Shown here: positions 1 to 64,000 of the stretch, one piece after another | Numbering within the stretch: position 1 is the stretch's first letter | How the letters are laid out: the number at the start of each line of letters is the position of its first letter | NCBI RefSeq assembly: GCF_013407165.1 | Contig: NZ_CP026994.1 | Location: 1 to 64,000, forward strand | DNA length: 64,000 nt | DNA from: Nitrosopumilus oxyclinae | GTDB taxonomy: Archaea; Thermoproteota; Nitrososphaeria; Nitrososphaerales; Nitrosopumilaceae | Reading direction: 5' to 3' | Program-made: the position numbers and the translations under genes | The notes under the pieces: model-generated | Told to the model about the DNA's origin: nothing | What the model saw: only the letters and a program-made list of their open reading frames with translations | Databases searched by the model: none

Positions 1-142
1 GTTTTTTTTTAATTTTTTTTTAATAGAAAATCTAAAACTAACTAAAAATAATTAATTACAAACTAAACTACTCTTACTATTCTATACTATACTCTCTTAA
101 TTCAGATGTAGTTGTGTTAGTGTTGAGAAGAAATGAAGGTGT
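1..142. other. AT-rich leader upstream of orc1/cdc6; possible origin flank
   Basis: This stretch is almost entirely A and T, starts with long T tracts and contains no open frame. It lies directly upstream of the replication initiator gene, and archaeal origins are often next to orc1/cdc6. A TATA-like string (ctatactatac, about 82-92) probably serves the initiator gene. I cannot identify origin recognition boxes by eye, so the origin role is inference from position only. Confidence 0.3.
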
Positions 143-1351
143 GTGAGTATGACTGATCCAATAGATGACTTACTTGATGCAGCTGAATCTGGAAAATCTA
201 TTATTAAAAATCGTGATATTCTTCATTTTACATATATCCCAACTACTATTTTACATAGAAAATCTGAACAAGAACAAGTTACTCAATCTCTATTACCAAT
301 TTTAAAACAATCAAGACCATCAAATCTTTTAGTTTATGGAAAACCTGGAACTGGTAAAACTCTAGTTGTAAAAAAAGTACTATCAAAAATCCAAGAGAGA
401 GTTGAAAAATCAAATTTTCCAATTAAACTCATATATTCAAATTCCAAAAACGAGACAACATTATATGGATTATTAGTCAGTTTAGGCAGGCAGTTAGGCC
501 TAGAACAGGATGAATTACCCTCTACTGGGCTTGCTATTAGTGCAGTTTTCAAAAGGCTACTAAATAAAATTGATGAGGGAAAACTTAATGCAATTATTGT
601 AATTGATGAAATTGATTATCTTGCTCAATTAGTGGCAAAAACAGGTAAGGATATCTTATATCAACTTACAAGGGCAAATGAGCAATTAAAACAAGGGTCT
701 CTAACTATGGTAGGAATATCAAATGATCTAACATTCAAAGAAAAACTGGATCCTAGAGTTATCAGTAGTTTGGGGGAGGAGGAGATAGTCTTTACAAATT
801 ATAACGTTGAACAAATCAAAAAAATTCTTGAAGAGAGAATCAATGAATCTTTTATCGAAAATTCCGTAGAGGAACCAGCATTAAATCTATGTGCTGCTCT
901 TGCAGGAGGAGAGCATGGTGATGCAAGAAGGGCCATTGATCTACTTCGTGTATCTGGCGAACTTGCAGAAAGGCAACAATCCAACAAAGTTACAATCGAA
1001 CATGTCAGAGAAGCCTCTCTTAAAATTGAAGAAAACAAAGAAGAAGCCTCTCTCAAATCATACCCACTTCATGAAAAATTGGTGATAATAGCCATAATGA
1101 AGTCTAATGGCTCTTCAACTGGTGAGATTTACTCTTCTTACAAAAATCTCTGTAAAGCACTAGGAAAAGACGAACTTACCCAAAGAAGAATAACACAAAT
1201 GCTTAGTGAAATTGAATTGTCTGGAATTATTTCTGGAAGACTAATTCATCAAGGTATTCATGGAAGGACAAAAAAATACAAACTTACAATATCTTCTGAA
1301 ATGATAAAAAAATCATTCAAAGATGATCTAAGTTTGCAAGATATTGTCTAA
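143..1351 (+). CDS. cdc6: Orc1/Cdc6-family replication initiator ATPase
   Basis: This protein recognises the replication origin and loads the MCM helicase. It is an AAA+ ATPase with Walker A GKPGTGKT at residues 66-73 and Walker B IIVIDEID at 151-158, followed by the lid region and a C-terminal winged-helix domain (about 300-400) that binds origin DNA. Its 402 residues match the family length. The frame opens with GTG at 143, and an ATG two codons later (149) is an equally good start. The gene converges on dp1, and their 3' ends overlap by 24 bases. Its place at the first position suggests the assembly was opened at the origin-proximal gene. Confidence 0.95.
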   Translation: MSMTDPIDDLLDAAESGKSIIKNRDILHFTYIPTTILHRKSEQEQVTQSLLPILKQSRPSNLLVYGKPGTGKTLVVKKVLSKIQERVEKSNFPIKLIYSNSKNETTLYGLLVSLGRQLGLEQDELPSTGLAISAVFKRLLNKIDEGKLNAIIVIDEIDYLAQLVAKTGKDILYQLTRANEQLKQGSLTMVGISNDLTFKEKLDPRVISSLGEEEIVFTNYNVEQIKKILEERINESFIENSVEEPALNLCAALAGGEHGDARRAIDLLRVSGELAERQQSNKVTIEHVREASLKIEENKEEASLKSYPLHEKLVIIAIMKSNGSSTGEIYSSYKNLCKALGKDELTQRRITQMLSEIELSGIISGRLIHQGIHGRTKKYKLTISSEMIKKSFKDDLSLQDIV

Positions 1352-2788
1352 ATTAGAACTATAATTTTCATGGAAGACTTGGAAGGTTTTTAGATTAACA
1401 ATTATGGCGATGCCTGGATTTGGGGTCATTCCTACACTAGCTTGAAAAGGGGTTTGTTTTTGCCAAGAACCAGAATTTATCAACAAAATTCCTTTGTACA
1501 TGTCTAGTTGGGCTCTGTGAACATGGCCTACATGAAAAATATCCGGAATGTCTTGAATCACCATCAAATCCTCCATTTCAGGTGCAATTGGTGTCTGACT
1601 ACCATAAATTGGACTAAGGTGTCTTGCTCTAAGCAAGTGTTTCATTACATTAGTGGGTCTGTCATAACTAAGACCAGGTGTAGTCTTTACAATATCGTCT
1701 ATACTTTGTCCATGAAACATTGAGACAATAACTCCGTTTAATGAGACTACTGCTGGATTTCCAACCATAATTACATTTTCCCTCTCCCATAAACCTGAAT
1801 TGTATTTTTTAGGGATGGCAGGTTGAGGTAATGCTCTTCTCCCTGGATCGTGGTTTCCTGGCATAATGATGATTTTTACATTTTTTGGGATTTTGTCAAT
1901 CAAATCCTCTGCTTTTTTTAATTGCTCTTGGATTGTCTGACAAACTAATTCTTTATTCTGATTTGGATAGATTCCAACACCGTCAACTATATCGCCCCCA
2001 ATTAGGACAAATCGAATTTTTTTTGCAACAGGATCAGGACTAGATATCCATGATACAAAATCTGAAAACTCTTCTTCCATGAAGTATTTACTTCCAATAT
2101 GCAAGTCAGATAGAAATACTGCATAAGCATCGCTCTCTGACTTGTTTTTTGCCTGCTCTGGAATATCTGGTAAAATTATATCTTTAATGATATATCCTGA
2201 ATTTTTAGCAGAACCTATCCTTGCCATTACAAACTGATCTATCAGTAGGGTTCCTGCAGTTTTTTGTAATTCCTCATCAAAAATTATGCCCTCAAACGAG
2301 CCTGAGGGATCTTCTAGAACTATTTTTGTAATATTTCTCTCAGAATTCCTAATGGAAACTAATCCACACACATATTGATCATCATCGATTTTTGCATTTT
2401 TCAAAGATGCTGCAGATTTGAGTAGTTTTGATTCTGGTCTATCTGAGATGATCCGTTTAAGCTTGTTAAAACGGCTAGAAAATAAAGCATTGTACCCTTT
2501 AACTCCCTCTCCAGATGTAATCTTACTAGTTGGGTCTGATAATATTTTGACCTCGTTTTTTAACGATAAATCTTCTTTAATTCCTAGATAGGTTTCTAAA
2601 TCATCTTGGTTAATTTGAAATAATTTTTGCCTTGTCTTCTCTCTGACAATTTCTTTAATTATTTTCTCTAATTTTTTAACATCTACATTTTCTAATATTT
2701 TAAAAGCATCTGGATGAATCTGAAATCCTTTGTTTAATGCATAGTTTAACGCAAAGGACAGCTCCTTTTTCATATCAAAAAATATCAT
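1328..2788 (-). CDS. dp1: DNA polymerase D small subunit DP1 (calcineurin-like exonuclease)
   Basis: DP1 is the proofreading subunit of the archaeal replicative polymerase PolD and partners the large subunit DP2, which is not in this window. The N-terminal third is helical. An OB-fold region follows (about 130-215), then a metallophosphoesterase domain with the metal motifs SDLHIGS, GGDIVDG, MPGNHDPGR, MFHGQS and HVGHVH, all intact. It should therefore be an active Mre11-like 3'-5' exonuclease. The length of 486 residues is typical. It converges with cdc6, so two replication genes sit together. Confidence 0.95.
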   Translation of the reverse strand: MIFFDMKKELSFALNYALNKGFQIHPDAFKILENVDVKKLEKIIKEIVREKTRQKLFQINQDDLETYLGIKEDLSLKNEVKILSDPTSKITSGEGVKGYNALFSSRFNKLKRIISDRPESKLLKSAASLKNAKIDDDQYVCGLVSIRNSERNITKIVLEDPSGSFEGIIFDEELQKTAGTLLIDQFVMARIGSAKNSGYIIKDIILPDIPEQAKNKSESDAYAVFLSDLHIGSKYFMEEEFSDFVSWISSPDPVAKKIRFVLIGGDIVDGVGIYPNQNKELVCQTIQEQLKKAEDLIDKIPKNVKIIIMPGNHDPGRRALPQPAIPKKYNSGLWERENVIMVGNPAVVSLNGVIVSMFHGQSIDDIVKTTPGLSYDRPTNVMKHLLRARHLSPIYGSQTPIAPEMEDLMVIQDIPDIFHVGHVHRAQLDMYKGILLINSGSWQKQTPFQASVGMTPNPGIAIIVNLKTFQVFHENYSSNLDNILQT

Positions 2789-2849
2789 TTGGTTTAATTA
2801 AATCTGCGCCTACATCAACCCTCAAATATTGTTCATCAGGTGTGGGTTT

Positions 2850-3389
2850 GTGAATAAAATTAGAATAATTATATTTTTTATATTTTTAGGATTATTTGCA
2901 ACTGCATATCAAATTGGTTCTATGTCTACTGTTACTGAAGAAGAGGCAAATGCATTCATGGCAGAATTTGAAGAACTTGTTTTGGATATTGATGCCTTTG
3001 GAATCTTTACTCATAACTTGACTATTGCATTACCAATGTTTATCCCGGGTTTTGGGGTAGGATGGGGACTTTTTGCTGCTTGGTCTACGGGATTTGCTTT
3101 TGCATCAATAGCACTAACTGCGCCCCAAATTGCTGAAATTCATCCACTCTCAATACTTTTCCTAACTCCTTTTGGATTGATGGAATTAGTTGCATACTCT
3201 TTTGGGATTTCCAGAAGTTTTATTCTAATTAGAGCAGTAATCAAAAAAACTGATCTGGTTCCATTCATCAAACCAACAGTAATTGAGATTGGAATTGTAG
3301 TGGGCCTTCTTTTGGCTGGAGGATATCTTGAATTCTATATGATAGAATTAGCTCAAGAAAAAGGACTAATGGATATGCCTGAGATCTAA
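2850..3389 (+). CDS. SpoIIM-like (stage II sporulation M family) membrane protein
   Basis: This is an integral membrane protein of about 179 residues with some four hydrophobic segments. The central part (FGIFTHNLTIALPMF and the Gly-rich stretch after it, then PFGLMELVAYSFGISRS) matches the SpoIIM/DUF95 pattern found in many archaea, where the job is unknown. I prefer GTG at 2850 over the upstream TTG at 2829, because the hydrophobic N-terminus (KIRIIIFFIFLGLFA) then begins two residues after the start. No sporulation role is implied. Confidence 0.7.
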   Translation: MNKIRIIIFFIFLGLFATAYQIGSMSTVTEEEANAFMAEFEELVLDIDAFGIFTHNLTIALPMFIPGFGVGWGLFAAWSTGFAFASIALTAPQIAEIHPLSILFLTPFGLMELVAYSFGISRSFILIRAVIKKTDLVPFIKPTVIEIGIVVGLLLAGGYLEFYMIELAQEKGLMDMPEI

Positions 3390-3473
3390 TTTCTAGATTT
3401 ACCCTCAAATTTGTTTATTCAGTCTAAAATAATTTAGTAGTAAATTATAAACCAAATTAACCTAAAATTGATT

Positions 3474-4352
3474 ATGAAGGCAACCCTTACACTGCTAGTT
3501 TTACTTGCCGTTTCATCAGGTTATTTTGCAAATGAATCATTTGCTGAAATTTCAAAGAATCAGGCATTTCTTTTAGAGGGTTCAGGTTTTGCAGTAACTG
3601 AAGAGATTATCAAAACATCTGAAATTGATTTAGGTATGTCTTCTCAAGATCAACGTGGAAGTACAATTAATTTTCTAGCAGAAGAAGGTTTTATCACTTT
3701 AGATGATGAAGAATTTATTATTTCTAATTTAGAAGGAAAATTTTTGCGTGAAGGAAAATACATTCGAATGAATGGCGAAATTGAAAGTTCAAGCGGATTT
3801 GATTCTTCAATTAGTTTTTTTGGAAGATTAGTTGATGAAAGTAAAGACGCATCAGTCTATGGGTTTACTGGTAGGATTACAACATTAGATGAAACTTACA
3901 AAATAATTTACACTGCAAAATTATCTACTTTATCAAAAATTACTTCAACTACCACAACTGAAGAATCAAACACCCTCAAAGTCCATATTCAGAAAGGCTC
4001 CTCTTCACAAGGAGGCGCAGGAAGTTATATCGAATCTGGCAGCATTAAATATTTCTCACAAGACAGAATTTCAGTTCAACCTGGAACTACAATCACGATA
4101 ATTAATGATGATACAGTAACCCACAACATTATCAGTGGAAAAGAGAATAACGATCGTTACATTACTTTTACACCTGATGGAAAAATCTCAACTGGTGAGA
4201 TTGCTGTAGGTGGTTCAGCTAAAATTACATTTGACAAAGCAGGCTTTTACAGATTATATGATCCAGACTATCAATGGATGAAAATTGTAGCATATGTATT
4301 TCCAACTAATGATAATATAATTTTAGGAAAAAGCCAAAACTTGGGAAATTAG
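3474..4352 (+). CDS. Secreted protein with C-terminal cupredoxin-like fold lacking copper ligands
   Basis: The protein begins with a signal peptide (MKATLTLLVLLAVSSGYF, cleavage near SFA-E) and has a beta-rich region of about 130 residues. A short Thr-rich linker then leads to a plastocyanin-like domain (about 167-280). That domain keeps the first histidine (TVTHNI) and the WM near the end. At the usual Cys-x-x-His-x-x-Met loop it reads YDPDYQWM, so the Cys and second His positions are Asp and Tyr. It probably cannot hold a type 1 copper. The ATG at 3474 is favoured over the TTG at 3468: a TATA-like aaattata at 3442-3449 gives a leaderless transcript. The 3' end overlaps cbiE by four bases. 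Confidence 0.75.
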   Translation: MKATLTLLVLLAVSSGYFANESFAEISKNQAFLLEGSGFAVTEEIIKTSEIDLGMSSQDQRGSTINFLAEEGFITLDDEEFIISNLEGKFLREGKYIRMNGEIESSSGFDSSISFFGRLVDESKDASVYGFTGRITTLDETYKIIYTAKLSTLSKITSTTTTEESNTLKVHIQKGSSSQGGAGSYIESGSIKYFSQDRISVQPGTTITIINDDTVTHNIISGKENNDRYITFTPDGKISTGEIAVGGSAKITFDKAGFYRLYDPDYQWMKIVAYVFPTNDNIILGKSQNLGN

Positions 4353-5065
4353 TTTTCCCATTGCCATCTATAATTCATGTATGAATCCAAACTGGTCTGA
4401 TTAAACACCATAACAGACAAATCAGAAAATTCTTTTCCTTCTAATTCTTTTACTGTTCCTTCAAAACTGGTTTCATTTTCAGTAGTTATTGCTTCATAAA
4501 CATGAACTTTCATCTTATCAGTCTCAAATTTATGCTCTCGAAGATAAATTGCAATTTCTGAAGGCATGAAATGTTTGTCAGGCTGTTTTGGCCATGGTCT
4601 TGGTACCAAGATCACACTAAAACCATCAATCAATGCTTTTTGTAATTCTAATTTTTTATCTTCAATTGGAGTTGTAACATGCATTGTAATTACTTTGGAT
4701 TTATCAAGAGGAACTTTTGCTCTTGATGCAGCAACCTGTATTGAACTAATTCCTGGAACAATTTCAACATCACCAAAAATTTCTATTAATCTATCAACAA
4801 CTTCTGATTCTGAAAAATTTACATCACCAGTGAAAGGTATGACTAGAGTTCTTTCACCAAGTTCTGGAAGAATCTTTTGGTAAGAATCCTCTTGATCATT
4901 CATGGTGATTTCATAGATCTCTTTACCTTGTATCAAATTTTCAATTGTTTTTAGTGTGTATTTGTAACCAATAACAACGTCACAATTCTGAATTATTTCT
5001 TTTACAAATTCTGTAACATATTTTGAAGAACCAGGACCAACACCTACAGCGTAAACTTTACTCAA
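4349..5065 (-). CDS. cbiE: Cobalt-precorrin-7 C5-methyltransferase CbiE
   Basis: This SAM-dependent enzyme methylates C5 in corrin-ring assembly for cobalamin. The tetrapyrrole-methylase fold is clear: N-terminal VGVGPGSSKYV, the FTGDVNFSES segment at the usual GDP position, and VPGISSIQVAASR. The 238 residues cover the CbiE unit only; the CbiT decarboxylating partner is encoded separately at 51015-51605. It lies about 45 kb from the other cobalamin genes, so the pathway is split. The start codon follows the 3' end of the PH-like gene by two bases, consistent with cotranscription. Confidence 0.85.
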   Translation of the reverse strand: MSKVYAVGVGPGSSKYVTEFVKEIIQNCDVVIGYKYTLKTIENLIQGKEIYEITMNDQEDSYQKILPELGERTLVIPFTGDVNFSESEVVDRLIEIFGDVEIVPGISSIQVAASRAKVPLDKSKVITMHVTTPIEDKKLELQKALIDGFSVILVPRPWPKQPDKHFMPSEIAIYLREHKFETDKMKVHVYEAITTENETSFEGTVKELEGKEFSDLSVMVFNQTSLDSYMNYRWQWEN

Positions 5066-5067
5066 TT

Positions 5068-5559
5068 TTACTTGGTAAATTTTTGCCTTTCTTTAATATA
5101 TTGCACAAAAGGCTCCCAATCCACTTTCATGTATTTAGTAGGCTCTTTTGCAGGATATTTTACCCAATCTTGGGCTATGGAGTACTGAAATTTCTCATTT
5201 TTTCCATCTTTTTGATATTCTAGTTGTAACGAACTGCCCCAATCTTTTTCTGTAAAACTAATACTGGAAATGTCATCAAAACCTAATTCGATATTTCTAA
5301 CATCTTCACAATCATTCATCAAATCTTCCTCATTGTATCCATCATGGTGAATCATCGTATTTTTTGACTTGATAAAATTAACAACCTGTCTTTGAGTAAT
5401 GGCCTTCCACCAATTCATTTTAGATTCTGTCTTATGGATAAACATCAAATGCTTGTTTGTTAGTACCAACATGCCTTCTTTGCCACCAATTGATAAGAAT
5501 TTTTTAGATTCTCTCCACACTGAAACTAAATGTGCCTGAATCTTTTCATCAGGTTCCAT
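5068..5559 (-). CDS. Conserved hypothetical protein, PH-like fold suspected
   Basis: This is a soluble, charged protein of 163 residues with no signal peptide or membrane segment. The pattern MLVLTNKHLMFIHK followed by a helix with WW resembles bacterial/archaeal PH-like (GRAM-type) domains, which begin with a 'makes a tag that the cell can read' beta strand pair. That match is only a pattern impression. It sits immediately upstream of cbiE on the same strand (two-base gap), so the two are probably cotranscribed, although no functional link to cobalamin is visible. Confidence 0.6.
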   Translation of the reverse strand: MEPDEKIQAHLVSVWRESKKFLSIGGKEGMLVLTNKHLMFIHKTESKMNWWKAITQRQVVNFIKSKNTMIHHDGYNEEDLMNDCEDVRNIELGFDDISSISFTEKDWGSSLQLEYQKDGKNEKFQYSIAQDWVKYPAKEPTKYMKVDWEPFVQYIKERQKFTK

Positions 5560-5609
5560 AATGGGTGATTTATTGAACTTTGTTAAAAATCAATACAATT
5601 AGCTTTTAA

Positions 5610-7181
5610 GTGAGCGTTTATAGAAAAAAATTATTGAATAAATTTTTCATAGTTTTGATATTTTCATTATTTATTGTCACTTCAGGAAACCATATCTTTG
5701 CACAATCAGTTGAAATTAACGAAATTAACATTATGGATCCTGTAGTTGTCTTAGAAACTAATTTTGGAGAAATTGTTATAGAATTTTTTCCAAATGATGC
5801 CCCAAAACATGTAGAAAATTTCATTATATTATCTCAAACAGGATTTTATGATGACACACTCTTTCATAGAATAATTCCTGGCTTTATGATTCAGGGTGGT
5901 GATCCTAATACAATTAGTGGTGATCCTAATACTTGGGGAACTGGTGGTCCAACTACAAGTGTAGATGCAGAGTTTAACACCATTAAACATAATCGTGGAA
6001 TTGTTTCAATGGCAAGATCTGCTGATCCAAACAGTGGTGGTTCTCAATTTTTCATAGTACATGCAGATTCCAATTTCCTTGATGAACAATATACTGTATT
6101 TGGTAGAATTGTAACTGAAGAAAGTTTTCAAACTCTTGATAAAATAGCAGCAGTTGAAACAGGAACTAGTGACAGACCTAAAGATCCAGAACAAGTAAGA
6201 ATCACAAAAGTTACAGTAGTTAGTATTTCTGAGATTCCAAATCTTCTTGATTTACCAGAACCTGAACGAACACAATCAACTGTAACTACTCCTACTGGTA
6301 ATCAAAAATATCAGAGTCCTGAACATGAAATTTCATTTAGTGTTCCTGAAGGATGGTTATTACAAGAACCAAATAAAACAGATGAAAATTCTCCTGACAT
6401 AGTAGCAGTTGGTCCAAAAACAGGCTCAATGAATCCAAATATTTCATTAACAATACAAAATAGTGATGGAAAAACTTTTGATGAAATAATTTCTGAAAGA
6501 AATCAAAGACTTGAAGGAATCTTAGATTCTGGAAATCTAGAAATAATTTTACAGGAAAAAACAACTATACACGGAAATCAAGCATATGTAACTGACGCTG
6601 AAGGAATATTTTTTTCTGATGCAGAAAATTTTAATGTAAAATTTAAAGAAATTATTATTTATGATACAGACAAATTCTTCATTCTTGTATATGCAAATTC
6701 ATTAGATGATTTTGATTCACAACTTTCTAGATTTGACGAAACAATTGATTCTTTTGAAATATTATCACAAACCACATCAAATGATGAAACAATGAATGAA
6801 ATTTCAAGTGAAGAAGGAGGTGGGTGTTTAATTGCCACTGCAACATTTGGCTCAGAACTTGCACCTCAAGTTCAACAACTCAGAGAACTTAGGGATAACA
6901 CAATTTTATCCACTGAATCCGGAATTGCATTTATGTCTGGCTTTAACCAGTTTTATTATTCATTTTCACCCGTCATTGCTGATTTAGAGCGTGAAAATCC
7001 TGTTTTCAAAGAAATTGTAAAGCTCTCACTTACTCCAATGCTATCTTCATTGTCAATTCTAAATCATGTGGATATTGATTCTGAATCACAAATGATATCT
7101 TATGGAATTGGAATAATTTTGATGAATGTCGGAATGTATTTTGCAGCACCAGCAATAATCATCTACAAAATTAGAAAATAA
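5610..7181 (+). CDS. Exported cyclophilin-type prolyl isomerase with CFI-box C-terminus
   Basis: An N-terminal signal segment (residues about 8-32) precedes a cyclophilin domain (about 45-205) with the family hallmarks FHRIIPGFMIQGGD, NSGGSQFFI and FGRI. It should catalyse peptidyl-prolyl isomerisation outside the membrane. A second region (about 235-385, SPEHEISFSVPEGW) resembles PsbP/MOG1-like folds. The C-terminus has GGGCLIATATFGSELAPQV followed by a helical stretch, the 'CFI-box' C-terminal domain of archaeal and bacterial exported proteins, and then a terminal transmembrane helix with a short basic tail. So it is probably anchored at the C-terminus. It starts with GTG. It converges with the NDH-2 gene. 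Confidence 0.85.
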   Translation: MSVYRKKLLNKFFIVLIFSLFIVTSGNHIFAQSVEINEINIMDPVVVLETNFGEIVIEFFPNDAPKHVENFIILSQTGFYDDTLFHRIIPGFMIQGGDPNTISGDPNTWGTGGPTTSVDAEFNTIKHNRGIVSMARSADPNSGGSQFFIVHADSNFLDEQYTVFGRIVTEESFQTLDKIAAVETGTSDRPKDPEQVRITKVTVVSISEIPNLLDLPEPERTQSTVTTPTGNQKYQSPEHEISFSVPEGWLLQEPNKTDENSPDIVAVGPKTGSMNPNISLTIQNSDGKTFDEIISERNQRLEGILDSGNLEIILQEKTTIHGNQAYVTDAEGIFFSDAENFNVKFKEIIIYDTDKFFILVYANSLDDFDSQLSRFDETIDSFEILSQTTSNDETMNEISSEEGGGCLIATATFGSELAPQVQQLRELRDNTILSTESGIAFMSGFNQFYYSFSPVIADLERENPVFKEIVKLSLTPMLSSLSILNHVDIDSESQMISYGIGIILMNVGMYFAAPAIIIYKIRK

Positions 7182-7191
7182 TTATATTATT

Positions 7192-8565
7192 TTACCAAAC
7201 ATCGTCTACTTCATCGAGTAGCTTGTATTCTTTTTCAGTTTCACGCTTCATTAGTTTTAATCTTGAGATGTCTCTATCAAAGAATAAATCTATTACCCAA
7301 TCAAGAAATACACGAGTTTTTTTGTCAAATGTTGTAATTTTTGAGAGGTAAACATTTCTCCAAATTAACCAAGCCCAAAATCCTGAGATATTCATTCCCA
7401 AAAATGTAGCAATTCCTGATCTTTTTCCAATAATTGCCATCTGTCCTTTAGAATGATATACGAATTTTTCTTTTGTAGAATTTTTGATTAGAGAAATTAA
7501 ATTTTTAGCCGCAATTTTTGCTTGAGCTTCTGCAATTTGAGCAGTTGGAGGCAGCGGTCGTTGTGTTTTAGGATCTAAATGTAATGCACAATCACCTATG
7601 GCAAACACTCCTGGAAAATCGGTAACTTCTAGAAAATCATTAACCAAAACTTTTCCTTTTTCAGTTTTGAACATTGATCTCTTAATGGTATTAACTGGGG
7701 TAACTCCTGCAGTCCAAACTAATGTCTTTGTAATTATTGAATCAATTTCAGATGAATCAATTGAATCCTTTTGATGTTCATCTAATGATTTGGTAGTAAC
7801 TTCATTACCATCAAAACTAGTAACTGCTGTTTTTAATCTGATATCGATTCCTCTTTCCACCATCTTTTCTTTTGCAAAGTTTGCAAGTTTTGTATTAAAT
7901 CCAGGCAAAATCATCCCTAAAGCTTCTAGCACAATAACTTTGATATCGTCTTTGTGGATTGTTGGATAATATTTTCTTGCATCCAATAAAAGATCCATCA
8001 ATTCTCCTGCAGTTTCAATTCCTGCAAATCCACCACCCACAACTACAAAATTTAGAAAACTTTTTCGAAGTATTGGATTTGTTTCGTTTTCTGCTTGCTC
8101 TAGCATATCAATTACTCTATTTCTTAACATTACAGCGTCATTGAGTGTCTTCATTGTGTATGCATTTTTTTCAACATCAGCCATTCCAAAAAAGTTAGTT
8201 TCACTACCTAATGCAACAACTAAAAAATCATAATGTAATGAGATACTTCTTTTATCTCCAGTTCCCCACAGCGTTACAATTTTTCCATATGGATCAATAT
8301 TTTTAATTCGACTTTCATAGAATTTTGTCTTTTTACAAATAGTTCTAATTGGTAAAACAATATGTCTAGTTTCAATCATTCCTGATGCTACCTGTGGTAG
8401 CATTGGTGTAAATAGTAGAAAATTATCCTCACTTACCATTACCAGTTCTATTTCAGGATCATTTCCAAATTCTTTTTCTAATTTTCTAGCACATTCTACC
8501 CCTGCAAATCCTCCTCCTAAAATTACAATTTTCTTCTTATTTCTTGTCAATGGTGTCTTTTCCAT
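7192..8565 (-). CDS. Type II NADH dehydrogenase (NDH-2 family FAD oxidoreductase)
   Basis: This single-subunit, non-proton-pumping flavoprotein passes electrons from NAD(P)H to quinone at the inner face of the membrane. It has two Rossmann motifs: the FAD-binding VILGGGFAGVECARKL near the N-terminus and the NADH-binding VVVGGGFAGIETAGEL near residue 175. It also has the FAD-contacting VFAIGDCAL near residue 320 and the quinone-site PTAQIAEAQ. The C-terminus carries hydrophobic and amphipathic segments for membrane attachment. Its 457 residues fit the family. Sulfide:quinone reductase is a related alternative, but I see no paired redox cysteines. Confidence 0.88.
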   Translation of the reverse strand: MEKTPLTRNKKKIVILGGGFAGVECARKLEKEFGNDPEIELVMVSEDNFLLFTPMLPQVASGMIETRHIVLPIRTICKKTKFYESRIKNIDPYGKIVTLWGTGDKRSISLHYDFLVVALGSETNFFGMADVEKNAYTMKTLNDAVMLRNRVIDMLEQAENETNPILRKSFLNFVVVGGGFAGIETAGELMDLLLDARKYYPTIHKDDIKVIVLEALGMILPGFNTKLANFAKEKMVERGIDIRLKTAVTSFDGNEVTTKSLDEHQKDSIDSSEIDSIITKTLVWTAGVTPVNTIKRSMFKTEKGKVLVNDFLEVTDFPGVFAIGDCALHLDPKTQRPLPPTAQIAEAQAKIAAKNLISLIKNSTKEKFVYHSKGQMAIIGKRSGIATFLGMNISGFWAWLIWRNVYLSKITTFDKKTRVFLDWVIDLFFDRDISRLKLMKRETEKEYKLLDEVDDVW

Positions 8566-8610
8566 AAATTGGGTGAATATATGCTATAAGAATAATTTTC
8601 ACTACTATGC

Positions 8611-9276
8611 TTAGGTTCTCATAATATCTGAATGTAAAATTTCATAGGCCCTTGATGAATCCCGCTCATTGAGAATTATTGTAATGTTATCTTGACTGAA
8701 AAATGCGTTTACCAATTCTACCCCATTTGCATGTAATACCTCAGCTACATAGGATACTACATCTGATTGATTTTGAGAGTTTGGTAATGAAATTCTAATT
8801 TTTGCAAGACCCGTACTGAACATTTCATCATTTTCTGGCACATTTCTAAAAATTTGTCTTATGTCTTCCAAATCTTCTGCCAAAAATCTAAAGGAATCAG
8901 ACATTCTAAAAAAATCATAATTATTAGTAATCTTTGAGAATTTATCTAAAATTTCCATGGGATCCATTTCGTTTGATTCCTTTACTGAAAACTTGACATC
9001 CATTATCCCGTCAGTCAAAGTCAATCTTGCATTTTTTAAAATTGATTCCTCTTTGACTTCATCTTTAATTTCAAATGAATCAGCATATCTCTTAATGGCA
9101 ACAACTACAGTATTGAGGTTAACAGGGTTTCCTAGAATTTTTTCAATGTCTGGTTGAATCTTAACTGCCAAAGCTGTATAGTTGATCAAATCCATCTTCA
9201 TACAATCATAAATTGAACGATTTCTAGTAATGATCTCTCTAACAACTTCAGGTATGGACACATTTGTAGTCCTCAT
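8611..9276 (-). CDS. ACT-like domain protein of unknown function
   Basis: This is a soluble protein of 221 residues. The last third (KIRISLPNSQNQSDVVSYV, then ITIILNERDSSRAYEIL) has the beta-alpha-beta-beta-alpha-beta rhythm of ACT domains, which often bind small ligands. The N-terminal half (VREIITRNRSIYDCM...) looks helical and could be a DNA-binding or dimerisation part. I chose the ATG at 9276 rather than the TTG one codon upstream. It faces away from hsp20 across about 100 bases that hold the hsp20 promoter. The function is not known from sequence. Confidence 0.65.
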   Translation of the reverse strand: MRTTNVSIPEVVREIITRNRSIYDCMKMDLINYTALAVKIQPDIEKILGNPVNLNTVVVAIKRYADSFEIKDEVKEESILKNARLTLTDGIMDVKFSVKESNEMDPMEILDKFSKITNNYDFFRMSDSFRFLAEDLEDIRQIFRNVPENDEMFSTGLAKIRISLPNSQNQSDVVSYVAEVLHANGVELVNAFFSQDNITIILNERDSSRAYEILHSDIMRT

Positions 9277-9340
9277 CAAGTTATTATATTATGTCAGTTA
9301 TAATAGGATTATGTAAGAAATCATGAAAATATAGATAATC

Positions 9341-9348
9341 TTTATATA
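9341..9348 (+). promoter_or_regulatory. TATA box of the hsp20-cdc48 unit
   Basis: The sequence tttatata starts 39 bases before the hsp20 ATG. Archaeal transcription starts about 25-27 bases downstream of the TATA box, which places the start near 9370, so the leader would be about ten bases or less. The base match is direct; the transcription start is inferred. Confidence 0.6.
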
Positions 9349-9379
9349 ATGTCATATACATTACATATAGTAGATAAAT

Positions 9380-9880
9380 ATGACAAACTTCTTTGATAGT
9401 GAATTTGATAGAATCTTCAAAAAAATGTCAAGCTCTTTTTTCAATATAGATGACGTTTTTGAGGAATTCAAGGGAAATGGTTCTGAATCTGGTCCATATT
9501 ATTACGGTTATACAATGACTGTTGGTCCTGATGGAAAACCTGTAGTAAATGAATATGGAAATGCCAAACCAGGCCTTGCTCCAACTTCTGATACACGAGA
9601 ACCACTTGTTGACACAATTGTTGATGAAAAAGAAAAAGTAGTAAAACTCATAGCTGAGATGCCAGGGGTAGAAAAATCTGATGTCAAGATTGTTGTTGAA
9701 AACAAAATTGTTGATCTTTCAGCAGAACACAATGATAAAAAATATCATGTAAGAGTTCCTGTACAACATAAAGTTGATGAAAACTCTGCAAAGGCTTCCT
9801 ACAAAAATGGAGTTTTAGAGATTGTCTTCAAATTAGTTGAAGAGGAAAAACCAACAGGTAAAACGGTGGAGGTTGAATAA
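9380..9880 (+). CDS. hsp20: Small heat-shock protein Hsp20 (alpha-crystallin family)
   Basis: This ATP-independent holdase binds unfolding proteins. The alpha-crystallin domain spans about residues 70-160, with AEMPGVEKSDVKI early, VDLSAEH centrally and ASYKNGVLEIVF (the usual A-x-x-x-n-GVL-x-I motif) at the end. The N-terminal arm is rich in Phe, Tyr and Gly, as expected for oligomer assembly. The stop is 28 bases before cdc48, so the two are very likely one heat-responsive transcript linking holding and unfolding/extraction functions. Confidence 0.93.
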   Translation: MTNFFDSEFDRIFKKMSSSFFNIDDVFEEFKGNGSESGPYYYGYTMTVGPDGKPVVNEYGNAKPGLAPTSDTREPLVDTIVDEKEKVVKLIAEMPGVEKSDVKIVVENKIVDLSAEHNDKKYHVRVPVQHKVDENSAKASYKNGVLEIVFKLVEEEKPTGKTVEVE

Positions 9881-9908
9881 TCCTCTCAATAATTTTTGAG
9901 GTAATGAT

Positions 9909-12050
9909 ATGACGGAAATAATTTTAAAAGTTGAAGAAAGTCCACAACAACATGTTGGAAGAGGTAGAGCCATAGTTGATCCTAAAATTATTGAGGATCA
10001 AAAATGGAATACTGGGCAAATACTAGAACTAACGCACAATAAAAAAACACATGTAAAACTTTGGCCAGGTTCACCTGAAGAATATGGTTCAGGTATTATC
10101 AAAATAGATGGAATGACTAGACAAAATATTGGAGCTGGAATTGGTGATAAAATTTCACTAAGAACAGTTGAAGCTGTAAATGCTGAACAAATTATTTTGT
10201 CTCCTACTGAAAAGATTGCTGCAGAAGGATTGCAAGAATATATGATTTACAATTATCTTAATCATGTATTTACAACTGGAGATTCAGTATCTCTCAATAC
10301 ACAGATGGGTGGAAGAGTTCAGTTTTTTGTAACAAGTACAAAGCCATCAAAACCTGTGTTAGTAACTGAAAATACTGTATTCAAACTTGGAGCAATGACT
10401 AAAGCAGTTGATTCTTCTGTTCCAAGAATAACATATGACGAACTAGGAGGACTGAAAAAAGAAGTTCAAAAAATTCGTGAAATGGTAGAACTACCAATGA
10501 GACATCCAGAATTATTTGATAAAATAGGCGTGGAAGCACCAAAAGGCGTACTCTTGTATGGTCCTCCAGGTACTGGTAAGACATTATTGGCAAAGGCAGT
10601 AGCCGGAGAAACAAATGCTCACTTTATCTCCCTAAGTGGACCTGAAATAATGGGCAAACATTATGGAGAGAGTGAAGAACGAATTAGAGAAATCTTTACT
10701 CAAGCTGAAGAAAATGCTCCTAGCATAATTTTCATTGATGAGATTGATTCAATCGCTCCAAAGAGAGATGAAGTTTCTGGCGAACTAGAGAAAAGAATTG
10801 TTTCACAATTACTAACTCTAATGGATGGAATGAAATCTAGAGGTAAGGTTGTTGTAATTGCAGCTACTAACAGACCAGATTCAATTGATCCTGCACTTAG
10901 AAGACCAGGTAGATTTGATAGGGAAATTGAAATTGGAATTCCTGATGATGAAGGAAGATTCGATATACTATCAATTCATACGCGTGGAATGCCAATTGAT
11001 GACAAAGTAGATTTAAAACAAATCTCAAAAACTACACATGGATTTGTAGGAGCTGATTTGGAAATATTATCTAAAGAAGCCGCAATGAAAGCTCTACGTA
11101 GAATTCTACCCGAGGTTGACTATGATGAAGAAAAAATTTCATCAGAGATACTTGAAAAGATCCAAATCACAAGTGATGACTTTCGAGATGCATTAAAAGA
11201 AGTCAGTCCTAGTGCACTTAGAGAAGTTCAAGTCCAAGTTCCAAATGTAAGTTGGGATGATGTTGGAGGTTTGGATGAACTAAAAGAAGAACTCAAGGAA
11301 GCCGTTGAATGGCCAATCAAATACAAGGATGCATATGATTATGTAGATGTAGAAGCACCAAAAGGAATTCTACTTCATGGCCCTCCTGGAACTGGTAAGA
11401 CAATGATAGCAAAGGCTCTTGCAAAAATGACAGAGTCTAATTTTATCAGCATCAAAGGTCCTGAACTACTCTCGAAATGGGTAGGAGAATCTGAAAAAGG
11501 CGTCAGAGAAATATTCAGAAAAGCACGACAAGCTGCTCCATGTATTATTTTCTTAGATGAAGTTGATGCACTTGTTCCAAGAAGAGGAAGTGGAGGATCT
11601 GATTCACATGTTACAGAAAATGTAGTGTCTCAAATCCTTACTGAAATTGATGGACTAGAAGAACTAAACAATGTGTTGATAATTGGAGCAACAAACCGAT
11701 TAGACATTGTTGATGAAGCACTACTAAGACCAGGCAGATTTGATAGAATCATCAAAGTTCCAAATCCTGATGAGAAAGGAAGACAGCATATCTTTGAGAT
11801 TCATACAAAGAAAAAGCCACTTGACAGTGATGTAAAAATCTCAGAAATTGTAAAGTTGACTGATGATTTCAGCGGCGCTGAGATTGCAGCAGTCACAAAC
11901 AGAGCAGCTATTACAGCTTTGAAGAGATATGTCTCTGGCAAGTCAAAGAACGTCAAGGAGATCAAGATTACACAACAAGATCTAATTGATGCTGTGGATA
12001 AGGTAAGGCCTCAAAAGAAAGAGGCACCTATACCTCAATCCATAAAATAG
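9909..12050 (+). CDS. cdc48: CDC48/VAT-type tandem AAA+ ATPase
   Basis: This hexameric unfoldase extracts and unfolds proteins and works with the proteasome. The N domain (about 1-180: double-psi beta barrel plus four-stranded part) is followed by two AAA+ modules. D1 has [18 protein letters not shown] and [15 protein letters not shown]2 has [18 protein letters not shown] and [14 protein letters not shown]. Each also has a second region of homology with arginine fingers ([10 protein letters not shown] and [10 protein letters not shown]). The 713 residues are typical of archaeal CDC48. The C-terminus lacks an obvious HbYX tail: it ends PQSIK. It lies downstream of hsp20. Confidence 0.96.
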
Positions 12051-12067
12051 TCTAAATACTAAGAAAA

Positions 12068-12298
12068 ATGACGAGAAATATGAAACTCTATCTTGACTTT
12101 GAGCCGTGCAAAGAATGCAATGAGATGATGACAGGATTGAGTAGCCCTGAAATGTTGTTTGCAGATGAAAAAACTAGAGCAGATGAGTCAGCAAAGTTTC
12201 TCAGACATCTTACGTATAATCATAATGAAGTAGTGCAAGCTGTAATGGAAGATCTTCCTAAACAGAAAAGAGATCAAGAACCTGATTTTTACAAATAA
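12068..12298 (+). CDS. Small conserved hypothetical protein with one CxxC
   Basis: This 76-residue soluble protein has one CKEC motif near residues 14-17 and a helical, charged C-terminus. It begins 17 bases after the cdc48 stop on the same strand and is probably the third gene of the hsp20-cdc48 transcript. One CxxC alone cannot make a full zinc site, but a His-rich turn (RHLTYNHNE) could supply further ligands. I do not recognise a family. Confidence 0.6.
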   Translation: MTRNMKLYLDFEPCKECNEMMTGLSSPEMLFADEKTRADESAKFLRHLTYNHNEVVQAVMEDLPKQKRDQEPDFYK

Positions 12299-12362
12299 TT
12301 CTTTGAAATCAATAATCATATTCATATACAAAACTGCTGTAACATTTTTGTGAAATTATAAA

Positions 12363-12800
12363 ATGAAAACTAGTATAGTTTTTGGGATAGCTGCCCTACT
12401 TGCATTTGTTAGTTTTTCACAAACAACATTTGCAATTGAAGCAGAACAAGAACCAGGACCACCTCAAATTCCAGAACCTAGTCCTACACCAGAACCAATT
12501 AAAATACCAACTCCTGCACCTGCACCAGATCCCTTTCCAAAAGAGTCTGAATCAGAAAAAATAAAACGATTAACTGAAGAAAATGACAATCTAAAACAGC
12601 AAAACAAAAATCTGCAAAATCAGATATCATCTCTCAATAATGAAAAATCTAGATTACAAGAAGAAATATTAGAACTAAACAATTCCATACAAAGTCTCAA
12701 GGAAATTATTTTGGAGCAAATTAGAGTAACGATAGACCTAGTAAATCAACTTAAAGAAATAATATATGAAAAAGTATTTTCTCCTACAATACAATTGTAG
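12363..12800 (+). CDS. Secreted proline-rich coiled-coil protein
   Basis: A signal peptide (MKTSIVFGIAALLAFVSFSQTTFA) is followed by a stretch rich in Pro and acidic residues (about 28-60, PGPPQIPEPSPTPEP). A long heptad-patterned coiled coil follows (about 62-130: KRLTEENDNLKQQNKNLQNQ), and the tail is short. It has no membrane anchor. The architecture suggests an extracellular spacer or oligomerising protein. Function unknown. It converges with tfb, with 17 bases between the stops. Confidence 0.7.
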   Translation: MKTSIVFGIAALLAFVSFSQTTFAIEAEQEPGPPQIPEPSPTPEPIKIPTPAPAPDPFPKESESEKIKRLTEENDNLKQQNKNLQNQISSLNNEKSRLQEEILELNNSIQSLKEIILEQIRVTIDLVNQLKEIIYEKVFSPTIQL

Positions 12801-12817
12801 GATGTTTTTGGAATAAT

Positions 12818-13738
12818 CTACTCAACTAGCTTTAATGTTTTCTTAATCAAGACTACTCTGTTTCTAATTGTAACGTCACTTACTCCAGATTCTACTGCAA
12901 ACTTTTTCTGACTAATTTTTTCCCCATTCATTATACATGAGATGTACAATGATGCAGCAGCTTGTGCTACAGGGTGTTTACCTGCAGTAATTTGTTCTTT
13001 TTCACAGAGGTCTAGTATTTTGAATGCGTCTCGCTTTGTCTTCTCTTTTATTTTCATGTTGTTTGAGATTTTTGAGATAAACGAGGATGTATCGTACTGA
13101 TTAAGATTCAGTTCAAGCTTTTTGATTATGGTTCTCAGGTCTCGGGAGAGTATTCTTCTTTCAACATTTCCAGCCTCTGCAATATCATCTAGAGTTCTTG
13201 GGATGTTATTTTCTCTACATGCAGCGTATAATGAGGCTGCAATCAGTGAGGCCATTGTCCTTCCTCTGGTTAATTTTGCACTAACTGCTTTTCTGTAGAT
13301 ATAGGCTGCATTTTCTACAACATTGTCTGATATTCCTAACTTTGTTTTCATTCCATGAAGTAAAGTGAATGCCTTGCTTAAGCTGGCAGTTTTTCTTGAT
13401 TTACTTCTTTGATCCCATGTTCGTAATCTATTGAATTCGTATTTTGTTTTGCTAGAAAGTGTTTTTCCAGTTGAATCTTTATTTGAACCAATTACGGTTG
13501 ATAATCCTCTATCATTCATTGTTAATGATGTAGCAGGACCCGTTCTTGATAGTTTCATAAAGTTCTCCGAGCTGTAACCGCTGTTTTCATATGATGCGTC
13601 GGCCATATTTTGCAATAAGATAAGACCGCAACCCCCACAAACAATTTCTCCTCTTTCAGAATCTGTTATCGCAGGATAGGTTTTGCAAGTATCTAGTTGA
13701 CACTTGACATCATAATCATTTGAATAATTTTCTACCAC
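12818..13738 (-). CDS. tfb: Transcription initiation factor TFB (TFIIB homologue)
   Basis: TFB bridges TBP on the TATA box and RNA polymerase. The N-terminal zinc ribbon is present (CQLDTCKTYPAITDS then VCGGCGLI), followed by the B-reader/linker segment and two cyclin-like repeats (about 110-200 and 205-300). The second ends in the recognition helix VSDVTIRNRVV, which reads the BRE. The ribbon's first pair is C-x4-C, a little wider than the usual CxxC. The 306 residues fit TFB. Thaumarchaea carry several TFB copies, so this may be one of a set. Confidence 0.92.
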   Translation of the reverse strand: MVENYSNDYDVKCQLDTCKTYPAITDSERGEIVCGGCGLILLQNMADASYENSGYSSENFMKLSRTGPATSLTMNDRGLSTVIGSNKDSTGKTLSSKTKYEFNRLRTWDQRSKSRKTASLSKAFTLLHGMKTKLGISDNVVENAAYIYRKAVSAKLTRGRTMASLIAASLYAACRENNIPRTLDDIAEAGNVERRILSRDLRTIIKKLELNLNQYDTSSFISKISNNMKIKEKTKRDAFKILDLCEKEQITAGKHPVAQAAASLYISCIMNGEKISQKKFAVESGVSDVTIRNRVVLIKKTLKLVE

Positions 13739-13913
13739 TATTGATTACTATGGGTGATTATAAAATAAAAATAATATGATTCAGGTAATTTTGTAATCAA
13801 AAGTAAACTTTACAAACAAAAATTTCCTAGAATCTTCTCAAAAACTAATTCTTAATTGAGATACAACACACATTGTAATAAATGTTAAAAATAAAAATAA
13901 TTTTTCTCTAAGT
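13739..13913. other. AT-rich intergenic region with nothing recognisable
   Basis: These 175 bases between tfb and the DUF1059 gene hold no open frame and no convincing RNA fold. They should contain the tfb promoter on the minus strand; the TATA-like run around 13757-13770 fits. I see nothing else. Confidence 0.4.
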
Positions 13914-14105
13914 TTATTTCTTAATTGATTCTAAAGAATGTCCACGATTGGTGATCATTTGAGTAACAGCCTCAATAGTATAATCAATTCCATGTTCTTC
14001 TTCAAAATGATTTCTAAGTTTTTCAATTAGACCCAAAGTTTTTTCTTCATCAAGAATGTATTCGCATTCAAAACCATAGTCTTCACATCTTAACTTTAAT
14101 GTCAT
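13914..14105 (-). CDS. DUF1059 family small protein
   Basis: The 63-residue sequence follows the DUF1059 pattern: CEDYGFECEYIL near the N-terminus, then a helix with HFEEEHGID and a C-terminal TQMI helix. The paired cysteines (residues 7 and 13) and the His pair could bind a metal. The function of the family is unknown. It shares an upstream region, containing a perfect inverted repeat, with the divergent fluoride channel gene. Confidence 0.75.
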   Translation of the reverse strand: MTLKLRCEDYGFECEYILDEEKTLGLIEKLRNHFEEEHGIDYTIEAVTQMITNRGHSLESIKK

Positions 14106-14167
14106 TCTGTCTGGAAAAAATATTGAACCTATAAAAACTGTGAATACATTTTTCTAAATCAAATATG

Positions 14168-14190
14168 TTTAGGCATAAATTGTGCCTAAA
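14168..14190. promoter_or_regulatory. Perfect inverted repeat between DUF1059 gene and crcB
   Basis: TTTAGGCA and its exact complement TGCCTAAA are separated by seven bases. The site sits midway between two divergent genes (63 bases from one start, 46 from the other). Eight-base arms with a spacing near one helical turn fit a dimeric regulator's operator. The half-site recurs at 15171 and 43870. I see no match to the fluoride riboswitch consensus here. Confidence 0.45.
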
Positions 14191-14236
14191 ATCTATCCAA
14201 ATAGCACTAATAATGTCAATTAATTCACTTGTGTAG

Positions 14237-14617
14237 ATGAAAGGATTAGAGTTTGTTTTTCTTGCAGTTGGATCTGTACTTGGAGCATATCTAAGATTCA
14301 AAGTAATTGAATCTCCTTTACTTTTCAACACAATACCTGTCAATGTTTTGGCAGTCAATGTCCTTGGAGCATTTATTCTTGGTGCCTTTATTGTAATGTC
14401 TCAACAATGGCATCTTGATGGAAAATATTCTTTATTTGCAGCAATTGGATTTTGTGGTTCACTTACTACAATGTCTGGACTTGCACTTGAATCCAATAAT
14501 CTTCTTGAACAAAGTCAGTACGGCACATTTGCAATAAACTTGATAGCTAACATTGGTCTTTCAATTGCAGCTTTAATTGGTGGAAAGTCATTAATGAGTG
14601 CAATAATTAACAATTAA
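14237..14617 (+). CDS. crcB: Fluoride channel CrcB/FluC
   Basis: This small dual-topology membrane protein exports fluoride ions. It has four hydrophobic segments in 126 residues, the N-terminal GSVLGAYLRF motif, NVLGAFILG in the second segment, and the signature GFCGSLTTMSG in the third, where the family has GFCGGxTTFS. The Asn of the second segment and the Thr pair of the pore are retained. The final Phe of the phenylalanine-box stretch is Met here. It is followed after six bases by a small soluble protein, probably cotranscribed. Confidence 0.9.
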   Translation: MKGLEFVFLAVGSVLGAYLRFKVIESPLLFNTIPVNVLAVNVLGAFILGAFIVMSQQWHLDGKYSLFAAIGFCGSLTTMSGLALESNNLLEQSQYGTFAINLIANIGLSIAALIGGKSLMSAIINN

Positions 14618-14623
14618 TTAGAA

Positions 14624-14854
14624 ATGGTCTATTCATATCAAGTTGTAAAGTTCCAAACAATCTCATTTGTACAAGGAACCCATTGGTCTCAATCAGTAGG
14701 GGATAAAGGAATTCTTTACAAGTCACTTAAAGATCCATTTTCAAAACTTATCGTTCAATCTTCAAACGGTTCAAAAAAATTATACCATGTTCCAAAAGAT
14801 AGGACTGTAGTTGTAACAAATGATACTGTACATTTCCTAGGGGAAATAGCTTAA
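14624..14854 (+). CDS. Small conserved hypothetical protein
   Basis: This is a 76-residue soluble protein, mostly beta strand by pattern (VVKFQTISFVQG, then KLYHVPKDRTVVVTNDTVHFLG). It follows crcB by six bases on the same strand and its stop abuts the end of the next, opposing gene. No known motif is visible. Cotranscription with the fluoride channel is likely, but a role in fluoride resistance is not shown. Confidence 0.55.
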   Translation: MVYSYQVVKFQTISFVQGTHWSQSVGDKGILYKSLKDPFSKLIVQSSNGSKKLYHVPKDRTVVVTNDTVHFLGEIA

Positions 14855-15127
14855 TTATTTAAAAAACTGATCAACTTGATCTCTATATTTTAAAGCAATC
14901 TTTCCAAATTCTGTAAAATCATCAGCAGTTGGATATTTCATTTTCAATGCGAATTGATTGATAAATATCGATAATGCGCTTCCAATAATTAGATTGTATA
15001 CTCCATCTGCTACATTATTTGAGTATGGAAATGCTACTCTGATAAATGGAAGATATGTTTCAGTTTGAGAGATCATTAATTTGATATGTTTTTCTACAAA
15101 TTCTTCAACGTCTGCAGGAATTGCCAT
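14855..15127 (-). CDS. Small conserved hypothetical protein
   Basis: This 90-residue, largely helical protein has one moderately hydrophobic segment (NLIIGSALSIFINQFAL) in its middle, which could be a membrane helix or a buried core helix. It has no recognisable family. Its upstream region carries the TTAGGCATAAA motif (15171-15181) also seen upstream of crcB and of the dolichol-phosphate glycosyltransferase gene. Confidence 0.55.
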   Translation of the reverse strand: MAIPADVEEFVEKHIKLMISQTETYLPFIRVAFPYSNNVADGVYNLIIGSALSIFINQFALKMKYPTADDFTEFGKIALKYRDQVDQFFK

Positions 15128-15184
15128 GCCTATTCTAACATTTTATTTCTTATAAGTAGAACTTTAATTTTTAGGCATAAATTT

Positions 15185-15394
15185 TCATCCTACATTTTGT
15201 TCCATGTACTTTTCTTTACCCTTTCTACTTCTTGGGAGGCATCTGAGTTGTCTATTACAACAAGGACAAGCTAATCCCTCATATTCTACAAACACTTCAC
15301 AATAGTTACATCTTTTTTGCCCAGCAGCATACCTACCAATGTCTGCTGGCTTGAGAGCTTTGTATTTTTTGCATTCTCCTATACAATAAGTCAT
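15185..15394 (-). CDS. Small cysteine-rich zinc-ribbon-like protein
   Basis: The 69-residue protein has eight cysteines: C-x3-C near the start, C-x2-C (KRCNYCEVF), then CPCC and a last Cys before a basic tail (RSRKGKEK). This is enough for two zinc sites. The basic end could contact nucleic acid. It is a probable zinc-ribbon protein of unknown role. Confidence 0.6.
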   Translation of the reverse strand: MTYCIGECKKYKALKPADIGRYAAGQKRCNYCEVFVEYEGLACPCCNRQLRCLPRSRKGKEKYMEQNVG

Positions 15395-15505
15395 GAAAAT
15401 AGTTAGAAATTATTTACAAATAAAACGTTTGATTGCAGTGCACTCATATTTTCAAATTTTATAAAAATGAAATTGAATTTATACTGCTAATTTTACTTTT
15501 CATTA

Positions 15506-15805
15506 TTGCTTGACTTGGACAAAAAAGTATTTGGAAATATTACAACTAAGGAAATTATAGGTGCTGATCCGCCTGCACTTCCTAATACCAAAGAGAATCT
15601 TGAAAAAGAACTGGTAACATTACTTGCAGAATTAGAATCAACACCAAAGCCAAATCTTGAAAAACTCTTAGAAGAGCAAAAAAACTCTGAAAACCATATC
15701 AACAGTCGACCTGGCGCAATGGCTTTAGCTCAGAATAAAATTCAGTTATTCAACGAATATAGTGAAAAATACGTTCAATCAATAACAAAAAAATTACAAT
15801 CTTAG
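15506..15805 (+). CDS. Small acidic helical protein, function unknown
   Basis: This 99-residue soluble protein is predicted to be helical, with a Leu/Glu-rich middle (KENLEKELVTLLAELE). The start is a TTG at 15506; no ATG lies near the N-terminus. A TTG a little further in (15515) is possible. It converges with the antiporter gene, and their 3' ends overlap by four bases. No family recognised. Confidence 0.5.
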   Translation: MLDLDKKVFGNITTKEIIGADPPALPNTKENLEKELVTLLAELESTPKPNLEKLLEEQKNSENHINSRPGAMALAQNKIQLFNEYSEKYVQSITKKLQS

Positions 15806-17280
15806 TTCAATTCTTTTTCAGATTTTTCATCTTTGTCTCTGATAAATCCCCCTTCAACAGCATCATCTAAAGAAATATCAGATATTTTTTCTACTTCAAT
15901 TACATCCTCTGTTACATCATCATCAGGTTTCACAAATCCCCCTTCAACAGATTCTGGTGGAGGAATTTTCTTTGATTTTGCTAATCCTGCGGTTGTAATT
16001 ATTACTGATGTTAAAATAATAAAGAATATCAATTGTGGATATGCTTCAGCATTAGGCAGTCCCATAGTAATTGGGTATGTTGCAAGTACAGCAGCAGCTA
16101 ATCCTCTTGGGATCATAGAGTTTGTTACTGCTCTATCCAAAAGCGAGAATCTTTTTGTTAAAGTAATTTTTCCTACCAGTATTCTTCCATAGTAAACAGC
16201 TACAGTAATCAAAACTCCAAATATCAGATACTCTATTTGTCCAAAACTTGCCATTAATCCTACAAATACAAAGAAGAATGATCTTACCAAAAATATCAGT
16301 TGGTTATGTGTAGGATCATCAAGCTCAATTCTTGGAAGTTTGAATCTGAGAATTTTTGCTAGATGAACTTTGTTTCCAATCATCAAACCAAATACTAATG
16401 CAGTCAATGCTCCTGATTCTCCAAATGAATTTGCCAAGAAGAATAAAACAAACAAAACACCTAGTGTAAGCATATAGGCGTGCTGAGCATTTCCAAGCTT
16501 TGTTGAAACATACATCCAAGGAATTCCAACTCCAAATCCAAGTACTAAACCAACAACAATTGCACGTCCTATGGTTTCTTGTAAAGTTTGAAGATCAAAA
16601 TGACCTGCTAGTACCGCTTCAAATAATATGAATGCAATAATTGTAGCTAAAATATCAGTTAATGCAGATTCAAAACTTAGCATTGATTTAGTTTCTTCTG
16701 AAATTTTGACATTTCTAACTAGACCAAATACAATTGCTGAACTGCTTCCACCCACGATGGATCCTAAGAGAATACTTTCTAACCATAACCAACCTAAAGC
16801 AAAGTGAGCTGCAAGAGTAATCATTACAACTGATAAAATAAAACCTAGAACTGCAAGTGTCACTGAAAAATGTGCAGTTTTGATTACATGTTTGATATCT
16901 AGATTTAATCCACCATCAAACATGATGATAATTAATGCAAGAGCTGCAAAATATGGAACAACTTGAATTACAGCTTCTGGCTGAATTAATCCAAATACTG
17001 GCCCAATAATTACACCTAGAATCATTAAAAATGCTACATCGGGAATACCTGTTTTTTTAAAGAATGCTTCTCCTGCCACTCCTAGAAAAATAACTACACC
17101 TGCAGCAAGTAATATGACATGGGCTTCAGCAATTGGTCCATTACCATCCGATAGTGTTCCAATAGAAGTTTGTAATTCAATTAATTTATCAGATATTATT
17201 TTTATGCCTAATTTGGGCAACTCGATTAAATCGGTTTGTCCACTAAACAAATTCAAAATTGATAAAATTACTGGATTCAT
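15802..17280 (-). CDS. CPA-family cation/proton antiporter
   Basis: About twelve to thirteen hydrophobic segments fill residues 50-430. The motifs include MFDGGLNLD in the fourth segment, GSIVGGSSSAIVFGL in the sixth and FESALTDILATI in the seventh, where NhaP-type exchangers have an ND or ED pair and this one has TD. The conserved Asp remains as the likely ion site. The protein probably exchanges Na+ or K+ for H+. The C-terminal tail (about 55 residues) is acidic and carries two VEGGF(V/I) repeats, mirrored by a DNA repeat near 15850 and 15935. The ion specificity cannot be read from the sequence. Confidence 0.85.
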   Translation of the reverse strand: MNPVILSILNLFSGQTDLIELPKLGIKIISDKLIELQTSIGTLSDGNGPIAEAHVILLAAGVVIFLGVAGEAFFKKTGIPDVAFLMILGVIIGPVFGLIQPEAVIQVVPYFAALALIIIMFDGGLNLDIKHVIKTAHFSVTLAVLGFILSVVMITLAAHFALGWLWLESILLGSIVGGSSSAIVFGLVRNVKISEETKSMLSFESALTDILATIIAFILFEAVLAGHFDLQTLQETIGRAIVVGLVLGFGVGIPWMYVSTKLGNAQHAYMLTLGVLFVLFFLANSFGESGALTALVFGLMIGNKVHLAKILRFKLPRIELDDPTHNQLIFLVRSFFFVFVGLMASFGQIEYLIFGVLITVAVYYGRILVGKITLTKRFSLLDRAVTNSMIPRGLAAAVLATYPITMGLPNAEAYPQLIFFIILTSVIITTAGLAKSKKIPPPESVEGGFVKPDDDVTEDVIEVEKISDISLDDAVEGGFIRDKDEKSEKELN

Positions 17281-17383
17281 TAATAACTAAATCTAAATTG
17301 ATCTGGATAAAAATTAAACTCGATTAATCTACATTCGTTAGCTCTTTACTGATTTTTAAATAACGTAATTCAGAGTGAATATT

Positions 17384-17926
17384 ATGAGTGCCACAAATCA
17401 ATTACGTGCTGATCACGATCAAGTTAGAAGACTAGAAAAAATAGTATCAAAATGTGCTTCTGAATTATACAAAGGAACCAAAATCCCATTTTCAGATCTA
17501 ACAAAAATTACTATAGTTATTTCAGAATTTGTTGATACTATTCATCATTCAAGAGAAGAAGATTCGTATTTTCCATGCGTTGCAAGCTATGATTCTTTAA
17601 AAGAAGAAATTCGAAAATTTATGATAGAACATGAATTTGGAAGAAATATTGCCAGACAAATATCACACCATCTAAAAAGATGGAAAAATGGTGAGGATGC
17701 ACAAGAACCAGTATCAAGATATCTTAGAACATATGCTATTTTTCTTAATGATCATCTTAACAAAGAAAACAAATTTTTTGATACCGCAGAGGCTGAAGTT
17801 TTATCAAAAGAAGAAGAAATTGAAATGTATGAACAATATCGATCAGTTTTTGCAATTGTGAAAAAAGTTGAGGAACTAATTGCAGATATTGATTATTTAG
17901 AAAATCAACCCTGGGCAAAAAATTAA
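17384..17926 (+). CDS. Hemerythrin HHE-domain protein
   Basis: The protein is a four-helix bundle of about 180 residues with the metal-ligand pattern of HHE hemerythrin proteins: an early H (RADHDQVR), HHSREED, EHEFGRN and HLNKENKFF. It probably binds a di-iron centre and senses or scavenges O2, NO or iron. A TATA-like tttttaaata at 17353-17362 puts transcription start close to the ATG at 17384, which I prefer over the GTG at 17375. It is followed 12 bases later by the APS kinase gene. Confidence 0.85.
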   Translation: MSATNQLRADHDQVRRLEKIVSKCASELYKGTKIPFSDLTKITIVISEFVDTIHHSREEDSYFPCVASYDSLKEEIRKFMIEHEFGRNIARQISHHLKRWKNGEDAQEPVSRYLRTYAIFLNDHLNKENKFFDTAEAEVLSKEEEIEMYEQYRSVFAIVKKVEELIADIDYLENQPWAKN

Positions 17927-17938
17927 CGTAAGCTCTTT

Positions 17939-18478
17939 ATGGGTTATTTAGAAAATTTATTCATGAAACCTTTCATTCTTTGGATGACTGGTCTTCCTTG
18001 TTCAGGAAAGACTACGATTGTAAAAGATTTGCAAAAAGATATTCCAAATTTGGCAATGCTTGACGGTGATGAACTAAGAGAATGGTTCTCTCCAAAAGAC
18101 TTTTCAAAAGCAGGACGTGATGAGCATAACAAAAAAGTTGCTCATTTAGCTAAGCTTTTGTTAAAACATGGTGTTCCAAGTGCAGTATCTCTTGTATCTC
18201 CATATCTTGAGAACAGAGAAAATGCTAGAGAAATTATTGATGCAGGTGATCAGTTTGCAGAATGTTATGTAAAATGTTCACTAGAAAAATGTGAAGAAAG
18301 AGATGTCAAAGGTATGTATGCCAAGGCTAGAAAAGGAGAAATCAAAGGATTTACCGGAATTGATGATCCTTATGAAGCTCCAGAAAAAGCAGATTTGGTA
18401 GTTGATACAGAACATGATTCACTTTCTGACAGCGCACAAAAAGTAAAGGACTTCCTTAAAGGAAGAAACCTACTATAA
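17939..18478 (+). CDS. cysC: Adenylylsulfate (APS) kinase
   Basis: This enzyme phosphorylates APS to PAPS with ATP. The P-loop GLPCSGKTT lies near residues 18-26, and the APS-site DGDELREWF follows the Walker-like strand. The FTGIDDPYEAPEKADLVVDT stretch matches the family's FTGIDDPYExP signature. Its 179 residues are normal. The first ATG (17939) adds eight residues before MKPFILW; the ATG at 17963 may be the true start. The 3' end overlaps the opposing cysQ gene by six bases, which pairs PAPS synthesis with PAP removal. Confidence 0.92.
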   Translation: MGYLENLFMKPFILWMTGLPCSGKTTIVKDLQKDIPNLAMLDGDELREWFSPKDFSKAGRDEHNKKVAHLAKLLLKHGVPSAVSLVSPYLENRENAREIIDAGDQFAECYVKCSLEKCEERDVKGMYAKARKGEIKGFTGIDDPYEAPEKADLVVDTEHDSLSDSAQKVKDFLKGRNLL

Positions 18479-19285
18479 TTTTTTAAATTCTTCAATTATT
18501 TTATTGTGAACTAAACCATTTGTAACAAGAATTCCGTTTTGATGATACACATCTTTGTTGTTGTAAGTAAGATCATTTCCTAACATGTCTGTCATTTTAC
18601 CTCCAGCTTCTGAAATGATACAATAAGAGGCAGCTGAATCCCACTCTTTCATTTTGTTTGTTGTTGTAATGTATGCTTCAGCTTCACCAGAACTAATCTT
18701 TCCGACTTTCAATGAACTTCCAATACTTGTGAAATCTTCAATTCCTAATTTTTTGATGAATGATTTTTCTTTCTCAGATAAATGATGTCTAGAACCTACG
18801 GTTCTACATTTTGGGACTTCTGAAATCTTTGTTACTGAAATTTTTTCCCATTTTTCATTTGAAAATCTAAATGCTCCACTATCTTTTTGTGCAACAAACA
18901 ATGTATTCTCTGTAGGCCATCCAATTACTCCAAGAATTGGTTTTTTATTTTTAATTAAGGAAATCATAACTGTAAACTCACCTGTCTTGTCAATGAAATC
19001 GGAGGTTCCATCAAGAGGATCTATTATCCAAATTGTCTCTTGTGATAACCTACCTAGATTATCCTTATCTTCTTCAGATAATATCCAATGTTTTGTTTGG
19101 GATAAAATATCTTTAATGACATCATTGCTTTTCAAATCAGCATCTGTAATTGGAGAATCGTCACTTTTTGTAGATGTTTTGTAATCTTTTTGATAAATTT
19201 CTAAAATTGCATTACCTGCATCAATTGCAGCCTTGATGGCAATATCTAATTCGGGAATCTTGTTAGAAATGGGAATATCTTGCAA
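18473..19285 (-). CDS. cysQ: 3'(2'),5'-bisphosphate nucleotidase CysQ (inositol monophosphatase fold)
   Basis: This Mg-dependent phosphatase of the FIG superfamily probably turns PAP, the by-product of PAPS use, into AMP. The metal motifs are intact: an SEED-type stretch (WILSEED), WIIDPLDGTSDF and the late KEWDSAASYCII motif. It is 270 residues long. Inositol or fructose-1,6-bisphosphate activity is possible in this fold, but convergence with APS kinase favours the CysQ role. Confidence 0.85.
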   Translation of the reverse strand: MQDIPISNKIPELDIAIKAAIDAGNAILEIYQKDYKTSTKSDDSPITDADLKSNDVIKDILSQTKHWILSEEDKDNLGRLSQETIWIIDPLDGTSDFIDKTGEFTVMISLIKNKKPILGVIGWPTENTLFVAQKDSGAFRFSNEKWEKISVTKISEVPKCRTVGSRHHLSEKEKSFIKKLGIEDFTSIGSSLKVGKISSGEAEAYITTTNKMKEWDSAASYCIISEAGGKMTDMLGNDLTYNNKDVYHQNGILVTNGLVHNKIIEEFKKL

Positions 19286-19295
19286 TTAAAAATAC

Positions 19296-19502
19296 CTAGG
19301 TTGTGAGTTCTGGTTTTAGAGTCCAGACTACTCCGAGAACAATGAATGGAATTGACATTACTCCAATAATGGCAAGAATAGTGTTGAATTGTACCGTTGA
19401 TACTTCTGGATTATTAACTATCCATGGTAAAGGCAGTGTAATTACTACCCAAATAATTCCTAAAAGTATGATCAATTTTGCTTTTGCTTTTTTATCTTTC
19501 AA
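19296..19502 (-). CDS. Small two-helix membrane protein
   Basis: The 68-residue protein has a basic N-terminus followed by two transmembrane helices (IILLGIIWVVITLPLPWIV and the TILAIIGVMSIPFIVLGVVW stretch). It sits ten bases upstream of cysQ on the same strand and may be cotranscribed. No family recognised. Confidence 0.6.
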   Translation of the reverse strand: MKDKKAKAKLIILLGIIWVVITLPLPWIVNNPEVSTVQFNTILAIIGVMSIPFIVLGVVWTLKPELTT

Positions 19503-19542
19503 TATGTTTTCTCCTTAGGTGTTGTATTAAATCCCTGTGAAT

Positions 19543-20292
19543 TCATTTAATTGATTCTCCTCCATCTACAGTCAATATTGCACCTGTTGTCCATGATGCA
19601 TCATCTGAGGCAAAATACAAAACTGCTTTTCCAATTTCATCTGGTTGTCCAATTCTACCGATAGGATGTTCACTATTCATGAATTCCTTGTCTTTTTCAG
19701 TCTTCAAAAATGGTTTTGTCATATCTGTGTCTACAACTCCTGGACAAATACAATTTACTCTGATCTTGTCTTTAGAATATTCTAATGCCCAACATTTTGT
19801 TAATAAAATCAATGCAGCTTTTGATGCAGAATACGCATCTGCATTAAATCCTTGATATGCCTTTATTCCAGCATCTGATGAAATGTTAATTATTGAACCA
19901 GATGTTTTCTGTAAATGAGGAATTGCTTCCTTGGTAAATCTATACTGTCCTGTGAGATTTACATCTAATACCTCATTCCATTCATCCTCATCAATTTCAT
20001 GTAATTGTTTTATCTTAGGAAAGATTCCAGCATTATTTACAAGAATATCTAATTTGCCAAATTTTTCAATTATTTTATTTACAACATTTTTTACATCTTT
20101 TGAATTTCTAATATTAGCTGCAATTCCTATTGCGTTAGGAATCTCTTTTACCGCATTTTCCAATCGGTCTTTATCTTTTGCAGTAATTGCTACAGTGGCA
20201 CCATTTTCTGATAGAATTTTTGCAGTTGCTAATCCAATTCCACGACTTCCACCAGTTACTAGAGCAATCTTACCAGTTAATCTCAACAACAT
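19543..20292 (-). CDS. Short-chain dehydrogenase/reductase (FabG-like)
   Basis: This classical SDR of 249 residues has the cofactor motif TGGSRGIGLA near the N-terminus, NNAG at about 88 and the catalytic Ser-Tyr-Lys in ISSDAG and YSASKAA. CPGVVDTDM and a C-terminal DGGESIK complete the 3-oxoacyl-ACP-reductase-like pattern. The substrate is uncertain. Archaea lack a standard fatty acid synthase, so polyhydroxyalkanoate or other ketoreductions are alternatives. Confidence 0.85.
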   Translation of the reverse strand: MLLRLTGKIALVTGGSRGIGLATAKILSENGATVAITAKDKDRLENAVKEIPNAIGIAANIRNSKDVKNVVNKIIEKFGKLDILVNNAGIFPKIKQLHEIDEDEWNEVLDVNLTGQYRFTKEAIPHLQKTSGSIINISSDAGIKAYQGFNADAYSASKAALILLTKCWALEYSKDKIRVNCICPGVVDTDMTKPFLKTEKDKEFMNSEHPIGRIGQPDEIGKAVLYFASDDASWTTGAILTVDGGESIK

Positions 20293-20388
20293 CCAAACTA
20301 AAATTCGTAATTTATAGATCCATTAATTAAAAATAGTCATGAATATTTATATAAAAATTAATAATTTATTATAGAATTTTATATTAAA

Positions 20389-20398
20389 TTTTAAATAC
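20389..20398 (+). promoter_or_regulatory. TATA box for the candidate RNA gene
   Basis: The string ttttaaatac lies about 30 bases upstream of 20422, where the first helix of the candidate RNA begins. That spacing fits archaeal initiation at the first structured base. The match and distance are visible; promoter activity is inferred. Confidence 0.5.
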
Positions 20399-20421
20399 TT
20401 AAAGTTCCTATTATAATTAAT

Positions 20422-20550
20422 GTCGAAAGATATAATTCCTATCGACTAAATCAGCGTAGCCCCGCAGAACGAAAAAAGGGTTCAGTTGTTTAACAACTGA
20501 CAACGAGAGGAAATCTCTCATTGTTCTGTAACTAAGGGGTATACGCCTTT
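20422..20550 (+). ncRNA. Candidate structured non-coding RNA with three-way junction
   Basis: In an AT-rich gap without an open frame, this stretch is GC-richer and folds cleanly by eye. A 5' hairpin (GTCGA 20422-20426 with TCGAC 20442-20446) is followed by a long closing stem: GCGTA 20454-20458 with TACGC 20542-20546 and CCCC 20460-20463 with GGGG 20536-20539. Inside it CAGAAC 20465-20470 pairs GTTCTG 20523-20528. Two hairpins lie within: TCAGTTG 20482-20488 with CAACTGA 20494-20500, and GAGAG 20505-20509 with CTCTC 20515-20519. A T-rich run follows at 20548-20559. A TATA box lies at the right distance upstream. It does not look like tRNA, 5S, SRP, RNase P or a C/D-box RNA. The function is unknown. 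Confidence 0.7.
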
Positions 20551-20994
20551 TTAATTTTCTAAGATATCTACAGATACAGAACCAATAGTTTCTCCGTTTG
20601 GATTAATTGTAATTGAAACTTTTTGCATTTCTGAATTAATAATATTTTTCTGTCCATCATAATTCCATGTAAAATATTCAGAGATTCCAGTTTGATGTTG
20701 TGTCCCTATCAACTGAAAGTCTTCAGAATAAGAAAATGTATCTCCATTTAATGTGATTGATAAAATTTTTGGACTACTGCCATTTGGAACAAATCTGAAA
20801 TAATATTCCCCTTTCTCAAGAATAAATTCCTCAGTATATACGCCATTAACGTAAAGATTAGGATCAGCAAGGGTTACATGAAATAAAGTATTTTTTTTAT
20901 CATTTGTTTCATTTGATGGAGAACCTACTACAATAATTGCTAATATAACTAATATCGGAATTATGATGATTTTTTTATTCAATAAAATATGCAT
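20551..20994 (-). CDS. Membrane-anchored or secreted hypothetical protein
   Basis: The 147-residue protein starts with a basic, very hydrophobic segment (KKIIIIPILVILAIIVVGS), which is a signal anchor or an uncleaved membrane helix. An external beta-rich domain of about 115 residues follows (FILEKGEYYFRFVPNG), resembling small immunoglobulin-like or carbohydrate-binding folds in pattern only. Its stop codon abuts the 3' end of the candidate RNA coming from the other strand. Confidence 0.6.
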   Translation of the reverse strand: MHILLNKKIIIIPILVILAIIVVGSPSNETNDKKNTLFHVTLADPNLYVNGVYTEEFILEKGEYYFRFVPNGSSPKILSITLNGDTFSYSEDFQLIGTQHQTGISEYFTWNYDGQKNIINSEMQKVSITINPNGETIGSVSVDILEN

Positions 20995-21062
20995 TAAATT
21001 GTATTATAAAAATAAATTCTATCAATACGCTTAATTTTAGAATCACCATACATTTTTTGTAA

Positions 21063-21353
21063 ATGGATTTTAAATGTAAAAAATGTGGTTCTATGTCTAA
21101 TATTGAAACAGATAGATCATTAATATGTGAAAATTGTAAAATTCAATTAGACTTACTTGATCAACAACTAAAAGTTAATGAAGAAAGAATCAATAAACTT
21201 GAAGAGCATAAGAAATACGAATTAGAAAATCCTAAATCAGAAAATCAAGAAACTCATTTAGAAACTATAAAACGATTAGAACATAATTTACAGTTAGAGT
21301 ATAAAAATCGTGATGGAATCATAAAAACAATGAATTCTAAATATACGTTCTAA
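21063..21353 (+). CDS. Small zinc-ribbon plus coiled-coil protein
   Basis: The N-terminus carries two knuckles (CKKCGS and CENCK, 15 residues apart), enough for one zinc site. Residues about 28-90 are a charged coiled coil (NEERINKLEEHKKYELEN). The 96-residue protein is soluble. A role in nucleic acid or protein binding is plausible but not shown. A short hairpin (ATTCC with GGAAT, about 21354-21369) just after the stop could be part of the terminator. Confidence 0.6.
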   Translation: MDFKCKKCGSMSNIETDRSLICENCKIQLDLLDQQLKVNEERINKLEEHKKYELENPKSENQETHLETIKRLEHNLQLEYKNRDGIIKTMNSKYTF

Positions 21354-21536
21354 ATTCCTTTACTGGAATTCAAATTCTACATTTTGATTAGAAAATCCCT
21401 TTCATATTTTTTAGCTCATATGACATTTAATTTGCTCAGAAAAAATTCAAAATACTCAATTTTAGCTAGTAATTTTTTATTAACTGTGAACCATTCTTTA
21501 CACTGGAAATTAAGTACATATTCTAAAATCTAACTC

Positions 21537-22178
21537 ATGCCTGGATTATCCGATAAATGGTCAAAGCAACAAAAACCTGGAATTGGTGAAAAAATCAATG
21601 ATACTATCAAGCCTAAAGGTGCTTTAAAACCAAGAGTTCAGGAAGGAATTAAAAAATTACAAATTCAAATTAAAAAATTAGATACTATGTTATCCAGTTT
21701 ACAAGAGCGTGATGCAAAATTATTCCAACGAATAGTAGATGCAACACAAAAACATGATACTCAAACAACCAAAGTTCTTGGAAATGAATTAGCTGAAGTA
21801 AGAAAAGTATCAAAAATTTTGAGTGGTGCTAGAATAGCATTAGAACAAATAGAATTACGATTAACTACATGCAGTGATCTTGGAGATACTGTAGTAGCCA
21901 TAATGCCAACAATGGGATTGATGAAGAATCTAAAATCTTCTCTTGGAAAAATTATGCCTGGTGCTGAGCAAGAAATTGGTCAAATGGCAGAAATGCTTGG
22001 TGGCTTTATGACAGAAAGTTTCTCAGGAGATGCAGCATTTGGAATGGATGCAACAACCAGTGCAGAATCTGAAAGTATCTTAAAAGAAGCTGCTGCTGTT
22101 GCTGAAAGTTCAGCAGGACAAATGTTCCCTTCAGTTCCAACAGATATTCAAGAAGCATCTACTAGCAAATATCTTTAA
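21537..22178 (+). CDS. cdvB: ESCRT-III-like CdvB paralogue (Snf7 family)
   Basis: CdvB proteins polymerise at the membrane neck during thaumarchaeal cell division. This 213-residue protein has the Snf7-like helical core: basic helix (KPRVQEGIKKLQIQIKKLD), then KLFQRIVDATQKHD, NELAEVRKVSKIL and the long LEQIELRLTT helix. A Gly/Met-rich stretch and a Ser/Ala-rich tail follow. I see no obvious proline-rich MIM2 segment for CdvC binding, and no broken-winged-helix domain. It resembles the paralogue at 47994-48644 closely (KPxGALKPR, LGNELAEVRK-like), so these are duplicated CdvB forms. CdvA and CdvC are not in the window. Confidence 0.88.
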   Translation: MPGLSDKWSKQQKPGIGEKINDTIKPKGALKPRVQEGIKKLQIQIKKLDTMLSSLQERDAKLFQRIVDATQKHDTQTTKVLGNELAEVRKVSKILSGARIALEQIELRLTTCSDLGDTVVAIMPTMGLMKNLKSSLGKIMPGAEQEIGQMAEMLGGFMTESFSGDAAFGMDATTSAESESILKEAAAVAESSAGQMFPSVPTDIQEASTSKYL

Positions 22179-22188
22179 TTTTTAAAAT

Positions 22189-22656
22189 TTATTCATTAAA
22201 TGCATCTCTAGAATCTTTAATTTTTTTGACTCTATTTCCTTCTTCATCAATTACTCTGTCAACACCAGAAAGTCTGTCTCTTAATGTATTGATGATAGAA
22301 CCTACTTCATCTGCCTCATTTTCGACTTTTTGTCTCTTACTGGCAAGTTCTGAAATACCTCTGTTTTCTTCCTCAATGTATTCACTAACCTTCTGAAGCT
22401 TTTCTTTCAAATTTTTAATATCAACTGATTCTTCTTCAATATCTTTTTCAAGTAAAGTTCTCTTATCTTTTAGATTTTTAATCATTAAACCAACGTAATC
22501 TATTGCTTCTTCTAATTTTGCCCGTTTACCCATTAATTCCCCAATTCCAATTTGACTGGTTGATTCTATTGTGGAATTGGATTCTTCAGTATTATTATTG
22601 TCAGTTCTTTCTTCTACCATTTCTCCACCCTCTTCATTTTTGAATTTATCAAACAT
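22189..22656 (-). CDS. Coiled-coil protein of unknown function
   Basis: A 155-residue acidic protein: a Thr/Ser/Asn-rich N-terminus (about 1-35) and then a heptad-patterned coiled coil to the end (EEESVDIKNLKEKLQKVSEY). There is an internal repeat of roughly 40 residues: AxxVGxxIxxLxDKRTLLEKDIEEE appears in variant form near IINTLRDRLSGVDRVIDEE. It converges with cdvB, ten bases between stops, so a division role is conceivable but unproven. Confidence 0.6.
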   Translation of the reverse strand: MFDKFKNEEGGEMVEERTDNNNTEESNSTIESTSQIGIGELMGKRAKLEEAIDYVGLMIKNLKDKRTLLEKDIEEESVDIKNLKEKLQKVSEYIEEENRGISELASKRQKVENEADEVGSIINTLRDRLSGVDRVIDEEGNRVKKIKDSRDAFNE

Positions 22657-22758
22657 TTTATGATTTACTTTTCAAAATGGGAATAAAAAGTTACACTGCA
22701 TCTCAAAGCTGACCTTGTGAATGATTTTTAGTCAATTAAAGAAAAAAATGGTGATATT

Positions 22759-23304
22759 TCACCGGATTGATTTTCTATATTCTTGGTTGGAATCAATTGA
22801 ATTGATGATCAATTCTCCTATTTCTAGTAATTTGAGATTTTGGGCAGTTTCGGGATTTTTAATCACGGAATTCATCAATGAAACTGCTATCACATTTTCC
22901 TCATCTGATTCTGTAATTTTTCCAGAAAATACTACTTGAAAGATTACTTGCTCATCCAAGATATCCTCATCTATTGAAATTTTCCATAGATTTTCTCCCA
23001 ACTTTGAAGCTTTTCCATCAAATAGGACTATTCCTGCATTGTATGACTTGTAATTCACATAAGCCCAAGACATTTGACCATCAATTGATAGAGTTCTTTG
23101 CAAATCTGTCTCAGATAGTCCATCAGGCAAGGCATATTGATTGATTTTTAGTTTTCCATCAACTACTTTTTCTGTTAGAATTGCTCTAAGTTCACCAGCG
23201 TTACTATCACTTTGACCAAATGCATAGGTGACTGATAGAGGTGAGGCAGCAAGCATCAAGAGGATAATTACTGCTTCAAAATTTCGAATTTGGTATTTTA
23301 CCAT
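22759..23304 (-). CDS. Secreted hypothetical protein
   Basis: A signal peptide (about residues 8-30, FEAVIILLMLAASPLSVTYAFG) leads a 150-residue domain of beta strands (KLKINQYALPDGLSET, AYVNYKSYNAGIVLFDG). No membrane anchor or known motif is visible. The Trp-Tyr-rich strands give an impression of an immunoglobulin-like exported domain. Function unknown. Confidence 0.6.
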   Translation of the reverse strand: MVKYQIRNFEAVIILLMLAASPLSVTYAFGQSDSNAGELRAILTEKVVDGKLKINQYALPDGLSETDLQRTLSIDGQMSWAYVNYKSYNAGIVLFDGKASKLGENLWKISIDEDILDEQVIFQVVFSGKITESDEENVIAVSLMNSVIKNPETAQNLKLLEIGELIINSIDSNQEYRKSIR

Positions 23305-23619
23305 GAAAAGATACTATCGAAATGATAGATTAGGAACGGCAAGGAATCATCCTGTTCTTTATATACTAAATTTCATTAAAATTACTTGAAAATGAGATAA
23401 ATTCACTATTTTTATCTAAAAAATTTTAAAAAAGAATTTTTTTAGAAAAATAGGGATATTTAAAAATATTTTTAGGCATGATATTTTTTACATTTTCATT
23501 CATATATTCAAAATCATTGAAAATTGAGCAATTTTCCTGATGAAACTAGTGTTCCGCTTTGCGTTCCGCTGTGAAGTTTCAGAATGTTCCTCATAAACTA
23601 CATTATTCTATACTAGAGC
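23305..23619. other. Intergenic region with a perfect palindrome and a small GC-rich element
   Basis: These 315 bases hold no gene that I can support. At 23519-23536 GAAAATTG and CAATTTTC form a perfect inverted repeat around two bases. At 23543-23582 the arms GAAACT and AGTTTC enclose a GC-richer stretch with GTTCCGCT twice (12-base spacing) and a CGC-TTT-GCG mini-hairpin. A TATA-like ctatacta (about 23607-23614) is close to the next gene's ATG. Another TTAGGCAT half-site lies at 23472. These elements probably control the downstream winged-helix operon. Confidence 0.4.
23519..23536. promoter_or_regulatory. Perfect inverted repeat upstream of winged-helix operon
   Basis: Eight-base arms (GAAAATTG and CAATTTTC) are separated by AG. 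The site lies about 85 bases before the first gene of the unit. A dimeric winged-helix protein, possibly the product of that gene, could bind here; this is inference. Confidence 0.35.
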
Positions 23620-23907
23620 ATGTCAAAACAACAATACAGGTCCGAAATGGGCATTATGGGTGATATCTTAGACGTGACCGCTGATGGCGGTCGTGGTGGA
23701 GTCATTGTATCTGCAATCTCTCGCAAAGCCAACCTATCTCACTATGCAGTACTAGACAAATGTGAGAAACTGGTAGAAGCAGGCTTAGTCGAATCCGTCA
23801 AAAACGACAGAAATAGAGTCTTTTTGATAACTGAAAAAGGACTTCAGTTTTTCCAGGAATTCAAGAGATTTCAGGGACTAGTCGAAAGCATGAATCTAAG
23901 GTATTGA
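23620..23907 (+). CDS. Small winged-helix transcriptional regulator
   Basis: The 95-residue protein is almost entirely one winged-helix domain: RSEMGIMGDILDVTADGG (helix 1), IVSAISRKANLSHYAVLDK (helix-turn-helix), then LVEAGLVES and the wing NRVFLITEKG. The pattern matches the archaeal HTH_45-type family of small regulators. It is followed after four bases by a membrane-tethered winged-helix protein, so the two are likely one transcript. Confidence 0.8.
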   Translation: MSKQQYRSEMGIMGDILDVTADGGRGGVIVSAISRKANLSHYAVLDKCEKLVEAGLVESVKNDRNRVFLITEKGLQFFQEFKRFQGLVESMNLRY

Positions 23908-23911
23908 GCAT

Positions 23912-25006
23912 ATGTATCCAGAAATCGTACCAATCCATAGGAAAGAGTCTCTTCGGGAAGATGGAATGCTTTTTGTAAGGACTGAGGGTATCCTCGAAAC
24001 AATGGTTAAGGCACCTTTGATAATTGCTGGCTTAATGGTTGTTGCACTAACGATGCCAATTCAGACCTCATTCGGTTCTACTCGTATGCTTGATCTAACC
24101 CTTTATTCAGATGGCTCAGCACATATTTCATCTCAGCTAGAAGTAGATCCTCTAGATCCTGATTATGAAGTGAGTCTGTTTGGTTCATCGATTGATAATT
24201 TTGTGGTTGTAGGTGAAAATGGATTTTTGCTATCTAGTGAAATTATTGATGATAAAGCAATAATTGACACTTTTGGTTCTTCTTCTATTTCAATTAATTA
24301 TGATATTCACGATTTAATTTCTAAAGAAGGGAGAGTTTGGACTTTTACTTTAGATTCTCCAACTGATTACTCGTTACTGATGCCACGAAATTCAATTATT
24401 GTCGGAATGGATGCATTACCATCAAACATGGTTTTGATAAATGATCAAACAAAATTAGATTTGAATTCAGGTTTGTCTGAAATCAATTATATTTTTGGAA
24501 GTACACAACCACCAACTACACAACCACCAACTACACAACCACCAACTACACAACCACCAACTACACAACCACCAACTACACAACCACCAACTACAATGCC
24601 TGAACAACCAAGTGATGATGTAAGTACAATTGCACTAGTTGTTTTTCCTGTTGTAGCAGTTATTGCTGGAGCAGCTATTATGATAAAAAGAAAGCAAACA
24701 AAATCTTCCTTAGTAGAACAATCTGAAGTTATTTCTGAATTACAAATTAAAACTGATACAACTGACGCTGAAAATATCTTGAATTTAAGACCTGATATGC
24801 GTGAAGATGATAAAGAAATTATTAAATTTATTTCTGCAAATGGAGGGGAAGCTTTAGAAAGTGATTTAAGAAAAAAATTCTTACAACCTAGAACTACAAT
24901 GTGGAGAGCAGTAAAACGATTAGAAAGACAAGGAGTAATTGAAATTGCCAAAAAAGACTTGCAAAATCTAGTCAAATTAAAGAAAGATTTGGAGGAAGAG
25001 GAATGA
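23912..25006 (+). CDS. Membrane-tethered winged-helix protein with PPTTQ linker
   Basis: Order of parts: signal segment (about residues 31-56, MVKAPLIIAGLMVVALTMPI), an external beta-rich domain (60-195), a TQPPT x6 linker (about 198-227), a transmembrane helix (VSTIALVVFPVVAVIAGAAIM, 238-258), then a cytoplasmic region ending in a winged helix (about 298-360, REDDKEIIKFISANGG, TTMWRAVKRLERQG). So an outside domain is joined to an inside DNA-binding domain, the layout of a one-component transmembrane sensor. The ATG at 24002 (residue 31) would start directly at the signal segment and may be the true start. The stop overlaps the next gene by four bases (ATGA). Confidence 0.82.
   Translation: MYPEIVPIHRKESLREDGMLFVRTEGILETMVKAPLIIAGLMVVALTMPIQTSFGSTRMLDLTLYSDGSAHISSQLEVDPLDPDYEVSLFGSSIDNFVVVGENGFLLSSEIIDDKAIIDTFGSSSISINYDIHDLISKEGRVWTFTLDSPTDYSLLMPRNSIIVGMDALPSNMVLINDQTKLDLNSGLSEINYIFGSTQPPTTQPPTTQPPTTQPPTTQPPTTQPPTTMPEQPSDDVSTIALVVFPVVAVIAGAAIMIKRKQTKSSLVEQSEVISELQIKTDTTDAENILNLRPDMREDDKEIIKFISANGGEALESDLRKKFLQPRTTMWRAVKRLERQGVIEIAKKDLQNLVKLKKDLEEEE
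24503..24592 (+). repeat. Six tandem copies of a 15-bp unit (TQPPT linker)
   Basis: The unit acacaaccaccaact occurs six times without change and encodes TQPPT six times. Identical codons in each copy point to recent expansion. It forms a stiff, probably O-glycosylatable stalk between the external domain and the membrane. Confidence 0.95.
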
Positions 25007-26013
25007 ACTCTGTAATATCTTTTGCTTTGTTAATTTTAGTTGCAAGTATGGCTTTTGGCGGTATAACCACCAGTGCATATGCTGCAGATGATCCTGCAAT
25101 TCTAAAAATTGTAAAACGTACACAAGAACAAATCAGTAATCAAATTTCAGATGATTCTTCTGATAAAATTAAGAAATTATTTGAAGAAGGAACACAACAA
25201 GTTGAATCTCTAGAAAAATCATTAGCAAATGATGATACAAGTGCTGCAAATGAGCATTTCCTTTCAGCTATGAAAATTTTCAAAGAAATTTCTAGACATC
25301 TAACAACTTCAGCATCTAATGTTACATCTCAAGATGAAGTTTCATCTGTAAAAGATACTGTACAAAACCCATCTAATGATCTTCAAAGATTACAATCTTA
25401 CGTAGATAATCTAAAAACTATTGCAAAAAAACATGATGCTTCAATTAATTTTTCTGAATTAGATGAATTATTTTCAAAAGCCAGACAACAAATTAGTGAT
25501 CATCAATTTGCTCAAGCATTAGACACAATTCATGAAATCAAAGAAACGATTGTAGATGTCAACAAAGAACTACGTGAAAAGGCATCAGAACAAGAGTCAC
25601 AACGGGCTAAAGCGTATGTCCAAAAATATTTGGAACAACTTGATAGATTAATAGAAAATGCCAAAAATCAAGGCGTTTCTGATGAAATTATTGAAAAATT
25701 AGAATTTGCTAAGGATAGTCTATCTTCAATGGATGATCCACGTCAAATTATTGATGAAATAAGAAAAATTATGTCTTTAAAAGATCAGTTTGAATTAACA
25801 AAAAATGATAGACTTGAGTCCAGAATATTACAAGTAGAAAAAACTCTTTCTAGACTTTCTCAAATTGATGGAGTAGATGAGGGAGATTTGTTAGATGCAA
25901 GAGATACTCTTGAAAATATTAAACAAAATTTGAATGATGGTGAATTTGAAACTGCTAATGAACAATTAAGAGATCTAGCAAAACAATTGACAGAAATTAA
26001 AAATTCATCGTAA
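25003..26013 (+). CDS. Secreted helical coiled-coil protein
   Basis: A signal peptide (MNSVISFALLILVASMAFGG..AYA) is followed by about 310 residues of almost pure amphipathic helix. Helical hairpins repeat with an L-E-x-A/D-K pattern (e.g. FSELDELFSKARQQISDHQF, then KLEFAKDSLSSMDDPRQI and LLDARDTLENIKQNLNDGEF), each containing a Dx..F-A turn like TPR-related hairpins. No membrane anchor. Its start overlaps the tethered regulator's stop, so it is translationally coupled and may be the external ligand or partner of that protein; this is inference. Confidence 0.72.
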   Translation: MNSVISFALLILVASMAFGGITTSAYAADDPAILKIVKRTQEQISNQISDDSSDKIKKLFEEGTQQVESLEKSLANDDTSAANEHFLSAMKIFKEISRHLTTSASNVTSQDEVSSVKDTVQNPSNDLQRLQSYVDNLKTIAKKHDASINFSELDELFSKARQQISDHQFAQALDTIHEIKETIVDVNKELREKASEQESQRAKAYVQKYLEQLDRLIENAKNQGVSDEIIEKLEFAKDSLSSMDDPRQIIDEIRKIMSLKDQFELTKNDRLESRILQVEKTLSRLSQIDGVDEGDLLDARDTLENIKQNLNDGEFETANEQLRDLAKQLTEIKNSS

Positions 26014-26058
26014 TAAATTATCATAAAATTCATATACATTTTCTAAGCAGCATTTAGC

Positions 26059-26253
26059 ATGGCCTCTAAAGCAATCATAGTTGGAGTAGGAATTCCAATG
26101 ATTATTGTTGGTGCTTTGATGGCATGGTTATGGGCTCCAATTGAAGGAGATTTCCAAAATCAAGTAGAACTCATAGGAAGTACAATTGGAATCTTGGGAG
26201 TAATTTTCTTTATTTCGGGTTTATTTTATACAAAAGAACCAGTAATGCATTAG
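26059..26253 (+). CDS. Small two-helix membrane protein
   Basis: The 64-residue protein has two hydrophobic helices (about 3-24 and 37-56), with WAPIEGDFQNQVELIG between them and a short C-terminal tail. Many thaumarchaeal genomes carry small proteins of this kind. No function can be named. A TATA-like stretch lies in the preceding AT-rich bases. Confidence 0.6.
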   Translation: MASKAIIVGVGIPMIIVGALMAWLWAPIEGDFQNQVELIGSTIGILGVIFFISGLFYTKEPVMH

Positions 26254-26294
26254 AAACTCACTGAATAAATAATGAAAAAAATTACAATTATTAC

Positions 26295-27008
26295 TTGAAA
26301 GTTAGATTATTTGAAATATTTACTTCAGTTGAAGGTGAGGGAATTCTTTATGGAACTAAAACTCTCTTTGTGAGATTGGCAGGATGTCCCTTTACTTGTT
26401 TTTATTGTGATACAAAAGAATCGCTTCCTCTTACTTCTGGAACGGAATATTCTATTGAAGATGCAAACCATCTAATTGATTCTAACTTAAAGAACCAAAC
26501 TTACAAAGTAAATTTTACAGGCGGTGATCCTCTAATCCAACATGAGGCAGTTGCATTGCTTGCAAAACATATTCAAAATAAAAAAATTCCGACATATCTA
26601 GAATCATCTTGTTTTGATATTGATAGATTTAATCATGTATTACCATTTATTGATATTGTTAAAATTGAATTTAAAACCAAAGATTCTGATTTTGTTGATT
26701 CAAAACATTATGAAAAATTAATTAGCCATACAATGAAATGTCTCCAATCATCTGTTAAATCAAAGAAAACAACCTACATCAAAATTGTAGTTAGTTCAAA
26801 AACTCAGCCAAATGAATTTGCAAAATTAGTGCAAGAAATATTTGATAAAATATCTAAAGATGATATTGACGGTTTTATTATTCAGCCTACATATGGAATT
26901 TCTGAGCCTTCACTAGAACTTTTATTGGAATTATATGATTTGGTATTTCCTCATTACATTGATGTAAAGGTAGTTCCTCAATTACACAAATTCATTGGTG
27001 CTCCATAA
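26295..27008 (+). CDS. queE: 7-carboxy-7-deazaguanine synthase QueE (radical SAM)
   Basis: QueE rearranges 6-carboxytetrahydropterin to 7-carboxy-7-deazaguanine on the way to preQ0 and archaeosine. The N-terminus EIFTSVEGEG and the radical-SAM cluster motif GCPFTCFYCDT (Cys-x3-Cys-x2-Cys) are clear. NFTGGDPLIQ gives the SAM-binding GGE/GGD motif. The start is TTG at 26295, as no ATG fits upstream. FolE and QueC of the same pathway lie within 1.6 kb; the QueD step was not found here. Confidence 0.93.
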   Translation: MKVRLFEIFTSVEGEGILYGTKTLFVRLAGCPFTCFYCDTKESLPLTSGTEYSIEDANHLIDSNLKNQTYKVNFTGGDPLIQHEAVALLAKHIQNKKIPTYLESSCFDIDRFNHVLPFIDIVKIEFKTKDSDFVDSKHYEKLISHTMKCLQSSVKSKKTTYIKIVVSSKTQPNEFAKLVQEIFDKISKDDIDGFIIQPTYGISEPSLELLLELYDLVFPHYIDVKVVPQLHKFIGAP

Positions 27009-27071
27009 TATTAGCACCTGCCTAAAAATCAGATTAGGTTCAAATACTAGAAAAATTCTGTTTGAATATCA

Positions 27072-27629
27072 ATGGATCAAGAACGTGTAAAAAAACTTGT
27101 TAGAGAATTAATTATTGAAGTTGGAGAAGATCCTACACGTGAAGGATTACGTGAAACTCCTGAAAGAATTGCAAATATGTACAAAGAAATCTTTGGTGGA
27201 TATGATTCAGATTCAGAATTATCTGTTCAATTTTCAGAAGATTCTGATGTGGTAATTGCACGAAATATTCAATTTTACTCAATGTGCGAACACCACATGT
27301 TACCGTTTTATGGAAAAATCCACATTGCATATTCTCCAAATGGTAGAGTATTTGGAATTTCAAAACTTGTTAGATTGGTGGAAAAATATTCAAAAAGACT
27401 TCAAATTCAGGAACGACTTACAAAAAATATTGCTGATGAACTACATTCTCAAGGAGTAAAGGGAGTAGTAGTTTTAGCAGATGCTGAACATCTTTGTATG
27501 AAGATGCGTGGCGTAAAAAATGACGCAACACTTTCGTCCTCTGCATTTAGAGGAATTTATGAAAATAAAGAAGAAAAAGCAGGCATAATGTCACTACTTC
27601 GAAACCGTGCCTCAGATCTCTCCTTTTAG
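27072..27629 (+). CDS. folE: GTP cyclohydrolase I FolE
   Basis: This enzyme converts GTP to 7,8-dihydroneopterin triphosphate, the first step towards both pterins and preQ0. The zinc and active-site motifs SMCEHHMLPF, SPNGRVFGISKLVR and AEHLCMKMRGV are intact. Its 185 residues match the bacterial-type (FolE1) enzyme. The position between queE and queC indicates use in archaeosine synthesis. Confidence 0.95.
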   Translation: MDQERVKKLVRELIIEVGEDPTREGLRETPERIANMYKEIFGGYDSDSELSVQFSEDSDVVIARNIQFYSMCEHHMLPFYGKIHIAYSPNGRVFGISKLVRLVEKYSKRLQIQERLTKNIADELHSQGVKGVVVLADAEHLCMKMRGVKNDATLSSSAFRGIYENKEEKAGIMSLLRNRASDLSF

Positions 27630-27672
27630 AGAATACTGAAAAATTAAATAATCAATATTTTTGATCAAAAAC

Positions 27673-27924
27673 ATGGGAGCAAATCCATACATTCACATTC
27701 CAAAAGAATCATGGCCAAATTGGACATGGTATGCAATTGAATGTATTATTGTAATTGCAATCTCAATGTTAACTTCAAGTAAAATTACTGATTCAATTGA
27801 AGGATTAACCCCAGAAGTACAAAATTACATGTTTATGGGAATTGTTGGCGCATTCTTTTTAATTTGGTATATTGGAATTAGAGGTTTAATTCTAAAAAAG
27901 AAAATTCTTAGAAATAGCTATTAG
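27673..27924 (+). CDS. Small two-helix membrane protein
   Basis: The start at ATG 27673 is favoured over TTG 27661 because an A/T-rich TATA-like string (aaattaaata, about 27641-27650) gives a leaderless start there. The protein begins with NPYIHIPKESWPNWTW and has two transmembrane helices (ECIIVIAISMLTS and the MFMGIVGAFFLIWYIG region) with a basic tail. It ends two bases before the opposing queC gene. Function unknown. Confidence 0.6.
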   Translation: MGANPYIHIPKESWPNWTWYAIECIIVIAISMLTSSKITDSIEGLTPEVQNYMFMGIVGAFFLIWYIGIRGLILKKKILRNSY

Positions 27925-27926
27925 AA

Positions 27927-28601
27927 TCATTTAAGATATTTTGTTTTATCTGTAATTCCAGCTTTTTCAAATGCAATCTTTCTATTATTACAAGATTCAC
28001 AAACTCCACAATGATATTTTTTATTTGAATAACAACTCCATGTCTTGAAAATAGAACTTCCTAAAACTTTCATTCCTGATTTTAGTAAATCACTTTTTGA
28101 TAATCCCATTCTATATGGCGACCAAATTTCAATATTTTTTCGTAGCTTTGATTTTATTCCATCAATTTCGCCTTGATTAAATGCGCTTTCCAGCTTTTTT
28201 GCAAATTCTGGTCTACAGTCTGGATAGTGTTTATCTCCAGTATGAGCACCATATACTACCAGAGATGCATTTAGTGTAAAAGCCCAGGCTGAAGCAATTG
28301 ATAGAAATACTGCATTTCTGATTGGTACTACAATCGAATACTCAAATTTACTAGGGATTTTTCTTTTAGAACTCGTTAAAACATTAGAATTTCCATACAA
28401 GTCTTTCATAAAACCAATATCGATTATTTTGTGTTGTTTTAACCCCAATTTTTTTGCAAAAGATTTAGCTGCAGCAATTTCACTATTAGCTTTTTGTCCA
28501 TAAGAAAATGTAATACCATACAATTCATATTTTGATTTTAAATATGAAACGGCACAAACAGAATCAACTCCTCCACTAAATACAATAACTGCTTTCTTCA
28601 T
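27927..28601 (-). CDS. queC: 7-cyano-7-deazaguanine (preQ0) synthase QueC
   Basis: QueC uses ATP and ammonia to convert carboxydeazaguanine into preQ0, which is inserted into archaeal tRNA by TGT as the archaeosine precursor. The PP-loop VFSGGVDS is at residues 7-14 and the C-terminal zinc knuckle has four Cys (SCYSNKKYHCGVCESC). Its 224 residues are typical. It is on the opposite strand from queE and folE. Confidence 0.94.
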   Translation of the reverse strand: MKKAVIVFSGGVDSVCAVSYLKSKYELYGITFSYGQKANSEIAAAKSFAKKLGLKQHKIIDIGFMKDLYGNSNVLTSSKRKIPSKFEYSIVVPIRNAVFLSIASAWAFTLNASLVVYGAHTGDKHYPDCRPEFAKKLESAFNQGEIDGIKSKLRKNIEIWSPYRMGLSKSDLLKSGMKVLGSSIFKTWSCYSNKKYHCGVCESCNNRKIAFEKAGITDKTKYLK

Positions 28602-28612
28602 AATTTATTCAA

Positions 28613-29536
28613 CTATTTTCTTTTATCTGCAGCACCTTTACTTGGTTTACAAATCACAGTTTGACATTTTGTATTTGCAGAGGTAAATCCTTTAGTCATG
28701 GATAAACTAATTTTTTTCAAATCTGCTGAACTTTTTGAAAATGCAATTACTGAAGGTCCTGCACCGCTAATAGTGACACCTAGGGCACCAGCTTTGATGG
28801 CATTTTCTTTTACTTTGATGAATCCTGGGATCATATGTTGTCTTGCAGGTTCGACTATTACATCCTTAATCGAATTCCCAATAATTTCTGAATCTTTTTT
28901 CATAAATCCTACAACAATTGCAGCAGCATTTGATAAATTCAAAATACTGTCAGATAATTTGATTTTTTTTGGGATAACTCCTCTTGATACCTTTGTTTTT
29001 TTCTTTGGGACATTAATTGTTGGAACAGCTACACACATCCTCAAATTTGATGGAGGATCAATTCTGATTACATCTAAAGGATTTGTTCTTACAATTACAA
29101 ATCCACCTAAAACAGAAGCTGCAACATTATCATAATGAACTGTACCCGCACTTGCTTTTTCTCCAGATCCTGCAAATTCTACCAAAGAATTCCCATCTAG
29201 TTTTAATCCAAATAATTTATCAAATGCAACTGCTGTTGCTGCAGCTGATGCAGCACTACTTCCCATCCCATATCCTGCAGGAATTCCTTTCTTTATTTTA
29301 ATTTCAATACCACCTTTAATTTTGAACTTTTTCATCATATTTTTTACTACTAATCCTGCAGTATTTTTTTCAGGATTTGTAGGGATATTATCATCTGTAA
29401 TTATTTTAATTCCATTTTTTATTTTTGTTAATGTGACTGTGTCATAAAATGCGTCAAGAGCTAATCCAAATACGTCAAACCCTGGACCTAAATTTGCAGT
29501 TGATGAAGGTGCTTTGACTGTAACTTTTGATACCAA
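28613..29536 (-). CDS. thrB: Homoserine kinase ThrB (GHMP family)
   Basis: ThrB phosphorylates homoserine in threonine synthesis. It is a GHMP kinase with N-terminal VKAPSSTANLGPGFD, the ATP loop IPAGYGMGSSAAS and a C-terminal ISGAGPSVIAFSK glycine motif. Its 307 residues fit. Its start directly abuts the stop of the GPN GTPase gene (29537), so the two genes are cotranscribed. Confidence 0.93.
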   Translation of the reverse strand: MVSKVTVKAPSSTANLGPGFDVFGLALDAFYDTVTLTKIKNGIKIITDDNIPTNPEKNTAGLVVKNMMKKFKIKGGIEIKIKKGIPAGYGMGSSAASAAATAVAFDKLFGLKLDGNSLVEFAGSGEKASAGTVHYDNVAASVLGGFVIVRTNPLDVIRIDPPSNLRMCVAVPTINVPKKKTKVSRGVIPKKIKLSDSILNLSNAAAIVVGFMKKDSEIIGNSIKDVIVEPARQHMIPGFIKVKENAIKAGALGVTISGAGPSVIAFSKSSADLKKISLSMTKGFTSANTKCQTVICKPSKGAADKRK

Positions 29537-30328
29537 CTAACCTTCTACCTCCTCGCCCAAATTAAGAATTCTGCTTAGCGCACCTTCAAGATTTCCAAAC
29601 CCCTCTCCTGTAAGGTTAGATATTGGAATTAATCCTTGGGCAAATCCTCCTAAATTCAACCCTCGTAAAATATTTGTAGTTAGTGTATATGTGTCACCAT
29701 CGGTCTCATTTCCAATTGCATTTTCTAATGTTTTCAAATTTGTAGACCACTGTAAAATATTTCTTAATTTATCTCCAATGAGATCTGTTTTGGTTAGAAC
29801 ATTAATTGTTGGTAAATTCAAACGTAATCTAATTGATGTTGCAAGTAATGCAATTGAAACAAAATTTACTGGTGAAGTAATTAGAGATCCATCAAAAAGA
29901 AAAATATTTGTTTTTTCTTCAGTTGAAATATTATCTACTATAAATCGTCCACTAGAACGATATGCAAATAATTCAATTTGACCGGGTGTATCTACAATTA
30001 GGTAATCTGGATTTACTTTATTTACATCATTTTGGATTTCATCAATTTTTGATGCAATCAAATCATTTGCCATAACCATAGCACCATTTGGACCAAGTTC
30101 ATACTGTTGCATAATTGATACATAATCAACGTAGTCTCTAACATCAATATCACAAGTGTATGGCATATTATCTACACCTGGATCCAAATTCAAAATTGCA
30201 GCAAATGCTCCATTTCTTGCATAATAATCCAGTAACTTTGATGTGAGCAAAGATTTCCCAGAACCTGCAGTTCCTGAAACAAAAATTGTTTTCAATCCGT
30301 CTAATTTTCTTATTTGGTTATATTTCAA
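29537..30328 (-). CDS. GPN-loop GTPase
   Basis: GPN GTPases in eukaryotes help assemble RNA polymerase; archaeal forms are homodimers. The P-loop VSGTAGSGKSLL, the family-defining GPN in YELGPNGAMV, DTPGQIELF (G3) and LTKTDL (G4) are all visible. It is 263 residues long. It sits directly upstream of thrB on the same strand. Confidence 0.93.
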   Translation of the reverse strand: MKYNQIRKLDGLKTIFVSGTAGSGKSLLTSKLLDYYARNGAFAAILNLDPGVDNMPYTCDIDVRDYVDYVSIMQQYELGPNGAMVMANDLIASKIDEIQNDVNKVNPDYLIVDTPGQIELFAYRSSGRFIVDNISTEEKTNIFLFDGSLITSPVNFVSIALLATSIRLRLNLPTINVLTKTDLIGDKLRNILQWSTNLKTLENAIGNETDGDTYTLTTNILRGLNLGGFAQGLIPISNLTGEGFGNLEGALSRILNLGEEVEG

Positions 30329-30360
30329 ACTAGCTTGGTTTTGATATTATTATGATTAAA

Positions 30361-30377
30361 AATACCAAATTGGTATT
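30361..30377. promoter_or_regulatory. Perfect 17-bp palindrome upstream of GPN GTPase gene
   Basis: AATACCAA and TTGGTATT flank one central A. The site is 33 bases upstream of the GPN GTPase start on the minus strand and 56 bases before a small gene on the plus strand. It could be a shared operator. Confidence 0.4.
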
Positions 30378-30432
30378 CAAAAAGATGAAATAATTCCACC
30401 TGATCTATATCTGATTGAATTTTATCTTATTT

Positions 30433-30591
30433 GTGAATCAAACTACTTTTGAAAAGGAAGCTCATCTCAAAGATTTAGTAGTAAAATTACTCAAAGATAG
30501 GAATCTTTCAGACTATGATATGCTAGATTCATTATTTGATGAGATTAAACAAGAACTTCATAATAATCCCAAAATCTCTGATTCAGTATAA
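30433..30591 (+). CDS. Small acidic helical protein (52 aa)
   Basis: A GTG-initiated frame of 52 codons (MNQTTFEKEAHLKDLVVKLL to the end KISDSV) fills most of the gap between the GPN GTPase and the flippase-like gene. The composition is that of a soluble helical protein, not of random AT-rich DNA: two amphipathic helices with Leu and Asp/Glu spacing (DYDMLDSLFDEIKQEL). No homologue is recognised. It is followed by a GC-rich hairpin (GCCTAG with CTAGGC, 30599-30612). Confidence 0.5.
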   Translation: MNQTTFEKEAHLKDLVVKLLKDRNLSDYDMLDSLFDEIKQELHNNPKISDSV

Positions 30592-30652
30592 TTTCTATGC
30601 CTAGTTCTAGGCGACAATTTTCCCTGACTGGTAATGTACTCAACTTTCATAT

Positions 30653-31693
30653 TTGATTCCTCAAAAAAACCATCAAATGAACTGGAGAATAATTGCTATT
30701 CCTATTACCTTAATTCCCATTTTCATAATCGCCATTCAATTTGATATTCAAATAGAAGATGTTCTTGCAATTGGAATATTTCCATTTATTGGTGCAATTG
30801 TTGCCATGATGATAAAATTAGTATTACAGGGAATCAAATTTGCATACATTACAAGAAAATATCTTGGAGATTTTGATTCATTTTTAAAATTAGTTGGTGT
30901 TAGAGTTGGTAGTGAATTTATTAAATTTACAACTCCAATGTTTATTGGAGCAGAATTTGTTGTAATTTATTATTTGCATAAAAAAGGAGCAAAGCCTGCA
31001 AAATCTGCATGGATTGCAATTATGGATATTGTAACTGAAGTATTTGCAGCAGGGCTGTTATCAATAATGGCAGGAATAATTGCATTGTTAAGTGGTGCAT
31101 ATGTGGTTGCTGCAGTAATTTTAGCTACTAGTGTTATAATTACATCTTTGTGGATGGTAATGTTTTTCCTTTCATCTAAACATACATTCCAAGTTCCCAA
31201 AGTTTTAGAAAATCTTGCAAAGAGATTTGCAAAAGAAAAGGGTACTAAAGCAATTGAGAAAACAAATATCTGGATGGAAGAAGTATGTACAATGAGTAGA
31301 GAAAACCTAAAAACTTCTGAGTCTAAGAAAATCTTTACAATTTCATTTTTGTTTTCTTTAGCTTCATGGTCATTTTATGGAATTTCATTTATGATTATTG
31401 CAATGGGAACAGGATTTGTTATCAATGCATTTGATTCTATTATGGCAGTAATGGGTGCAAATGCAATTGGGAATCTACCGATTACTATAGGAGGTTCTGG
31501 TTTAGCAGAATTTGGAATTATAGCTTATATTAATAATTTAGATCCCTTTGCATTTGAAATTTCAGAAGGAGTAGTAGCCTGGGATGCAGTAATTGGATGG
31601 AGAATTGCAACATATTATGTTCCAATTGTAATTACATGGCTACTTTTGGTAAAATTAGCCTTGAGTAAAATACCAAAATCACAGTCTTCATAG
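30653..31693 (+). CDS. Flippase-like membrane protein (UPF0104/LPG-synthase transmembrane family)
   Basis: This integral membrane protein has about eight transmembrane helices. The motifs fit the family: RVGSEFIKFTTPMFIGAE in the middle, and GANAIGNLPITIGGSGLAEFG near the end, with the family's Gly-rich ITPGGxG-like stretch. It is distantly related to proteins that move lipids or lipid-linked sugars. The TTG at 30653 gives the longest frame; an ATG at 30677 (MNWRIIAIP) starts right at the first helix and is also likely. Substrate unknown. Confidence 0.8.
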   Translation: MIPQKNHQMNWRIIAIPITLIPIFIIAIQFDIQIEDVLAIGIFPFIGAIVAMMIKLVLQGIKFAYITRKYLGDFDSFLKLVGVRVGSEFIKFTTPMFIGAEFVVIYYLHKKGAKPAKSAWIAIMDIVTEVFAAGLLSIMAGIIALLSGAYVVAAVILATSVIITSLWMVMFFLSSKHTFQVPKVLENLAKRFAKEKGTKAIEKTNIWMEEVCTMSRENLKTSESKKIFTISFLFSLASWSFYGISFMIIAMGTGFVINAFDSIMAVMGANAIGNLPITIGGSGLAEFGIIAYINNLDPFAFEISEGVVAWDAVIGWRIATYYVPIVITWLLLVKLALSKIPKSQSS

Positions 31694-31721
31694 AAACCAC
31701 TATCTTAAAGCAGAACACTTT

Positions 31722-32837
31722 ATGAAGTTCTTAGGAAAAATTAGAATGGTGAGTTCAGTTAAGAGTATTGTAAAGTTGTTGAGTGTTTGTTTTGGAACTG
31801 GAATAGTTTTTGCAAGTATGATTTTGATTCCTTCTTCTTTTGGAAGTGGTCCTTTTCTATATACTTGTCCAACAAATGAGATTCCTCTATATGATCTGGA
31901 ATATTCATTTGATTTGAAAAGATCTTCAGTTCCTACTGGAGAAATGGGAGCATTGGTGTGGGATGTTTGTTTGAATAAAGATAAACAGAGTTTGTCATTT
32001 TCGATACTTGCTGGTCACTATCAACATGGGAAAATGACTATAAACATTCCTAGAGATAATTTGGATCCACAAAATTCATCATGTGAAGATGATATTTTTC
32101 AAATTGATAGATCTGGCAAACACACAGAGTATGAAGAAACAAAAACAGATGATTTTCGTGAGATAACATTTTCAATAATCTCAGGGGATAACAGAATCAT
32201 TATTTTTGCTGAAAATCCTGAATATTCAAAACAATGCATGGAGAGTATGATAAAAAAAGAAACAAAATTCCTAAAGGAACTAAATGAACAAACAAGTTTT
32301 TCTCCCTTTAAACAAGTAAAAAATGGCGTTTCTCCTTTTGATATTGTATGTAAAGATGATTTAATTTTAATTCATTCATTTGATTATGAGTCAGTTGAAA
32401 ATATTCCTTATTGTGTAAAACTAGAAACTACAAAAAAACTAGATGAACGAGGTTGGATAAAGTATAATCCTTCACTTAGTCTTCCAGGACGATATGATGT
32501 TCATGTTGCCAGTACACGAGTAACAGATGTTTCAGGAAATTCAATACCATATGCAAACTTAAACCAAGAGATCCTAATCATAGCTGATTTGGCATATGGT
32601 AAATACAAAGATCAACCTCTTGTCTATGTTGTAGAAATTAACAATCCAGATGGCACTGTAGAAACACATCAAATTAAAGATATTCTAAAAAGAGGTCAAT
32701 CATTTTCTCCATCAATAGCATGGATACCAAACCAAATTGGCATTTATCAAATTGAATTATTTTTTCTTGAAAGCACAGATCCTTTGATTACAATTGGTTC
32801 TCCTTCTTTTCATACAATTGAAGTAAAAAGAGAATAA
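31722..32837 (+). CDS. Secreted hypothetical protein
   Basis: A signal peptide is visible (about residues 15-42, IVKLLSVCFGTGIVFASMILI). The mature part of about 325 residues is beta-rich, with six Cys that may pair. The last 100 residues resemble an immunoglobulin-like domain (VYVVEINNPDGTVETHQI). No membrane anchor. The upstream region shares a 12-base string (ATAGAAACCACT, 31690-31701) with that of the next gene. Function unknown. Confidence 0.65.
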   Translation: MKFLGKIRMVSSVKSIVKLLSVCFGTGIVFASMILIPSSFGSGPFLYTCPTNEIPLYDLEYSFDLKRSSVPTGEMGALVWDVCLNKDKQSLSFSILAGHYQHGKMTINIPRDNLDPQNSSCEDDIFQIDRSGKHTEYEETKTDDFREITFSIISGDNRIIIFAENPEYSKQCMESMIKKETKFLKELNEQTSFSPFKQVKNGVSPFDIVCKDDLILIHSFDYESVENIPYCVKLETTKKLDERGWIKYNPSLSLPGRYDVHVASTRVTDVSGNSIPYANLNQEILIIADLAYGKYKDQPLVYVVEINNPDGTVETHQIKDILKRGQSFSPSIAWIPNQIGIYQIELFFLESTDPLITIGSPSFHTIEVKRE

Positions 32838-32933
32838 AGTAATGAAATTATTTAATTTGAGCCTGAATTTAGTGTTTATACGGTAAAAAACTACTATAGA
32901 AACCACTTTATCTTTAATTGATTTTTTTGATTT

Positions 32934-33734
32934 GTGGATTTTAAAAATAAAGTTGTTCTAATCACTGGTGCATCATCAGGAATTGGTAAAGATACTGCAA
33001 TAGAATTTGCAAAGAAAGGTGCAAATATTGTTCTAGTTTCAAGAACAAAAGAGAAACTTGAACAAGTTTCAAATGAATTAAAACAATTCAATGTAACTGT
33101 TTTAGTTTGTCAATGTGATGTATCCAAAAAAGTTCAAGTAAAAGAAATGTCAAAAATAGTCTTAGAAAAATTTGATTCAGTTGATATTTTAATAAATAAT
33201 GCTGGTTTTGCAATTTATGGTTCTGTAACTGATCTTAGTATTGATGATATTGAATCACAGATGGAGACAAATTATTTTGGAATGATTTACTGCATCAAAA
33301 ATTTCCTTCCATCAATGTTGGATAAAAAATCAGGACATATTGTCAATGTGGCATCAGTAGCTGCTAGTTTTGGTTTACCTGGAATTGCATCTTATTGTGC
33401 TTCAAAATTTGCAATGTTGGGTTTTTCAGAAGGTCTTAAACATGAATTAAAAAATTCTGGAGTTGGAATTACCGTTGTTAGTCCTATTATGGTTAGAACT
33501 AATTTCTTTGATCATCCATCATTTGAAAAAATGCCAAAATTTTCTCCAACTTCACTTAGTTCTAAAACTGTGGCAAAAACAATTCTAAAAGCAGCAAATT
33601 CCCATAGATTGGAAATTATAGTACCATCTGTAGTACGAGGTGCAGTATGGATCAAAAACACATTCCCCTATCTTATCAATCCAATTTTAGGAAAGGCTTT
33701 CAAAAAACAATTAGATTCTATGAAAAAAGATTAA
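32934..33734 (+). CDS. Short-chain dehydrogenase/reductase
   Basis: A 266-residue SDR with a GTG start. VVLITGASSGIGKDT (cofactor), NNAG at about 88, and the catalytic motif VASVAASF...YCASKFAM are present. The C-terminal third (SPTSLSSKTVAKTILKAA, then a hydrophobic end) resembles DltE/YqjQ-like SDRs that lack the FabG ending. The substrate is unknown. Its upstream region repeats the ATAGAAACCACT string at 32896-32907. Confidence 0.85.
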   Translation: MDFKNKVVLITGASSGIGKDTAIEFAKKGANIVLVSRTKEKLEQVSNELKQFNVTVLVCQCDVSKKVQVKEMSKIVLEKFDSVDILINNAGFAIYGSVTDLSIDDIESQMETNYFGMIYCIKNFLPSMLDKKSGHIVNVASVAASFGLPGIASYCASKFAMLGFSEGLKHELKNSGVGITVVSPIMVRTNFFDHPSFEKMPKFSPTSLSSKTVAKTILKAANSHRLEIIVPSVVRGAVWIKNTFPYLINPILGKAFKKQLDSMKKD

Positions 33735-33736
33735 GT

Positions 33737-34138
33737 TTATTCTTCTAGATCTTCTTCTGCAGATTCATTTGAGCCTACTTCTAAGAGTTCTAGTGATTTT
33801 AATTCAAATTGATAAATTGCTTTCATTTCTATCTCTTTTTCTTTTTCTAGGAATTCTGACACTTTTTTGCTTAGTGGGGCTTTGTGCTGATCAAAAATAA
33901 ATTCGTATACTTCACCTTTTAGTAAATCATCAATTTTGATATCTTTTGCAACATCCATAGTTACAATATGTCGTCCATCTTCTACTGCATCATACAATTG
34001 TACATCCACCTTATTGTCTTCATAATAGAATTCTAGAATATATCCTGATTTTTTAATTTCTTCAGGTTTCTTAAATTTTGCATTTTGAATTTCATCAGTA
34101 ACCCATTCTGGAATTTCATCTTCTTTCTTTTTTACCAT
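33737..34138 (-). CDS. Conserved hypothetical acidic protein
   Basis: This 133-residue soluble protein has many charged residues: a basic/acidic N-terminus (VKKKEDEIPEWVTDEI), a beta-rich middle (YILEFYYEDNKVDVQLYD, then HIVTMDVAKDI) and a Glu-rich C-terminal tail. It looks like a small one-domain protein specific to this archaeal group. It is followed eleven bases downstream by a zinc-finger gene on the same strand, probably cotranscribed. Confidence 0.55.
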   Translation of the reverse strand: MVKKKEDEIPEWVTDEIQNAKFKKPEEIKKSGYILEFYYEDNKVDVQLYDAVEDGRHIVTMDVAKDIKIDDLLKGEVYEFIFDQHKAPLSKKVSEFLEKEKEIEMKAIYQFELKSLELLEVGSNESAEEDLEE

Positions 34139-34149
34139 GGTAAACCACT

Positions 34150-34464
34150 CTAACTTTCTGCTTTTTCTTTTTTACTTTTTGACCACCATTCTAGATAGTC
34201 ATCATGTTTGTCATCACGTGTTCTTTCTCTTTGATTTAACTTGAATCTGATATCTGAAACTTCTTCTCTTGTTGCGTATAATCCACATCGTTTACAAATG
34301 AAATGTCTTCTGTTTTTTTCATCCATTTTCATTGGAATGTCAATTTCATCAAATAATTTGAATAATGCATCTCGGCTTCTGTCTTCTTCTTCTGGGAAAT
34401 CCTCCACATACTTTGTTTCTATTTTCTTTTTCTCTCGTGATGTACATTCAGGACAGTTAGGCAC
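34150..34464 (-). CDS. Zinc-ribbon protein of unknown function
   Basis: Two zinc knuckles (CPECTS at the N-terminus, then CKRCGLYA about 53 residues later) enclose an acidic helical insert (FPEEEDRSRDALFKLFDE). The C-terminus is rich in charged and Trp residues. The 104-residue protein is a candidate nucleic-acid-binding or RNA-polymerase-associated ribbon; nothing more can be read from it. Confidence 0.65.
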   Translation of the reverse strand: MPNCPECTSREKKKIETKYVEDFPEEEDRSRDALFKLFDEIDIPMKMDEKNRRHFICKRCGLYATREEVSDIRFKLNQRERTRDDKHDDYLEWWSKSKKEKAES

Positions 34465-34525
34465 TGTTGATTTGGCTTAATTTTTTCCATAAAAGCGTTC
34501 CCACAATCTCTGCTGATCGATATTA

Positions 34526-34591
34526 TCTGACACGCGGATTTTTTCATCATCCCTTGCGGTCCGTTCGCCCATCGAAATCCCGCGTGCCAGA
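34526..34591. ncRNA. GC-rich stem in an AT-rich gap; candidate structured RNA, strand uncertain
   Basis: TCTG-a-CACGCGG at 34526-34537 pairs with CCGCGTG-c-CAGA ending at 34591, extended by ATTT with AAAT past one bulged C. This is a long stem with a single mismatch enclosing a GC-rich loop of about 30 bases. Such GC content is exceptional here and archaeal structured RNAs in AT-rich genomes stand out this way. Both flanking genes run on the minus strand. It matches no tRNA, C/D-box or H/ACA pattern I can recognise. A transcription terminator or mRNA-stability element is an alternative. Confidence 0.45.
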
Positions 34592-34616
34592 TGAGAAAAA
34601 TCATCAAAATAATCTA

Positions 34617-35852
34617 TTATCTCTTTTCTTCTAATATTTGGGCAGCAATTTTTGCTGAATTTTCTGCCCCATTGGGAACAAAATTCTTTGAAAATTCCTT
34701 CAAACTATCCTGAAATTCTGCGTAATTTTCTTTAATTTTGGATATTCCTTTAGTTACTTGGTTTGTTTTAATGGCCAACACGCCTAGATTCTTTTCTTCA
34801 GCCCATCTGATGTTGTTTGTATGCTCATCATAAATTGGAATTCCAATTATTGGTTTTGATTTTCCTCCCATAATTTCACCCATTACCGTGTGAGAACCAT
34901 TTACAACTGCATACTTGCATAAATTTAGAATTGTATCTTTTTCTTGCTCTGAAAGAAAACCAATATCAATTTGTATCCAATCTATTTTTTTATCCAAAGC
35001 TTCTTTTACAGAATACTTTTTTCCATCTTTTCCTAACACTGTATCTATACTGGAATTATTTCTTGCATGTGAAATTATTCTTTTTTCTTTTTTCATTTCA
35101 TCTTGATGAAATACTTCTTCATATCTCTGACCAGTTCCATCATTAGTTGATTTATTTCCAGTTCTCATCCAATAACCAAATTCATTGTCTTGTACTAGTT
35201 TTTCAAGATTTGAGATATTTTCTTTTTTAATTTCTTTACTATTTGTAAAATGCCCTACATAGACAATTTTTTCTTCTAATCCTTTGATAAAATTTAGATT
35301 ATATTCACACATTGTATATGGTGGTGGTGAATCTGCTACTAGAATTTTTGATGCTTTAGCAATTTGCTTTGCAATAAAAATTAATGATGGATAAAGATAT
35401 GATCTTGAATTGTATAGTTTAGGTCTAAACTGATTTGTTACAAACAAACTAGGAATGTTTCTATTTTTTGCTAGAATGTTTGAACCCATATCACCATCGT
35501 TAATTACAAGATCAAATTTTTCTTTATTGTAGAGTTTTCTTTCTTCTCTCAAATAATTTGTAATTTGTCTAACTAGTGATGGATTTTTTGAAATTGGTAA
35601 TAATAAATTCATTAATGATTTTGAAACACTTGGACCAAACTTTCCATCAATTGGAGTTGGCATTAAAATTTCATGAATTTTTTCTTTTTGATCAGGAAAT
35701 TTTTTTAATAATTTTTCATAAACATGATCTTTACTAGAAAAATGAACTTCAAATTTTTCTTTGATATGTTCTCCTAGAACATCATTTAGTCTCATCATTC
35801 TAGAATAGTGACCACTTCCCCACGGATAGATGAATTCTCCTATTTTGAGCAT
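34617..35852 (-). CDS. Glycosyltransferase (GT1/MGT-like, GT-B fold)
   Basis: A 411-residue soluble enzyme. The N-terminal half begins with IGEFIYPWGSGHYSRMM (GHxxR acceptor-side loop) and has KFDLVINDGDMGSN. The C-terminal half has VNGSHTVMGEIMGGKSKPIIGIPI, the nucleotide-sugar loop of UGT/MurG-like GT-B enzymes (G-x-x-x-x-x-E-x-x...P), followed by DEHTNNIRWAEEKNLG. So the fold is GT-B, and the donor and acceptor are unknown. It may act in lipid or surface glycosylation, together with the other glycosylation genes here. Confidence 0.8.
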   Translation of the reverse strand: MLKIGEFIYPWGSGHYSRMMRLNDVLGEHIKEKFEVHFSSKDHVYEKLLKKFPDQKEKIHEILMPTPIDGKFGPSVSKSLMNLLLPISKNPSLVRQITNYLREERKLYNKEKFDLVINDGDMGSNILAKNRNIPSLFVTNQFRPKLYNSRSYLYPSLIFIAKQIAKASKILVADSPPPYTMCEYNLNFIKGLEEKIVYVGHFTNSKEIKKENISNLEKLVQDNEFGYWMRTGNKSTNDGTGQRYEEVFHQDEMKKEKRIISHARNNSSIDTVLGKDGKKYSVKEALDKKIDWIQIDIGFLSEQEKDTILNLCKYAVVNGSHTVMGEIMGGKSKPIIGIPIYDEHTNNIRWAEEKNLGVLAIKTNQVTKGISKIKENYAEFQDSLKEFSKNFVPNGAENSAKIAAQILEEKR

Positions 35853-35882
35853 GATATGAAACCAAATATGCTGTTTAAATTC

Positions 35883-36995
35883 TCAATGATTTTCTAGTGA
35901 ATCTAAAATATCATGAACATTGTTAGGACCTATCTGAATATTGATGACTTTTTTTGATTTTAGTGCAGATTCAACTTCTTTTTTTGAAAAAATAGGAATT
36001 TTATTTGTAGATAGTGTGACCATTTTTTCTAGTTTCTTAATATTTCTTTCAAGGCCTATCTCTTTAGCTTCATCAAACAAGTTAGAATCAACCCCAGCAA
36101 GTGGTAAAATTGGAATTTTCTTTTTTTCAAATACTAGTTTCAATGAATTATCAATAAAGTCTGTAGAATAAATTAATGGAGATAATGCCAATGATACACG
36201 GTTGTTTGAATATTGTAATAATATCTCTAATATTGAATTTACATAAATTAAATAATTTTTGATTCCATTTGGACTAATTTTAAGTTGTAAAAATTCAAGT
36301 TCAATTTTATCATGCACTAATCTTGGAATAATTTGATTAATTATTTTTACAAGATTCATCAATTCAGATTTTTGTCTATAACAAACTAGTATCTTTACAT
36401 CGTACCCTTGTTTGATTGTCTCAAAGCAAGAAACTGCTGAAATTTCATCATATACTGCACATATGGTTTTTTGATTTTGTGATTGATATGGTATTCCCCC
36501 TTTACCATTATCTGAAAATATACAGATGTATGCATTATTTTTTGTGAGATAGGTATACAATAACTTGTCATAATTTTCATCAGTTCCTGGATATGCTCCT
36601 AATTTTGCTTTCTTTTCAATAATGTTTGATGTTGCTGCAATTTCTACATCTTTAACAACAAATCCCTTTGAAATCCCTTCTACTTTAACAAGAAATTTTT
36701 CTCCCTTTAAGAGTAAATTACCACCAATAGATGTAATCTCAGAAATAATATTCTGAAAATCATTACTAATTTTTCTTGCTATAGCTATTTTTTCAATTCC
36801 AAAAAGTAAATTTATTGCAGATGATGCAAATACAGGATCATTTGCATCAACTAAAATTATGTCTCCATCACGTTTTACGGACTTGAATTCCTGATTTTTT
36901 ATTTTAAGAATTTTTTTTATATTTGTGATTAGTTGTGGAATTTTATTTTTTGAAAATATGGTTGGGAAAACTACAACGTATGATATTTCATCCAT
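35883..36995 (-). CDS. ThiI-like THUMP protein with degenerate PP-loop
   Basis: The layout follows ThiI (tRNA 4-thiouridine synthase): N-terminal ferredoxin-like part, THUMP domain (about 55-150, RKISNDFQNIIS..., LLLKGEKFLVKVEG) and an alpha/beta C-terminal domain with KAKLGAYPGTDENYDKLLYT. The ATP-binding SGGxDS motif is missing: that site reads ICAVYDEISAVSCFET. So it should bind tRNA but not activate it with ATP in the usual way. I start at ATG 36995 (MDEISYVVV): a TATA-like ttataa around 37019-37024 gives a leaderless start, and the longer frame from 37052 would leave only 27 bases before the divergent cysH. Confidence 0.7.
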   Translation of the reverse strand: MDEISYVVVFPTIFSKNKIPQLITNIKKILKIKNQEFKSVKRDGDIILVDANDPVFASSAINLLFGIEKIAIARKISNDFQNIISEITSIGGNLLLKGEKFLVKVEGISKGFVVKDVEIAATSNIIEKKAKLGAYPGTDENYDKLLYTYLTKNNAYICIFSDNGKGGIPYQSQNQKTICAVYDEISAVSCFETIKQGYDVKILVCYRQKSELMNLVKIINQIIPRLVHDKIELEFLQLKISPNGIKNYLIYVNSILEILLQYSNNRVSLALSPLIYSTDFIDNSLKLVFEKKKIPILPLAGVDSNLFDEAKEIGLERNIKKLEKMVTLSTNKIPIFSKKEVESALKSKKVINIQIGPNNVHDILDSLENH

Positions 36996-37050
36996 ATTTT
37001 CTATTTTGAATTCTACTTGTTTATAATTTAGGATAAAGATTCGGGTAATC

Positions 37051-37058
37051 AATATAAA
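37051..37058 (+). promoter_or_regulatory. TATA box of the cysH-sat unit
   Basis: The string aatataaa ends 22 bases before the cysH GTG at 37080, so transcription should begin close to the start codon. The match is visible; activity is inferred. Confidence 0.5.
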
Positions 37059-37079
37059 ACAAATAATCTAAGTGAAAAT

Positions 37080-37805
37080 GTGACAAAATTCACACAAGAA
37101 CAAGTAGATGACCTAAACTCCAAAATTAAAACTACACAAGAGGCTCTAGAATGGGTTTCAGAGAATCTTCATCCTAAAGTTGCAAAAGCATCTAGTTTTG
37201 GAGCTGAAGATGCAGTAGTTATGGATATTATGCTAAAAATTAATCCTAAATTTCGATTCTTTACACTTGATACAGGACGATTACCGCAAGAGACCTATGA
37301 CATTATAGATATTGTTTCAAAAAAATATAATATTACAGTTGAATCCCTATTTCCAGATACAAAGGAAGTTGAAGAAATGGTAAATGAAAAGGGCATGAAT
37401 CTTTTCTATGAAAGTGTAGAAAATAGAAAGTTATGTTGTGAAATTCGTAAAGTTCACCCCATGAACAAAATGTTAAGTACATTAGATGGTTGGATTACTG
37501 GATTAAGACGTGATCAAACAAAAAATAGAGAAAATATTACAATTTTTCAACTAGATCATGGACATGGAGGAATTTTAAAAATAAATCCAATAATAGATTG
37601 GACTTGGGATCAAATTCAAGAATATATTAAAAAAAATAATTTACCTTACAACAGCCTTCTAGATAAAAACTATCCTAGTATTGGTTGTGAACCATGCACT
37701 AGGCCTATCAAACCTGGTGAAGATTTAAGATCAGGACGATGGTGGTGGGAACAAGATGGAAATAAGGAATGTGGCCTTCATATAGAGCGTAAAAGGATGG
37801 ATTAG
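37080..37805 (+). CDS. cysH: Adenylylsulfate reductase, thioredoxin-dependent type (CysH)
   Basis: The enzyme reduces activated sulfate to sulfite. PP-loop-like [12 protein letters not shown] is at about 38-49. Cys pair LCC at 119-120 and CEPC at 203-206 form the four-Cys set that binds a [4Fe-4S] cluster in APS-specific reductases, and the catalytic Cys sits in ECGLH at 231. The presence of this set argues that APS, not PAPS, is the substrate. Start is GTG. The sat gene follows after a single base, so this is an operon. Confidence 0.93.
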
Positions 37806-37806
37806 T

Positions 37807-38949
37807 ATGTCGGAAACTCATTCAATAAAACCACATGGTGGAATACTAGTTAATAGAATTATTGAAACTGATCCTACGGGATTATTCTCAATTACAATTA
37901 GTGAAGATCTTGCAAATGATGTTGAAAATATTGCAGATGGAATTTTTAGTCCTTTAGAGGGATTTTTGGGAAAAGAAGATTTTGATAGTGTTGTTTCTCG
38001 TGGAAGATTAGCTAATGATTTAGCTTGGACTATTCCAATTGTACTTGATGTTGATGAAGAAACCGTAAATAAAATGAAAAAAGCAAAAGATATTCTATTA
38101 AAAAATCCAGATGGCATTGGAGTTGCAGTATTACATGTTGATGAGACATTTACTTTTGATAAAGAGAAAGCAGCTCAAGGAGTCTATGGAACTAGCGATT
38201 CATCACATCCAGGTGTTGCATATACAATGTCAATGAAAGATTGGTTAGTTAGTGGAAAAATTGACTATATTCAAAGACCAAATGATACAGAAATTAGAAA
38301 AAATAGATTAACCCCAACCCAAACACGTGAATCTTTTGTAAAAGCAGGATGGAAAACCATTTGTGCTTTTCAAACTAGAAATCCACCTCACGTAGCACAT
38401 GAAATGCTACAAAAAACATCAATTACTACACGTGATGGTGTATTTGTAAATCCAGTAATTGGTAAGAAAAAATCTGGTGATTTTGTAGATGAAGTTATCG
38501 TAAAATGCTATGAAACTATGATTAAATTATACTATCCTGAAAATCGATGCAAACTAGGAACATTACATACACAAATGAAGTATGCAGGTCCAAAAGAAGC
38601 AATACACCATGCAATTATGAGACAAAACTATGGTTGCACACATATCATAATTGGACGAGACCATGCAGGTGTTGGGAAATTTTATGATCCAATGGCAGCC
38701 CAAAAAATCTTTGATGACTATCCAGAGTTAGAAATTTCTCCAGTATTTTTCCCACCATTCTTCTATTGTAGAAAATGTCTTACGTATACTACTCCCAAGG
38801 CATGTCCACATGATAATGATGTTAAAGAGCAAATTAGTGGAACTGCACTAAGAGAAATGATTCAAAATGGTCAGGCACCATCAGAATTTATTTTAAGACC
38901 AGAAGTAGCACAAGTAATTTTGGATCATCCAAAACCTTTTGTTGATTAG
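37807..38949 (+). CDS. sat: ATP sulfurylase (sulfate adenylyltransferase)
   Basis: Sat makes APS from sulfate and ATP. The nucleotide-binding motif [12 protein letters not shown] (380-residue archaeal/bacterial form), [15 protein letters not shown] and the [10 protein letters not shown]...CPHD zinc knuckle are all present; the Cys/His zinc site is common in the single-domain Sat. A C-terminal [10 protein letters not shown] stretch closes the active site. With CysH directly upstream it forms a two-step assimilatory sulfate pathway; APS kinase 19 kb away gives the branch to PAPS. Confidence 0.95.
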
Positions 38950-38979
38950 ATTTTTATTCAATCAAATTTGTTCTAGCTT

Positions 38980-39648
38980 GTGAAGTATCTCTTTGCAGTA
39001 ATTTTACTTTCAGGAATTTTTGTAACATCAGCCTTTGCTCAAGAAGAAAAGAATCCATCATTAATTATTGATACTTTGGAAATTCCTTCAGATGAATTTA
39101 ACACAGTACTACGTGAAGCCCCAATTAGAGTCTTAGATAAGGTTCATGCAGTAAGTTGGCAAGTGACAATTGATAACAATCTATTTTATGCAAATCCAGA
39201 GGGAAATGCAGTTTTAAGACTATATGATCAAGAGACACATGATGAATTTATTGAAGTTGGAATGGGACCACAACCTGACAATAAATTTTGGGTTGCAGTG
39301 CAAACTCCAAAAGAAGGATACATTGTAGTTCATAGTGATTTGGATAGAGGATGGTATCCTCAAGCAAAATCTATCATATCTTACACTGACAGAGCAGGAC
39401 TAACTGTGAACAATGGTGCCAGAATCGTAGTTACAAATCTGGATATTGGTCAATTTGCTATTCACTCATATTCTGTTCATGGAATGGCAGGCTCTACTGA
39501 TCCACCAGCAGTAAGTTCTGGAAGCATGATTATAGAATTTTTGTCAGGTGATCCTGCAAAGAACATATTTGCATTATATCCATTTTACATGGCAGCCGGA
39601 GTTGGAATTATAGTTGCAGTTCTATTCATTACAAAAAAGCGAACATAA
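38980..39648 (+). CDS. Exported membrane-anchored protein of unknown function
   Basis: The protein has a signal peptide (KYLFAVILLSGIFVTSAFA, cleavage before QEE), an external domain of about 165 residues rich in beta strands and a C-terminal transmembrane helix (AAGVGIIVAVLFITKKR) with a basic tail. The start is GTG at 38980. It lies 30 bases after sat. No redox cysteines are present, so I see no link to sulfur chemistry; the domain family is not recognised. Confidence 0.65.
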   Translation: MKYLFAVILLSGIFVTSAFAQEEKNPSLIIDTLEIPSDEFNTVLREAPIRVLDKVHAVSWQVTIDNNLFYANPEGNAVLRLYDQETHDEFIEVGMGPQPDNKFWVAVQTPKEGYIVVHSDLDRGWYPQAKSIISYTDRAGLTVNNGARIVVTNLDIGQFAIHSYSVHGMAGSTDPPAVSSGSMIIEFLSGDPAKNIFALYPFYMAAGVGIIVAVLFITKKRT

Positions 39649-39650
39649 TT

Positions 39651-40043
39651 TTAAAAAATAGTTGAAATAATATTTTCAGATTTTGTATCTAAGACAATTT
39701 TATCATTATTTTGAATTGATGAAAATTTTTTCTCTGAAACAATAACAAGTGGAATATTTGCTAATGCACAACCAGTCGCAACTGTTAGATCAGCTTTTTT
39801 ACATATCATTGCAAGTGGTGCAGAATTGTTTGATTTTATTGAATAAATAGTATATGCTCCAACACTACTTCCTACACCTGATGGAAATAGAAGAATTGTA
39901 TTTGCAATTGATTTTTCAAATAAATCATGATTCTTGTCACTTATTATTCCTGTTTTTTTATCAACTGTTCCCAAAAAATTTATTGGATCTTCAGATTTTA
40001 ATACTATACCTTCAACATTTCCTTGAACAAGAACTTTATTCAT
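39651..40043 (-). CDS. Phosphomevalonate dehydratase small subunit (aconitase X swivel domain)
   Basis: The 130-residue protein matches the AcnX swivel domain (DUF126): GNVEGIVLKSEDPINFLG at the start, LLFPSGVGSSVGAYTIYS in the middle and a C-terminal LANIPLVIVSEKKF. It pairs with the catalytic subunit encoded just upstream on the same strand, overlapping it by four bases. Together they convert (R)-5-phosphomevalonate to trans-anhydromevalonate phosphate in the archaeal mevalonate pathway. Confidence 0.88.
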   Translation of the reverse strand: MNKVLVQGNVEGIVLKSEDPINFLGTVDKKTGIISDKNHDLFEKSIANTILLFPSGVGSSVGAYTIYSIKSNNSAPLAMICKKADLTVATGCALANIPLVIVSEKKFSSIQNNDKIVLDTKSENIISTIF

Positions 40044-41194
40044 TGTGTTTCATCTTCTATAATTTGTGCTAAGGATTTTAAATTAACATCCACTCCGTTA
40101 GAGTTTTTTAGATAAAATGCACCCTTGATACTGTTTGTAGTAACTGCATCTACATTATCTTTATTGATTAATGGTGTTAAACATGTACAACAATCTGAAA
40201 GAATTTCACATCCTGCACGTTCTAATTCATTTGTATAACCTAACTTTCTAGCTTGTTCTTTTACCATTCTAGGAGTAAATACCATACATCTCTTCTTGAA
40301 AGAACGCCCCTTTAGCTTTATAGTTAGATCTGAAATCTCATCTAATCCCAACTGTGGGCTTCCTAGTGTAACAATATCTCCTTTTTCAGTAGTATTAAGT
40401 TCATCATAAACATTTTTCATTTCTTTTTCATCAAAATCTATTTTTTCAATTCCTGATTTCTCTTCATCAAAGAGAAATTTTGCACATGTTCCAGATGTTC
40501 CCATTCCACCACACATTGCTTTACATTGACGCCTATCCATTTCTCCTAAACCTGAAATGTTTACAGATGTATCACCAACTTTTCCTGCAAAAAATCCCAA
40601 CATTCCATATGTTAATTCAGTTGGATTATTGATCTTCATTCTAATGGATAGGTTAGGAGAATCTTCCTTTCGTAGTGATGAATATGGACTTTTACCAGTA
40701 ATTGCACTTGCAAGTGCACTAAACGCACTTTCTTTGTTAGTTTTTAAATTATCATATGAATTTGCATGAATTGCAGCATTACTTTCTGCAAATGCAACTT
40801 GAGTATTTTCTTTTGGAATATCAAATATTTCATAAGGTATACATGAAAATGATGGTATAACACCAATTGTCTCATAAGAATTTTTTATTGAAAGTTGTTT
40901 TGATATAAAATTATCATCTACATTATAATTTGAAACATTATCAATGTCAAATCCCATGGGATTCAAAGTTGTTTTTACTTTGACTCTTGCATCTTTACTA
41001 ATTGTTGATAGAAACTCTTCACCTGCATCACCAATTGTATTGTAATTTACGCCAGAAAGATGAGCCCATTCTATTGGAATTAATCTATCAGCATCTGTTG
41101 CTTCGCCCGTTGCAACCAAAATTCTATATGCCATCTCCATGATCTCACCTTGTTCACCTTTTAATGCAGATTCTTCCTCTCTTGTTAACTCCAA
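40040..41194 (-). CDS. Phosphomevalonate dehydratase large subunit (aconitase X catalytic)
   Basis: This 384-residue AcnX catalytic subunit has the iron-sulfur and substrate motifs of the family: HLSGVNYNTIGDAG near residue 50, MCGGMGTSGTC (about 226-236) and CEILSDCCTCL near 330. The cysteines in the last two segments are the likely [4Fe-4S] ligands. The gene is translationally coupled to the swivel subunit. It supplies isoprenoid units for archaeal membrane lipids. Confidence 0.9.
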   Translation of the reverse strand: MELTREEESALKGEQGEIMEMAYRILVATGEATDADRLIPIEWAHLSGVNYNTIGDAGEEFLSTISKDARVKVKTTLNPMGFDIDNVSNYNVDDNFISKQLSIKNSYETIGVIPSFSCIPYEIFDIPKENTQVAFAESNAAIHANSYDNLKTNKESAFSALASAITGKSPYSSLRKEDSPNLSIRMKINNPTELTYGMLGFFAGKVGDTSVNISGLGEMDRRQCKAMCGGMGTSGTCAKFLFDEEKSGIEKIDFDEKEMKNVYDELNTTEKGDIVTLGSPQLGLDEISDLTIKLKGRSFKKRCMVFTPRMVKEQARKLGYTNELERAGCEILSDCCTCLTPLINKDNVDAVTTNSIKGAFYLKNSNGVDVNLKSLAQIIEDETQ

Positions 41195-41248
41195 TGGATT
41201 GAGTTATCTACTACAGATATAATACTTGTACGTACATTACCATTAATC

Positions 41249-41896
41249 ATGAAAAAAATTCTTCAAGGAATGACAGATACCATGAATTCTGTTAAACCAC
41301 CCAGAATGACTGCATTACGTGAACTTCATGAAGTAGAAACTGGTGGACCATTTAGTATATTGATTGGAACTATTCTTTCAGCTAGAACTAAAGATGAAAG
41401 TACAACAAAGGTTTGCAAAGTATTATTTTCTAAATACAAAAATGCCAAATCTTTAGGAAATGCCAAGGTAAAAGATATTGAAAAGATCATCAAATCAATT
41501 GGATTCTATCATGTAAAATCTAAGAGAATTATTGAAGTGGCAAAAATAATTGATACTCAGTACAAAGGAATTGTGCCTGATGACTTGGAGACTCTAGTAA
41601 AATTACCTGGTGTGGGAAGAAAAACTGCAAATTGTGTATTGGTATATGCTTTTGAGAAACCAGCAATTCCAGTAGATATTCATGTTCACAGAATTTCAAA
41701 TCGATTAGGTTTAGTAGATACAAAAATGCCTGAAGAAACAGAACAAGAACTAATGAAAAAAATTCCCAAAAAATACTGGATAGACATTAATGATACTTTT
41801 GTGATGTATGGGCAAAATATATGCAAACCAATATCTCCAATGTGTGATGTTTGTAAAATTAAAAAAAATTGCAAATACTATAATCTAAAAAATTAA
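41249..41896 (+). CDS. nth: Endonuclease III (Nth)
   Basis: This DNA glycosylase/AP lyase removes oxidised pyrimidines. The helix-hairpin-helix LVKLPGVGRKTANCVL contains the catalytic Lys (in GRKTA), and VDIHVHRISNR has the catalytic Asp. The C-terminal cluster C-x6-C-x2-C-x5-C (CKPISPMCDVCKIKKNC) binds [4Fe-4S]. The 215 residues fit. A 10-base palindrome (TGTACGTACA, 41227-41236) lies between it and the divergent AcnX gene. Confidence 0.95.
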   Translation: MKKILQGMTDTMNSVKPPRMTALRELHEVETGGPFSILIGTILSARTKDESTTKVCKVLFSKYKNAKSLGNAKVKDIEKIIKSIGFYHVKSKRIIEVAKIIDTQYKGIVPDDLETLVKLPGVGRKTANCVLVYAFEKPAIPVDIHVHRISNRLGLVDTKMPEETEQELMKKIPKKYWIDINDTFVMYGQNICKPISPMCDVCKIKKNCKYYNLKN

Positions 41897-41945
41897 TAAA
41901 AAATAAAAAGACTAGAATTGATTTTGTTTAAAAAATTAAATCATT

Positions 41946-42653
41946 CTATCCTACAGTGATTGTCCATTTTACAGACAAGCTATCTCCATCAGAAACTGTA
42001 ATTCCAGTATCTGAGTTTAGATCTTGTACTGCAAACATACTAGTTGATCCAAGCGTAGTACATTCACCCTCGGCATTATCTGCACCTTCTGGTCCATTAA
42101 AGATACCAGATTGCATAATTGCTCCTGTTGAATTACTAACGTCGAAGTCAAATGGATCACTTGATGTGTCTAAGACCACAATTGTTCCAGTACCAGTTAC
42201 TGCTGGTGTAAATGTTGGGGTGACTTGTTTTCTTGCCATCTCTCCACTATCACCTGTAACTGCACAGTCAGAATCTGCAACAGTTGATTCAAGTTCAGAC
42301 AATGTATTGACTGGTACTCCAGCTGCTGTATAGTTTCCAATAGCAATGTGTTGGAATTCATTCATTCCACCTACACATGAAACACCTGCAGTAGAATTCT
42401 CAAATACCATACGGGAAACACAATCTTTACCACCTATTGCAACAATATTGTCGCCTTGTAGGTAATGTTTGATTGCACCTGTGCTATCTAGAACTTGGTA
42501 TTCAACATGACCTAACATGTCAAATCCTGTAGTTTGTGTTTGTGGTTCTGCTGATACCATTAGTGTGGTAGCAGAATTGCCACTAAGACTTACTGCTCCC
42601 AGGCTTATTGCAAATATGCCTGCAAACAATGCGATCGTTTTTAGTCTATTCAT
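41946..42653 (-). CDS. Secreted thaumarchaeal hypothetical protein
   Basis: A signal peptide (KTIALFAGIFAISLGAVSLSG) precedes about 200 residues with many Gly, Ser, Thr and five cysteines (CVSRMVF, SCVGGM, DCAV, ECTTL). The N-terminal mature part (MLGHVEYQVLDSTGAIKHYL) and the IAIGNYTAAG strand recur in exported thaumarchaeal proteins in my recollection. Sequons and Thr-rich beta strands suggest a surface protein. Function unknown. Confidence 0.65.
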   Translation of the reverse strand: MNRLKTIALFAGIFAISLGAVSLSGNSATTLMVSAEPQTQTTGFDMLGHVEYQVLDSTGAIKHYLQGDNIVAIGGKDCVSRMVFENSTAGVSCVGGMNEFQHIAIGNYTAAGVPVNTLSELESTVADSDCAVTGDSGEMARKQVTPTFTPAVTGTGTIVVLDTSSDPFDFDVSNSTGAIMQSGIFNGPEGADNAEGECTTLGSTSMFAVQDLNSDTGITVSDGDSLSVKWTITVG

Positions 42654-42728
42654 TACAGAACTAATAATTTACTTTATTATTAGTTGCTTGGCAAAAATTA
42701 CTGATTAACTGATCCATTTTGGAATATT

Positions 42729-42944
42729 TTACGGTGATTTGAGACCGATGGATTCAGTTAATTCTACTGTAAGTGCCCTCCCTTTTTCCTCAGGCTCTTG
42801 TTCAATAGGTGCAATTTCATTTAAAATTATATTATTTTCAGTAGTTCCGTTGTCCTCTTCAGTATTTTCCATAGAAATTGATGAAGCAGTTACACCAATT
42901 CCAATTATTATCGCTATGAAAATTACAATAATAATTTTATTCAC
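42729..42944 (-). CDS. Small membrane-anchored acidic protein
   Basis: The 71-residue protein has one N-terminal membrane helix (KIIIVIFIAIIIGIGVTASS) followed by an acidic external tail (MENTEEDNGTTENNIILNE). It may be a signal-anchored peptide. No family recognised. Confidence 0.5.
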   Translation of the reverse strand: MNKIIIVIFIAIIIGIGVTASSISMENTEEDNGTTENNIILNEIAPIEQEPEEKGRALTVELTESIGLKSP

Positions 42945-43025
42945 AAATTTCTAACTTGATACAAGTCTATAAACATGACTGAATGAAAGTTGGTTTTTTA
43001 TATTTCATGTAAGGCTAGAAATCTA

Positions 43026-43808
43026 ATGGAATCGCTCGGGATATTGATAATTTTGATAATATCGGTGGCAATAGTTTTTTCATTTGATCAAGTCTATGCA
43101 ATTCCTGATCCTATTCTAATAACACAATCAAGTGGATTGCATAACGTTGTATTTGATGGTAAATGGACACATGAAACAGAATGGAAACAATCCAGTCATA
43201 ATTTATTGTCATATGATGATGACATGGTAATTCATTTACGAACAGCTCATCAGGAAAATTTTATTTATGTTTTTGTTGATCCTATTGGTGATTTAACATT
43301 AGATAAAAATTTGGATAAAGCAACAATATGTTTTGATGCAAAAAATAATAAAAGTCAAAATCCTGATAGTGATGATTATTGTTTTTCAGTTTCATTAAAT
43401 CAGGAACATGGAATTCTTACACAAGGAACTTCAAATGGAAATTATGAAATGATTAATGGACCAGAATTTATCGCAACTAGTAATATTTCTGATGAAAACG
43501 ATCGTTATACCAAAATTTTACATCCTAGCTTTGAATTTAGAATTCCAATTGAACTTTTAAATCGTTCAGATAACTACGGATTTTATCTTTCAGTTTATGA
43601 TGCTAGTTCAGATAAGTTTTATTCATGGCCTGAAAATGTAACGAGAGAAAGTTCTCAAATCCCATCTCCATCTGAATGGGGAGATATAGTATCACCTGAC
43701 AAATCACTTCCAGAAATGCATCTACCATTTCTCATATTCACAATTTTGATTTTTGCAATAATTTTAGTTCAATCAAAACAAAAAATTAGATTATTCAATT
43801 CTTTCTAG
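43026..43808 (+). CDS. Exported protein with CBM9/EBDH-like domain and C-terminal anchor
   Basis: The ATG at 43026 (MESLGILIILIISVAIVF) starts at the signal segment and is preferred over 42990, which adds twelve unneeded residues. The external part (WTHETEWKQSSHNLLSYDDD, then IYVFVDPIGD and a late EFRIPIELLN) follows the beta-sandwich pattern of family 9 carbohydrate-binding and ethylbenzene-dehydrogenase-gamma-like haem domains. No clear haem-ligand Met/Lys pair can be assigned. A terminal transmembrane helix (FLIFTILIFAIILVQ) anchors it. Identity of the ligand is unknown. Confidence 0.65.
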   Translation: MESLGILIILIISVAIVFSFDQVYAIPDPILITQSSGLHNVVFDGKWTHETEWKQSSHNLLSYDDDMVIHLRTAHQENFIYVFVDPIGDLTLDKNLDKATICFDAKNNKSQNPDSDDYCFSVSLNQEHGILTQGTSNGNYEMINGPEFIATSNISDENDRYTKILHPSFEFRIPIELLNRSDNYGFYLSVYDASSDKFYSWPENVTRESSQIPSPSEWGDIVSPDKSLPEMHLPFLIFTILIFAIILVQSKQKIRLFNSF

Positions 43809-43931
43809 TTTTGTTTAAGCATAATCAATATTCAAAAAAATTTGAGAGTACTAGTAAAGAAAAAGTTACTTAGGCATAAAATTAATTATAAATTAATATT
43901 CATTTGTTCTTGGGTAGGTATGAAGTAAGGC

Positions 43932-45086
43932 ATGATTCAGAATAATCCTCAAATATCAATCATTCTTCCCACGTATAATGAATCTCAAAATATTGTAAAT
44001 ATACTTAAATTAATTCGTGAAAATATTCCAAAAGGTATCTCTACTCAAACAATTGTAGTTGATGATAACTCTCCTGATGGAACAGGAAAAATTGTGGAAG
44101 ATTATATTCTGGGAATTAAAAAAATTGCAGAAAATACTATTGATATAATTCATAGAAAAGCAAAAAATGGATTATCATCTGCAATTTTGAATGGTATTCA
44201 AAATGCAAAAGGTGATACTATAGTAGTGATGGATTCAGATTTTTCACATCCTCCACAAATTATTCCAAAAATGATTGAGACATTCAAACAATATCAATGT
44301 GATCTAGTTGTAGCTTCAAGATACATGACTGGTGGAAATATTCATGGTTGGACAATTAAAAGAAAACTAATGAGTAAAATTGCAACTGTAATTGCAAAAA
44401 AGGGGTTGGGAGTTAAAACAAAAGATCCAATGTCTGGATTTTTTGCATTTAAAAAAAATATCATTAAAGGATTAAATTTTGATGCACTAGGTTACAAATT
44501 CCTTTTAGAAATTCTTGTAAAAACAAAAGATATCGATGTAAAAGAGATACCATATACTTTTGAAAATAGAAGATTTGGTTCAAGTAAATTAGATAGTTCA
44601 ACTATTATTGATTATTTTAAATCTGTATGGAAATTATACAAAAATGGAAAAATAAAAACTACTGATGAAAAACGAAATTCAATTCGTTTTATTTCAAAGG
44701 CTGCAAGATTTTTCACTGTTGGAGCCTCTGGATTTGGTGTAAATTATCTTATTTCTATGCTTTTCACATCTGGCTTAACTGAAATGTGGTATCTTCATGC
44801 AAATATCTTTGGAATTATAGCATCCATATCTACTAATTTTATCTTAAACAAAGTTTGGACATTTGAAGATAGAGATTTTTCACGAAAGAAAACATTTTCT
44901 CAATTTGGAAAATTCGGTGCTTTCAGTTCATTAGGTGCACTAGTGCAACTTGGAATTGTATTTACATTAGTAGATTCATATGAAATAGTATATCCTCTTG
45001 CCTTGATTTCAGCTATTGGTGTTGCAGCACTTAGCAATTTTATCTTGAACAAAAAACTTACTTTTAAAGAAAAACTTTGGAATTAA
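43932..45086 (+). CDS. DPM1-like glycosyltransferase fused to a GtrA membrane domain
   Basis: The N-terminal GT2 domain (about 1-235) has SIILPTYNESQNI, VVDDNSPDGTG and the metal-binding VVMDSDFSHPP with AxRYxxGG-like VASRYMTGG. It probably transfers a sugar onto dolichol phosphate. The C-terminal GtrA domain (about 250-380) has four transmembrane helices (FFTVGASGFGVNYLIS, IASISTNFILNKVWTF, SNFILNKKLTF) and likely flips the lipid-linked sugar. The fusion is known in archaea. It probably supplies donors for N-glycosylating the sequon-rich surface proteins in this window. A TTAGGCATAAA motif lies 52 bases upstream. Confidence 0.9.
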   Translation: MIQNNPQISIILPTYNESQNIVNILKLIRENIPKGISTQTIVVDDNSPDGTGKIVEDYILGIKKIAENTIDIIHRKAKNGLSSAILNGIQNAKGDTIVVMDSDFSHPPQIIPKMIETFKQYQCDLVVASRYMTGGNIHGWTIKRKLMSKIATVIAKKGLGVKTKDPMSGFFAFKKNIIKGLNFDALGYKFLLEILVKTKDIDVKEIPYTFENRRFGSSKLDSSTIIDYFKSVWKLYKNGKIKTTDEKRNSIRFISKAARFFTVGASGFGVNYLISMLFTSGLTEMWYLHANIFGIIASISTNFILNKVWTFEDRDFSRKKTFSQFGKFGAFSSLGALVQLGIVFTLVDSYEIVYPLALISAIGVAALSNFILNKKLTFKEKLWN

Positions 45087-45114
45087 TTTTTTAATTTAGA
45101 TTAAGTCAAGTAGA

Positions 45115-47844
45115 CTAGTCATCATCACTTGGGGAATTTTTTATTGCCTTTTGTGCATGTTTCCATGCTTTCTTGTAATGATCTATTGCTTTGTCATACT
45201 TTCCATCAGCTGCTTTTTCATCACCCTTTGCTAATTCAGCTTCTGATTTTACTAGTTCCTTACTAGATTTTTTATCTGCTTGGTTTTCAGAAGTATTTGC
45301 CTCATCAAATGCATTAGAAGCTAATTGCCTATCTACTGCTACTAGAACATTAATTACACCTGTAACATCAGTTGAATCGTCATCTTTTTCTATTTTCATT
45401 AAACTTTTGACTGCTTTCTTTTCTTTGTCAAATACTTTGTGTCCGTGCTTTGATTCTAGAGATATTTCATCCTTCCAAAGTTTATCATCAAGACTATTTT
45501 CTATTTCCTTTAAGGCTTTTTTAAGCTCTTTCTGAGTTTTCTTTGAGGCATCATCAATTAATGATTGTAATATTGTAATTTGTTCTAATTTTTGATCTTG
45601 TAGTGAAGGATTTTCAGCAGTTATTTCAACTGAGCTAGAACTTTCATCATTATCAGAATCACTTACAGTACATGTTGGAGTAAAGTTTCCTGCATTTTCA
45701 AATGTATGAGTTGGGTTTTGTATAGCAGAATCTTCTAGCCCGTCTCCATCAAAGTCCCAAGAATATGTTAGTGGTTCGTTTCCAGTTGCACTATTACATG
45801 TAAATGATACATCTAGTGGTGTATCGCCTGATGTAGGAATTGCAGTAACTACTGCAATAGGTGAATTATCACATGCATCTCCAACTCCGTCCCCATCAAT
45901 ATCTTCTTGGCCAGGATTTGGGATTGTTGGACAGTTATCTGTGTTATCTCCAACTCCGTCCCCATCAGTATCGATTTCATCATCAAGAATTTCAGCAATT
46001 ACTTGCTGCACTCCGTTTTCTTCTCCACCTGTAACTCCAGTGATATCAATTACAACACTTTCATTGGTTTCTAAAATATTATCGTCAAGTCCTGTTAATT
46101 GAATTGTTCCAGTAGTATCTGGATTCTGAATTACAATGATATTACTTGAAACTTCATAATCATTATCTAAAATTGCATCTCCACCAAATGCTAAATCAAT
46201 TACCACATCTGAAAAAGGCAATTGATCTAAAGTTGCAGTAACAGTTGCTGTTCCACCATCTTCATCAAATGGAGTCCCTACTATGGAAAGTGAAACTTTT
46301 GGCAAATCATCATCAGCAATTATACCTGTAACTTGCTGCACTCCATCTTCTTCTCCACCTATTACTGAAGTAATATCAACTAGAACACTTTCATCTCCCT
46401 CCACAACAGTATCATCAATTCCAGTAATTACTATTGATCCTGAAATACTTCCGGTAGTAATTGAAATTGTGTTGCTAGATATTGTATAATCGTCATCCAA
46501 AACTGCATCTCCACCAAATGCTAAAATAATATCTATATTAGAAGGAGCATTTTCATTTAAAGTTGCAGTAACAGTTGCTGTTCCACCATCTTCATCAAAT
46601 GGAGTCCCTGCTAAAGAAATTGCGACAAGAATAGGTTCAACTGTAACTAGGATTGATGATGAATCAGAGTTGTTATCTGAATCACTTACAGTACATGTGG
46701 GAGTATAATCACCTGGATTATCATAAAAGTACAATGAATTTTGATCCATTGAATCTTCTAGCCCGTCTCCATCAAAGTCCCATGAATATGTTAGAGGAGT
46801 GTTTCCTGTGACACTAGTACATATATGAGTAACAAGAAGTGGTGCGATACCAGAAGTAGGATTTGCAGTTACAATTGCAATTGGTGTAAAGTCGCAATCA
46901 TCAGGTACTCCATCACCATCTGAATCCAAGTTATCATCAAATCCTGGACATACATCATCTACATCAGGTACTCCATCACCATCTGAATCTACTAATGTTA
47001 GTGACAACTCAAATGTTAATCCTTTAGCTTCTGTTAAAAATGGAGAAGCATTAATCAAAGTTGCAAGACCTGTAGTTGTTAATGAATGATATCCAGATTG
47101 ACCTACATCATCTCTTGCTAAAACATAATACAATTGATCATTTGTATTAAAGGAAGCTTGATACAATTCTCCTGTTAGAGATCCTGAAATAGTTGTAGTT
47201 GTTACATCACAAGTGGTTATATCATTAATTCTATCCAAACGTATATCAGAAGGACCGCCTATTCCTACTCCTGCTAGTCTATACAATACATCTTCAGTCC
47301 AATTATACACCAAATAGTTAAACGAAGTTCCAGAATCTGGTAATGAACATGATGGAGTTACAAGAGCATTTGTTTTATCAACTGAAAACAATACATCATT
47401 TACAGTTGCACCGGCACCAGTTGCAGCAAATAATGAACCATCTGAACTAAAAGCTAATGTTGTAAATGCATCATCCATTGAATCTATTTTAGCACCAAAT
47501 CCAGTTTCAGGATCTATTGTTGCCAAAAATCTATCACTTGATTCCCCACCAGATTGAATTATTGCATAGTAAATTCCAGTAGTTGGATCTTGTGAAATGG
47601 CAGTACATCCTTTCACATTACCAGAAACCCCACTGATTATCATTGGAACTGATGAAATTATTGTACCATCAATTTTGTCAAGTTCATGAATTTCTTTTCC
47701 AGATACACTTGGTTTATCACAAGCATATAGAGTATCAGTAGTTGTAAATGCAAATGCATTATTTTCTAAAATTCCAGGAATTATTAACAATAAAAAAATT
47801 GAAGACAAAACAATGAATCTATTTAATTGCACATTGTTTAACAT
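45115..47844 (-). CDS. Large secreted surface protein with Calx-beta, PKD and TSP3 repeats
   Basis: The 909-residue protein has a signal peptide (FIVLSSIFLLLIIPGILENNAFA), then a propeller-like region (about 35-290). A thrombospondin type-3 Ca-binding repeat follows (DSDGDGVPDVDDVCPG, about 292-320), then a PKD domain (TYSWDFDGDGLEDS), two Calx-beta domains (about 405-620, each opening with GTPFDEDGGTATVTATL), a second TSP3 stretch (DTDGDGVGDNTDNCP), a second PKD domain and a charged helical C-terminus. The Asp-rich repeats bind calcium. No terminal anchor helix is visible, so it probably joins the cell surface through other contacts. Confidence 0.85.
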   Translation of the reverse strand: MLNNVQLNRFIVLSSIFLLLIIPGILENNAFAFTTTDTLYACDKPSVSGKEIHELDKIDGTIISSVPMIISGVSGNVKGCTAISQDPTTGIYYAIIQSGGESSDRFLATIDPETGFGAKIDSMDDAFTTLAFSSDGSLFAATGAGATVNDVLFSVDKTNALVTPSCSLPDSGTSFNYLVYNWTEDVLYRLAGVGIGGPSDIRLDRINDITTCDVTTTTISGSLTGELYQASFNTNDQLYYVLARDDVGQSGYHSLTTTGLATLINASPFLTEAKGLTFELSLTLVDSDGDGVPDVDDVCPGFDDNLDSDGDGVPDDCDFTPIAIVTANPTSGIAPLLVTHICTSVTGNTPLTYSWDFDGDGLEDSMDQNSLYFYDNPGDYTPTCTVSDSDNNSDSSSILVTVEPILVAISLAGTPFDEDGGTATVTATLNENAPSNIDIILAFGGDAVLDDDYTISSNTISITTGSISGSIVITGIDDTVVEGDESVLVDITSVIGGEEDGVQQVTGIIADDDLPKVSLSIVGTPFDEDGGTATVTATLDQLPFSDVVIDLAFGGDAILDNDYEVSSNIIVIQNPDTTGTIQLTGLDDNILETNESVVIDITGVTGGEENGVQQVIAEILDDEIDTDGDGVGDNTDNCPTIPNPGQEDIDGDGVGDACDNSPIAVVTAIPTSGDTPLDVSFTCNSATGNEPLTYSWDFDGDGLEDSAIQNPTHTFENAGNFTPTCTVSDSDNDESSSSVEITAENPSLQDQKLEQITILQSLIDDASKKTQKELKKALKEIENSLDDKLWKDEISLESKHGHKVFDKEKKAVKSLMKIEKDDDSTDVTGVINVLVAVDRQLASNAFDEANTSENQADKKSSKELVKSEAELAKGDEKAADGKYDKAIDHYKKAWKHAQKAIKNSPSDDD

Positions 47845-47902
47845 CTAGTTTAAAATATAAAATTACCCTATTGTATTTTTTTAAAAATAACTGAATTACT
47901 AT

Positions 47903-47918
47903 TTCCCATTATTGGGAA
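47903..47918. promoter_or_regulatory. Perfect inverted repeat upstream of the large surface-protein gene
   Basis: TTCCCA and TGGGAA flank four bases, about 60 bases upstream of the surface protein's start on the minus strand. The G+C-containing arms stand out in an otherwise A/T-only region. A regulatory site is possible; a chance hairpin cannot be excluded. Confidence 0.3.
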
Positions 47919-47993
47919 TTTTAAATTAATAATTAATTTCTTTAATTTTTTAAAAAATTAAAATAAAAAGAACTGACTAACGTCTTGTCCTAA

Positions 47994-48644
47994 CTACTCA
48001 AAGGTAGAAGTAGAGGATTGTGACGAAAGTCCAGTTGAAGAAGGTACAGATGGGAATTTATCTCCTATCTGCTGCTCAGCTACTGCAGATGCTTCTTGAA
48101 GAATCTTTTCGGTTTCTTCACTTGAAGCACCAGACTCCATACTAAATGAGTCTCCTGCAAGTGAATCCATCATCAGTCCATTAAGTGTCTGGGTCATACT
48201 GTTCAATTCTGAATCAGCTTCTGGCATGAATCTTCCAAGCGATGACTTCAATCCCTTCATTGTAGACATTGCTGGTCCAATTGCTACCATAGCATCACCA
48301 AGATCATGAATAGTTGTCAGTCTTAGTTGGACTTGTTCTAATGACATTCTTGCGTTGCCGAGCATCTTTGTAACTTTACGAATTTCAGCTAATTCGTTAG
48401 ACAAAACTCTACTTGTGTCAGTATCATGTTGCTGCATAGCAGTCACGACTCTCTGAAAGAGTTGCGCATCTCTTTCGTGCAGTTTACCTAACATAGAGTC
48501 CATTTTTGAGATTTGGACTTGTAGTTTGTTCACTGCGGTTTGAATTCGTGGCTTTAATGCACCTTCAGGCTTTACTGCATCACGTAGTTTGCCAGTTACG
48601 CTTTGGGTCTCCTGATGAGCCCAAGTCTTATCGAAGTTTGGCAT
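47994..48644 (-). CDS. cdvB2: ESCRT-III-like CdvB paralogue (Snf7 family)
   Basis: This 216-residue protein parallels the paralogue at 21537-22178: same KPEGALKPRIQTAVNKLQVQ start, DAQLFQRVVTAMQQHDTDTS, NELAEIRKVTKML and LEQVQLRLTT, then a Met-rich tail with a Ser/Thr-rich end. Again no MIM2-like proline motif can be seen. The name is by similarity, and the order of paralogues in the species is unknown. It may modify CdvB filaments. Its codon usage is less A/T-extreme than most neighbours, as expected of a well-expressed gene. Confidence 0.87.
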   Translation of the reverse strand: MPNFDKTWAHQETQSVTGKLRDAVKPEGALKPRIQTAVNKLQVQISKMDSMLGKLHERDAQLFQRVVTAMQQHDTDTSRVLSNELAEIRKVTKMLGNARMSLEQVQLRLTTIHDLGDAMVAIGPAMSTMKGLKSSLGRFMPEADSELNSMTQTLNGLMMDSLAGDSFSMESGASSEETEKILQEASAVAEQQIGDKFPSVPSSTGLSSQSSTSTFE

Positions 48645-48658
48645 GATGGATAATTTAG

Positions 48659-48710
48659 AAATTTAGTCTTAATCATCGGTGTAAATTTAGATCAGTTTTT
48701 GACTAAATTT
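48659..48710. promoter_or_regulatory. Inverted repeat in the shared promoter of cdvB2 and the racemase-like gene
   Basis: AAATTTAGTC (48659-48668) is the exact complement of GACTAAATTT (48701-48710), and AAATTTAG occurs again between them (48683-48690). The arms lie about 15 and 38 bases from the two divergent starts. The repeated AAATTTAG could be a regulator's half-site or simply TATA-like DNA. Confidence 0.3.
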
Positions 48711-48747
48711 AGCTAACAAACATTAGCTTTTGTGTCTTGAATCATTT

Positions 48748-49512
48748 GTGGTTAAAATTGTAGTTTTTGATTCAGGTCTAGGCTCATTGTCAATAATTAA
48801 AGCTATTCAAAAAATTTCAAAGTCGGAAATTATTTACTTTGCAGACCAAGAGAATTTTCCTTATGGAGAAAAATCTCAGGCTCAACTTTCTAAAATAATT
48901 AAAAATTCTATAAAATTACTAGATAAAGAATTTTCTCCCAATTTCATAGTCGTTGCATCAAATACGCCTAGTTTGATGTTAAATTTGACATCAAAAAAAA
49001 TTATTGATGTAAAACCTCCTCTAAAAGAAGCTCTCAAATTATCCAAAACAAAACAAATTGGAATATTAGCAACAAAAAGTGCAATTGTTAGTAATGGTTT
49101 AACTCAATATATTAAAGAAAATAACTTTTCAAAAAAACTTAAAATTTTCAAAATTAATGGATCAGATTTAGTTGATTTGGTAGAATCTGGTAAATTTATT
49201 TCAAATAAAAAATATTGTAATAAAATTATTAAAAAAATATTGGAACAAATACTTTTTCAAAATAATATTGATACGATCACATTATCCAGTACACATTTGC
49301 TATTTTTAAAATCGTTATTAAAAAAACAATTTCCAAAAATTAATTTTGTTGATCCATCAGAGATAGTTGCAAAAAAGATTTTATTAATGATAAAAAATAA
49401 TCAATCTAAAAAAAATTCATTAAAGATTTTTGCTACAGGAGATACTAAAATATTTGAATTAAAATTAAACAAATTAGGGATTAAAAATAAAGTTAACTTG
49501 ATTCCTTTTTAG
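48748..49512 (+). CDS. Glutamate/aspartate racemase-fold protein without catalytic cysteines
   Basis: The fold is that of MurI: VVFDSGLGSLSI (MurI FDSGxGGL), YFADQENFPYG, then IVVASNTPSL and TLSSTHLLFL. In racemases these last two motifs are AxCNT and xGCTH and hold the two catalytic cysteines. Here both are serines (residues 71 and 181 of the protein, codons tca and agt). So cofactor-independent racemisation is unlikely. The GTG at 48748 is preferred over the TTG at 48730, as it begins just at the first strand. The 3' end overlaps cbiF by twenty bases in convergent orientation. Archaea of this group have no peptidoglycan, so another role is likely. Confidence 0.7.
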   Translation: MVKIVVFDSGLGSLSIIKAIQKISKSEIIYFADQENFPYGEKSQAQLSKIIKNSIKLLDKEFSPNFIVVASNTPSLMLNLTSKKIIDVKPPLKEALKLSKTKQIGILATKSAIVSNGLTQYIKENNFSKKLKIFKINGSDLVDLVESGKFISNKKYCNKIIKKILEQILFQNNIDTITLSSTHLLFLKSLLKKQFPKINFVDPSEIVAKKILLMIKNNQSKKNSLKIFATGDTKIFELKLNKLGIKNKVNLIPF

Positions 49513-50263
49513 CTTTTCTATAACCATGACTAAATTTTTTGTCATACAGTTTTGAATATTCATATGTTTTAGGATCTATTACATCACTAATTATAACAAT
49601 TGCAGTACGAGTAATTTTTTCATCTTTTATTTTTTTAGCAATATCTCCTAATGTACCTTTGATGATTTTTTGATCAGGCCAGCTTGCTCTATAAACAACT
49701 GCAACTGGTGTAGATTTTTTATATCCTCCTTCAATTGCTTCTGCAACTAATTTAGAAATTAGTTGTATGCTAAGATAAAAAATTAATGTTGCTTTATGTT
49801 TTGCAAGCTCTGAAATTTTTTCACGTTTTGGAACTTTAGTCCTAGATTCACCTCTTGTAACAATAATTGTTTGAGTAACCCCTGGAAGTGTTAATTGCAT
49901 TCCAAGTGCAGCTGCTGAGGCTAAAAATGCAGTAACGCCAGGAATTACAGTAGATTTAATTCCCTTTTCTTCAAGATTGTCTATCTGTTCTTTGATGGCA
50001 CCATAAATTGATGGATCTCCATCATGTAATCTAACAACTAGTTTGTCTTTTTTTGCATTCTTATACAATAAATCAAAAATTTCTTCTCTAACTAATTTAG
50101 CAGCATCATGTAGTTTTCCTTTTTTACATAGTTTTAAAATTGGATCAGGAATTAATGATCCAGAATACACAACAACATCTGCTTTTTGAATTAGTTTTTT
50201 AGCTTTAACGGTAATGAGTTCAGGATCACCTGGACCACAACCAACAAAAAATACCTCAGACAC
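49493..50263 (-). CDS. cbiF: Cobalt-precorrin-4 C11-methyltransferase CbiF
   Basis: This SAM-dependent methylase of the corrin pathway starts with VFFVGCGPGDPELITVKA, has the VVRLHDGDPSIYGA motif, VIPGVTAFLASAAALG and the late VYRASWPDQKII typical of C11 methylases. It is 256 residues long. It overlaps cbiL by eight bases and follows cbiT, so CbiT-CbiL-CbiF is one operon. Confidence 0.93.
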   Translation of the reverse strand: MSEVFFVGCGPGDPELITVKAKKLIQKADVVVYSGSLIPDPILKLCKKGKLHDAAKLVREEIFDLLYKNAKKDKLVVRLHDGDPSIYGAIKEQIDNLEEKGIKSTVIPGVTAFLASAAALGMQLTLPGVTQTIIVTRGESRTKVPKREKISELAKHKATLIFYLSIQLISKLVAEAIEGGYKKSTPVAVVYRASWPDQKIIKGTLGDIAKKIKDEKITRTAIVIISDVIDPKTYEYSKLYDKKFSHGYRKAKKESS

Positions 50264-50978
50264 GTTTTACCACCAAGATTGAGAAATATTTTGTTGTTAA
50301 TGATGAATCGTTTACTTCACCTAATGTCATTTTTCTAATAATTTCATTTTCAGTTCCAAGGTCTTGTCCAATTGCAAAAATAGAATTATCTGGGAATCCA
50401 GATTCTTTTAACACTTCAATAACTTTGTCAAAGTATCTTCCATCTTTAAGAAATATCATTGATTCAGAATGTTTGGCAATTTCTTTTACACTTGATAAAT
50501 CGTAACAAGATGGAATAATGGCAACTTTTTCTGCACCTTCAGCTACACTCACACCCACTTTGGCTGCAAATGTAAACATGGAAACAATTCCAGGAATTAC
50601 ACTAATGTTCATATCAGGATAATTTTCTTTAAGATCTTTGTGCATGTAGATCCAAGTACTATACAAGAAAGGATCACCTACAGTAAGATATACAACATTT
50701 TTTCCAGTCAATACAGTTTCAGCCATTATTTTGGCATTTTTCTTCCATGAGGCTTTAAGAATATCTTTGTCTTTAGTCATTGGAAAGATTAGTTTTATTA
50801 TTTCTTGATTTTTTGATTTATCAATTATTGGTGAAACTACTGCAAATGCAATACTTGGCCTAGCCTCGTTAGATGCAGGACACATTATGATATCTGCATT
50901 TTGAATTGCTTTTACAGCCTTGACTGTGAGTAGTTCAACATCTCCAGGTCCTACTCCTATTCCAATTAATCCCGGCAT
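50256..50978 (-). CDS. cbiL: Cobalt-precorrin-2 C20-methyltransferase CbiL
   Basis: CbiL methylates C20 in the corrin pathway. The 240-residue protein begins with IGIGVGPGDVELLTVKAVKA and has LTVGDPFLYSTWIYM and VIPGIVSMFTFAAK, the C20-methylase forms of the tetrapyrrole-methylase motifs. It lies between cbiT and cbiF in the same operon and its stop overlaps the cbiF start. Confidence 0.92.
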   Translation of the reverse strand: MPGLIGIGVGPGDVELLTVKAVKAIQNADIIMCPASNEARPSIAFAVVSPIIDKSKNQEIIKLIFPMTKDKDILKASWKKNAKIMAETVLTGKNVVYLTVGDPFLYSTWIYMHKDLKENYPDMNISVIPGIVSMFTFAAKVGVSVAEGAEKVAIIPSCYDLSSVKEIAKHSESMIFLKDGRYFDKVIEVLKESGFPDNSIFAIGQDLGTENEIIRKMTLGEVNDSSLTTKYFSILVVKRV

Positions 50979-51014
50979 GAAATGTATGATTTTCTTCCTA
51001 ATTAAAAATCTAGA

Positions 51015-51605
51015 TTAAATTCTAGTTGCAGATATGATGGTTACAGGATTTCTAGCAAGCATCATGGTCCCAGTAGTGGTCTTTCTACTCTTAGATATCG
51101 TAACTTGAGTAATATCAACAGATTCAAACTGTAATTTTTCTAATACTTGTAGTACAGAGTACAAAGTCTCAATCAATATAATGCCAATTACAATTCTACC
51201 ATTCGTTTTTAATTTATTTTCACAAAGTTCAACTATTTCTTTAGTGTCACCGCCAGTCCCTCCAATGAAAATAGTATCAGCTTCTTCAAGTTCAAGAATT
51301 TTTTCTTTGGCATTTCCATGAATTACTGAAATGTTAGTTAAACCAAATTTTTCAATATTTCTTTTGGTTAATTCTATAGCGGTTTCATCATAATCAATTG
51401 CTAAAACTTTCCCAGATGATTCTATTTGAAGTGCAGCTTCAATAGAGATAGAACCGCTACCACATCCAATATCATAGACAATTTGTCCAGGTTTTAGCCT
51501 GGCTTTGCTTATTTGAATAACTCTAACTTCTTCTTTAGTGATGGGAACTTTTTCTGCTCTTTCAAATTCATCATCTGGAATACCAGGTGTTTTAAATTTC
51601 CACAT
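51015..51605 (-). CDS. cbiT: Cobalt-precorrin-6B C15-methyltransferase (decarboxylating) CbiT
   Basis: CbiT methylates C15 and removes the acetate carboxyl of ring C. Motif VYDIGCGSGSISIEAALQ is the SAM site of class I methyltransferases, and IPDDEFERAEKVPITKEEVR plus FIGGTGGDTKEIVE are CbiT-typical. It is 196 residues long, so it is not fused to CbiE, which is encoded at 4349-5065. It heads the cbiT-cbiL-cbiF operon, probably after the membrane protein gene upstream. Confidence 0.92.
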   Translation of the reverse strand: MWKFKTPGIPDDEFERAEKVPITKEEVRVIQISKARLKPGQIVYDIGCGSGSISIEAALQIESSGKVLAIDYDETAIELTKRNIEKFGLTNISVIHGNAKEKILELEEADTIFIGGTGGDTKEIVELCENKLKTNGRIVIGIILIETLYSVLQVLEKLQFESVDITQVTISKSRKTTTGTMMLARNPVTIISATRI

Positions 51606-51630
51606 TTATTATTACCATTTAATTTTTAGA

Positions 51631-52110
51631 CTAGATGTTAATTCCATTAGTAGTACTAGCTAAATGAGTCAATGTATAACTTACAATCCATGAAAACAAG
51701 TATAAGAAAACATAGCTTCCAATAGCTTGTGTGACAACCTTTTTTCTATCTGATGATGGTAATTGCATCTTCATTCCTTTAGCAACTATTACGGTTCCAA
51801 AAAATATAACTATCATAAATCCAATAGATGCCCATCTTCTTTCTTCACCTTCGATACCTTCAAAAATGAAAGTTGCTGCAGTTCCTGCTATTATAGCCAA
51901 AGCAACGCGCATCCAAAATAATTTATTTAATTTTCTATCTTTTTCACTTTTCTCAGCAATACTAATTGAAGGTTCCCCTGATGGGGTATCTGGAACAGAT
52001 TTAGATTTTTCTGTTTCTGGTGTATCTATAGGAGCATCTTCAATTGATTCATTTTTTGATTCATTAGGATCTACTGTAGGTTCAGATTTTTTCTTTTTGA
52101 ATTTTGCCAA
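51631..52110 (-). CDS. Membrane protein with acidic Ser/Pro-rich N-terminus
   Basis: A charged, disordered N-terminus (about 1-65, SEPTVDPNESKNESIEDAP) leads to three transmembrane segments (LFWMRVALAIIAGTAATFIF, WASIGFMIVIFFGTVIVA and the FLYLFSWIVSYTL region). It sits 25 bases upstream of cbiT on the same strand, so cotranscription with the corrin operon is likely. No transport signature is visible. Function unknown. Confidence 0.6.
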   Translation of the reverse strand: MAKFKKKKSEPTVDPNESKNESIEDAPIDTPETEKSKSVPDTPSGEPSISIAEKSEKDRKLNKLFWMRVALAIIAGTAATFIFEGIEGEERRWASIGFMIVIFFGTVIVAKGMKMQLPSSDRKKVVTQAIGSYVFLYLFSWIVSYTLTHLASTTNGINI

Positions 52111-52213
52111 GTAATTTTCTAGCGTGTCTCAAGCAAACCATGTTTAATATCTTTGGTCAAAGTTTGAGTATTTCAAAGCAAGAGTATAATTTTAGATAAG
52201 AAACAGGTAGGTT

Positions 52214-54142
52214 ATGGCACTATCTGGGATAGAATTACGATATTTAGTTGATACAATTACCGAACAAGTTCAAGGATACTATATCAGTAACATTTATGGA
52301 ATTACTAAAGATAGCATTCTCTTCAAACTTCATCATACAGAAAAGAGTGATCTATTCATGATGATTTCAACATCAGGTGTTTGGTTAACTACAGTAAAAA
52401 TTGATCAAATGGAACCAAATAGATTACTTAAAAGATTACGAAGTGATCTTTTACGATTAAAATTAAAGAAAATTGAACAAATTGGTGCAGAGAGAATAGC
52501 ATACTTTACTTTTGAAGGATTTGGAAAAGAACTAGTTTTAGTAGGAGAATTTTTTGGAGATGGAAATATTTTACTATGTAACAATGAAATGAAAATTCTT
52601 GCATTACAGCATTCAATCGATGTAAGACATAGAAAATTAGGGGTTGGTTTGGAATATGTTCAACCTCCTAATAGCGGATTAGATATTTTTAATTTGAAAC
52701 AGTCGGACTTTGATGAACTTAAAACAACAGATTTAGTTGCAGCAAAATGGTTTGGAAGAACTTTGGGTTTGCCAAAAAAATATGTCGAGGCTGTTTTTGA
52801 AATTGCACAAATTGATGGAAAAAGAATTGGAAATTTACTAACTGAGGAAGAGATTAAAATAATTTTTGAAACCGTTAAAAAAATTGTTTCAGATATAATA
52901 TCTGGCAATCATAATGCTGTTATAGTTCGAAATGAAAAAACAGAAGTTCTTCCTCTCAGATTAGGAAAACTAGAAGGAGAAATAACACAAGCCAATAGTT
53001 TCATTGAAGGATTAGATACTGTATTTACTGAAAATATTATAGAAAAAGGAAAATCTGTACAATCAAGTGGTTCAGATAAGAAAATAAAGGAATTGCAAAC
53101 ACAAATTTCTGAACAAGAAAAAGCTATTGAAATAGTTAAAGAAAGATCTAAAAATATTACAGCAGTAGCAAATTCACTTTTTGAAATGGTATCAAAAGGA
53201 ATTTTATCCCTTGAAGATACTTCTGCTCAAGAAATCTTAGCAACTCACAATGCAAAATTAGTTAGTGAAAAAGGACTTTCATTAATTGTTATTCAAGATG
53301 AAAAAATAAAAATAAATATTCAATCTCCTCTTCAATCAATTGCATCAGTATTATTCAATGAAGCAAAAAAACAATCAGCTGCAATCTCCTCAATTCAATC
53401 AATCAAAGAGAAAACAGAGAAAAAACTAGAAAAATTTCAGAATAAAACTGAATCTGAACAAGATCTTTTTGTTGTTACAGAAATTAGAAAGAAAAATTGG
53501 TACGAAAGATACAGATGGTTTTTTACAACTGATGGTTATCTTACCGTAGGTGGAAGAGATGCAGCATCAAATTCAGCTGTTGTTAGAAAACATTTAGATA
53601 AAAATGATAAAATATTTCATGGTGATATTTTTGGTTCACCATTTTTTATTTTAAAAGATGCTGAACTTGCACCTGATACAAGTATGAATGAAATTGCACA
53701 TGCAACTGTTTGTTTTAGTAGAGCTTGGAGAGAAGGGATGTATGGTGTAAGTGCTTATTGGATTCATCCTGATCAAGTAAAAAAATCTGCACCCAGTGGA
53801 GAATTTTTACCTAAAGGATCATTTACCATTGAAGGACAAAGGAATTTTATCAAATCTGAAACTCTTAGACTAGCTGTAGGTATCATTAAACAAGATGATG
53901 ATTATGTTTTAACATGTGGTCCTCCTGAACCAATCAAAAAATATTCTACGTTATATGCAATTATTGAACCACATGGTTCAGATATGGCTGAGACAGCCAA
54001 AAAAATTAGAATTGAATTTTCAAAATTCGAAGAAGAAATTGCAAAAAATATCCCTATAGATGATTATGTACGTGCATTGCCAGCTGGAAAAAGTCAAATT
54101 ATTAAAGTAGAATATGGTGATGCAACTCTACTTCCTTTGTAA
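52214..54142 (+). CDS. rqcH: Ribosome-quality-control factor NEMF/Rqc2-type (RqcH)
   Basis: This factor binds stalled large ribosomal subunits and adds C-terminal tails. Domains in order: NFACT-N (about 1-200, ALSGIELRYLVDTITEQVQG), a helix-hairpin-helix and long coiled coil (about 200-430), NFACT-R (about 435-560: WYERYRWFFTTDGYLTVGGRD, the GGRDAxxN motif), and a C-terminal part (560-642). The 642 residues match archaeal forms. It lies 70 bases upstream of the 15-bp satellite. It is isolated, with no partner gene nearby. Confidence 0.92.
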   Translation: MALSGIELRYLVDTITEQVQGYYISNIYGITKDSILFKLHHTEKSDLFMMISTSGVWLTTVKIDQMEPNRLLKRLRSDLLRLKLKKIEQIGAERIAYFTFEGFGKELVLVGEFFGDGNILLCNNEMKILALQHSIDVRHRKLGVGLEYVQPPNSGLDIFNLKQSDFDELKTTDLVAAKWFGRTLGLPKKYVEAVFEIAQIDGKRIGNLLTEEEIKIIFETVKKIVSDIISGNHNAVIVRNEKTEVLPLRLGKLEGEITQANSFIEGLDTVFTENIIEKGKSVQSSGSDKKIKELQTQISEQEKAIEIVKERSKNITAVANSLFEMVSKGILSLEDTSAQEILATHNAKLVSEKGLSLIVIQDEKIKINIQSPLQSIASVLFNEAKKQSAAISSIQSIKEKTEKKLEKFQNKTESEQDLFVVTEIRKKNWYERYRWFFTTDGYLTVGGRDAASNSAVVRKHLDKNDKIFHGDIFGSPFFILKDAELAPDTSMNEIAHATVCFSRAWREGMYGVSAYWIHPDQVKKSAPSGEFLPKGSFTIEGQRNFIKSETLRLAVGIIKQDDDYVLTCGPPEPIKKYSTLYAIIEPHGSDMAETAKKIRIEFSKFEEEIAKNIPIDDYVRALPAGKSQIIKVEYGDATLLPL

Positions 54143-54165
54143 ATACCAAATCTTTTTTAGTTTCA

Positions 54166-54380
54166 ACATTATTCACTACAACATTATTCACTACAACATT
54201 ATTCACTACAACATTATTCACTACAACATTATTCACTACAACATTATTCACTACAACATTATTCACTACAACATTATTCACTACAACATTATTCACTACA
54301 ACATTATTCACTACAACATTATTCACTACAACATTATTCACTACAACATTATTCACTACAACATTATTCACTACAACATT
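54166..54380. repeat. 15-bp satellite: 14 perfect tandem copies plus a partial
   Basis: The unit acattattcactaca occurs 14 times without any change at 54166-54375 and a five-base partial copy follows. It is non-coding: no frame with a credible start or composition covers it, although in-frame repeats (VVNN in one direction) make it look like an ORF. It begins 24 bases after the rqcH stop and lies upstream of the giant surface-protein gene. Perfect identity of copies suggests recent slippage or unequal exchange. Possible roles are a terminator-like spacer or nucleoid protein site; I cannot tell. Confidence 0.95.
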
Positions 54381-54731
54381 TTTTAAAAATAAAAATATAA
54401 TTTTCAAAAATTATTACAATTCAAAATTTAGATCCAATTCTCTATTTTTTCATCAAAATTCATCAAAAATCAGAGATCCAAATCGGATCAATGTATCTAC
54501 TTAATTTCCACCATGGAATCAGTTTTTTAGGTACATTTCCACCTCCTTTATCGCTTTTTGTGAATCATTTTTTGTTGGTGTAGAAGAAGATGAGGTGTTT
54601 ACCTTAGACTATCCTATGGATAGCATTATTGGATTTTTCAATCCTCTAGAGAATTCTCTACACCAAATTCTTGCAAATCAAATTCTACACCAAGAAATTT
54701 TTGCAAATATTTGCGTGGAGGATTTTTTTAA
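54381..54731 (+). promoter_or_regulatory. Leader region of the giant surface-protein gene
   Basis: No gene is supported in these 351 bases. Elements seen: GATCC...GGATC hairpin (54475-54489); TTGGTGTAGAA (54575-54585) and its exact complement TTCTACACCAA (54683-54693); CTATCC-TAT-GGATAG hairpin (54609-54623); TAGAGAATTCTCTA perfect palindrome (54647-54660); and a near-direct repeat CTACACCAA...TTGCAAAT (two copies, about 54658-54710). GGAGG at 54717-54721 is a Shine-Dalgarno sequence 10 bases before the TTG start. A long untranslated, structured leader is likely. Confidence 0.55.
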
Positions 54732-57700
54732 TTGAGAACTCTTCTATCTTTTGTTGCAATTTTGTTGTTAGCTACATCCAGTTTACCACTTGGATTTGCA
54801 GACATTACACCAGTTGATTCATCAAACCATGAATCAATAGAACAAACACCTACACAAATAAGAAAAACTATTTCTGTAAATCTTGATGAATCTATGGGAT
54901 TTTCAACTGATGATCCAAGAAAAAAACAAGTTGAAAGTATGTCTCAATTCATTGAAGAATATTCATCAAAATTAATTTATCTTGATGAAGATCTATCAAT
55001 TAGTACATCAACATCTGATCAAAAAATTCATTATGATTATGTTGCAGTTCAATTACAACCAAAAGTTGAAAGAATTTTACAGACAGATAAACTTCGTGAT
55101 GATAGAAAAAAGAATCTTAAAATTGAATCATTTTATTTTGATAATTTAGGTCAACAACAATCTGAAGATTTAATTTCAATTGATTCAAATATTTTACAAA
55201 CAATATTTTTTACTGATCCATTTAAATTAATTTCTGATTCTTTATTAGAACATGATATTTTAGAAATTGAAAATATTCTTGATGAGCAATCTTTTGTAAA
55301 TATTTTTAATTATATTTCTAATTTTGAGCCATCTTTTATTTTGGATAATTCTTTTGTTGTTGTTATTTTTACTCCACTTGTTTTCTTTTTATTCATTTTT
55401 GCTGAAGATGTTAAATTTAAATTTGAAAAAATTCGTCCTCTACTTTCTCTTGTTTGTGTTTTTATTATTTTATCAACCGTTATTGTAACTCCATATTCTA
55501 TTTCATCAAGTTACTGGCCTGAAGCTTATGCTGATACTGGTGACATGAATGAACTAATTTATGATAATACAACTGCCTCAGATGACATCTCATCTTCTTC
55601 TACACCAGCTGAAGATACAGAAACTTCTGAGGCTACAACTTCTGATAGCACTGATTCCCCAGTGGATTCAACCTCATCTTCTTCTACACCAGCTGAAGAT
55701 ACTGAATCCACTGAGGTTTCATCTTCTACTCAACCAACTGCCTCAGATGACATCTCATCTTCTTCTACACCAGCTGAAGATACAGAAACTTCTGAGGCTA
55801 CAACTTCTGATAGCACTGATTCCCCAGTGGATTCAACCTCATCTTCTTCTACACCAGCTGAAGATACTGAATCCACTGAGGTTTCATCTTCTACTCAACC
55901 AACTGCCTCAGATGACATCTCATCTTCTTCTACACCAGCTGAAGATACAGAAACTTCTGAGGCTACAACTTCTGATAGCACTGATTCCCCAGTGGATTCA
56001 ACCTCATCTTCTTCTACACCAGCTGAAGATACTGAATCCACTGAGGTTTCATCTAATCAAACTTTGATCAATAACATAGTCACTAACAGTACAACAACTG
56101 AAGTTATTCCTACTAACAGTACAACAACTGAAGTTATTCCTACTAACAGTACAACAACTGAAGTTATTCCTACTAACAGTACAACAACTGAAGTTATTCC
56201 TACTAACAGTACAACAACTGAAGTTATTCCTACTAACAGTACAACAACTGAAGTTATCCCAGTCAATGGAACAATAGGCACCAACTCTACAGGCATCATC
56301 CCAGTCAATGGAACAATAGGCACCAACTCTACAGGCATCATCCCAGTCAATGGAACAATAGGCACCAACTCTACAGGCATCATCCCAGTCAATGGAACAA
56401 TAGGCACCAACTCTACAGGCATCATCCCAGTCAATGGAACAATAGGCACCAACTCTACAGGCATCATCCCAGTCAATGGAACAATAGGCACCAACTCTAC
56501 AGGCATCATCCCAGTCAATGGAACAATAGGCACCAACTCTACAGGCATCATCCCAGTCAATGGAACAATAGGCACCAACTCTACAGTTCTAGATGTACCC
56601 ATAATATTACCAAATGCCACGGAATCTTGGCAATTTGAGACTCAGGTGAATGGCTCGCAATTTATTGGAGATGTGTACATTGAGGAGACTGATTCTAGCC
56701 TTATTCTAGATGGTGATGGATATGTTGCAAATAATGGAAATTCGACTAGCAATATATCAAATCTCTCAATCACAGCTTGGGTAAATCCTGATTATTCCGG
56801 CGGTTCAGCAGAATTTACAGTAATTAGTAAGGAAAGAGCATTTGCTCTAACAATTAACAATAATATCGAACCAAAACACATTGCTATTTTCTCTCTATTT
56901 GATGGAATCACATGGCATTCTGTTCAAACAACTGAAAAAATTGGAGATGATTGGTCTCATATTGCTGCAACATTTAATGGAACAACATTATCAATCTATA
57001 CAAATGGAACACATTCAAACACAAATGAATCAATTGAAAAAATTGAATTAACAATTAATGGACAACTCGAAGCTAAAACAATTGAAACAATTGAATCTAC
57101 ATCTGATATTGTAATTGGTGCATCACTTGATAATAATAGATCACTTGATGATGTTACAAAACAATTCTTTGGTGAAATTAAAGAAATTAATATTTTTAAT
57201 GTTTATCTTACAGCAGAACAAGTAGAAGAAATTTATCTACAAACATTACCTATAATACAATCATTATACAATAATACAATAGTAGAAATTATTGAAGATA
57301 AAAAAGATCTAGTAGTTATTGATGTATTAACACCTAAATCAATTTCTAATTCAACTAACATTAATGGAACAAATACTGATACAACTATTGATTCACTAAA
57401 TGCAACTGATTCATTATTCATATTTAATGATACACAAGGATATATTCCAATTGTAGAAGAATCATTAAATGAAGAACTAAACCAATTAACAATATCTACA
57501 TGGATTAATCCATCTTACACATCTGGTTCAGCAGAATTTGCAGTTGTATCTAAAGAAAATTCATTTGTTCTTGGAATTAATAATATTTATTCACCTGAGA
57601 AAGTTTCAACATTTGCAATCTTTGATGGAATAACATGGACAAAAATTTCTGGCACAACAGAAGTACATGATTGGTCACATTTAGTTGCAGTAATCAATGG

Positions 57701-60700
57701 AACAGAACTTTCATTATATCTAAATGGTAATCTAGAATCACAAACAATAATTCCTGAATCATTTACAATTTTAGAAGGAGAAGTTTCAACAGTATCTGCT
57801 GAAATTGCAGAAAATGATTCTGATTTGATCATCGGTGCATATCTTAACACACTTAGAAGCAAGGTATCCCTCTCAAATCACTTTTCAGGAACAATTGATG
57901 ATGTTTTAGTATACAAAGAAGCCCTTTCACAGGCACAAATCAAGGAGATTTACGCCGGTTATGTAGTGCCATCTGAGAATTACAACATTCCTTTCGAATC
58001 TCAACTTTTATCTTTCACTGATGTACTTACAGTATTTGTAAATAATTCAACAGTATCTGAAACTGTCTATGTTGCACCAATTAACATTACATCAACTGCT
58101 CCATTAGCAGTACAATCACTATCATTTTCTGATTATGTATCATACAAGATTAATGGTGATTCAAATCAATCATCAGTTGATGTAATAGTATTTTCTGATG
58201 TTGTAGTAGCAACAATCATTCCTTATGATACAACAAGAAATGACGACATACAAATCATTTCTGAATCATTGTCCTTCTCTGATGTTGTAGTAGCAACAAT
58301 CATTCCTTATGATACAACAAGAAATGACGACATACAAATCATTTCTGAATCATTGTCCTTCTCTGATGTACTTTCAATATCAATTAATGACATTAATCTA
58401 GTTACTCTATCAGAATCCCTATCATTAAATTCTAAATTACTCTCTAGCAATTATACATTCACAGCAAATAATGTTACATCTGATATCATACTAGAGCATG
58501 ACACAATTGAAATCAATAAACAGGTTACATGGACACATGATGTAACATTCTCAAATTACACTGATTCTGTTGCAGTAGAAATTCCAGCAGATGCAGAAAT
58601 TCTTATGATTAAATCTTTCAGTAACACTTCAGAAAATATAATCTTTGATTCCAAAAACTACGTACAAACGAATTCCACATACACAGGACTATATGATGAT
58701 GCTGATATTTCAAACAAAGATCTAAAGAAATTCTTTAGACTAGTTGACTCTGTTCAAACAATTGAATCAAACATCAACAATACAAATGAAAAGATTTCAT
58801 ACTATGCAAACCTTGACAATGCCAAAGCACACAAAAAACTCGACAAACTAAATGAAAAATTAGACAAGCTAGAAGACAAACTAGAGGACAAACTAGAGAA
58901 AATTTCAGTTATTGTTCCTCTTGCATCTCTTCAACAAGTAGGTAAGATGCTACAACAAAACATGCCTCTCAAAGTCTTGGTTCTTAACAATACAGATGAT
59001 AATGTAGAGTTGACCTTTACTACACCTGCACCAACTACTGTAGAGGAGGATAACTCTGATAATGACAAATTCAACAAAAAGGTTACAGTTTCCCACAAAT
59101 CAGCATTACACTATACCAATGTCACAGCATATTCTGATCTTCCAGAAGATCTAGTAGAGGCAGGAACTGATTTCAAACTATTCTGGAACATTAACAATAC
59201 CAGAGTAAATGTTACAGATGATCCAAGATTTGCAGTAGAATTTGTCGATTCTGATGTAAATGGAATTATAGATCAGATGAAATGGATAGTTCCACAATTA
59301 TCAGAGCAAGAATTTGACATAGAAGCAGATCTTGAAATCATTAATGTTCAAAGCTATCCTGCAGTAGGCGGAAACTGGAAAGTAAGATTTACAACAAATG
59401 GTACTGCTGATCTAACAATCACTGCAGTTAATGGAACAACATTTGGCACTGTATCCCCTGATGATTTAAAATTCTTGGAGCTAAACAACGGTACTCATAC
59501 ACTTAATCCAATTGTAAATGGTAACACAATTACTTATTACAATTATTCTAGTACAGAGGAAGGATTTGAGGAATCACAAGTTCTAACTCCATTTAAACAT
59601 CATTTGATGTTCCAGTTTGGTAACAAGACAGCATTTGCACACAACTCTGCATTTGTTCCAAATGGCCCACAGGCAATTACTTTGTATGGTAGTCCTATTG
59701 TATTTGGTTCGCCTGATACTGAAGATGATATGGCAACTACTAATGCAGTATTTCCTGGTTGGGATGAAGCAGCTGAGAGACAAGATTCAATTTTCACACA
59801 CAACAGTGGTGCTGGTGGTTGTGATGGTTTGGAGGATACTGGATGTATTTCAATCAATGCAACAGAAGCAGGAACATACAGAGTCAATTACGGATTAAGC
59901 ATAGCACAAGGACAAATTGATGTTGGTAGATGGCAAGCAGTTTCATTTATCCAAAATGATACTGATGGTATTGGCGGCTATGGTATTGGAGATGGAATGT
60001 CATGTTATGATTCTGCATATGATAGAAATTCAGAAAACTCTGATGGTGTTGCATTCTCTGGTGAATGTCTAGTAAAACTTGATGCAAACGGTTCCATTAG
60101 ACTTGGTTTATCCAAAGTATCTGATGTATCTGATCCAGATGGCTACGTATTCACAGACAATAGAAACTGGCTATCAATGGTAAAGGTTGAAAATCCTACA
60201 ATCTCTCTTAGTAAATCAGGAGGTACACTATCTGTTACTGCCACTCCAGCTGATATGACGTTCCTTGATGCAGATATTATAACCTATAATGCTAGTACAT
60301 TTACCTTTGATGGTTCATCTGCTAATGCAGAAATTACAGTAGATGAAGATGGATTCTACAAGGTATCATACAGTGCTCTTGTTGAACTCCCAGGAACTGC
60401 AAGAACTAGCATAATTGGTAAAATACAAACAAACACTGGTGGCTCATTTGTTGATGATGTGTATGGTAGTAGTCTTACATACATTAGAGGTGGAGATGGT
60501 ATTAATTTTGGTGCACCAACAGCATCTGCAATTCTTGAGCTAAATGCAGGCGATGAATTAAAGATTGTTTTAGAAGATGAAATAGCAGGAACTTCAACTG
60601 CTACTGATTATCATCTTGATGTTGAATTTCTTGGACCAAACACTTCTGCAAATGTTCTAAGAGTTTACAACGCTACTGGTGGACTTAACATTGATGTTAT

Positions 60701-63700
60701 TTCAAGTGATGTTCTAATTGATTGGGATACGTCTGATGAGATAGGAAGTCATTTCACATTTACTGGAACGCCATCATCTCCAACTGAAGATATTACAATT
60801 AACGTTGCTGGACTATATCATATTGCATATGGAGTTGATTCTGTAAAAGATGGTACTAGTACTGGTGACAGATTTAAACAAATAACCAGAGTACAAGTTG
60901 ATGATGGTACTGGATTTGTAGATGCTAAAGCATGTTTTGGTGACGGTTTTAGTAGAGGAAGCAATGCTGGTGAGGATCACAGAAAAATAACTTCATCATC
61001 AAGTTGTATGTTGGAGTTAGGAAAAGATGACAAGGTTAGAGTAGTTAGTCTCAAAACATCTGACCTTGGTACTGGCACTGATACTCATACTATCGCAGGC
61101 CAAACATATCTTACAATTCATGCTTTGACTATAAGCAATCCACCATTGGAAGAATCACTACCTCTTTCAGACGTCATAGAAACAGTATTGATTAAGAATA
61201 CAGCAGAATCATTAGCACTTTCAGATGTTGTTATAGCTACAAAAATGGCTAAATTCACACTTGATGAATCATTATCTCTAGTTGATGATCCTATATTTGT
61301 AGACAAGGACGGTGAAGTTCTTGTTACCTTAGCAGAAGATTTGATATTTGGAGCAGATATTACTAGAGCACAAGTTCTTCCAATTTCGCTACAAGAATCA
61401 CTCTCATTAGATGATATTGTTAATCGAAATGCTCCTTTCTCTCTTACAGAATCCCTTACATTATCTGATTCTATAATTGGAGAAGCATTTGTTCCATCCA
61501 ATCCTGACTTTAAGATACAACATGGTACTGTAGTAATACCTGCTAATGATTTTGATGATACAATAACTAGTTCTGGTGGTGCAGACTTTGATGTATGTAC
61601 AGGTGATTGTTTCATTATGCAAGTAAGTTCAAGACATTCTGGTATGGGTACTACATCTGGTGGTGGTACTCAGGATGCAAATGATGTTACAACATACATC
61701 TCTAGTGATGCAGGTCTAACTGTTGCTGGTACTGTTACATTTACCAGAGCAGACAATACAAATCCTGATAACAGAGTTGCATGGCAGATTCTAGAATACA
61801 TTGGTCTTGCAGGTGGTCCAAACGAGATGAAAGTATTAGATACAGGTACTGTTTCACTTGGAGCTACAACTGCTAATGCAGCAGGTGCTACAATTAGTGG
61901 TGGTGCAGCAGATGATGATGATGTTGCAGTAATCATTACAGGTGTTTCAAACACTAATGCTGGTGTAAATGCCTATACAGCAGGATTAGTCACTACTGAA
62001 TGGAAGGGTGCAAGCAACGTACCTGTCTTTAATAGAACTTCAACAACTGATGCAATTGATGTTTCATATGCTGTAGTTGAATTTACTGGTAAGAACTGGG
62101 ATTTGCAAAGAATAGAACATTTAGGAACTGATATTCCTTCTAATGCAGAACAAACTGAATCAATTGATGATGTAGGTGATCTTTCTCGTGCTTTTATCTT
62201 ACAAGCTCAGCAAAGAAGCCCCGATACTAATGATACAGATGGTCTTTGTGAAATGGGTGAGCAGGTATGGTTATCTGACACTGATACTTTATCATTTGCT
62301 CACGATGCTGATACTGGTTGTGATTATGAGGGTCATAACATAAACGAAGTTGTATGGATTCTTTCTAACTCTAATGCACAAACTGGAAAGAAGATGATCG
62401 TAGAGCATCAACAACCAACTCGAGCTCCAGGAGGATTAGAAGAAGATAATTGGCAAGTATCAATTAATTCTCTTACATATGGTACTGATGAGACGGCAAT
62501 TCTTGGTTTGACATCAAACTCTGATGGTAGTGGTAGTGCATTTCCTAGAGGATGGGTTATTGCAGAACTTACTGATTCTACTACGGTTGATTTCTGGCAA
62601 TCAGACTCTGATACACAACAACAAAAATACTCTTTCAGTGTTGTACAATGGCCTCGTTCAAAAATCATATCTTTATCACTTGCTGAAGATTTGGGATTAG
62701 CTGACATTATCCTTGTAGACAAGCCATACACTGAATCTCTAACAATTTCTGATGTTGTTGAAGTTGTAAATGATGCTAGAGTTGAACTTGTAGAATCATT
62801 ATCTCTAGTTGATAGCCCTGTATTTGTAGACAAGGACGGTCAAGTTCTATCTAATCTTGCTGAATCATTTTCATTTGATGATGGAACAGTATCTGTCTTA
62901 ATTCTACCAATTAAACCACAAGAATCATTGTTACTAGTTGATTCTGTAGAATTTACTCATGATAAAACTCTCACACTTGTTGAATCATTAGTGTTTGATG
63001 ATGAAATTCCTATTAGTGAAGTATTTCGATCTTCAAATCCTGACTTTAAGACACAACATGGTACATTTACAATAAGTGCTGCATCTACTACTGGAACAAT
63101 TACTAGTTCTGGTGGTGCAAATTTTGATGTATGTACAGGTGACTGTTTCATTATGCACACAAGTACAAGACAAACAGGTTCAGGTGATACGACTAATGGC
63201 GGTGTTCAAACTCCAGATAACTTTATGACCCATGTGTCAAATGATGGTGGTTTAACTACTGCAGGTACTGTTACATTTGCAAGATCTGGTTCTACTAATG
63301 ATAACAGAGTTGCATGGCAGATTCTAGAATACATTGGTCCTGCAGGAGGTCCAAACGAGATGAAAGTATTAGATACAGGTATTGTTTCATTTGGAACTAC
63401 AACTGCTAATGTAGCAGGAGCTACAATTAGTGGAGGTGCAGCAGATGATAATGATGTCGCAGTAATTATTACTGGTGTTAGCTCTGATGGTGGTGCAACT
63501 GACTATGATTCTTCTCTTGTTACTACTGAGTGGAGTGGTGCAAGCAACGTACCTGTCTTTAATAGAACTGCAGTAAATTCTGTATCACTTGATGTTTCAT
63601 ATGCTGTTGTAGAATTTACTGGTTCTGCATGGAATCTTCAAAGAGTTGAAAAAGTTGGCTCTGATTCTCCTTCTCCAATACAAACACAATCAATTACGGA

Positions 63701-64000
63701 TGTAGGTGATCTTTCACGTGCATTTGTATTACAAGCTCAGCAAAGAAATGCAGATAACACTGCATCAGATGGTCTTTGTGAAACTGGTGAAAGAGTATGG
63801 TTATCTGATACTACAACTGTATCATTTTACCACGAAACTGCTACTGATGCTTGTACATATGATAGTAATATGAACAGAGTTGTATGGGTTCTTTCTAACT
63901 CTAATGCACAAACTGGAAAGAAGATGATCGTAGAGCATCAACAACCAACTGATCAATTAAACACTGTAGATCCTAATCCACCAGAAGAGGAGAACTGGCA
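54732..64000 (+). CDS. Giant exported surface protein (partial, runs off the right edge)
   Basis: The frame opens at TTG 54732, ten bases after GGAGG, and stays open to the window's end: 3089 codons, no stop. Order: signal peptide (MRTLLSFVAILLLATSS, 1-23); a helical domain (24-205); two hydrophobic segments (about 204-223 and 237-257); a Ser/Thr/acidic repeat block (281-441); two sequon-rich repeat blocks (451-618); two LamG-like sandwiches (about 655-838 and 897-1076); a 28-residue duplication (1155-1210); a coiled coil (about 1353-1394, KLDKLNEKLDKLEDKLEDK); beta modules resembling C1q/TNF jelly rolls (about 1657-2128); ESLxLxD motifs; and a 512-residue module (2257-2768) with a second copy begun. 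It is probably an adhesive or filamentous surface protein; the job is unproven. Minus-strand ORFs inside it are shadows. Confidence 0.88.
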   Translation, partial: MRTLLSFVAILLLATSSLPLGFADITPVDSSNHESIEQTPTQIRKTISVNLDESMGFSTDDPRKKQVESMSQFIEEYSSKLIYLDEDLSISTSTSDQKIHYDYVAVQLQPKVERILQTDKLRDDRKKNLKIESFYFDNLGQQQSEDLISIDSNILQTIFFTDPFKLISDSLLEHDILEIENILDEQSFVNIFNYISNFEPSFILDNSFVVVIFTPLVFFLFIFAEDVKFKFEKIRPLLSLVCVFIILSTVIVTPYSISSSYWPEAYADTGDMNELIYDNTTASDDISSSSTPAEDTETSEATTSDSTDSPVDSTSSSSTPAEDTESTEVSSSTQPTASDDISSSSTPAEDTETSEATTSDSTDSPVDSTSSSSTPAEDTESTEVSSSTQPTASDDISSSSTPAEDTETSEATTSDSTDSPVDSTSSSSTPAEDTESTEVSSNQTLINNIVTNSTTTEVIPTNSTTTEVIPTNSTTTEVIPTNSTTTEVIPTNSTTTEVIPTNSTTTEVIPVNGTIGTNSTGIIPVNGTIGTNSTGIIPVNGTIGTNSTGIIPVNGTIGTNSTGIIPVNGTIGTNSTGIIPVNGTIGTNSTGIIPVNGTIGTNSTGIIPVNGTIGTNSTVLDVPIILPNATESWQFETQVNGSQFIGDVYIEETDSSLILDGDGYVANNGNSTSNISNLSITAWVNPDYSGGSAEFTVISKERAFALTINNNIEPKHIAIFSLFDGITWHSVQTTEKIGDDWSHIAATFNGTTLSIYTNGTHSNTNESIEKIELTINGQLEAKTIETIESTSDIVIGASLDNNRSLDDVTKQFFGEIKEINIFNVYLTAEQVEEIYLQTLPIIQSLYNNTIVEIIEDKKDLVVIDVLTPKSISNSTNINGTNTDTTIDSLNATDSLFIFNDTQGYIPIVEESLNEELNQLTISTWINPSYTSGSAEFAVVSKENSFVLGINNIYSPEKVSTFAIFDGITWTKISGTTEVHDWSHLVAVINGTELSLYLNGNLESQTIIPESFTILEGEVSTVSAEIAENDSDLIIGAYLNTLRSKVSLSNHFSGTIDDVLVYKEALSQAQIKEIYAGYVVPSENYNIPFESQLLSFTDVLTVFVNNSTVSETVYVAPINITSTAPLAVQSLSFSDYVSYKINGDSNQSSVDVIVFSDVVVATIIPYDTTRNDDIQIISESLSFSDVVVATIIPYDTTRNDDIQIISESLSFSDVLSISINDINLVTLSESLSLNSKLLSSNYTFTANNVTSDIILEHDTIEINKQVTWTHDVTFSNYTDSVAVEIPADAEILMIKSFSNTSENIIFDSKNYVQTNSTYTGLYDDADISNKDLKKFFRLVDSVQTIESNINNTNEKISYYANLDNAKAHKKLDKLNEKLDKLEDKLEDKLEKISVIVPLASLQQVGKMLQQNMPLKVLVLNNTDDNVELTFTTPAPTTVEEDNSDNDKFNKKVTVSHKSALHYTNVTAYSDLPEDLVEAGTDFKLFWNINNTRVNVTDDPRFAVEFVDSDVNGIIDQMKWIVPQLSEQEFDIEADLEIINVQSYPAVGGNWKVRFTTNGTADLTITAVNGTTFGTVSPDDLKFLELNNGTHTLNPIVNGNTITYYNYSSTEEGFEESQVLTPFKHHLMFQFGNKTAFAHNSAFVPNGPQAITLYGSPIVFGSPDTEDDMATTNAVFPGWDEAAERQDSIFTHNSGAGGCDGLEDTGCISINATEAGTYRVNYGLSIAQGQIDVGRWQAVSFIQNDTDGIGGYGIGDGMSCYDSAYDRNSENSDGVAFSGECLVKLDANGSIRLGLSKVSDVSDPDGYVFTDNRNWLSMVKVENPTISLSKSGGTLSVTATPADMTFLDADIITYNASTFTFDGSSANAEITVDEDGFYKVSYSALVELPGTARTSIIGKIQTNTGGSFVDDVYGSSLTYIRGGDGINFGAPTASAILELNAGDELKIVLEDEIAGTSTATDYHLDVEFLGPNTSANVLRVYNATGGLNIDVISSDVLIDWDTSDEIGSHFTFTGTPSSPTEDITINVAGLYHIAYGVDSVKDGTSTGDRFKQITRVQVDDGTGFVDAKACFGDGFSRGSNAGEDHRKITSSSSCMLELGKDDKVRVVSLKTSDLGTGTDTHTIAGQTYLTIHALTISNPPLEESLPLSDVIETVLIKNTAESLALSDVVIATKMAKFTLDESLSLVDDPIFVDKDGEVLVTLAEDLIFGADITRAQVLPISLQESLSLDDIVNRNAPFSLTESLTLSDSIIGEAFVPSNPDFKIQHGTVVIPANDFDDTITSSGGADFDVCTGDCFIMQVSSRHSGMGTTSGGGTQDANDVTTYISSDAGLTVAGTVTFTRADNTNPDNRVAWQILEYIGLAGGPNEMKVLDTGTVSLGATTANAAGATISGGAADDDDVAVIITGVSNTNAGVNAYTAGLVTTEWKGASNVPVFNRTSTTDAIDVSYAVVEFTGKNWDLQRIEHLGTDIPSNAEQTESIDDVGDLSRAFILQAQQRSPDTNDTDGLCEMGEQVWLSDTDTLSFAHDADTGCDYEGHNINEVVWILSNSNAQTGKKMIVEHQQPTRAPGGLEEDNWQVSINSLTYGTDETAILGLTSNSDGSGSAFPRGWVIAELTDSTTVDFWQSDSDTQQQKYSFSVVQWPRSKIISLSLAEDLGLADIILVDKPYTESLTISDVVEVVNDARVELVESLSLVDSPVFVDKDGQVLSNLAESFSFDDGTVSVLILPIKPQESLLLVDSVEFTHDKTLTLVESLVFDDEIPISEVFRSSNPDFKTQHGTFTISAASTTGTITSSGGANFDVCTGDCFIMHTSTRQTGSGDTTNGGVQTPDNFMTHVSNDGGLTTAGTVTFARSGSTNDNRVAWQILEYIGPAGGPNEMKVLDTGIVSFGTTTANVAGATISGGAADDNDVAVIITGVSSDGGATDYDSSLVTTEWSGASNVPVFNRTAVNSVSLDVSYAVVEFTGSAWNLQRVEKVGSDSPSPIQTQSITDVGDLSRAFVLQAQQRNADNTASDGLCETGERVWLSDTTTVSFYHETATDACTYDSNMNRVVWVLSNSNAQTGKKMIVEHQQPTDQLNTVDPNPPEEENW
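55572..56053 (+). repeat. Three tandem 165-bp repeats (55-aa Ser/Thr/acidic unit)
   Basis: The unit starts at 55572, 55737 and 55902 and encodes TASDDISSSSTPAEDTETSE and onward (55 residues); the third copy is cut short near 56053. As far as I compared them, the copies are identical at the base level, so they arose recently. Each has a half-unit echo (SSSSTPAEDTE twice). The sequence is disordered, acidic and suited to O-glycosylation. Confidence 0.95.
56082..56261 (+). repeat. Six tandem 30-bp repeats (TNSTTTEVIP)
   Basis: Six 10-residue units, each with one N-glycosylation sequon (NST). Only the last copy differs at the base level (atccca instead of attcct). Every unit keeps the reading frame, so copy number can vary without breaking the protein. 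Confidence 0.95.
56262..56586 (+). repeat. Seven full and one partial 42-bp repeats (VNGTIGTNSTGIIP)
   Basis: Units begin at 56262 and every 42 bases to 56556; the eighth stops after NSTV. Each carries two sequons (NGT and NST). All copies read the same bases, so this block is recent and may differ between strains. Confidence 0.95.
58194..58361 (+). repeat. Direct duplication of an 84-bp (28-aa) segment
   Basis: Two in-frame copies of the segment opening SDVVVATIIPYDTTRNDD start at 58194 and 58278; a third start (SDV) follows at 58362. The second copy is followed by an ESLSFSDV motif, showing how the ESLxLxD units expand by duplication. Confidence 0.9.
61500..64000 (+). repeat. Large 1536-bp (512-aa) module repeated in tandem, second copy incomplete
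   Basis: NPDFKIQHGT at 61500 and NPDFKTQHGT at 63036 begin two copies of the same module. Shared long stretches include RVAWQILEYIG, ASNVPVFNRT, FILQAQQR-like and SNSNAQTGKKMIVEHQQPT. Each module has a Cys pair (DVCTGDCF) and later Cys residues (LCE, TGCDYE or ATDACTY) that may form disulfides. The second copy is cut by the window edge, so the total number is unknown. Confidence 0.9.

Follow-up and report, generated by a model that had tools for sequence, protein, structure and literature searches.

Positions 20420-20555 on the plus strand of the window, a whole stretch of 64,000 nucleotides of the Nitrosopumilus oxyclinae genome, very probably correspond to a structured RNA gene that also carries a conserved micro-ORF. 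As far as can be judged from sequence comparison, the gene looks like a member of a new family, in which a leaderless frame of 8-9 codons is followed, 3-5 nucleotides further on, by a three-way junction and then by a T-rich terminator. The parts of the window copy, called copy A, are as follows.

20390..20397, plus strand: TATA box TTTAAATA, 30 nt from box to ATG
20420-20555, plus strand: RNA gene copy A, about 135 nt, stand-alone
20420..20449, plus strand: leaderless micro-ORF, ATG plus 8 codons plus TAA (MSKDIIPID), a conserved frame
20422..20446, plus strand: 5′ hairpin GUCGA...UCGAC, overlapping the micro-ORF, from the MFE fold
20454..20463, plus strand: P1 closing stem, 5′ strand (GCGUA, bulged G, CCCC), from covariation
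20464..20470, plus strand: P2 inner stem, 5′ strand (GCAGAAC), from covariation
20482..20500, plus strand: P3 hairpin UCAGUUGU-UUA-ACAACUGA, from the fold in relatives and double changes
20505..20519, plus strand: P4 hairpin GAGAG-GAAAU-CUCUC (GAGAGGNAAUCUCUC), from the covariation alignment
20523..20529, plus strand: P2 3′ strand (GUUCUGU), pairing with 20464-20470
20536..20546, plus strand: P1 3′ strand (GGGG, UA, UACGC), pairing with 20454-20463
20547..20555, plus strand: T-rich end (CTTTTTAAT), a probable terminator from its sequence, overlapping the stop codon of the convergent gene

Folding of the plus strand gave a minimum free energy of -44.2 kcal/mol as compared to -28.1 ± 3.7 kcal/mol for dinucleotide shuffles (z = -4.35), and none of 200 shuffles folded as well. 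An earlier note on this DNA had likewise judged the pairing far better than expected of A/T-rich spacer DNA. The minus strand of the locus folds about equally well, as expected since the region is rich in inverted repeats; the promoter and the T run, which the earlier note had placed at the end of the block, both sit on the plus strand. In the window copy, the three-way junction consists of a bulged P1 of 9 bp, a P2 of 7 bp and two hairpins of 8 and 5 bp. The closing stem is as previously described, with GCGUA/UACGC and CCCC/GGGG separated by the bulge. The inner stem had been given 6 bp and has 7 (GCAGAAC/GUUCUGU). Two hairpins of 7 and 5 bp had been announced; both are present and the smaller one has the announced length, but the other is of 8 bp.

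Covariation was measured on 65 sequences and 24 pairs, with 500 shuffles and with controls in which the structure was slid by 1-3 columns. Within the junction, 97.1% of the cells were paired in the 65 relatives as compared to 92.9% after shuffling, and the slid structures left only 31-55% of the cells paired. Changes on both sides affected 13 of the 24 pairs (5.7 ± 1.3 in shuffles), the covariation score was 0.188 against 0.112, and none of the 500 shuffles matched the data at any measure. P4 was the best-conserved element, with 99.4% of its cells paired. The corresponding value for P2 was 98.7%, with both-side changes in four of its seven pairs, and P3 folds in nearly all relatives with double changes among its pairs. 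P1 becomes a near-continuous helix of about 10 pairs in distant genera; in L067, GCGUGGUCCC can be seen by eye to pair with GGGGAUCACGC. Pair-breaking changes were looked for in the relatives, and none were found except in three decaying copies (L097, L166, L167). Overall, the alignment data show that a structured RNA gene with the three-way junction proposed earlier is supported by covariation.

The 5′ hairpin behaves differently from the junction: hairpins of differing sequence occur in most lineages (mean z of -1.5 over 19 clusters), and the RNAalifold consensus does not include this element. Its earlier description thus holds for the window copy and for most lineages but not for the consensus, and the hairpin coincides with the micro-ORF. 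A pseudoknot joining the A-rich junction (AAAAAGGC) to the U-rich 3′ tail was also considered. It had a compensatory look in a few lineages; its mean score was 4.77 as compared to 4.64 ± 0.14 with shuffled partners, 63 of 300 of which did as well, and it was dropped because its pairing overall equalled that of shuffled partners.

The TATA box, which the earlier note had described as lying at the right distance, is indeed found at 20390-20397, and the distance from box to start is 28-30 nt in all 125 parsed copies. The comparison set comprised 427 genes, each at least 100 codons long, taken from 464 kb of the genome (the window and L191-L210). TATA-like boxes of these protein genes peak 29-30 nt before the ATG. 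The two peak positions hold 19 near-matches, as compared to about two at any other position; an SD-like site was found in only 24 of the 427 genes. With such a peak and so few SD-like sites, many genes of this genome seem to be leaderless. Should the TATA box of the RNA gene work as it does in protein genes, transcription would begin at the A of the micro-ORF AUG or beside it, and this is the predicted start. Leaderless mRNAs are a main class in related TACK archaea, and the small subunit binds them with the help of their 5′ end (PMC11698992). The RNA would resemble these archaeal leaderless mRNAs by an AUG at its predicted 5′ end and by its protein-gene TATA spacing, and it departs from them by a frame of only 8-9 codons, an unselected peptide and a conserved RNA domain after the frame (PMC11698992).

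The absence of any protein frame from the block, asserted in the earlier note, is contradicted by the frame at 20420-20449 (ATG TCG AAA GAT ATA ATT CCT ATC GAC TAA), which is conserved across the family. Among the first 93 sequences, the start codon is ATG in 89, TTG in 2, GTG in 1 and another codon in 1; a stop is present in all of them and comes after 8 or 9 codons in 92. Using a parser that favoured 8-9-codon frames, 125 of the 131 unique copies were parsed and a frame of that length was found in 121, with the stop mostly 3-5 nt 5′ of P1. The ten other copies comprise six unparsed ones, one with 12 codons, two with 10 and a decaying frameshifted one. As for the unparsed six, L086 is truncated, L087 has ACT in place of ATG, and L080, L160, L175 and L181 have a good frame by inspection. 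The spacing from stop to P1 is not absolute, since the stop lies at or within P1 in the divergent copies L169, L176 and L335. Among named records chosen by the P4/P2 pattern, a set overlapping the first one in part, all 77 copies whose 5′ side is complete have 8-9 codons plus a stop. The frame was also present in eight of nine newly found divergent copies.

The peptide is not kept in the same way. Single-base differences between A-type copies are nonsynonymous in 33 cases and synonymous in 5, and the mean entropy is 0.60 bits at the first codon position, 0.74 at the second and 0.51 at the third; third positions thus show no excess of variation, and these counts give no sign of purifying selection on the peptide. 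Divergent copies with the same frame length encode unrelated peptides (MVKRVNYNK, MQKDAKSTA, MLVQCRMMD, MFVKPLRMA, MAEKSRQMT and others). In the sequences compared, start, frame, length and stop are conserved and the peptide is unconstrained. That the former are kept but not the peptide suggests that translation itself, rather than the peptide, matters.

The micropeptide could nevertheless be the product, as a signalling, modified or active peptide of 8-9 residues, with the structure only stabilizing or terminating its mRNA. This idea would fit the presence of a genuine leaderless frame in nearly every copy, a last residue that is mostly D or E, and a pheromone-like variation of the peptides between paralogues and lineages. 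The seven-codon mccA gene, for its part, yields an active peptide, microcin C. We consider this explanation rather unlikely: 33 of the 38 single-base differences between A-type copies alter the peptide while third positions are not the most variable, the same RNA carries wholly unrelated peptides, and no common processing or export gene was found beside the copies in the small neighbourhoods available. Moreover, an intricate junction with covarying pairs is more than a mere terminator would require. The likeness to mccA lies in the extreme shortness of the gene and in the RNA hairpin that comes after it; the mccA peptide is however the product and is adjoined by modification genes, and neither feature is seen for the archaeal RNA.

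Conversely, the AUG and the stop could be RNA motifs that ribosomes never read, in a purely structural non-coding RNA. A hairpin does occur in the same stretch in most lineages, so that the 5′ stretch is constrained twice, by the hairpin and by the frame, and no downstream gene is found at the main loci. Several observations make this explanation unlikely. Where the ATG is replaced, it is almost always by GTG or TTG, and TAA, TAG and TGA replace one another: on a tree of the parsed copies only, the stop switches type at least 23 times, always to another stop. Insertions and deletions inside the frame are of three bases, except in decaying copies. Because the parser favoured 8-9-codon frames, the frame was submitted to a separate null test. 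When the 5′ stretches were shuffled, the first stop in frame came to lie beside P1 in about 8% of cases per cluster, whereas it was observed there in 16 of the 19 clusters (binomial P about 1e-15); the three failing clusters correspond to a parsing error seen by eye (L078), a lost stop (L091) and the frameshifted decaying copy (L166). The start is also spaced from the TATA box as in protein genes. With a leaderless 8-9-codon frame at a fixed position almost universal in the family, the RNA would not be purely non-coding.

The genes next to copy A in the window are the following.

19543-20292: short-chain dehydrogenase gene, divergent from copy A, with a Pfam match
20551-20994, minus strand: gene of a 147-aa protein, convergent with copy A, without Pfam match

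This gene order is kept in most lineages, and the overlap of the T-rich end with the convergent gene recurs in most syntenic copies. Across much of the family the 147-aa gene remains beside copy A, and the stop codon of this gene overlaps the 3′ end of the RNA. More generally, the neighbours of the RNA copies are convergent, divergent or distant. Classical attenuators are built in this way, with a short leader ORF and then a structure, and a co-oriented gene does lie 60-350 nt downstream of some divergent copies (L089, L090, L091, L093, L180). It is however improbable that the RNA acts in cis as the leader (attenuator or riboswitch) of a gene downstream. In nearly all loci, the gene that follows copy A is convergent with it, and copy B is likewise convergent with a gene read from its sequence as PurP-like; no co-oriented gene is found close downstream at these two main syntenic copies, the next one in the window beginning 500 nt from copy A; and the co-oriented genes of the other copies do not belong to one family.

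A divergent standard RNA (RNase P, SRP, H/ACA or C/D guide RNA, tmRNA), with which the size and compact fold are compatible, is hardly credible, as no Rfam 15 family reached its gathering score in the window or in nine divergent relatives, the best match to the locus being a weak, chance one to an H/ACA snoRNA on the other strand (E = 3), as the RNase P RNA of the genome lies elsewhere (993137-993415, 187 bits, RF00373), as ARAGORN found no tRNA or tmRNA in the window, and as inspection of the alignments revealed no conserved C and D boxes and no ACA box kept at 3 nt from the 3′ end. The micro-ORF moreover lies outside the closing stem, unlike the internal tag ORF of tmRNA. The earlier view of a stand-alone structured RNA with a promoter and a terminator-like end, distinct from the standard archaeal RNAs, is thus upheld by covariation, conservation, synteny and the lack of an Rfam match. 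No description of such a structured RNA in Nitrosopumilus was found in the open literature searched, though unpublished or closed-access sightings are possible; an ocean small-RNA survey, reportedly by Shi et al. in 2009, may have sequenced it. Nor do we know of any kind of stand-alone RNA whose micro-ORF is obligatory whatever peptide it encodes. For these reasons, no Rfam family, no relative found described in the open literature searched and no such kind known, the RNA would form a new class.

Within the genus Nitrosopumilus, the RNA is present in 56 of 56 good genomes, and in 89 of 95 when all genomes are counted. Using covariance model R1 and a DNA search, it was found in 18 of the 22 sampled genera of the family, usually with 2-3 copies per genome. 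Genera g5, g8, g11 and g13 (G098, G119, G101, G104, G122, G106) gave no copy. Outside the family, model R2 recovered none from 26 genomes representing 16 further families of the order, searches under stricter filters agreed with this, and viral contigs had none either. When named genomes were scanned with the P4 hairpin as search pattern, nearly all matches belonged to Nitrosopumilus, to Nitrosarchaeum, or to other Nitrosopumilaceae or unclassified Thaumarchaeota, the exceptions being two bins labelled Nitrososphaeraceae. With 18 of 22 genera of the family and none of the other families, the RNA appears to be lineage-specific and widely retained. It is not essential everywhere, as it was not found in four of the 22 genera, and it can be lost, as the very small g5 genomes (0.8 Mb) gave no copy. 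Further copies of note are listed below.

872535-872702, minus strand: second copy of the own genome, from a search of the genome
521097-521220, plus strand: third copy of the own genome (G000:C1; L150 898-1021), divergent, 43.6 bits
L097 854-980, in G005: decaying A copy, fold broken, frame still open
L166 936-1062, in G035: decaying A copy, frame shifted, fold broken
L167 910-1047, in G040: decaying A copy, fold broken, frame still open

The third paralogue keeps P1, a P4-like hairpin and a nine-codon frame (MVKRVNYNK) without the usual P2. In genus g15, tandem copies lie about 300 bp apart (L075 593-716 and 902-1024). G006, another Nitrosopumilus genome, has copies at 22398-22534 and 690171-690304. 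The three genomes with a decaying A copy still hold another good copy, indicating that the copies are partly redundant.

We tentatively favor a regulatory RNA whose function would be coupled to its translation, a mechanism that is possible though far from assured. RNA polymerase would start at or next to the AUG. A ribosome would load on this 5′ AUG, melt the 5′ hairpin and terminate once its leading edge has reached into the foot of P1, knowing that a terminating ribosome covers about 9-12 nt past the stop. How the junction domain folds, how stable it is or how active it is would thereby depend on translation, and the RNA would act in trans as a regulator that reports translation or is protected by it. 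More doubtfully, the act of translation and not the peptide might be what is selected, the stand-alone RNA acting as a ribosome sensor, decoy or holding RNA, with ribosomes that start at its 5′ end and stop or park at the foot of the fold. The SD-like GAGG of the P4 hairpin could take part in such a sensor or decoy role, the resemblance being weak. Shine-Dalgarno mimicry by the P4 loop (GAGG and AUC, close to GGAGGUGAUC) mostly follows from the pairing of the hairpin, in a genome with SD-like sites in 24 of 427 genes, and is kept as speculation only.

Known systems share some of these features. Tan1 of marine group II Euryarchaeota is likewise an abundant stand-alone RNA of marine archaea, of unknown function and with a complex predicted fold, but it is 229 nt long, belongs to another phylum and has no demonstrated sequence relation to the present RNA (PMC5069720). 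The bacterial dual-function small RNAs SgrS/SgrT and RNAIII/delta-haemolysin also combine a stand-alone structured RNA with a short frame. Their peptide is however longer and functional, whereas the archaeal RNA has 7-8 unconserved residues after the Met, in a leaderless frame that ends just before the fold. The trp, cat and erm leader-peptide attenuators have a short ORF directly 5′ of a structure that the ribosome can open; unlike them, the main archaeal copies have no downstream gene, no regulatory codon run and no conserved stalling peptide.

Ammonia-oxidizing archaea are among the most abundant cells of the ocean, and to our knowledge very little is known of their regulatory RNAs. An RNA family in which the position, length and stop of a frame are kept while the peptide drifts would be direct comparative evidence of selection on translation itself. 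Such genes escape both annotation based on long ORFs and RNA searches that assume no ORF. With only about 135 nt, this RNA would offer a small testable system of ribosome-coupled RNA function in archaea whose mRNAs are mostly leaderless.

Follow-up and report, generated by a model that had tools for sequence, protein, structure and literature searches.

The window analyzed here, bases 1-64,000 of the Nitrosopumilus oxyclinae genome (a single contig of 1,585,110 bases), ends inside a reading frame that it does not close. Is this frame a single gene, where does it stop, and what might so large a product do for the cell?

Reading Frame, Start and Extent

From a TTG at 54732 the frame is free of stops for 3,089 codons up to the window edge, as both the listing of open reading frames and the translation establish. 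This agrees with the initial annotation of the window, which had described an open frame in the phase 54732+3n, started by a TTG with a GGAGG ten bases upstream, both of which are present in the sequence; the codons at which it had checked the phase (56082, 58911, 61440 and 63951) all lie in frame by arithmetic. An in-frame stop at 54729 immediately precedes the TTG, and the start codon aligns with the N-termini of orthologues at correctly oriented loci, six loci with the head on the minus strand having been left out of this comparison.

54164..54380, no strand: intergenic minisatellite, 15 bp x 14.5, 100% identical, 0.35-0.57 kb 5' of the start
54717..54721, + strand: Shine-Dalgarno-like GGAGG, ten bases 5' of the TTG start codon
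54732..64000, + strand: 5' part of the giant gene, residues 1-3089, from the ORF call and translation

The annotation had also suggested looking for the stop in the adjoining sequence (L004), where the frame terminates, after 4,736 codons, at a TAG at contig 68940-68942, beyond which a repeat array and a conserved C-terminus resume in frame to 73670. Its statement that ordinary ORF calling would miss the gene holds only where the window truncates it; on the adjoining sequence the gene is an ordinary closed ORF.

Large parts of the frame are simple repeats, which are able to stay open in several frames, as illustrated by a repeat-borne antisense ORF of 1,640 codons in one relative (G094), and it might be argued that the frame is open by chance or is an artefact of low complexity. 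However, stop-free runs in 30 Markov-1 resamples of the region reached 197 codons at most, many genomes conserve the head, LamG and tail regions, and in the tail third codon positions differ by 41-42% vs 13-17% for second positions (three pairs). The chance explanation thus retains a negligible probability. In a pair of heads (G000/G056) differences amount to 39, 20 and 35% at codon positions 1, 2 and 3, so that there the third position is not the highest.

N-Terminal Head and Upstream Minisatellite

The head consists of a signal-peptide-like segment, a stretch of ∼180 residues and a membrane hairpin, the last delineated by hydropathy and by comparison of orthologues.

54732..55565, + strand: head, residues 1-278
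55347..55532, + strand: membrane hairpin, two hydrophobic segments round a K/R-containing loop

Hydropathy supports the signal peptide that had been proposed previously, and by the same measure alone an N-terminal hydrophobic signal-like segment is present in the orthologues too; along with the long frame and the repeats it bears out the earlier description of a very large, apparently exported repeat protein. According to the positive-inside rule the K/R loop is cytoplasmic and the remainder of the chain outside. The hairpin, which the initial annotation had not named, ends in the motif TPxSISxSYWxxA[YF][AG][DE], which includes a signal-peptidase-like A-x-A at residues 265-267. A single regular expression, too strict in that it missed at least one visible case (L016), located this motif in 13 of the 16 genomes scanned; ten of the 13 have A-x-A and three A-F-G.

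Minisatellites with differing units are found 0.3-0.7 kb 5' of the gene in four of nine orthologous loci including the present one (for the relatives, L042 18682-18928, L043 11789-12157 and L047 8111-8389), while a fifth locus, L046, has only a weak upstream repeat (67%). A role as a spacer that tunes expression is possible. Separately, a perfect 15-bp x 6.3 repeat occurs at 24502-24595 of the window within a 364-aa ORF, where it codes for a TTQPP stretch immediately N-terminal to a hydrophobic segment.

Repeats and Domains of the Middle Region

The head is followed by low-complexity arrays, two domains of the Laminin_G_3 (LamG_3) family and a middle region that differs between species.

55570..56586, + strand: S/T-rich low-complexity arrays, 165 bp x 2.9, 30 bp x 5.9 and 42 bp x 7.9, 100% identical, in frame
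56709..57029, + strand: LamG_3 copy 1, residues ∼660-766, Pfam 44.9 bits, above cut-off, also a Pentaxin match
57429..57944, + strand: LamG_3 copy 2, residues ∼900-1071, Pfam 65.6 bits, above cut-off
59649..61151, + strand: three diverged repeats of ∼158-186 residues, possible C1q/TNF-like jelly rolls, 24 and 27% identity to the middle copy
61137..61478, + strand: degenerate 18-21-residue repeat units as spacer, 47% identity to the array units
61515..62696, + strand: ∼390-residue module, copy 1, no Pfam match
63054..64000, on to 64232 beyond the window, + strand: ∼390-residue module, copy 2, 69% identical to copy 1

The LamG-like domains of the initial annotation were recovered by Pfam as Laminin_G_3 (5e-26) and lie in the N-terminal part of the chain, as in the huge LamG_3 proteins of archaea. 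Three relatives (G157, G119 and G122) also have two LamG_3 domains, the first nearer to copy 1 and the second nearer to copy 2. Less can be said for the C1q-like domains of that annotation, in favor of which there is a single match to BclA_C (PF18573; E 3e-4) that at 21.1 bits falls below the cut-off of 38 and concerns only the middle one of the three copies scanned; the case for a C1q-like identity of this region is weak. AlphaFold models of these repeats and of the 390-residue module, each from a two-row alignment, had a pLDDT of 30 and were discarded, and searches of PDB sequences with both regions returned either nothing or matches with E >= 0.036, taken as chance. Relatives of the 390-residue module are found in G034 and, as one module with 40% identity over 382 residues, in G122, which belongs to another genus. 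The middle varies by species, with G094 and G001 sharing a middle other than that of the present genome.

The protein had further been described as glycosylation-rich, and it does contain 203 N-x-S/T sequons, approximately twice the number expected (shuffled mean 103.7, maximum 129), with 25 of them in residues 279-640 against a shuffled mean of 11.2. However, 123 of the 203 are repeated copies in the array and, as far as the available text of a glycoproteomic study goes, N-glycosylation was not detectable in Nitrosopumilus piranensis (PMC12153357), so that it is not to be assumed for Nitrosopumilus. A gene of the STT3 family is present on an adjoining stretch (L005 11814-13952). N-glycosylation of the giant protein is therefore doubtful.

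The Repeat Array

Beyond the window, and hence outside the view of the initial annotation, the chain continues into an acidic array of about 118 tandem units of 18-21 residues, with 94 unit spacings of 18 residues and 22 of 21; by the splitting rule used 111 of the 118 units fall into twelve strings. Within this genome matches to an array query (E 1e-5) are confined to this gene, and the unit is species-specific, each other species having its own. Long tandem arrays were found with TRF in G094, G157, G101 and G097, with 40-110 copies of a unit of 18-20 residues, and short ones of such units in G001, G119 and G122. In G133 TRF found no tandem array and there are scattered degenerate units only, so that a long stalk is not universal. 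For the array units of one relative (L055) pLDDT values are mostly below 50, and the term stalk is thus one that derives from sequence. The Pfam scan covered the chain outside the array (L004 10401-14978).

The Conserved Tail

The C-terminal tail is more conserved than head and LamG. In G094, G001, G026 and G004 its second half is 52-72% identical to that of the present genome, head and LamG reaching 29-48%, and its first part is 50-58% identical in G094, G001 and G004. The tail of relative L055, 79% identical in the second part to that studied here, is predicted as a row of tandem beta-sandwich domains with pLDDT mostly 75-90. One of these domains superimposes on the Vibrio biofilm scaffold RbmA (VIA Z 9.9, rmsd 2.7 over 97 residues), and many Ig-like folds match too. 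The tail is thus predicted to be made up of Ig/FnIII-like domains with generic fold matches, and the likeness to RbmA and other Ig/FnIII-fold matrix and adhesion proteins is one of predicted fold of single tail domains, equally generic, with no sequence homology shown. Two PECAM chains (E 0.004) returned by a PDB profile search with the tail were set aside as a generic Ig signal.

The last ∼120 residues form a module shared with one other protein of this genome:

L049 3090-6359 (contig 1006090-1009359): 1,089-residue LTD + MG2 protein, similar in its C-terminal ∼120 residues to the giant protein's end

Pfam and NCBIfam scans yielded no known anchor family, leaving the head hairpin and the conserved tail as candidates; NCBIfam gave no match to the protein at E 0.1, PHROGs gave only weak matches to families of unknown function, and three queries of viral contigs confirmed no relative. 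Pfam matches on the second piece scanned (UBC_like, Gam, Cag12 and others) were rejected as spurious, since no stretch passes alone.

Relatives and Neighboring Genes

A query with the tail (916 residues) matched 28 of the 95 genomes of the genus at E <= 1e-30, and 14 were matched by the head. With the default threshold the tail reaches 79 of the 95; the weaker matches, which we did not count as orthologues, are mostly short and many lie in a separate protein of ∼1,100 aa, ORFs of about this length being matched in many genomes of the genus. Across the class, a tail profile (E 1e-20) matched 65 of 250 genomes in 8 of 62 genera, every match falling within one family. Twelve loci were read along the whole gene, and in seven of these head, LamG and tail are contained in one gap-free, uninterrupted ORF of 2,888-5,203 aa.

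Same genus: G094, 5,203 aa; G001, 3,329 aa
Other genera: G157, 4,229 aa; G101, 3,208 aa; G119, 3,040 aa; G133, 2,888 aa; G122, 3,120 aa

The ORF of G154 is single too, although it spans a gap of 100 Ns. The gene is interrupted in the present genome (G000), G026 and G004, each at a different place, and in G097 the ORF begins inside the array, the head not being found in the stretch examined. Of 14 tail loci in the genome collection, 11 have a frame that is cut by the contig edge 5' of the tail; judged by eye, nine of these frames start within array-like repeats, one starts within LamG and the last within repeats of another sort. Versions of the gene are thus present in relatives, and drafts are often broken within it, so that the family is probably under-counted in databases and its members cut. 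In the single-contig genome G009:C1 both contig ends (L050 and L051) fall within the giant gene, which suggests that assembly failed to close the circle through the array.

A gene for glycyl-tRNA synthetase lies directly 3' of the giant gene here, and close by in 7 of the 15 tail loci with flanks (G000, G026, G032, G009, G010, G101 and G154). In G157, G097, G004, G094 and G119 the adjacent gene codes for another large repeat or Ig-type protein (two of the five cut by the edge of the stretch), of a kind that differs by genome: DUF11/RTX Ca-binding, RTX/FG-GAP/PA14, MopE Cu-binding and Big_13 (L091, L093, L097, L045 and L042). The window itself holds a second large, apparently exported protein (45115-47844; 909 aa), in which two PKD stretches and a TSP_3 repeat are accompanied by stretches like LapA/Calx-beta.

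The Break Inside the Array

Some 36 nt after the TAG, at 68979, the frame is open again, and it continues for 1,563 codons through the conserved C-terminus. Read through the break, the whole span comprises 6,312 codons; it contains three in-frame stops, which lie within 13 codons of each other in one irregular array unit of 67 nt, the remaining units of the 118 being without stops. Most 14-mers of the irregular unit are absent from the rest of the array, and seven exact runs, alternating between two types of array unit and preserving their order, account for all of its 67 nt. These two types are present in 18 and 8 copies, respectively; for 60 letter shuffles of the unit the coverage averaged 30 and did not exceed 44 of the 67 nt. 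A patchwork of this sort is expected from a consensus caller that stacks two units, from which we infer an error of assembly, and hence that the number of units is uncertain as well. The in-array stop is most likely such a consensus error, and the locus is likely to be a single gene of about 6,310 codons.

It could instead be that the TAG is real and that there are two genes, one for a tail-less protein of 4,736 residues and another for a separate tail protein initiated at the GTG at contig 68979, or else that the locus is decaying or has been switched off by a change of frame. The assembled unit does carry three stops, the interruptions of G026 and G004 lie elsewhere in the gene, there are frame breaks in the tails of G010 and G032, and the N gap in the ORF of G154 could be counted toward frameshift or decay. 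On the other side are the seven uninterrupted relatives, the confinement of the stops to one unit in 118 that is an alternating hybrid of two others, the sequence between the stops, which reads sensibly in another frame before the original frame returns, and a tail that is intact and conserved 3' of the break. We consider two genes or decay to be distinctly unlikely. Phase variation through loss of units was also considered and rejected, as the main units within the gene (165, 30, 42, 84, 54 and 63 bases) are all multiples of three and their loss would keep the frame.

Proposed Function

For the gene whose open frame, domain and repeat anatomy and family-wide orthologues are described above, the interpretation that we favor, with confidence slightly better than even, is that of a single giant gene, its in-array stop a consensus error, coding for a secreted, single-chain surface protein resembling fibrillar adhesins. 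The N-terminal signal would initiate export, and the hairpin would either hold the chain in the membrane or be cut at the conserved A-x-A site. The predicted binding region is made up of the LamG_3 domains and the modules that vary by species, the array would serve as a stalk of drifting length and the Ig/FnIII-like tail as a constant end for attachment or assembly. Cleavage after the hairpin would place the tail at the coat with the LamG end reaching out; an uncut hairpin would reverse the orientation, with the tail distal. A constant tail and variable N-terminal modules with an array between them fit a fiber with its tail at the coat and the LamG end outward, and the greater conservation of the tail relative to head and LamG, along with the species-specific unit, fits a constant end, a variable tip and a drifting stalk. 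The likely job would be to hold cells to particles, to surfaces or to one another, an adhesive role that we infer from LamG_3, the layout and the large repeat and Ig-type neighbors.

A structural component of the envelope, associated with the S-layer or a matrix and providing bulk or spacing for the coat without a binding role, would also be acidic in its array, S/T-rich and very long, and could have a conserved Ig-like tail; the ∼120 residues held in common with the LTD-MG2 protein might then be a shared part for coat attachment. However, LamG_3 belongs to the concanavalin clan, which includes many carbohydrate-binding domains according to the accessible text of PMC11573180, and the set of middle modules differs between species, both of which suggest ligands rather than bulk. 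We therefore regard a purely structural role as unlikely. Returning to the adhesin-like protein, a more general proposal, which we offer tentatively and which is somewhat unlikely as a whole, is that of a family-wide class of giant archaeal fibers, exported and displayed in a way of their own, in which a membrane-anchored head releases the chain at a second signal-peptidase site internal to it, the Ig-like tail, with its end shared with the LTD-MG2 protein, docks to the coat, the species-homogenized array sets the reach, exchangeable modules set the ligand and the minisatellite may tune expression.

Relation to Known Proteins and Significance

The kind of protein is already known; what is added here is its anatomy, the presence of orthologues across the family and the observation that the gene is fragmented. 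In the available text of a survey of huge archaeal proteins, Laminin_G_3 is by far the commonest domain, its function not understood, and one N-terminal copy is the commonest architecture (PMC11573180). The present protein has in common with these the N-terminal LamG_3, sometimes in two copies, and the very long chain; against the limit of 5,000 residues for huge proteins it measures 4,736 codons as assembled and 6,312 through the break, and its orthologue in G094 5,203. The hairpin head, the 18-21-residue array, the Ig-like tail and the fragmentation in drafts go beyond the description in that text. Fibrillar adhesin-like proteins, as defined in the accessible part of PMC8286594, from which we took our criteria, are extracellular single chains with an adhesive-type domain, usually at a terminus, and a tandem-repeat stalk that makes up a rigid rod; such a layout, apart from the rigidity, is suggested by the sequence here. 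Unlike in those bacterial proteins, no known anchor motif was found in this one, and its repeat unit is very short, with no confident fold prediction. By description it is also like Nmar_0455-0459, large predicted adhesion proteins (∼1000-3000 aa) irregular across Nitrosopumilus genomes that are induced in biofilms of Nitrosopumilus maritimus, according to the portion of PMC12448741 that was available. A literature search, with most subscription journals outside its reach, found no description of the particular architecture of the giant protein.

Ammonia-oxidizing archaea are among the most abundant marine cells, and little is known of how they attach to particles or to one another. A gene that takes up 1.2% of a small genome (18,939 of 1,585,110 bases) if it is single, or 0.9% as assembled, and that many relatives have retained is presumably of importance to the cell.
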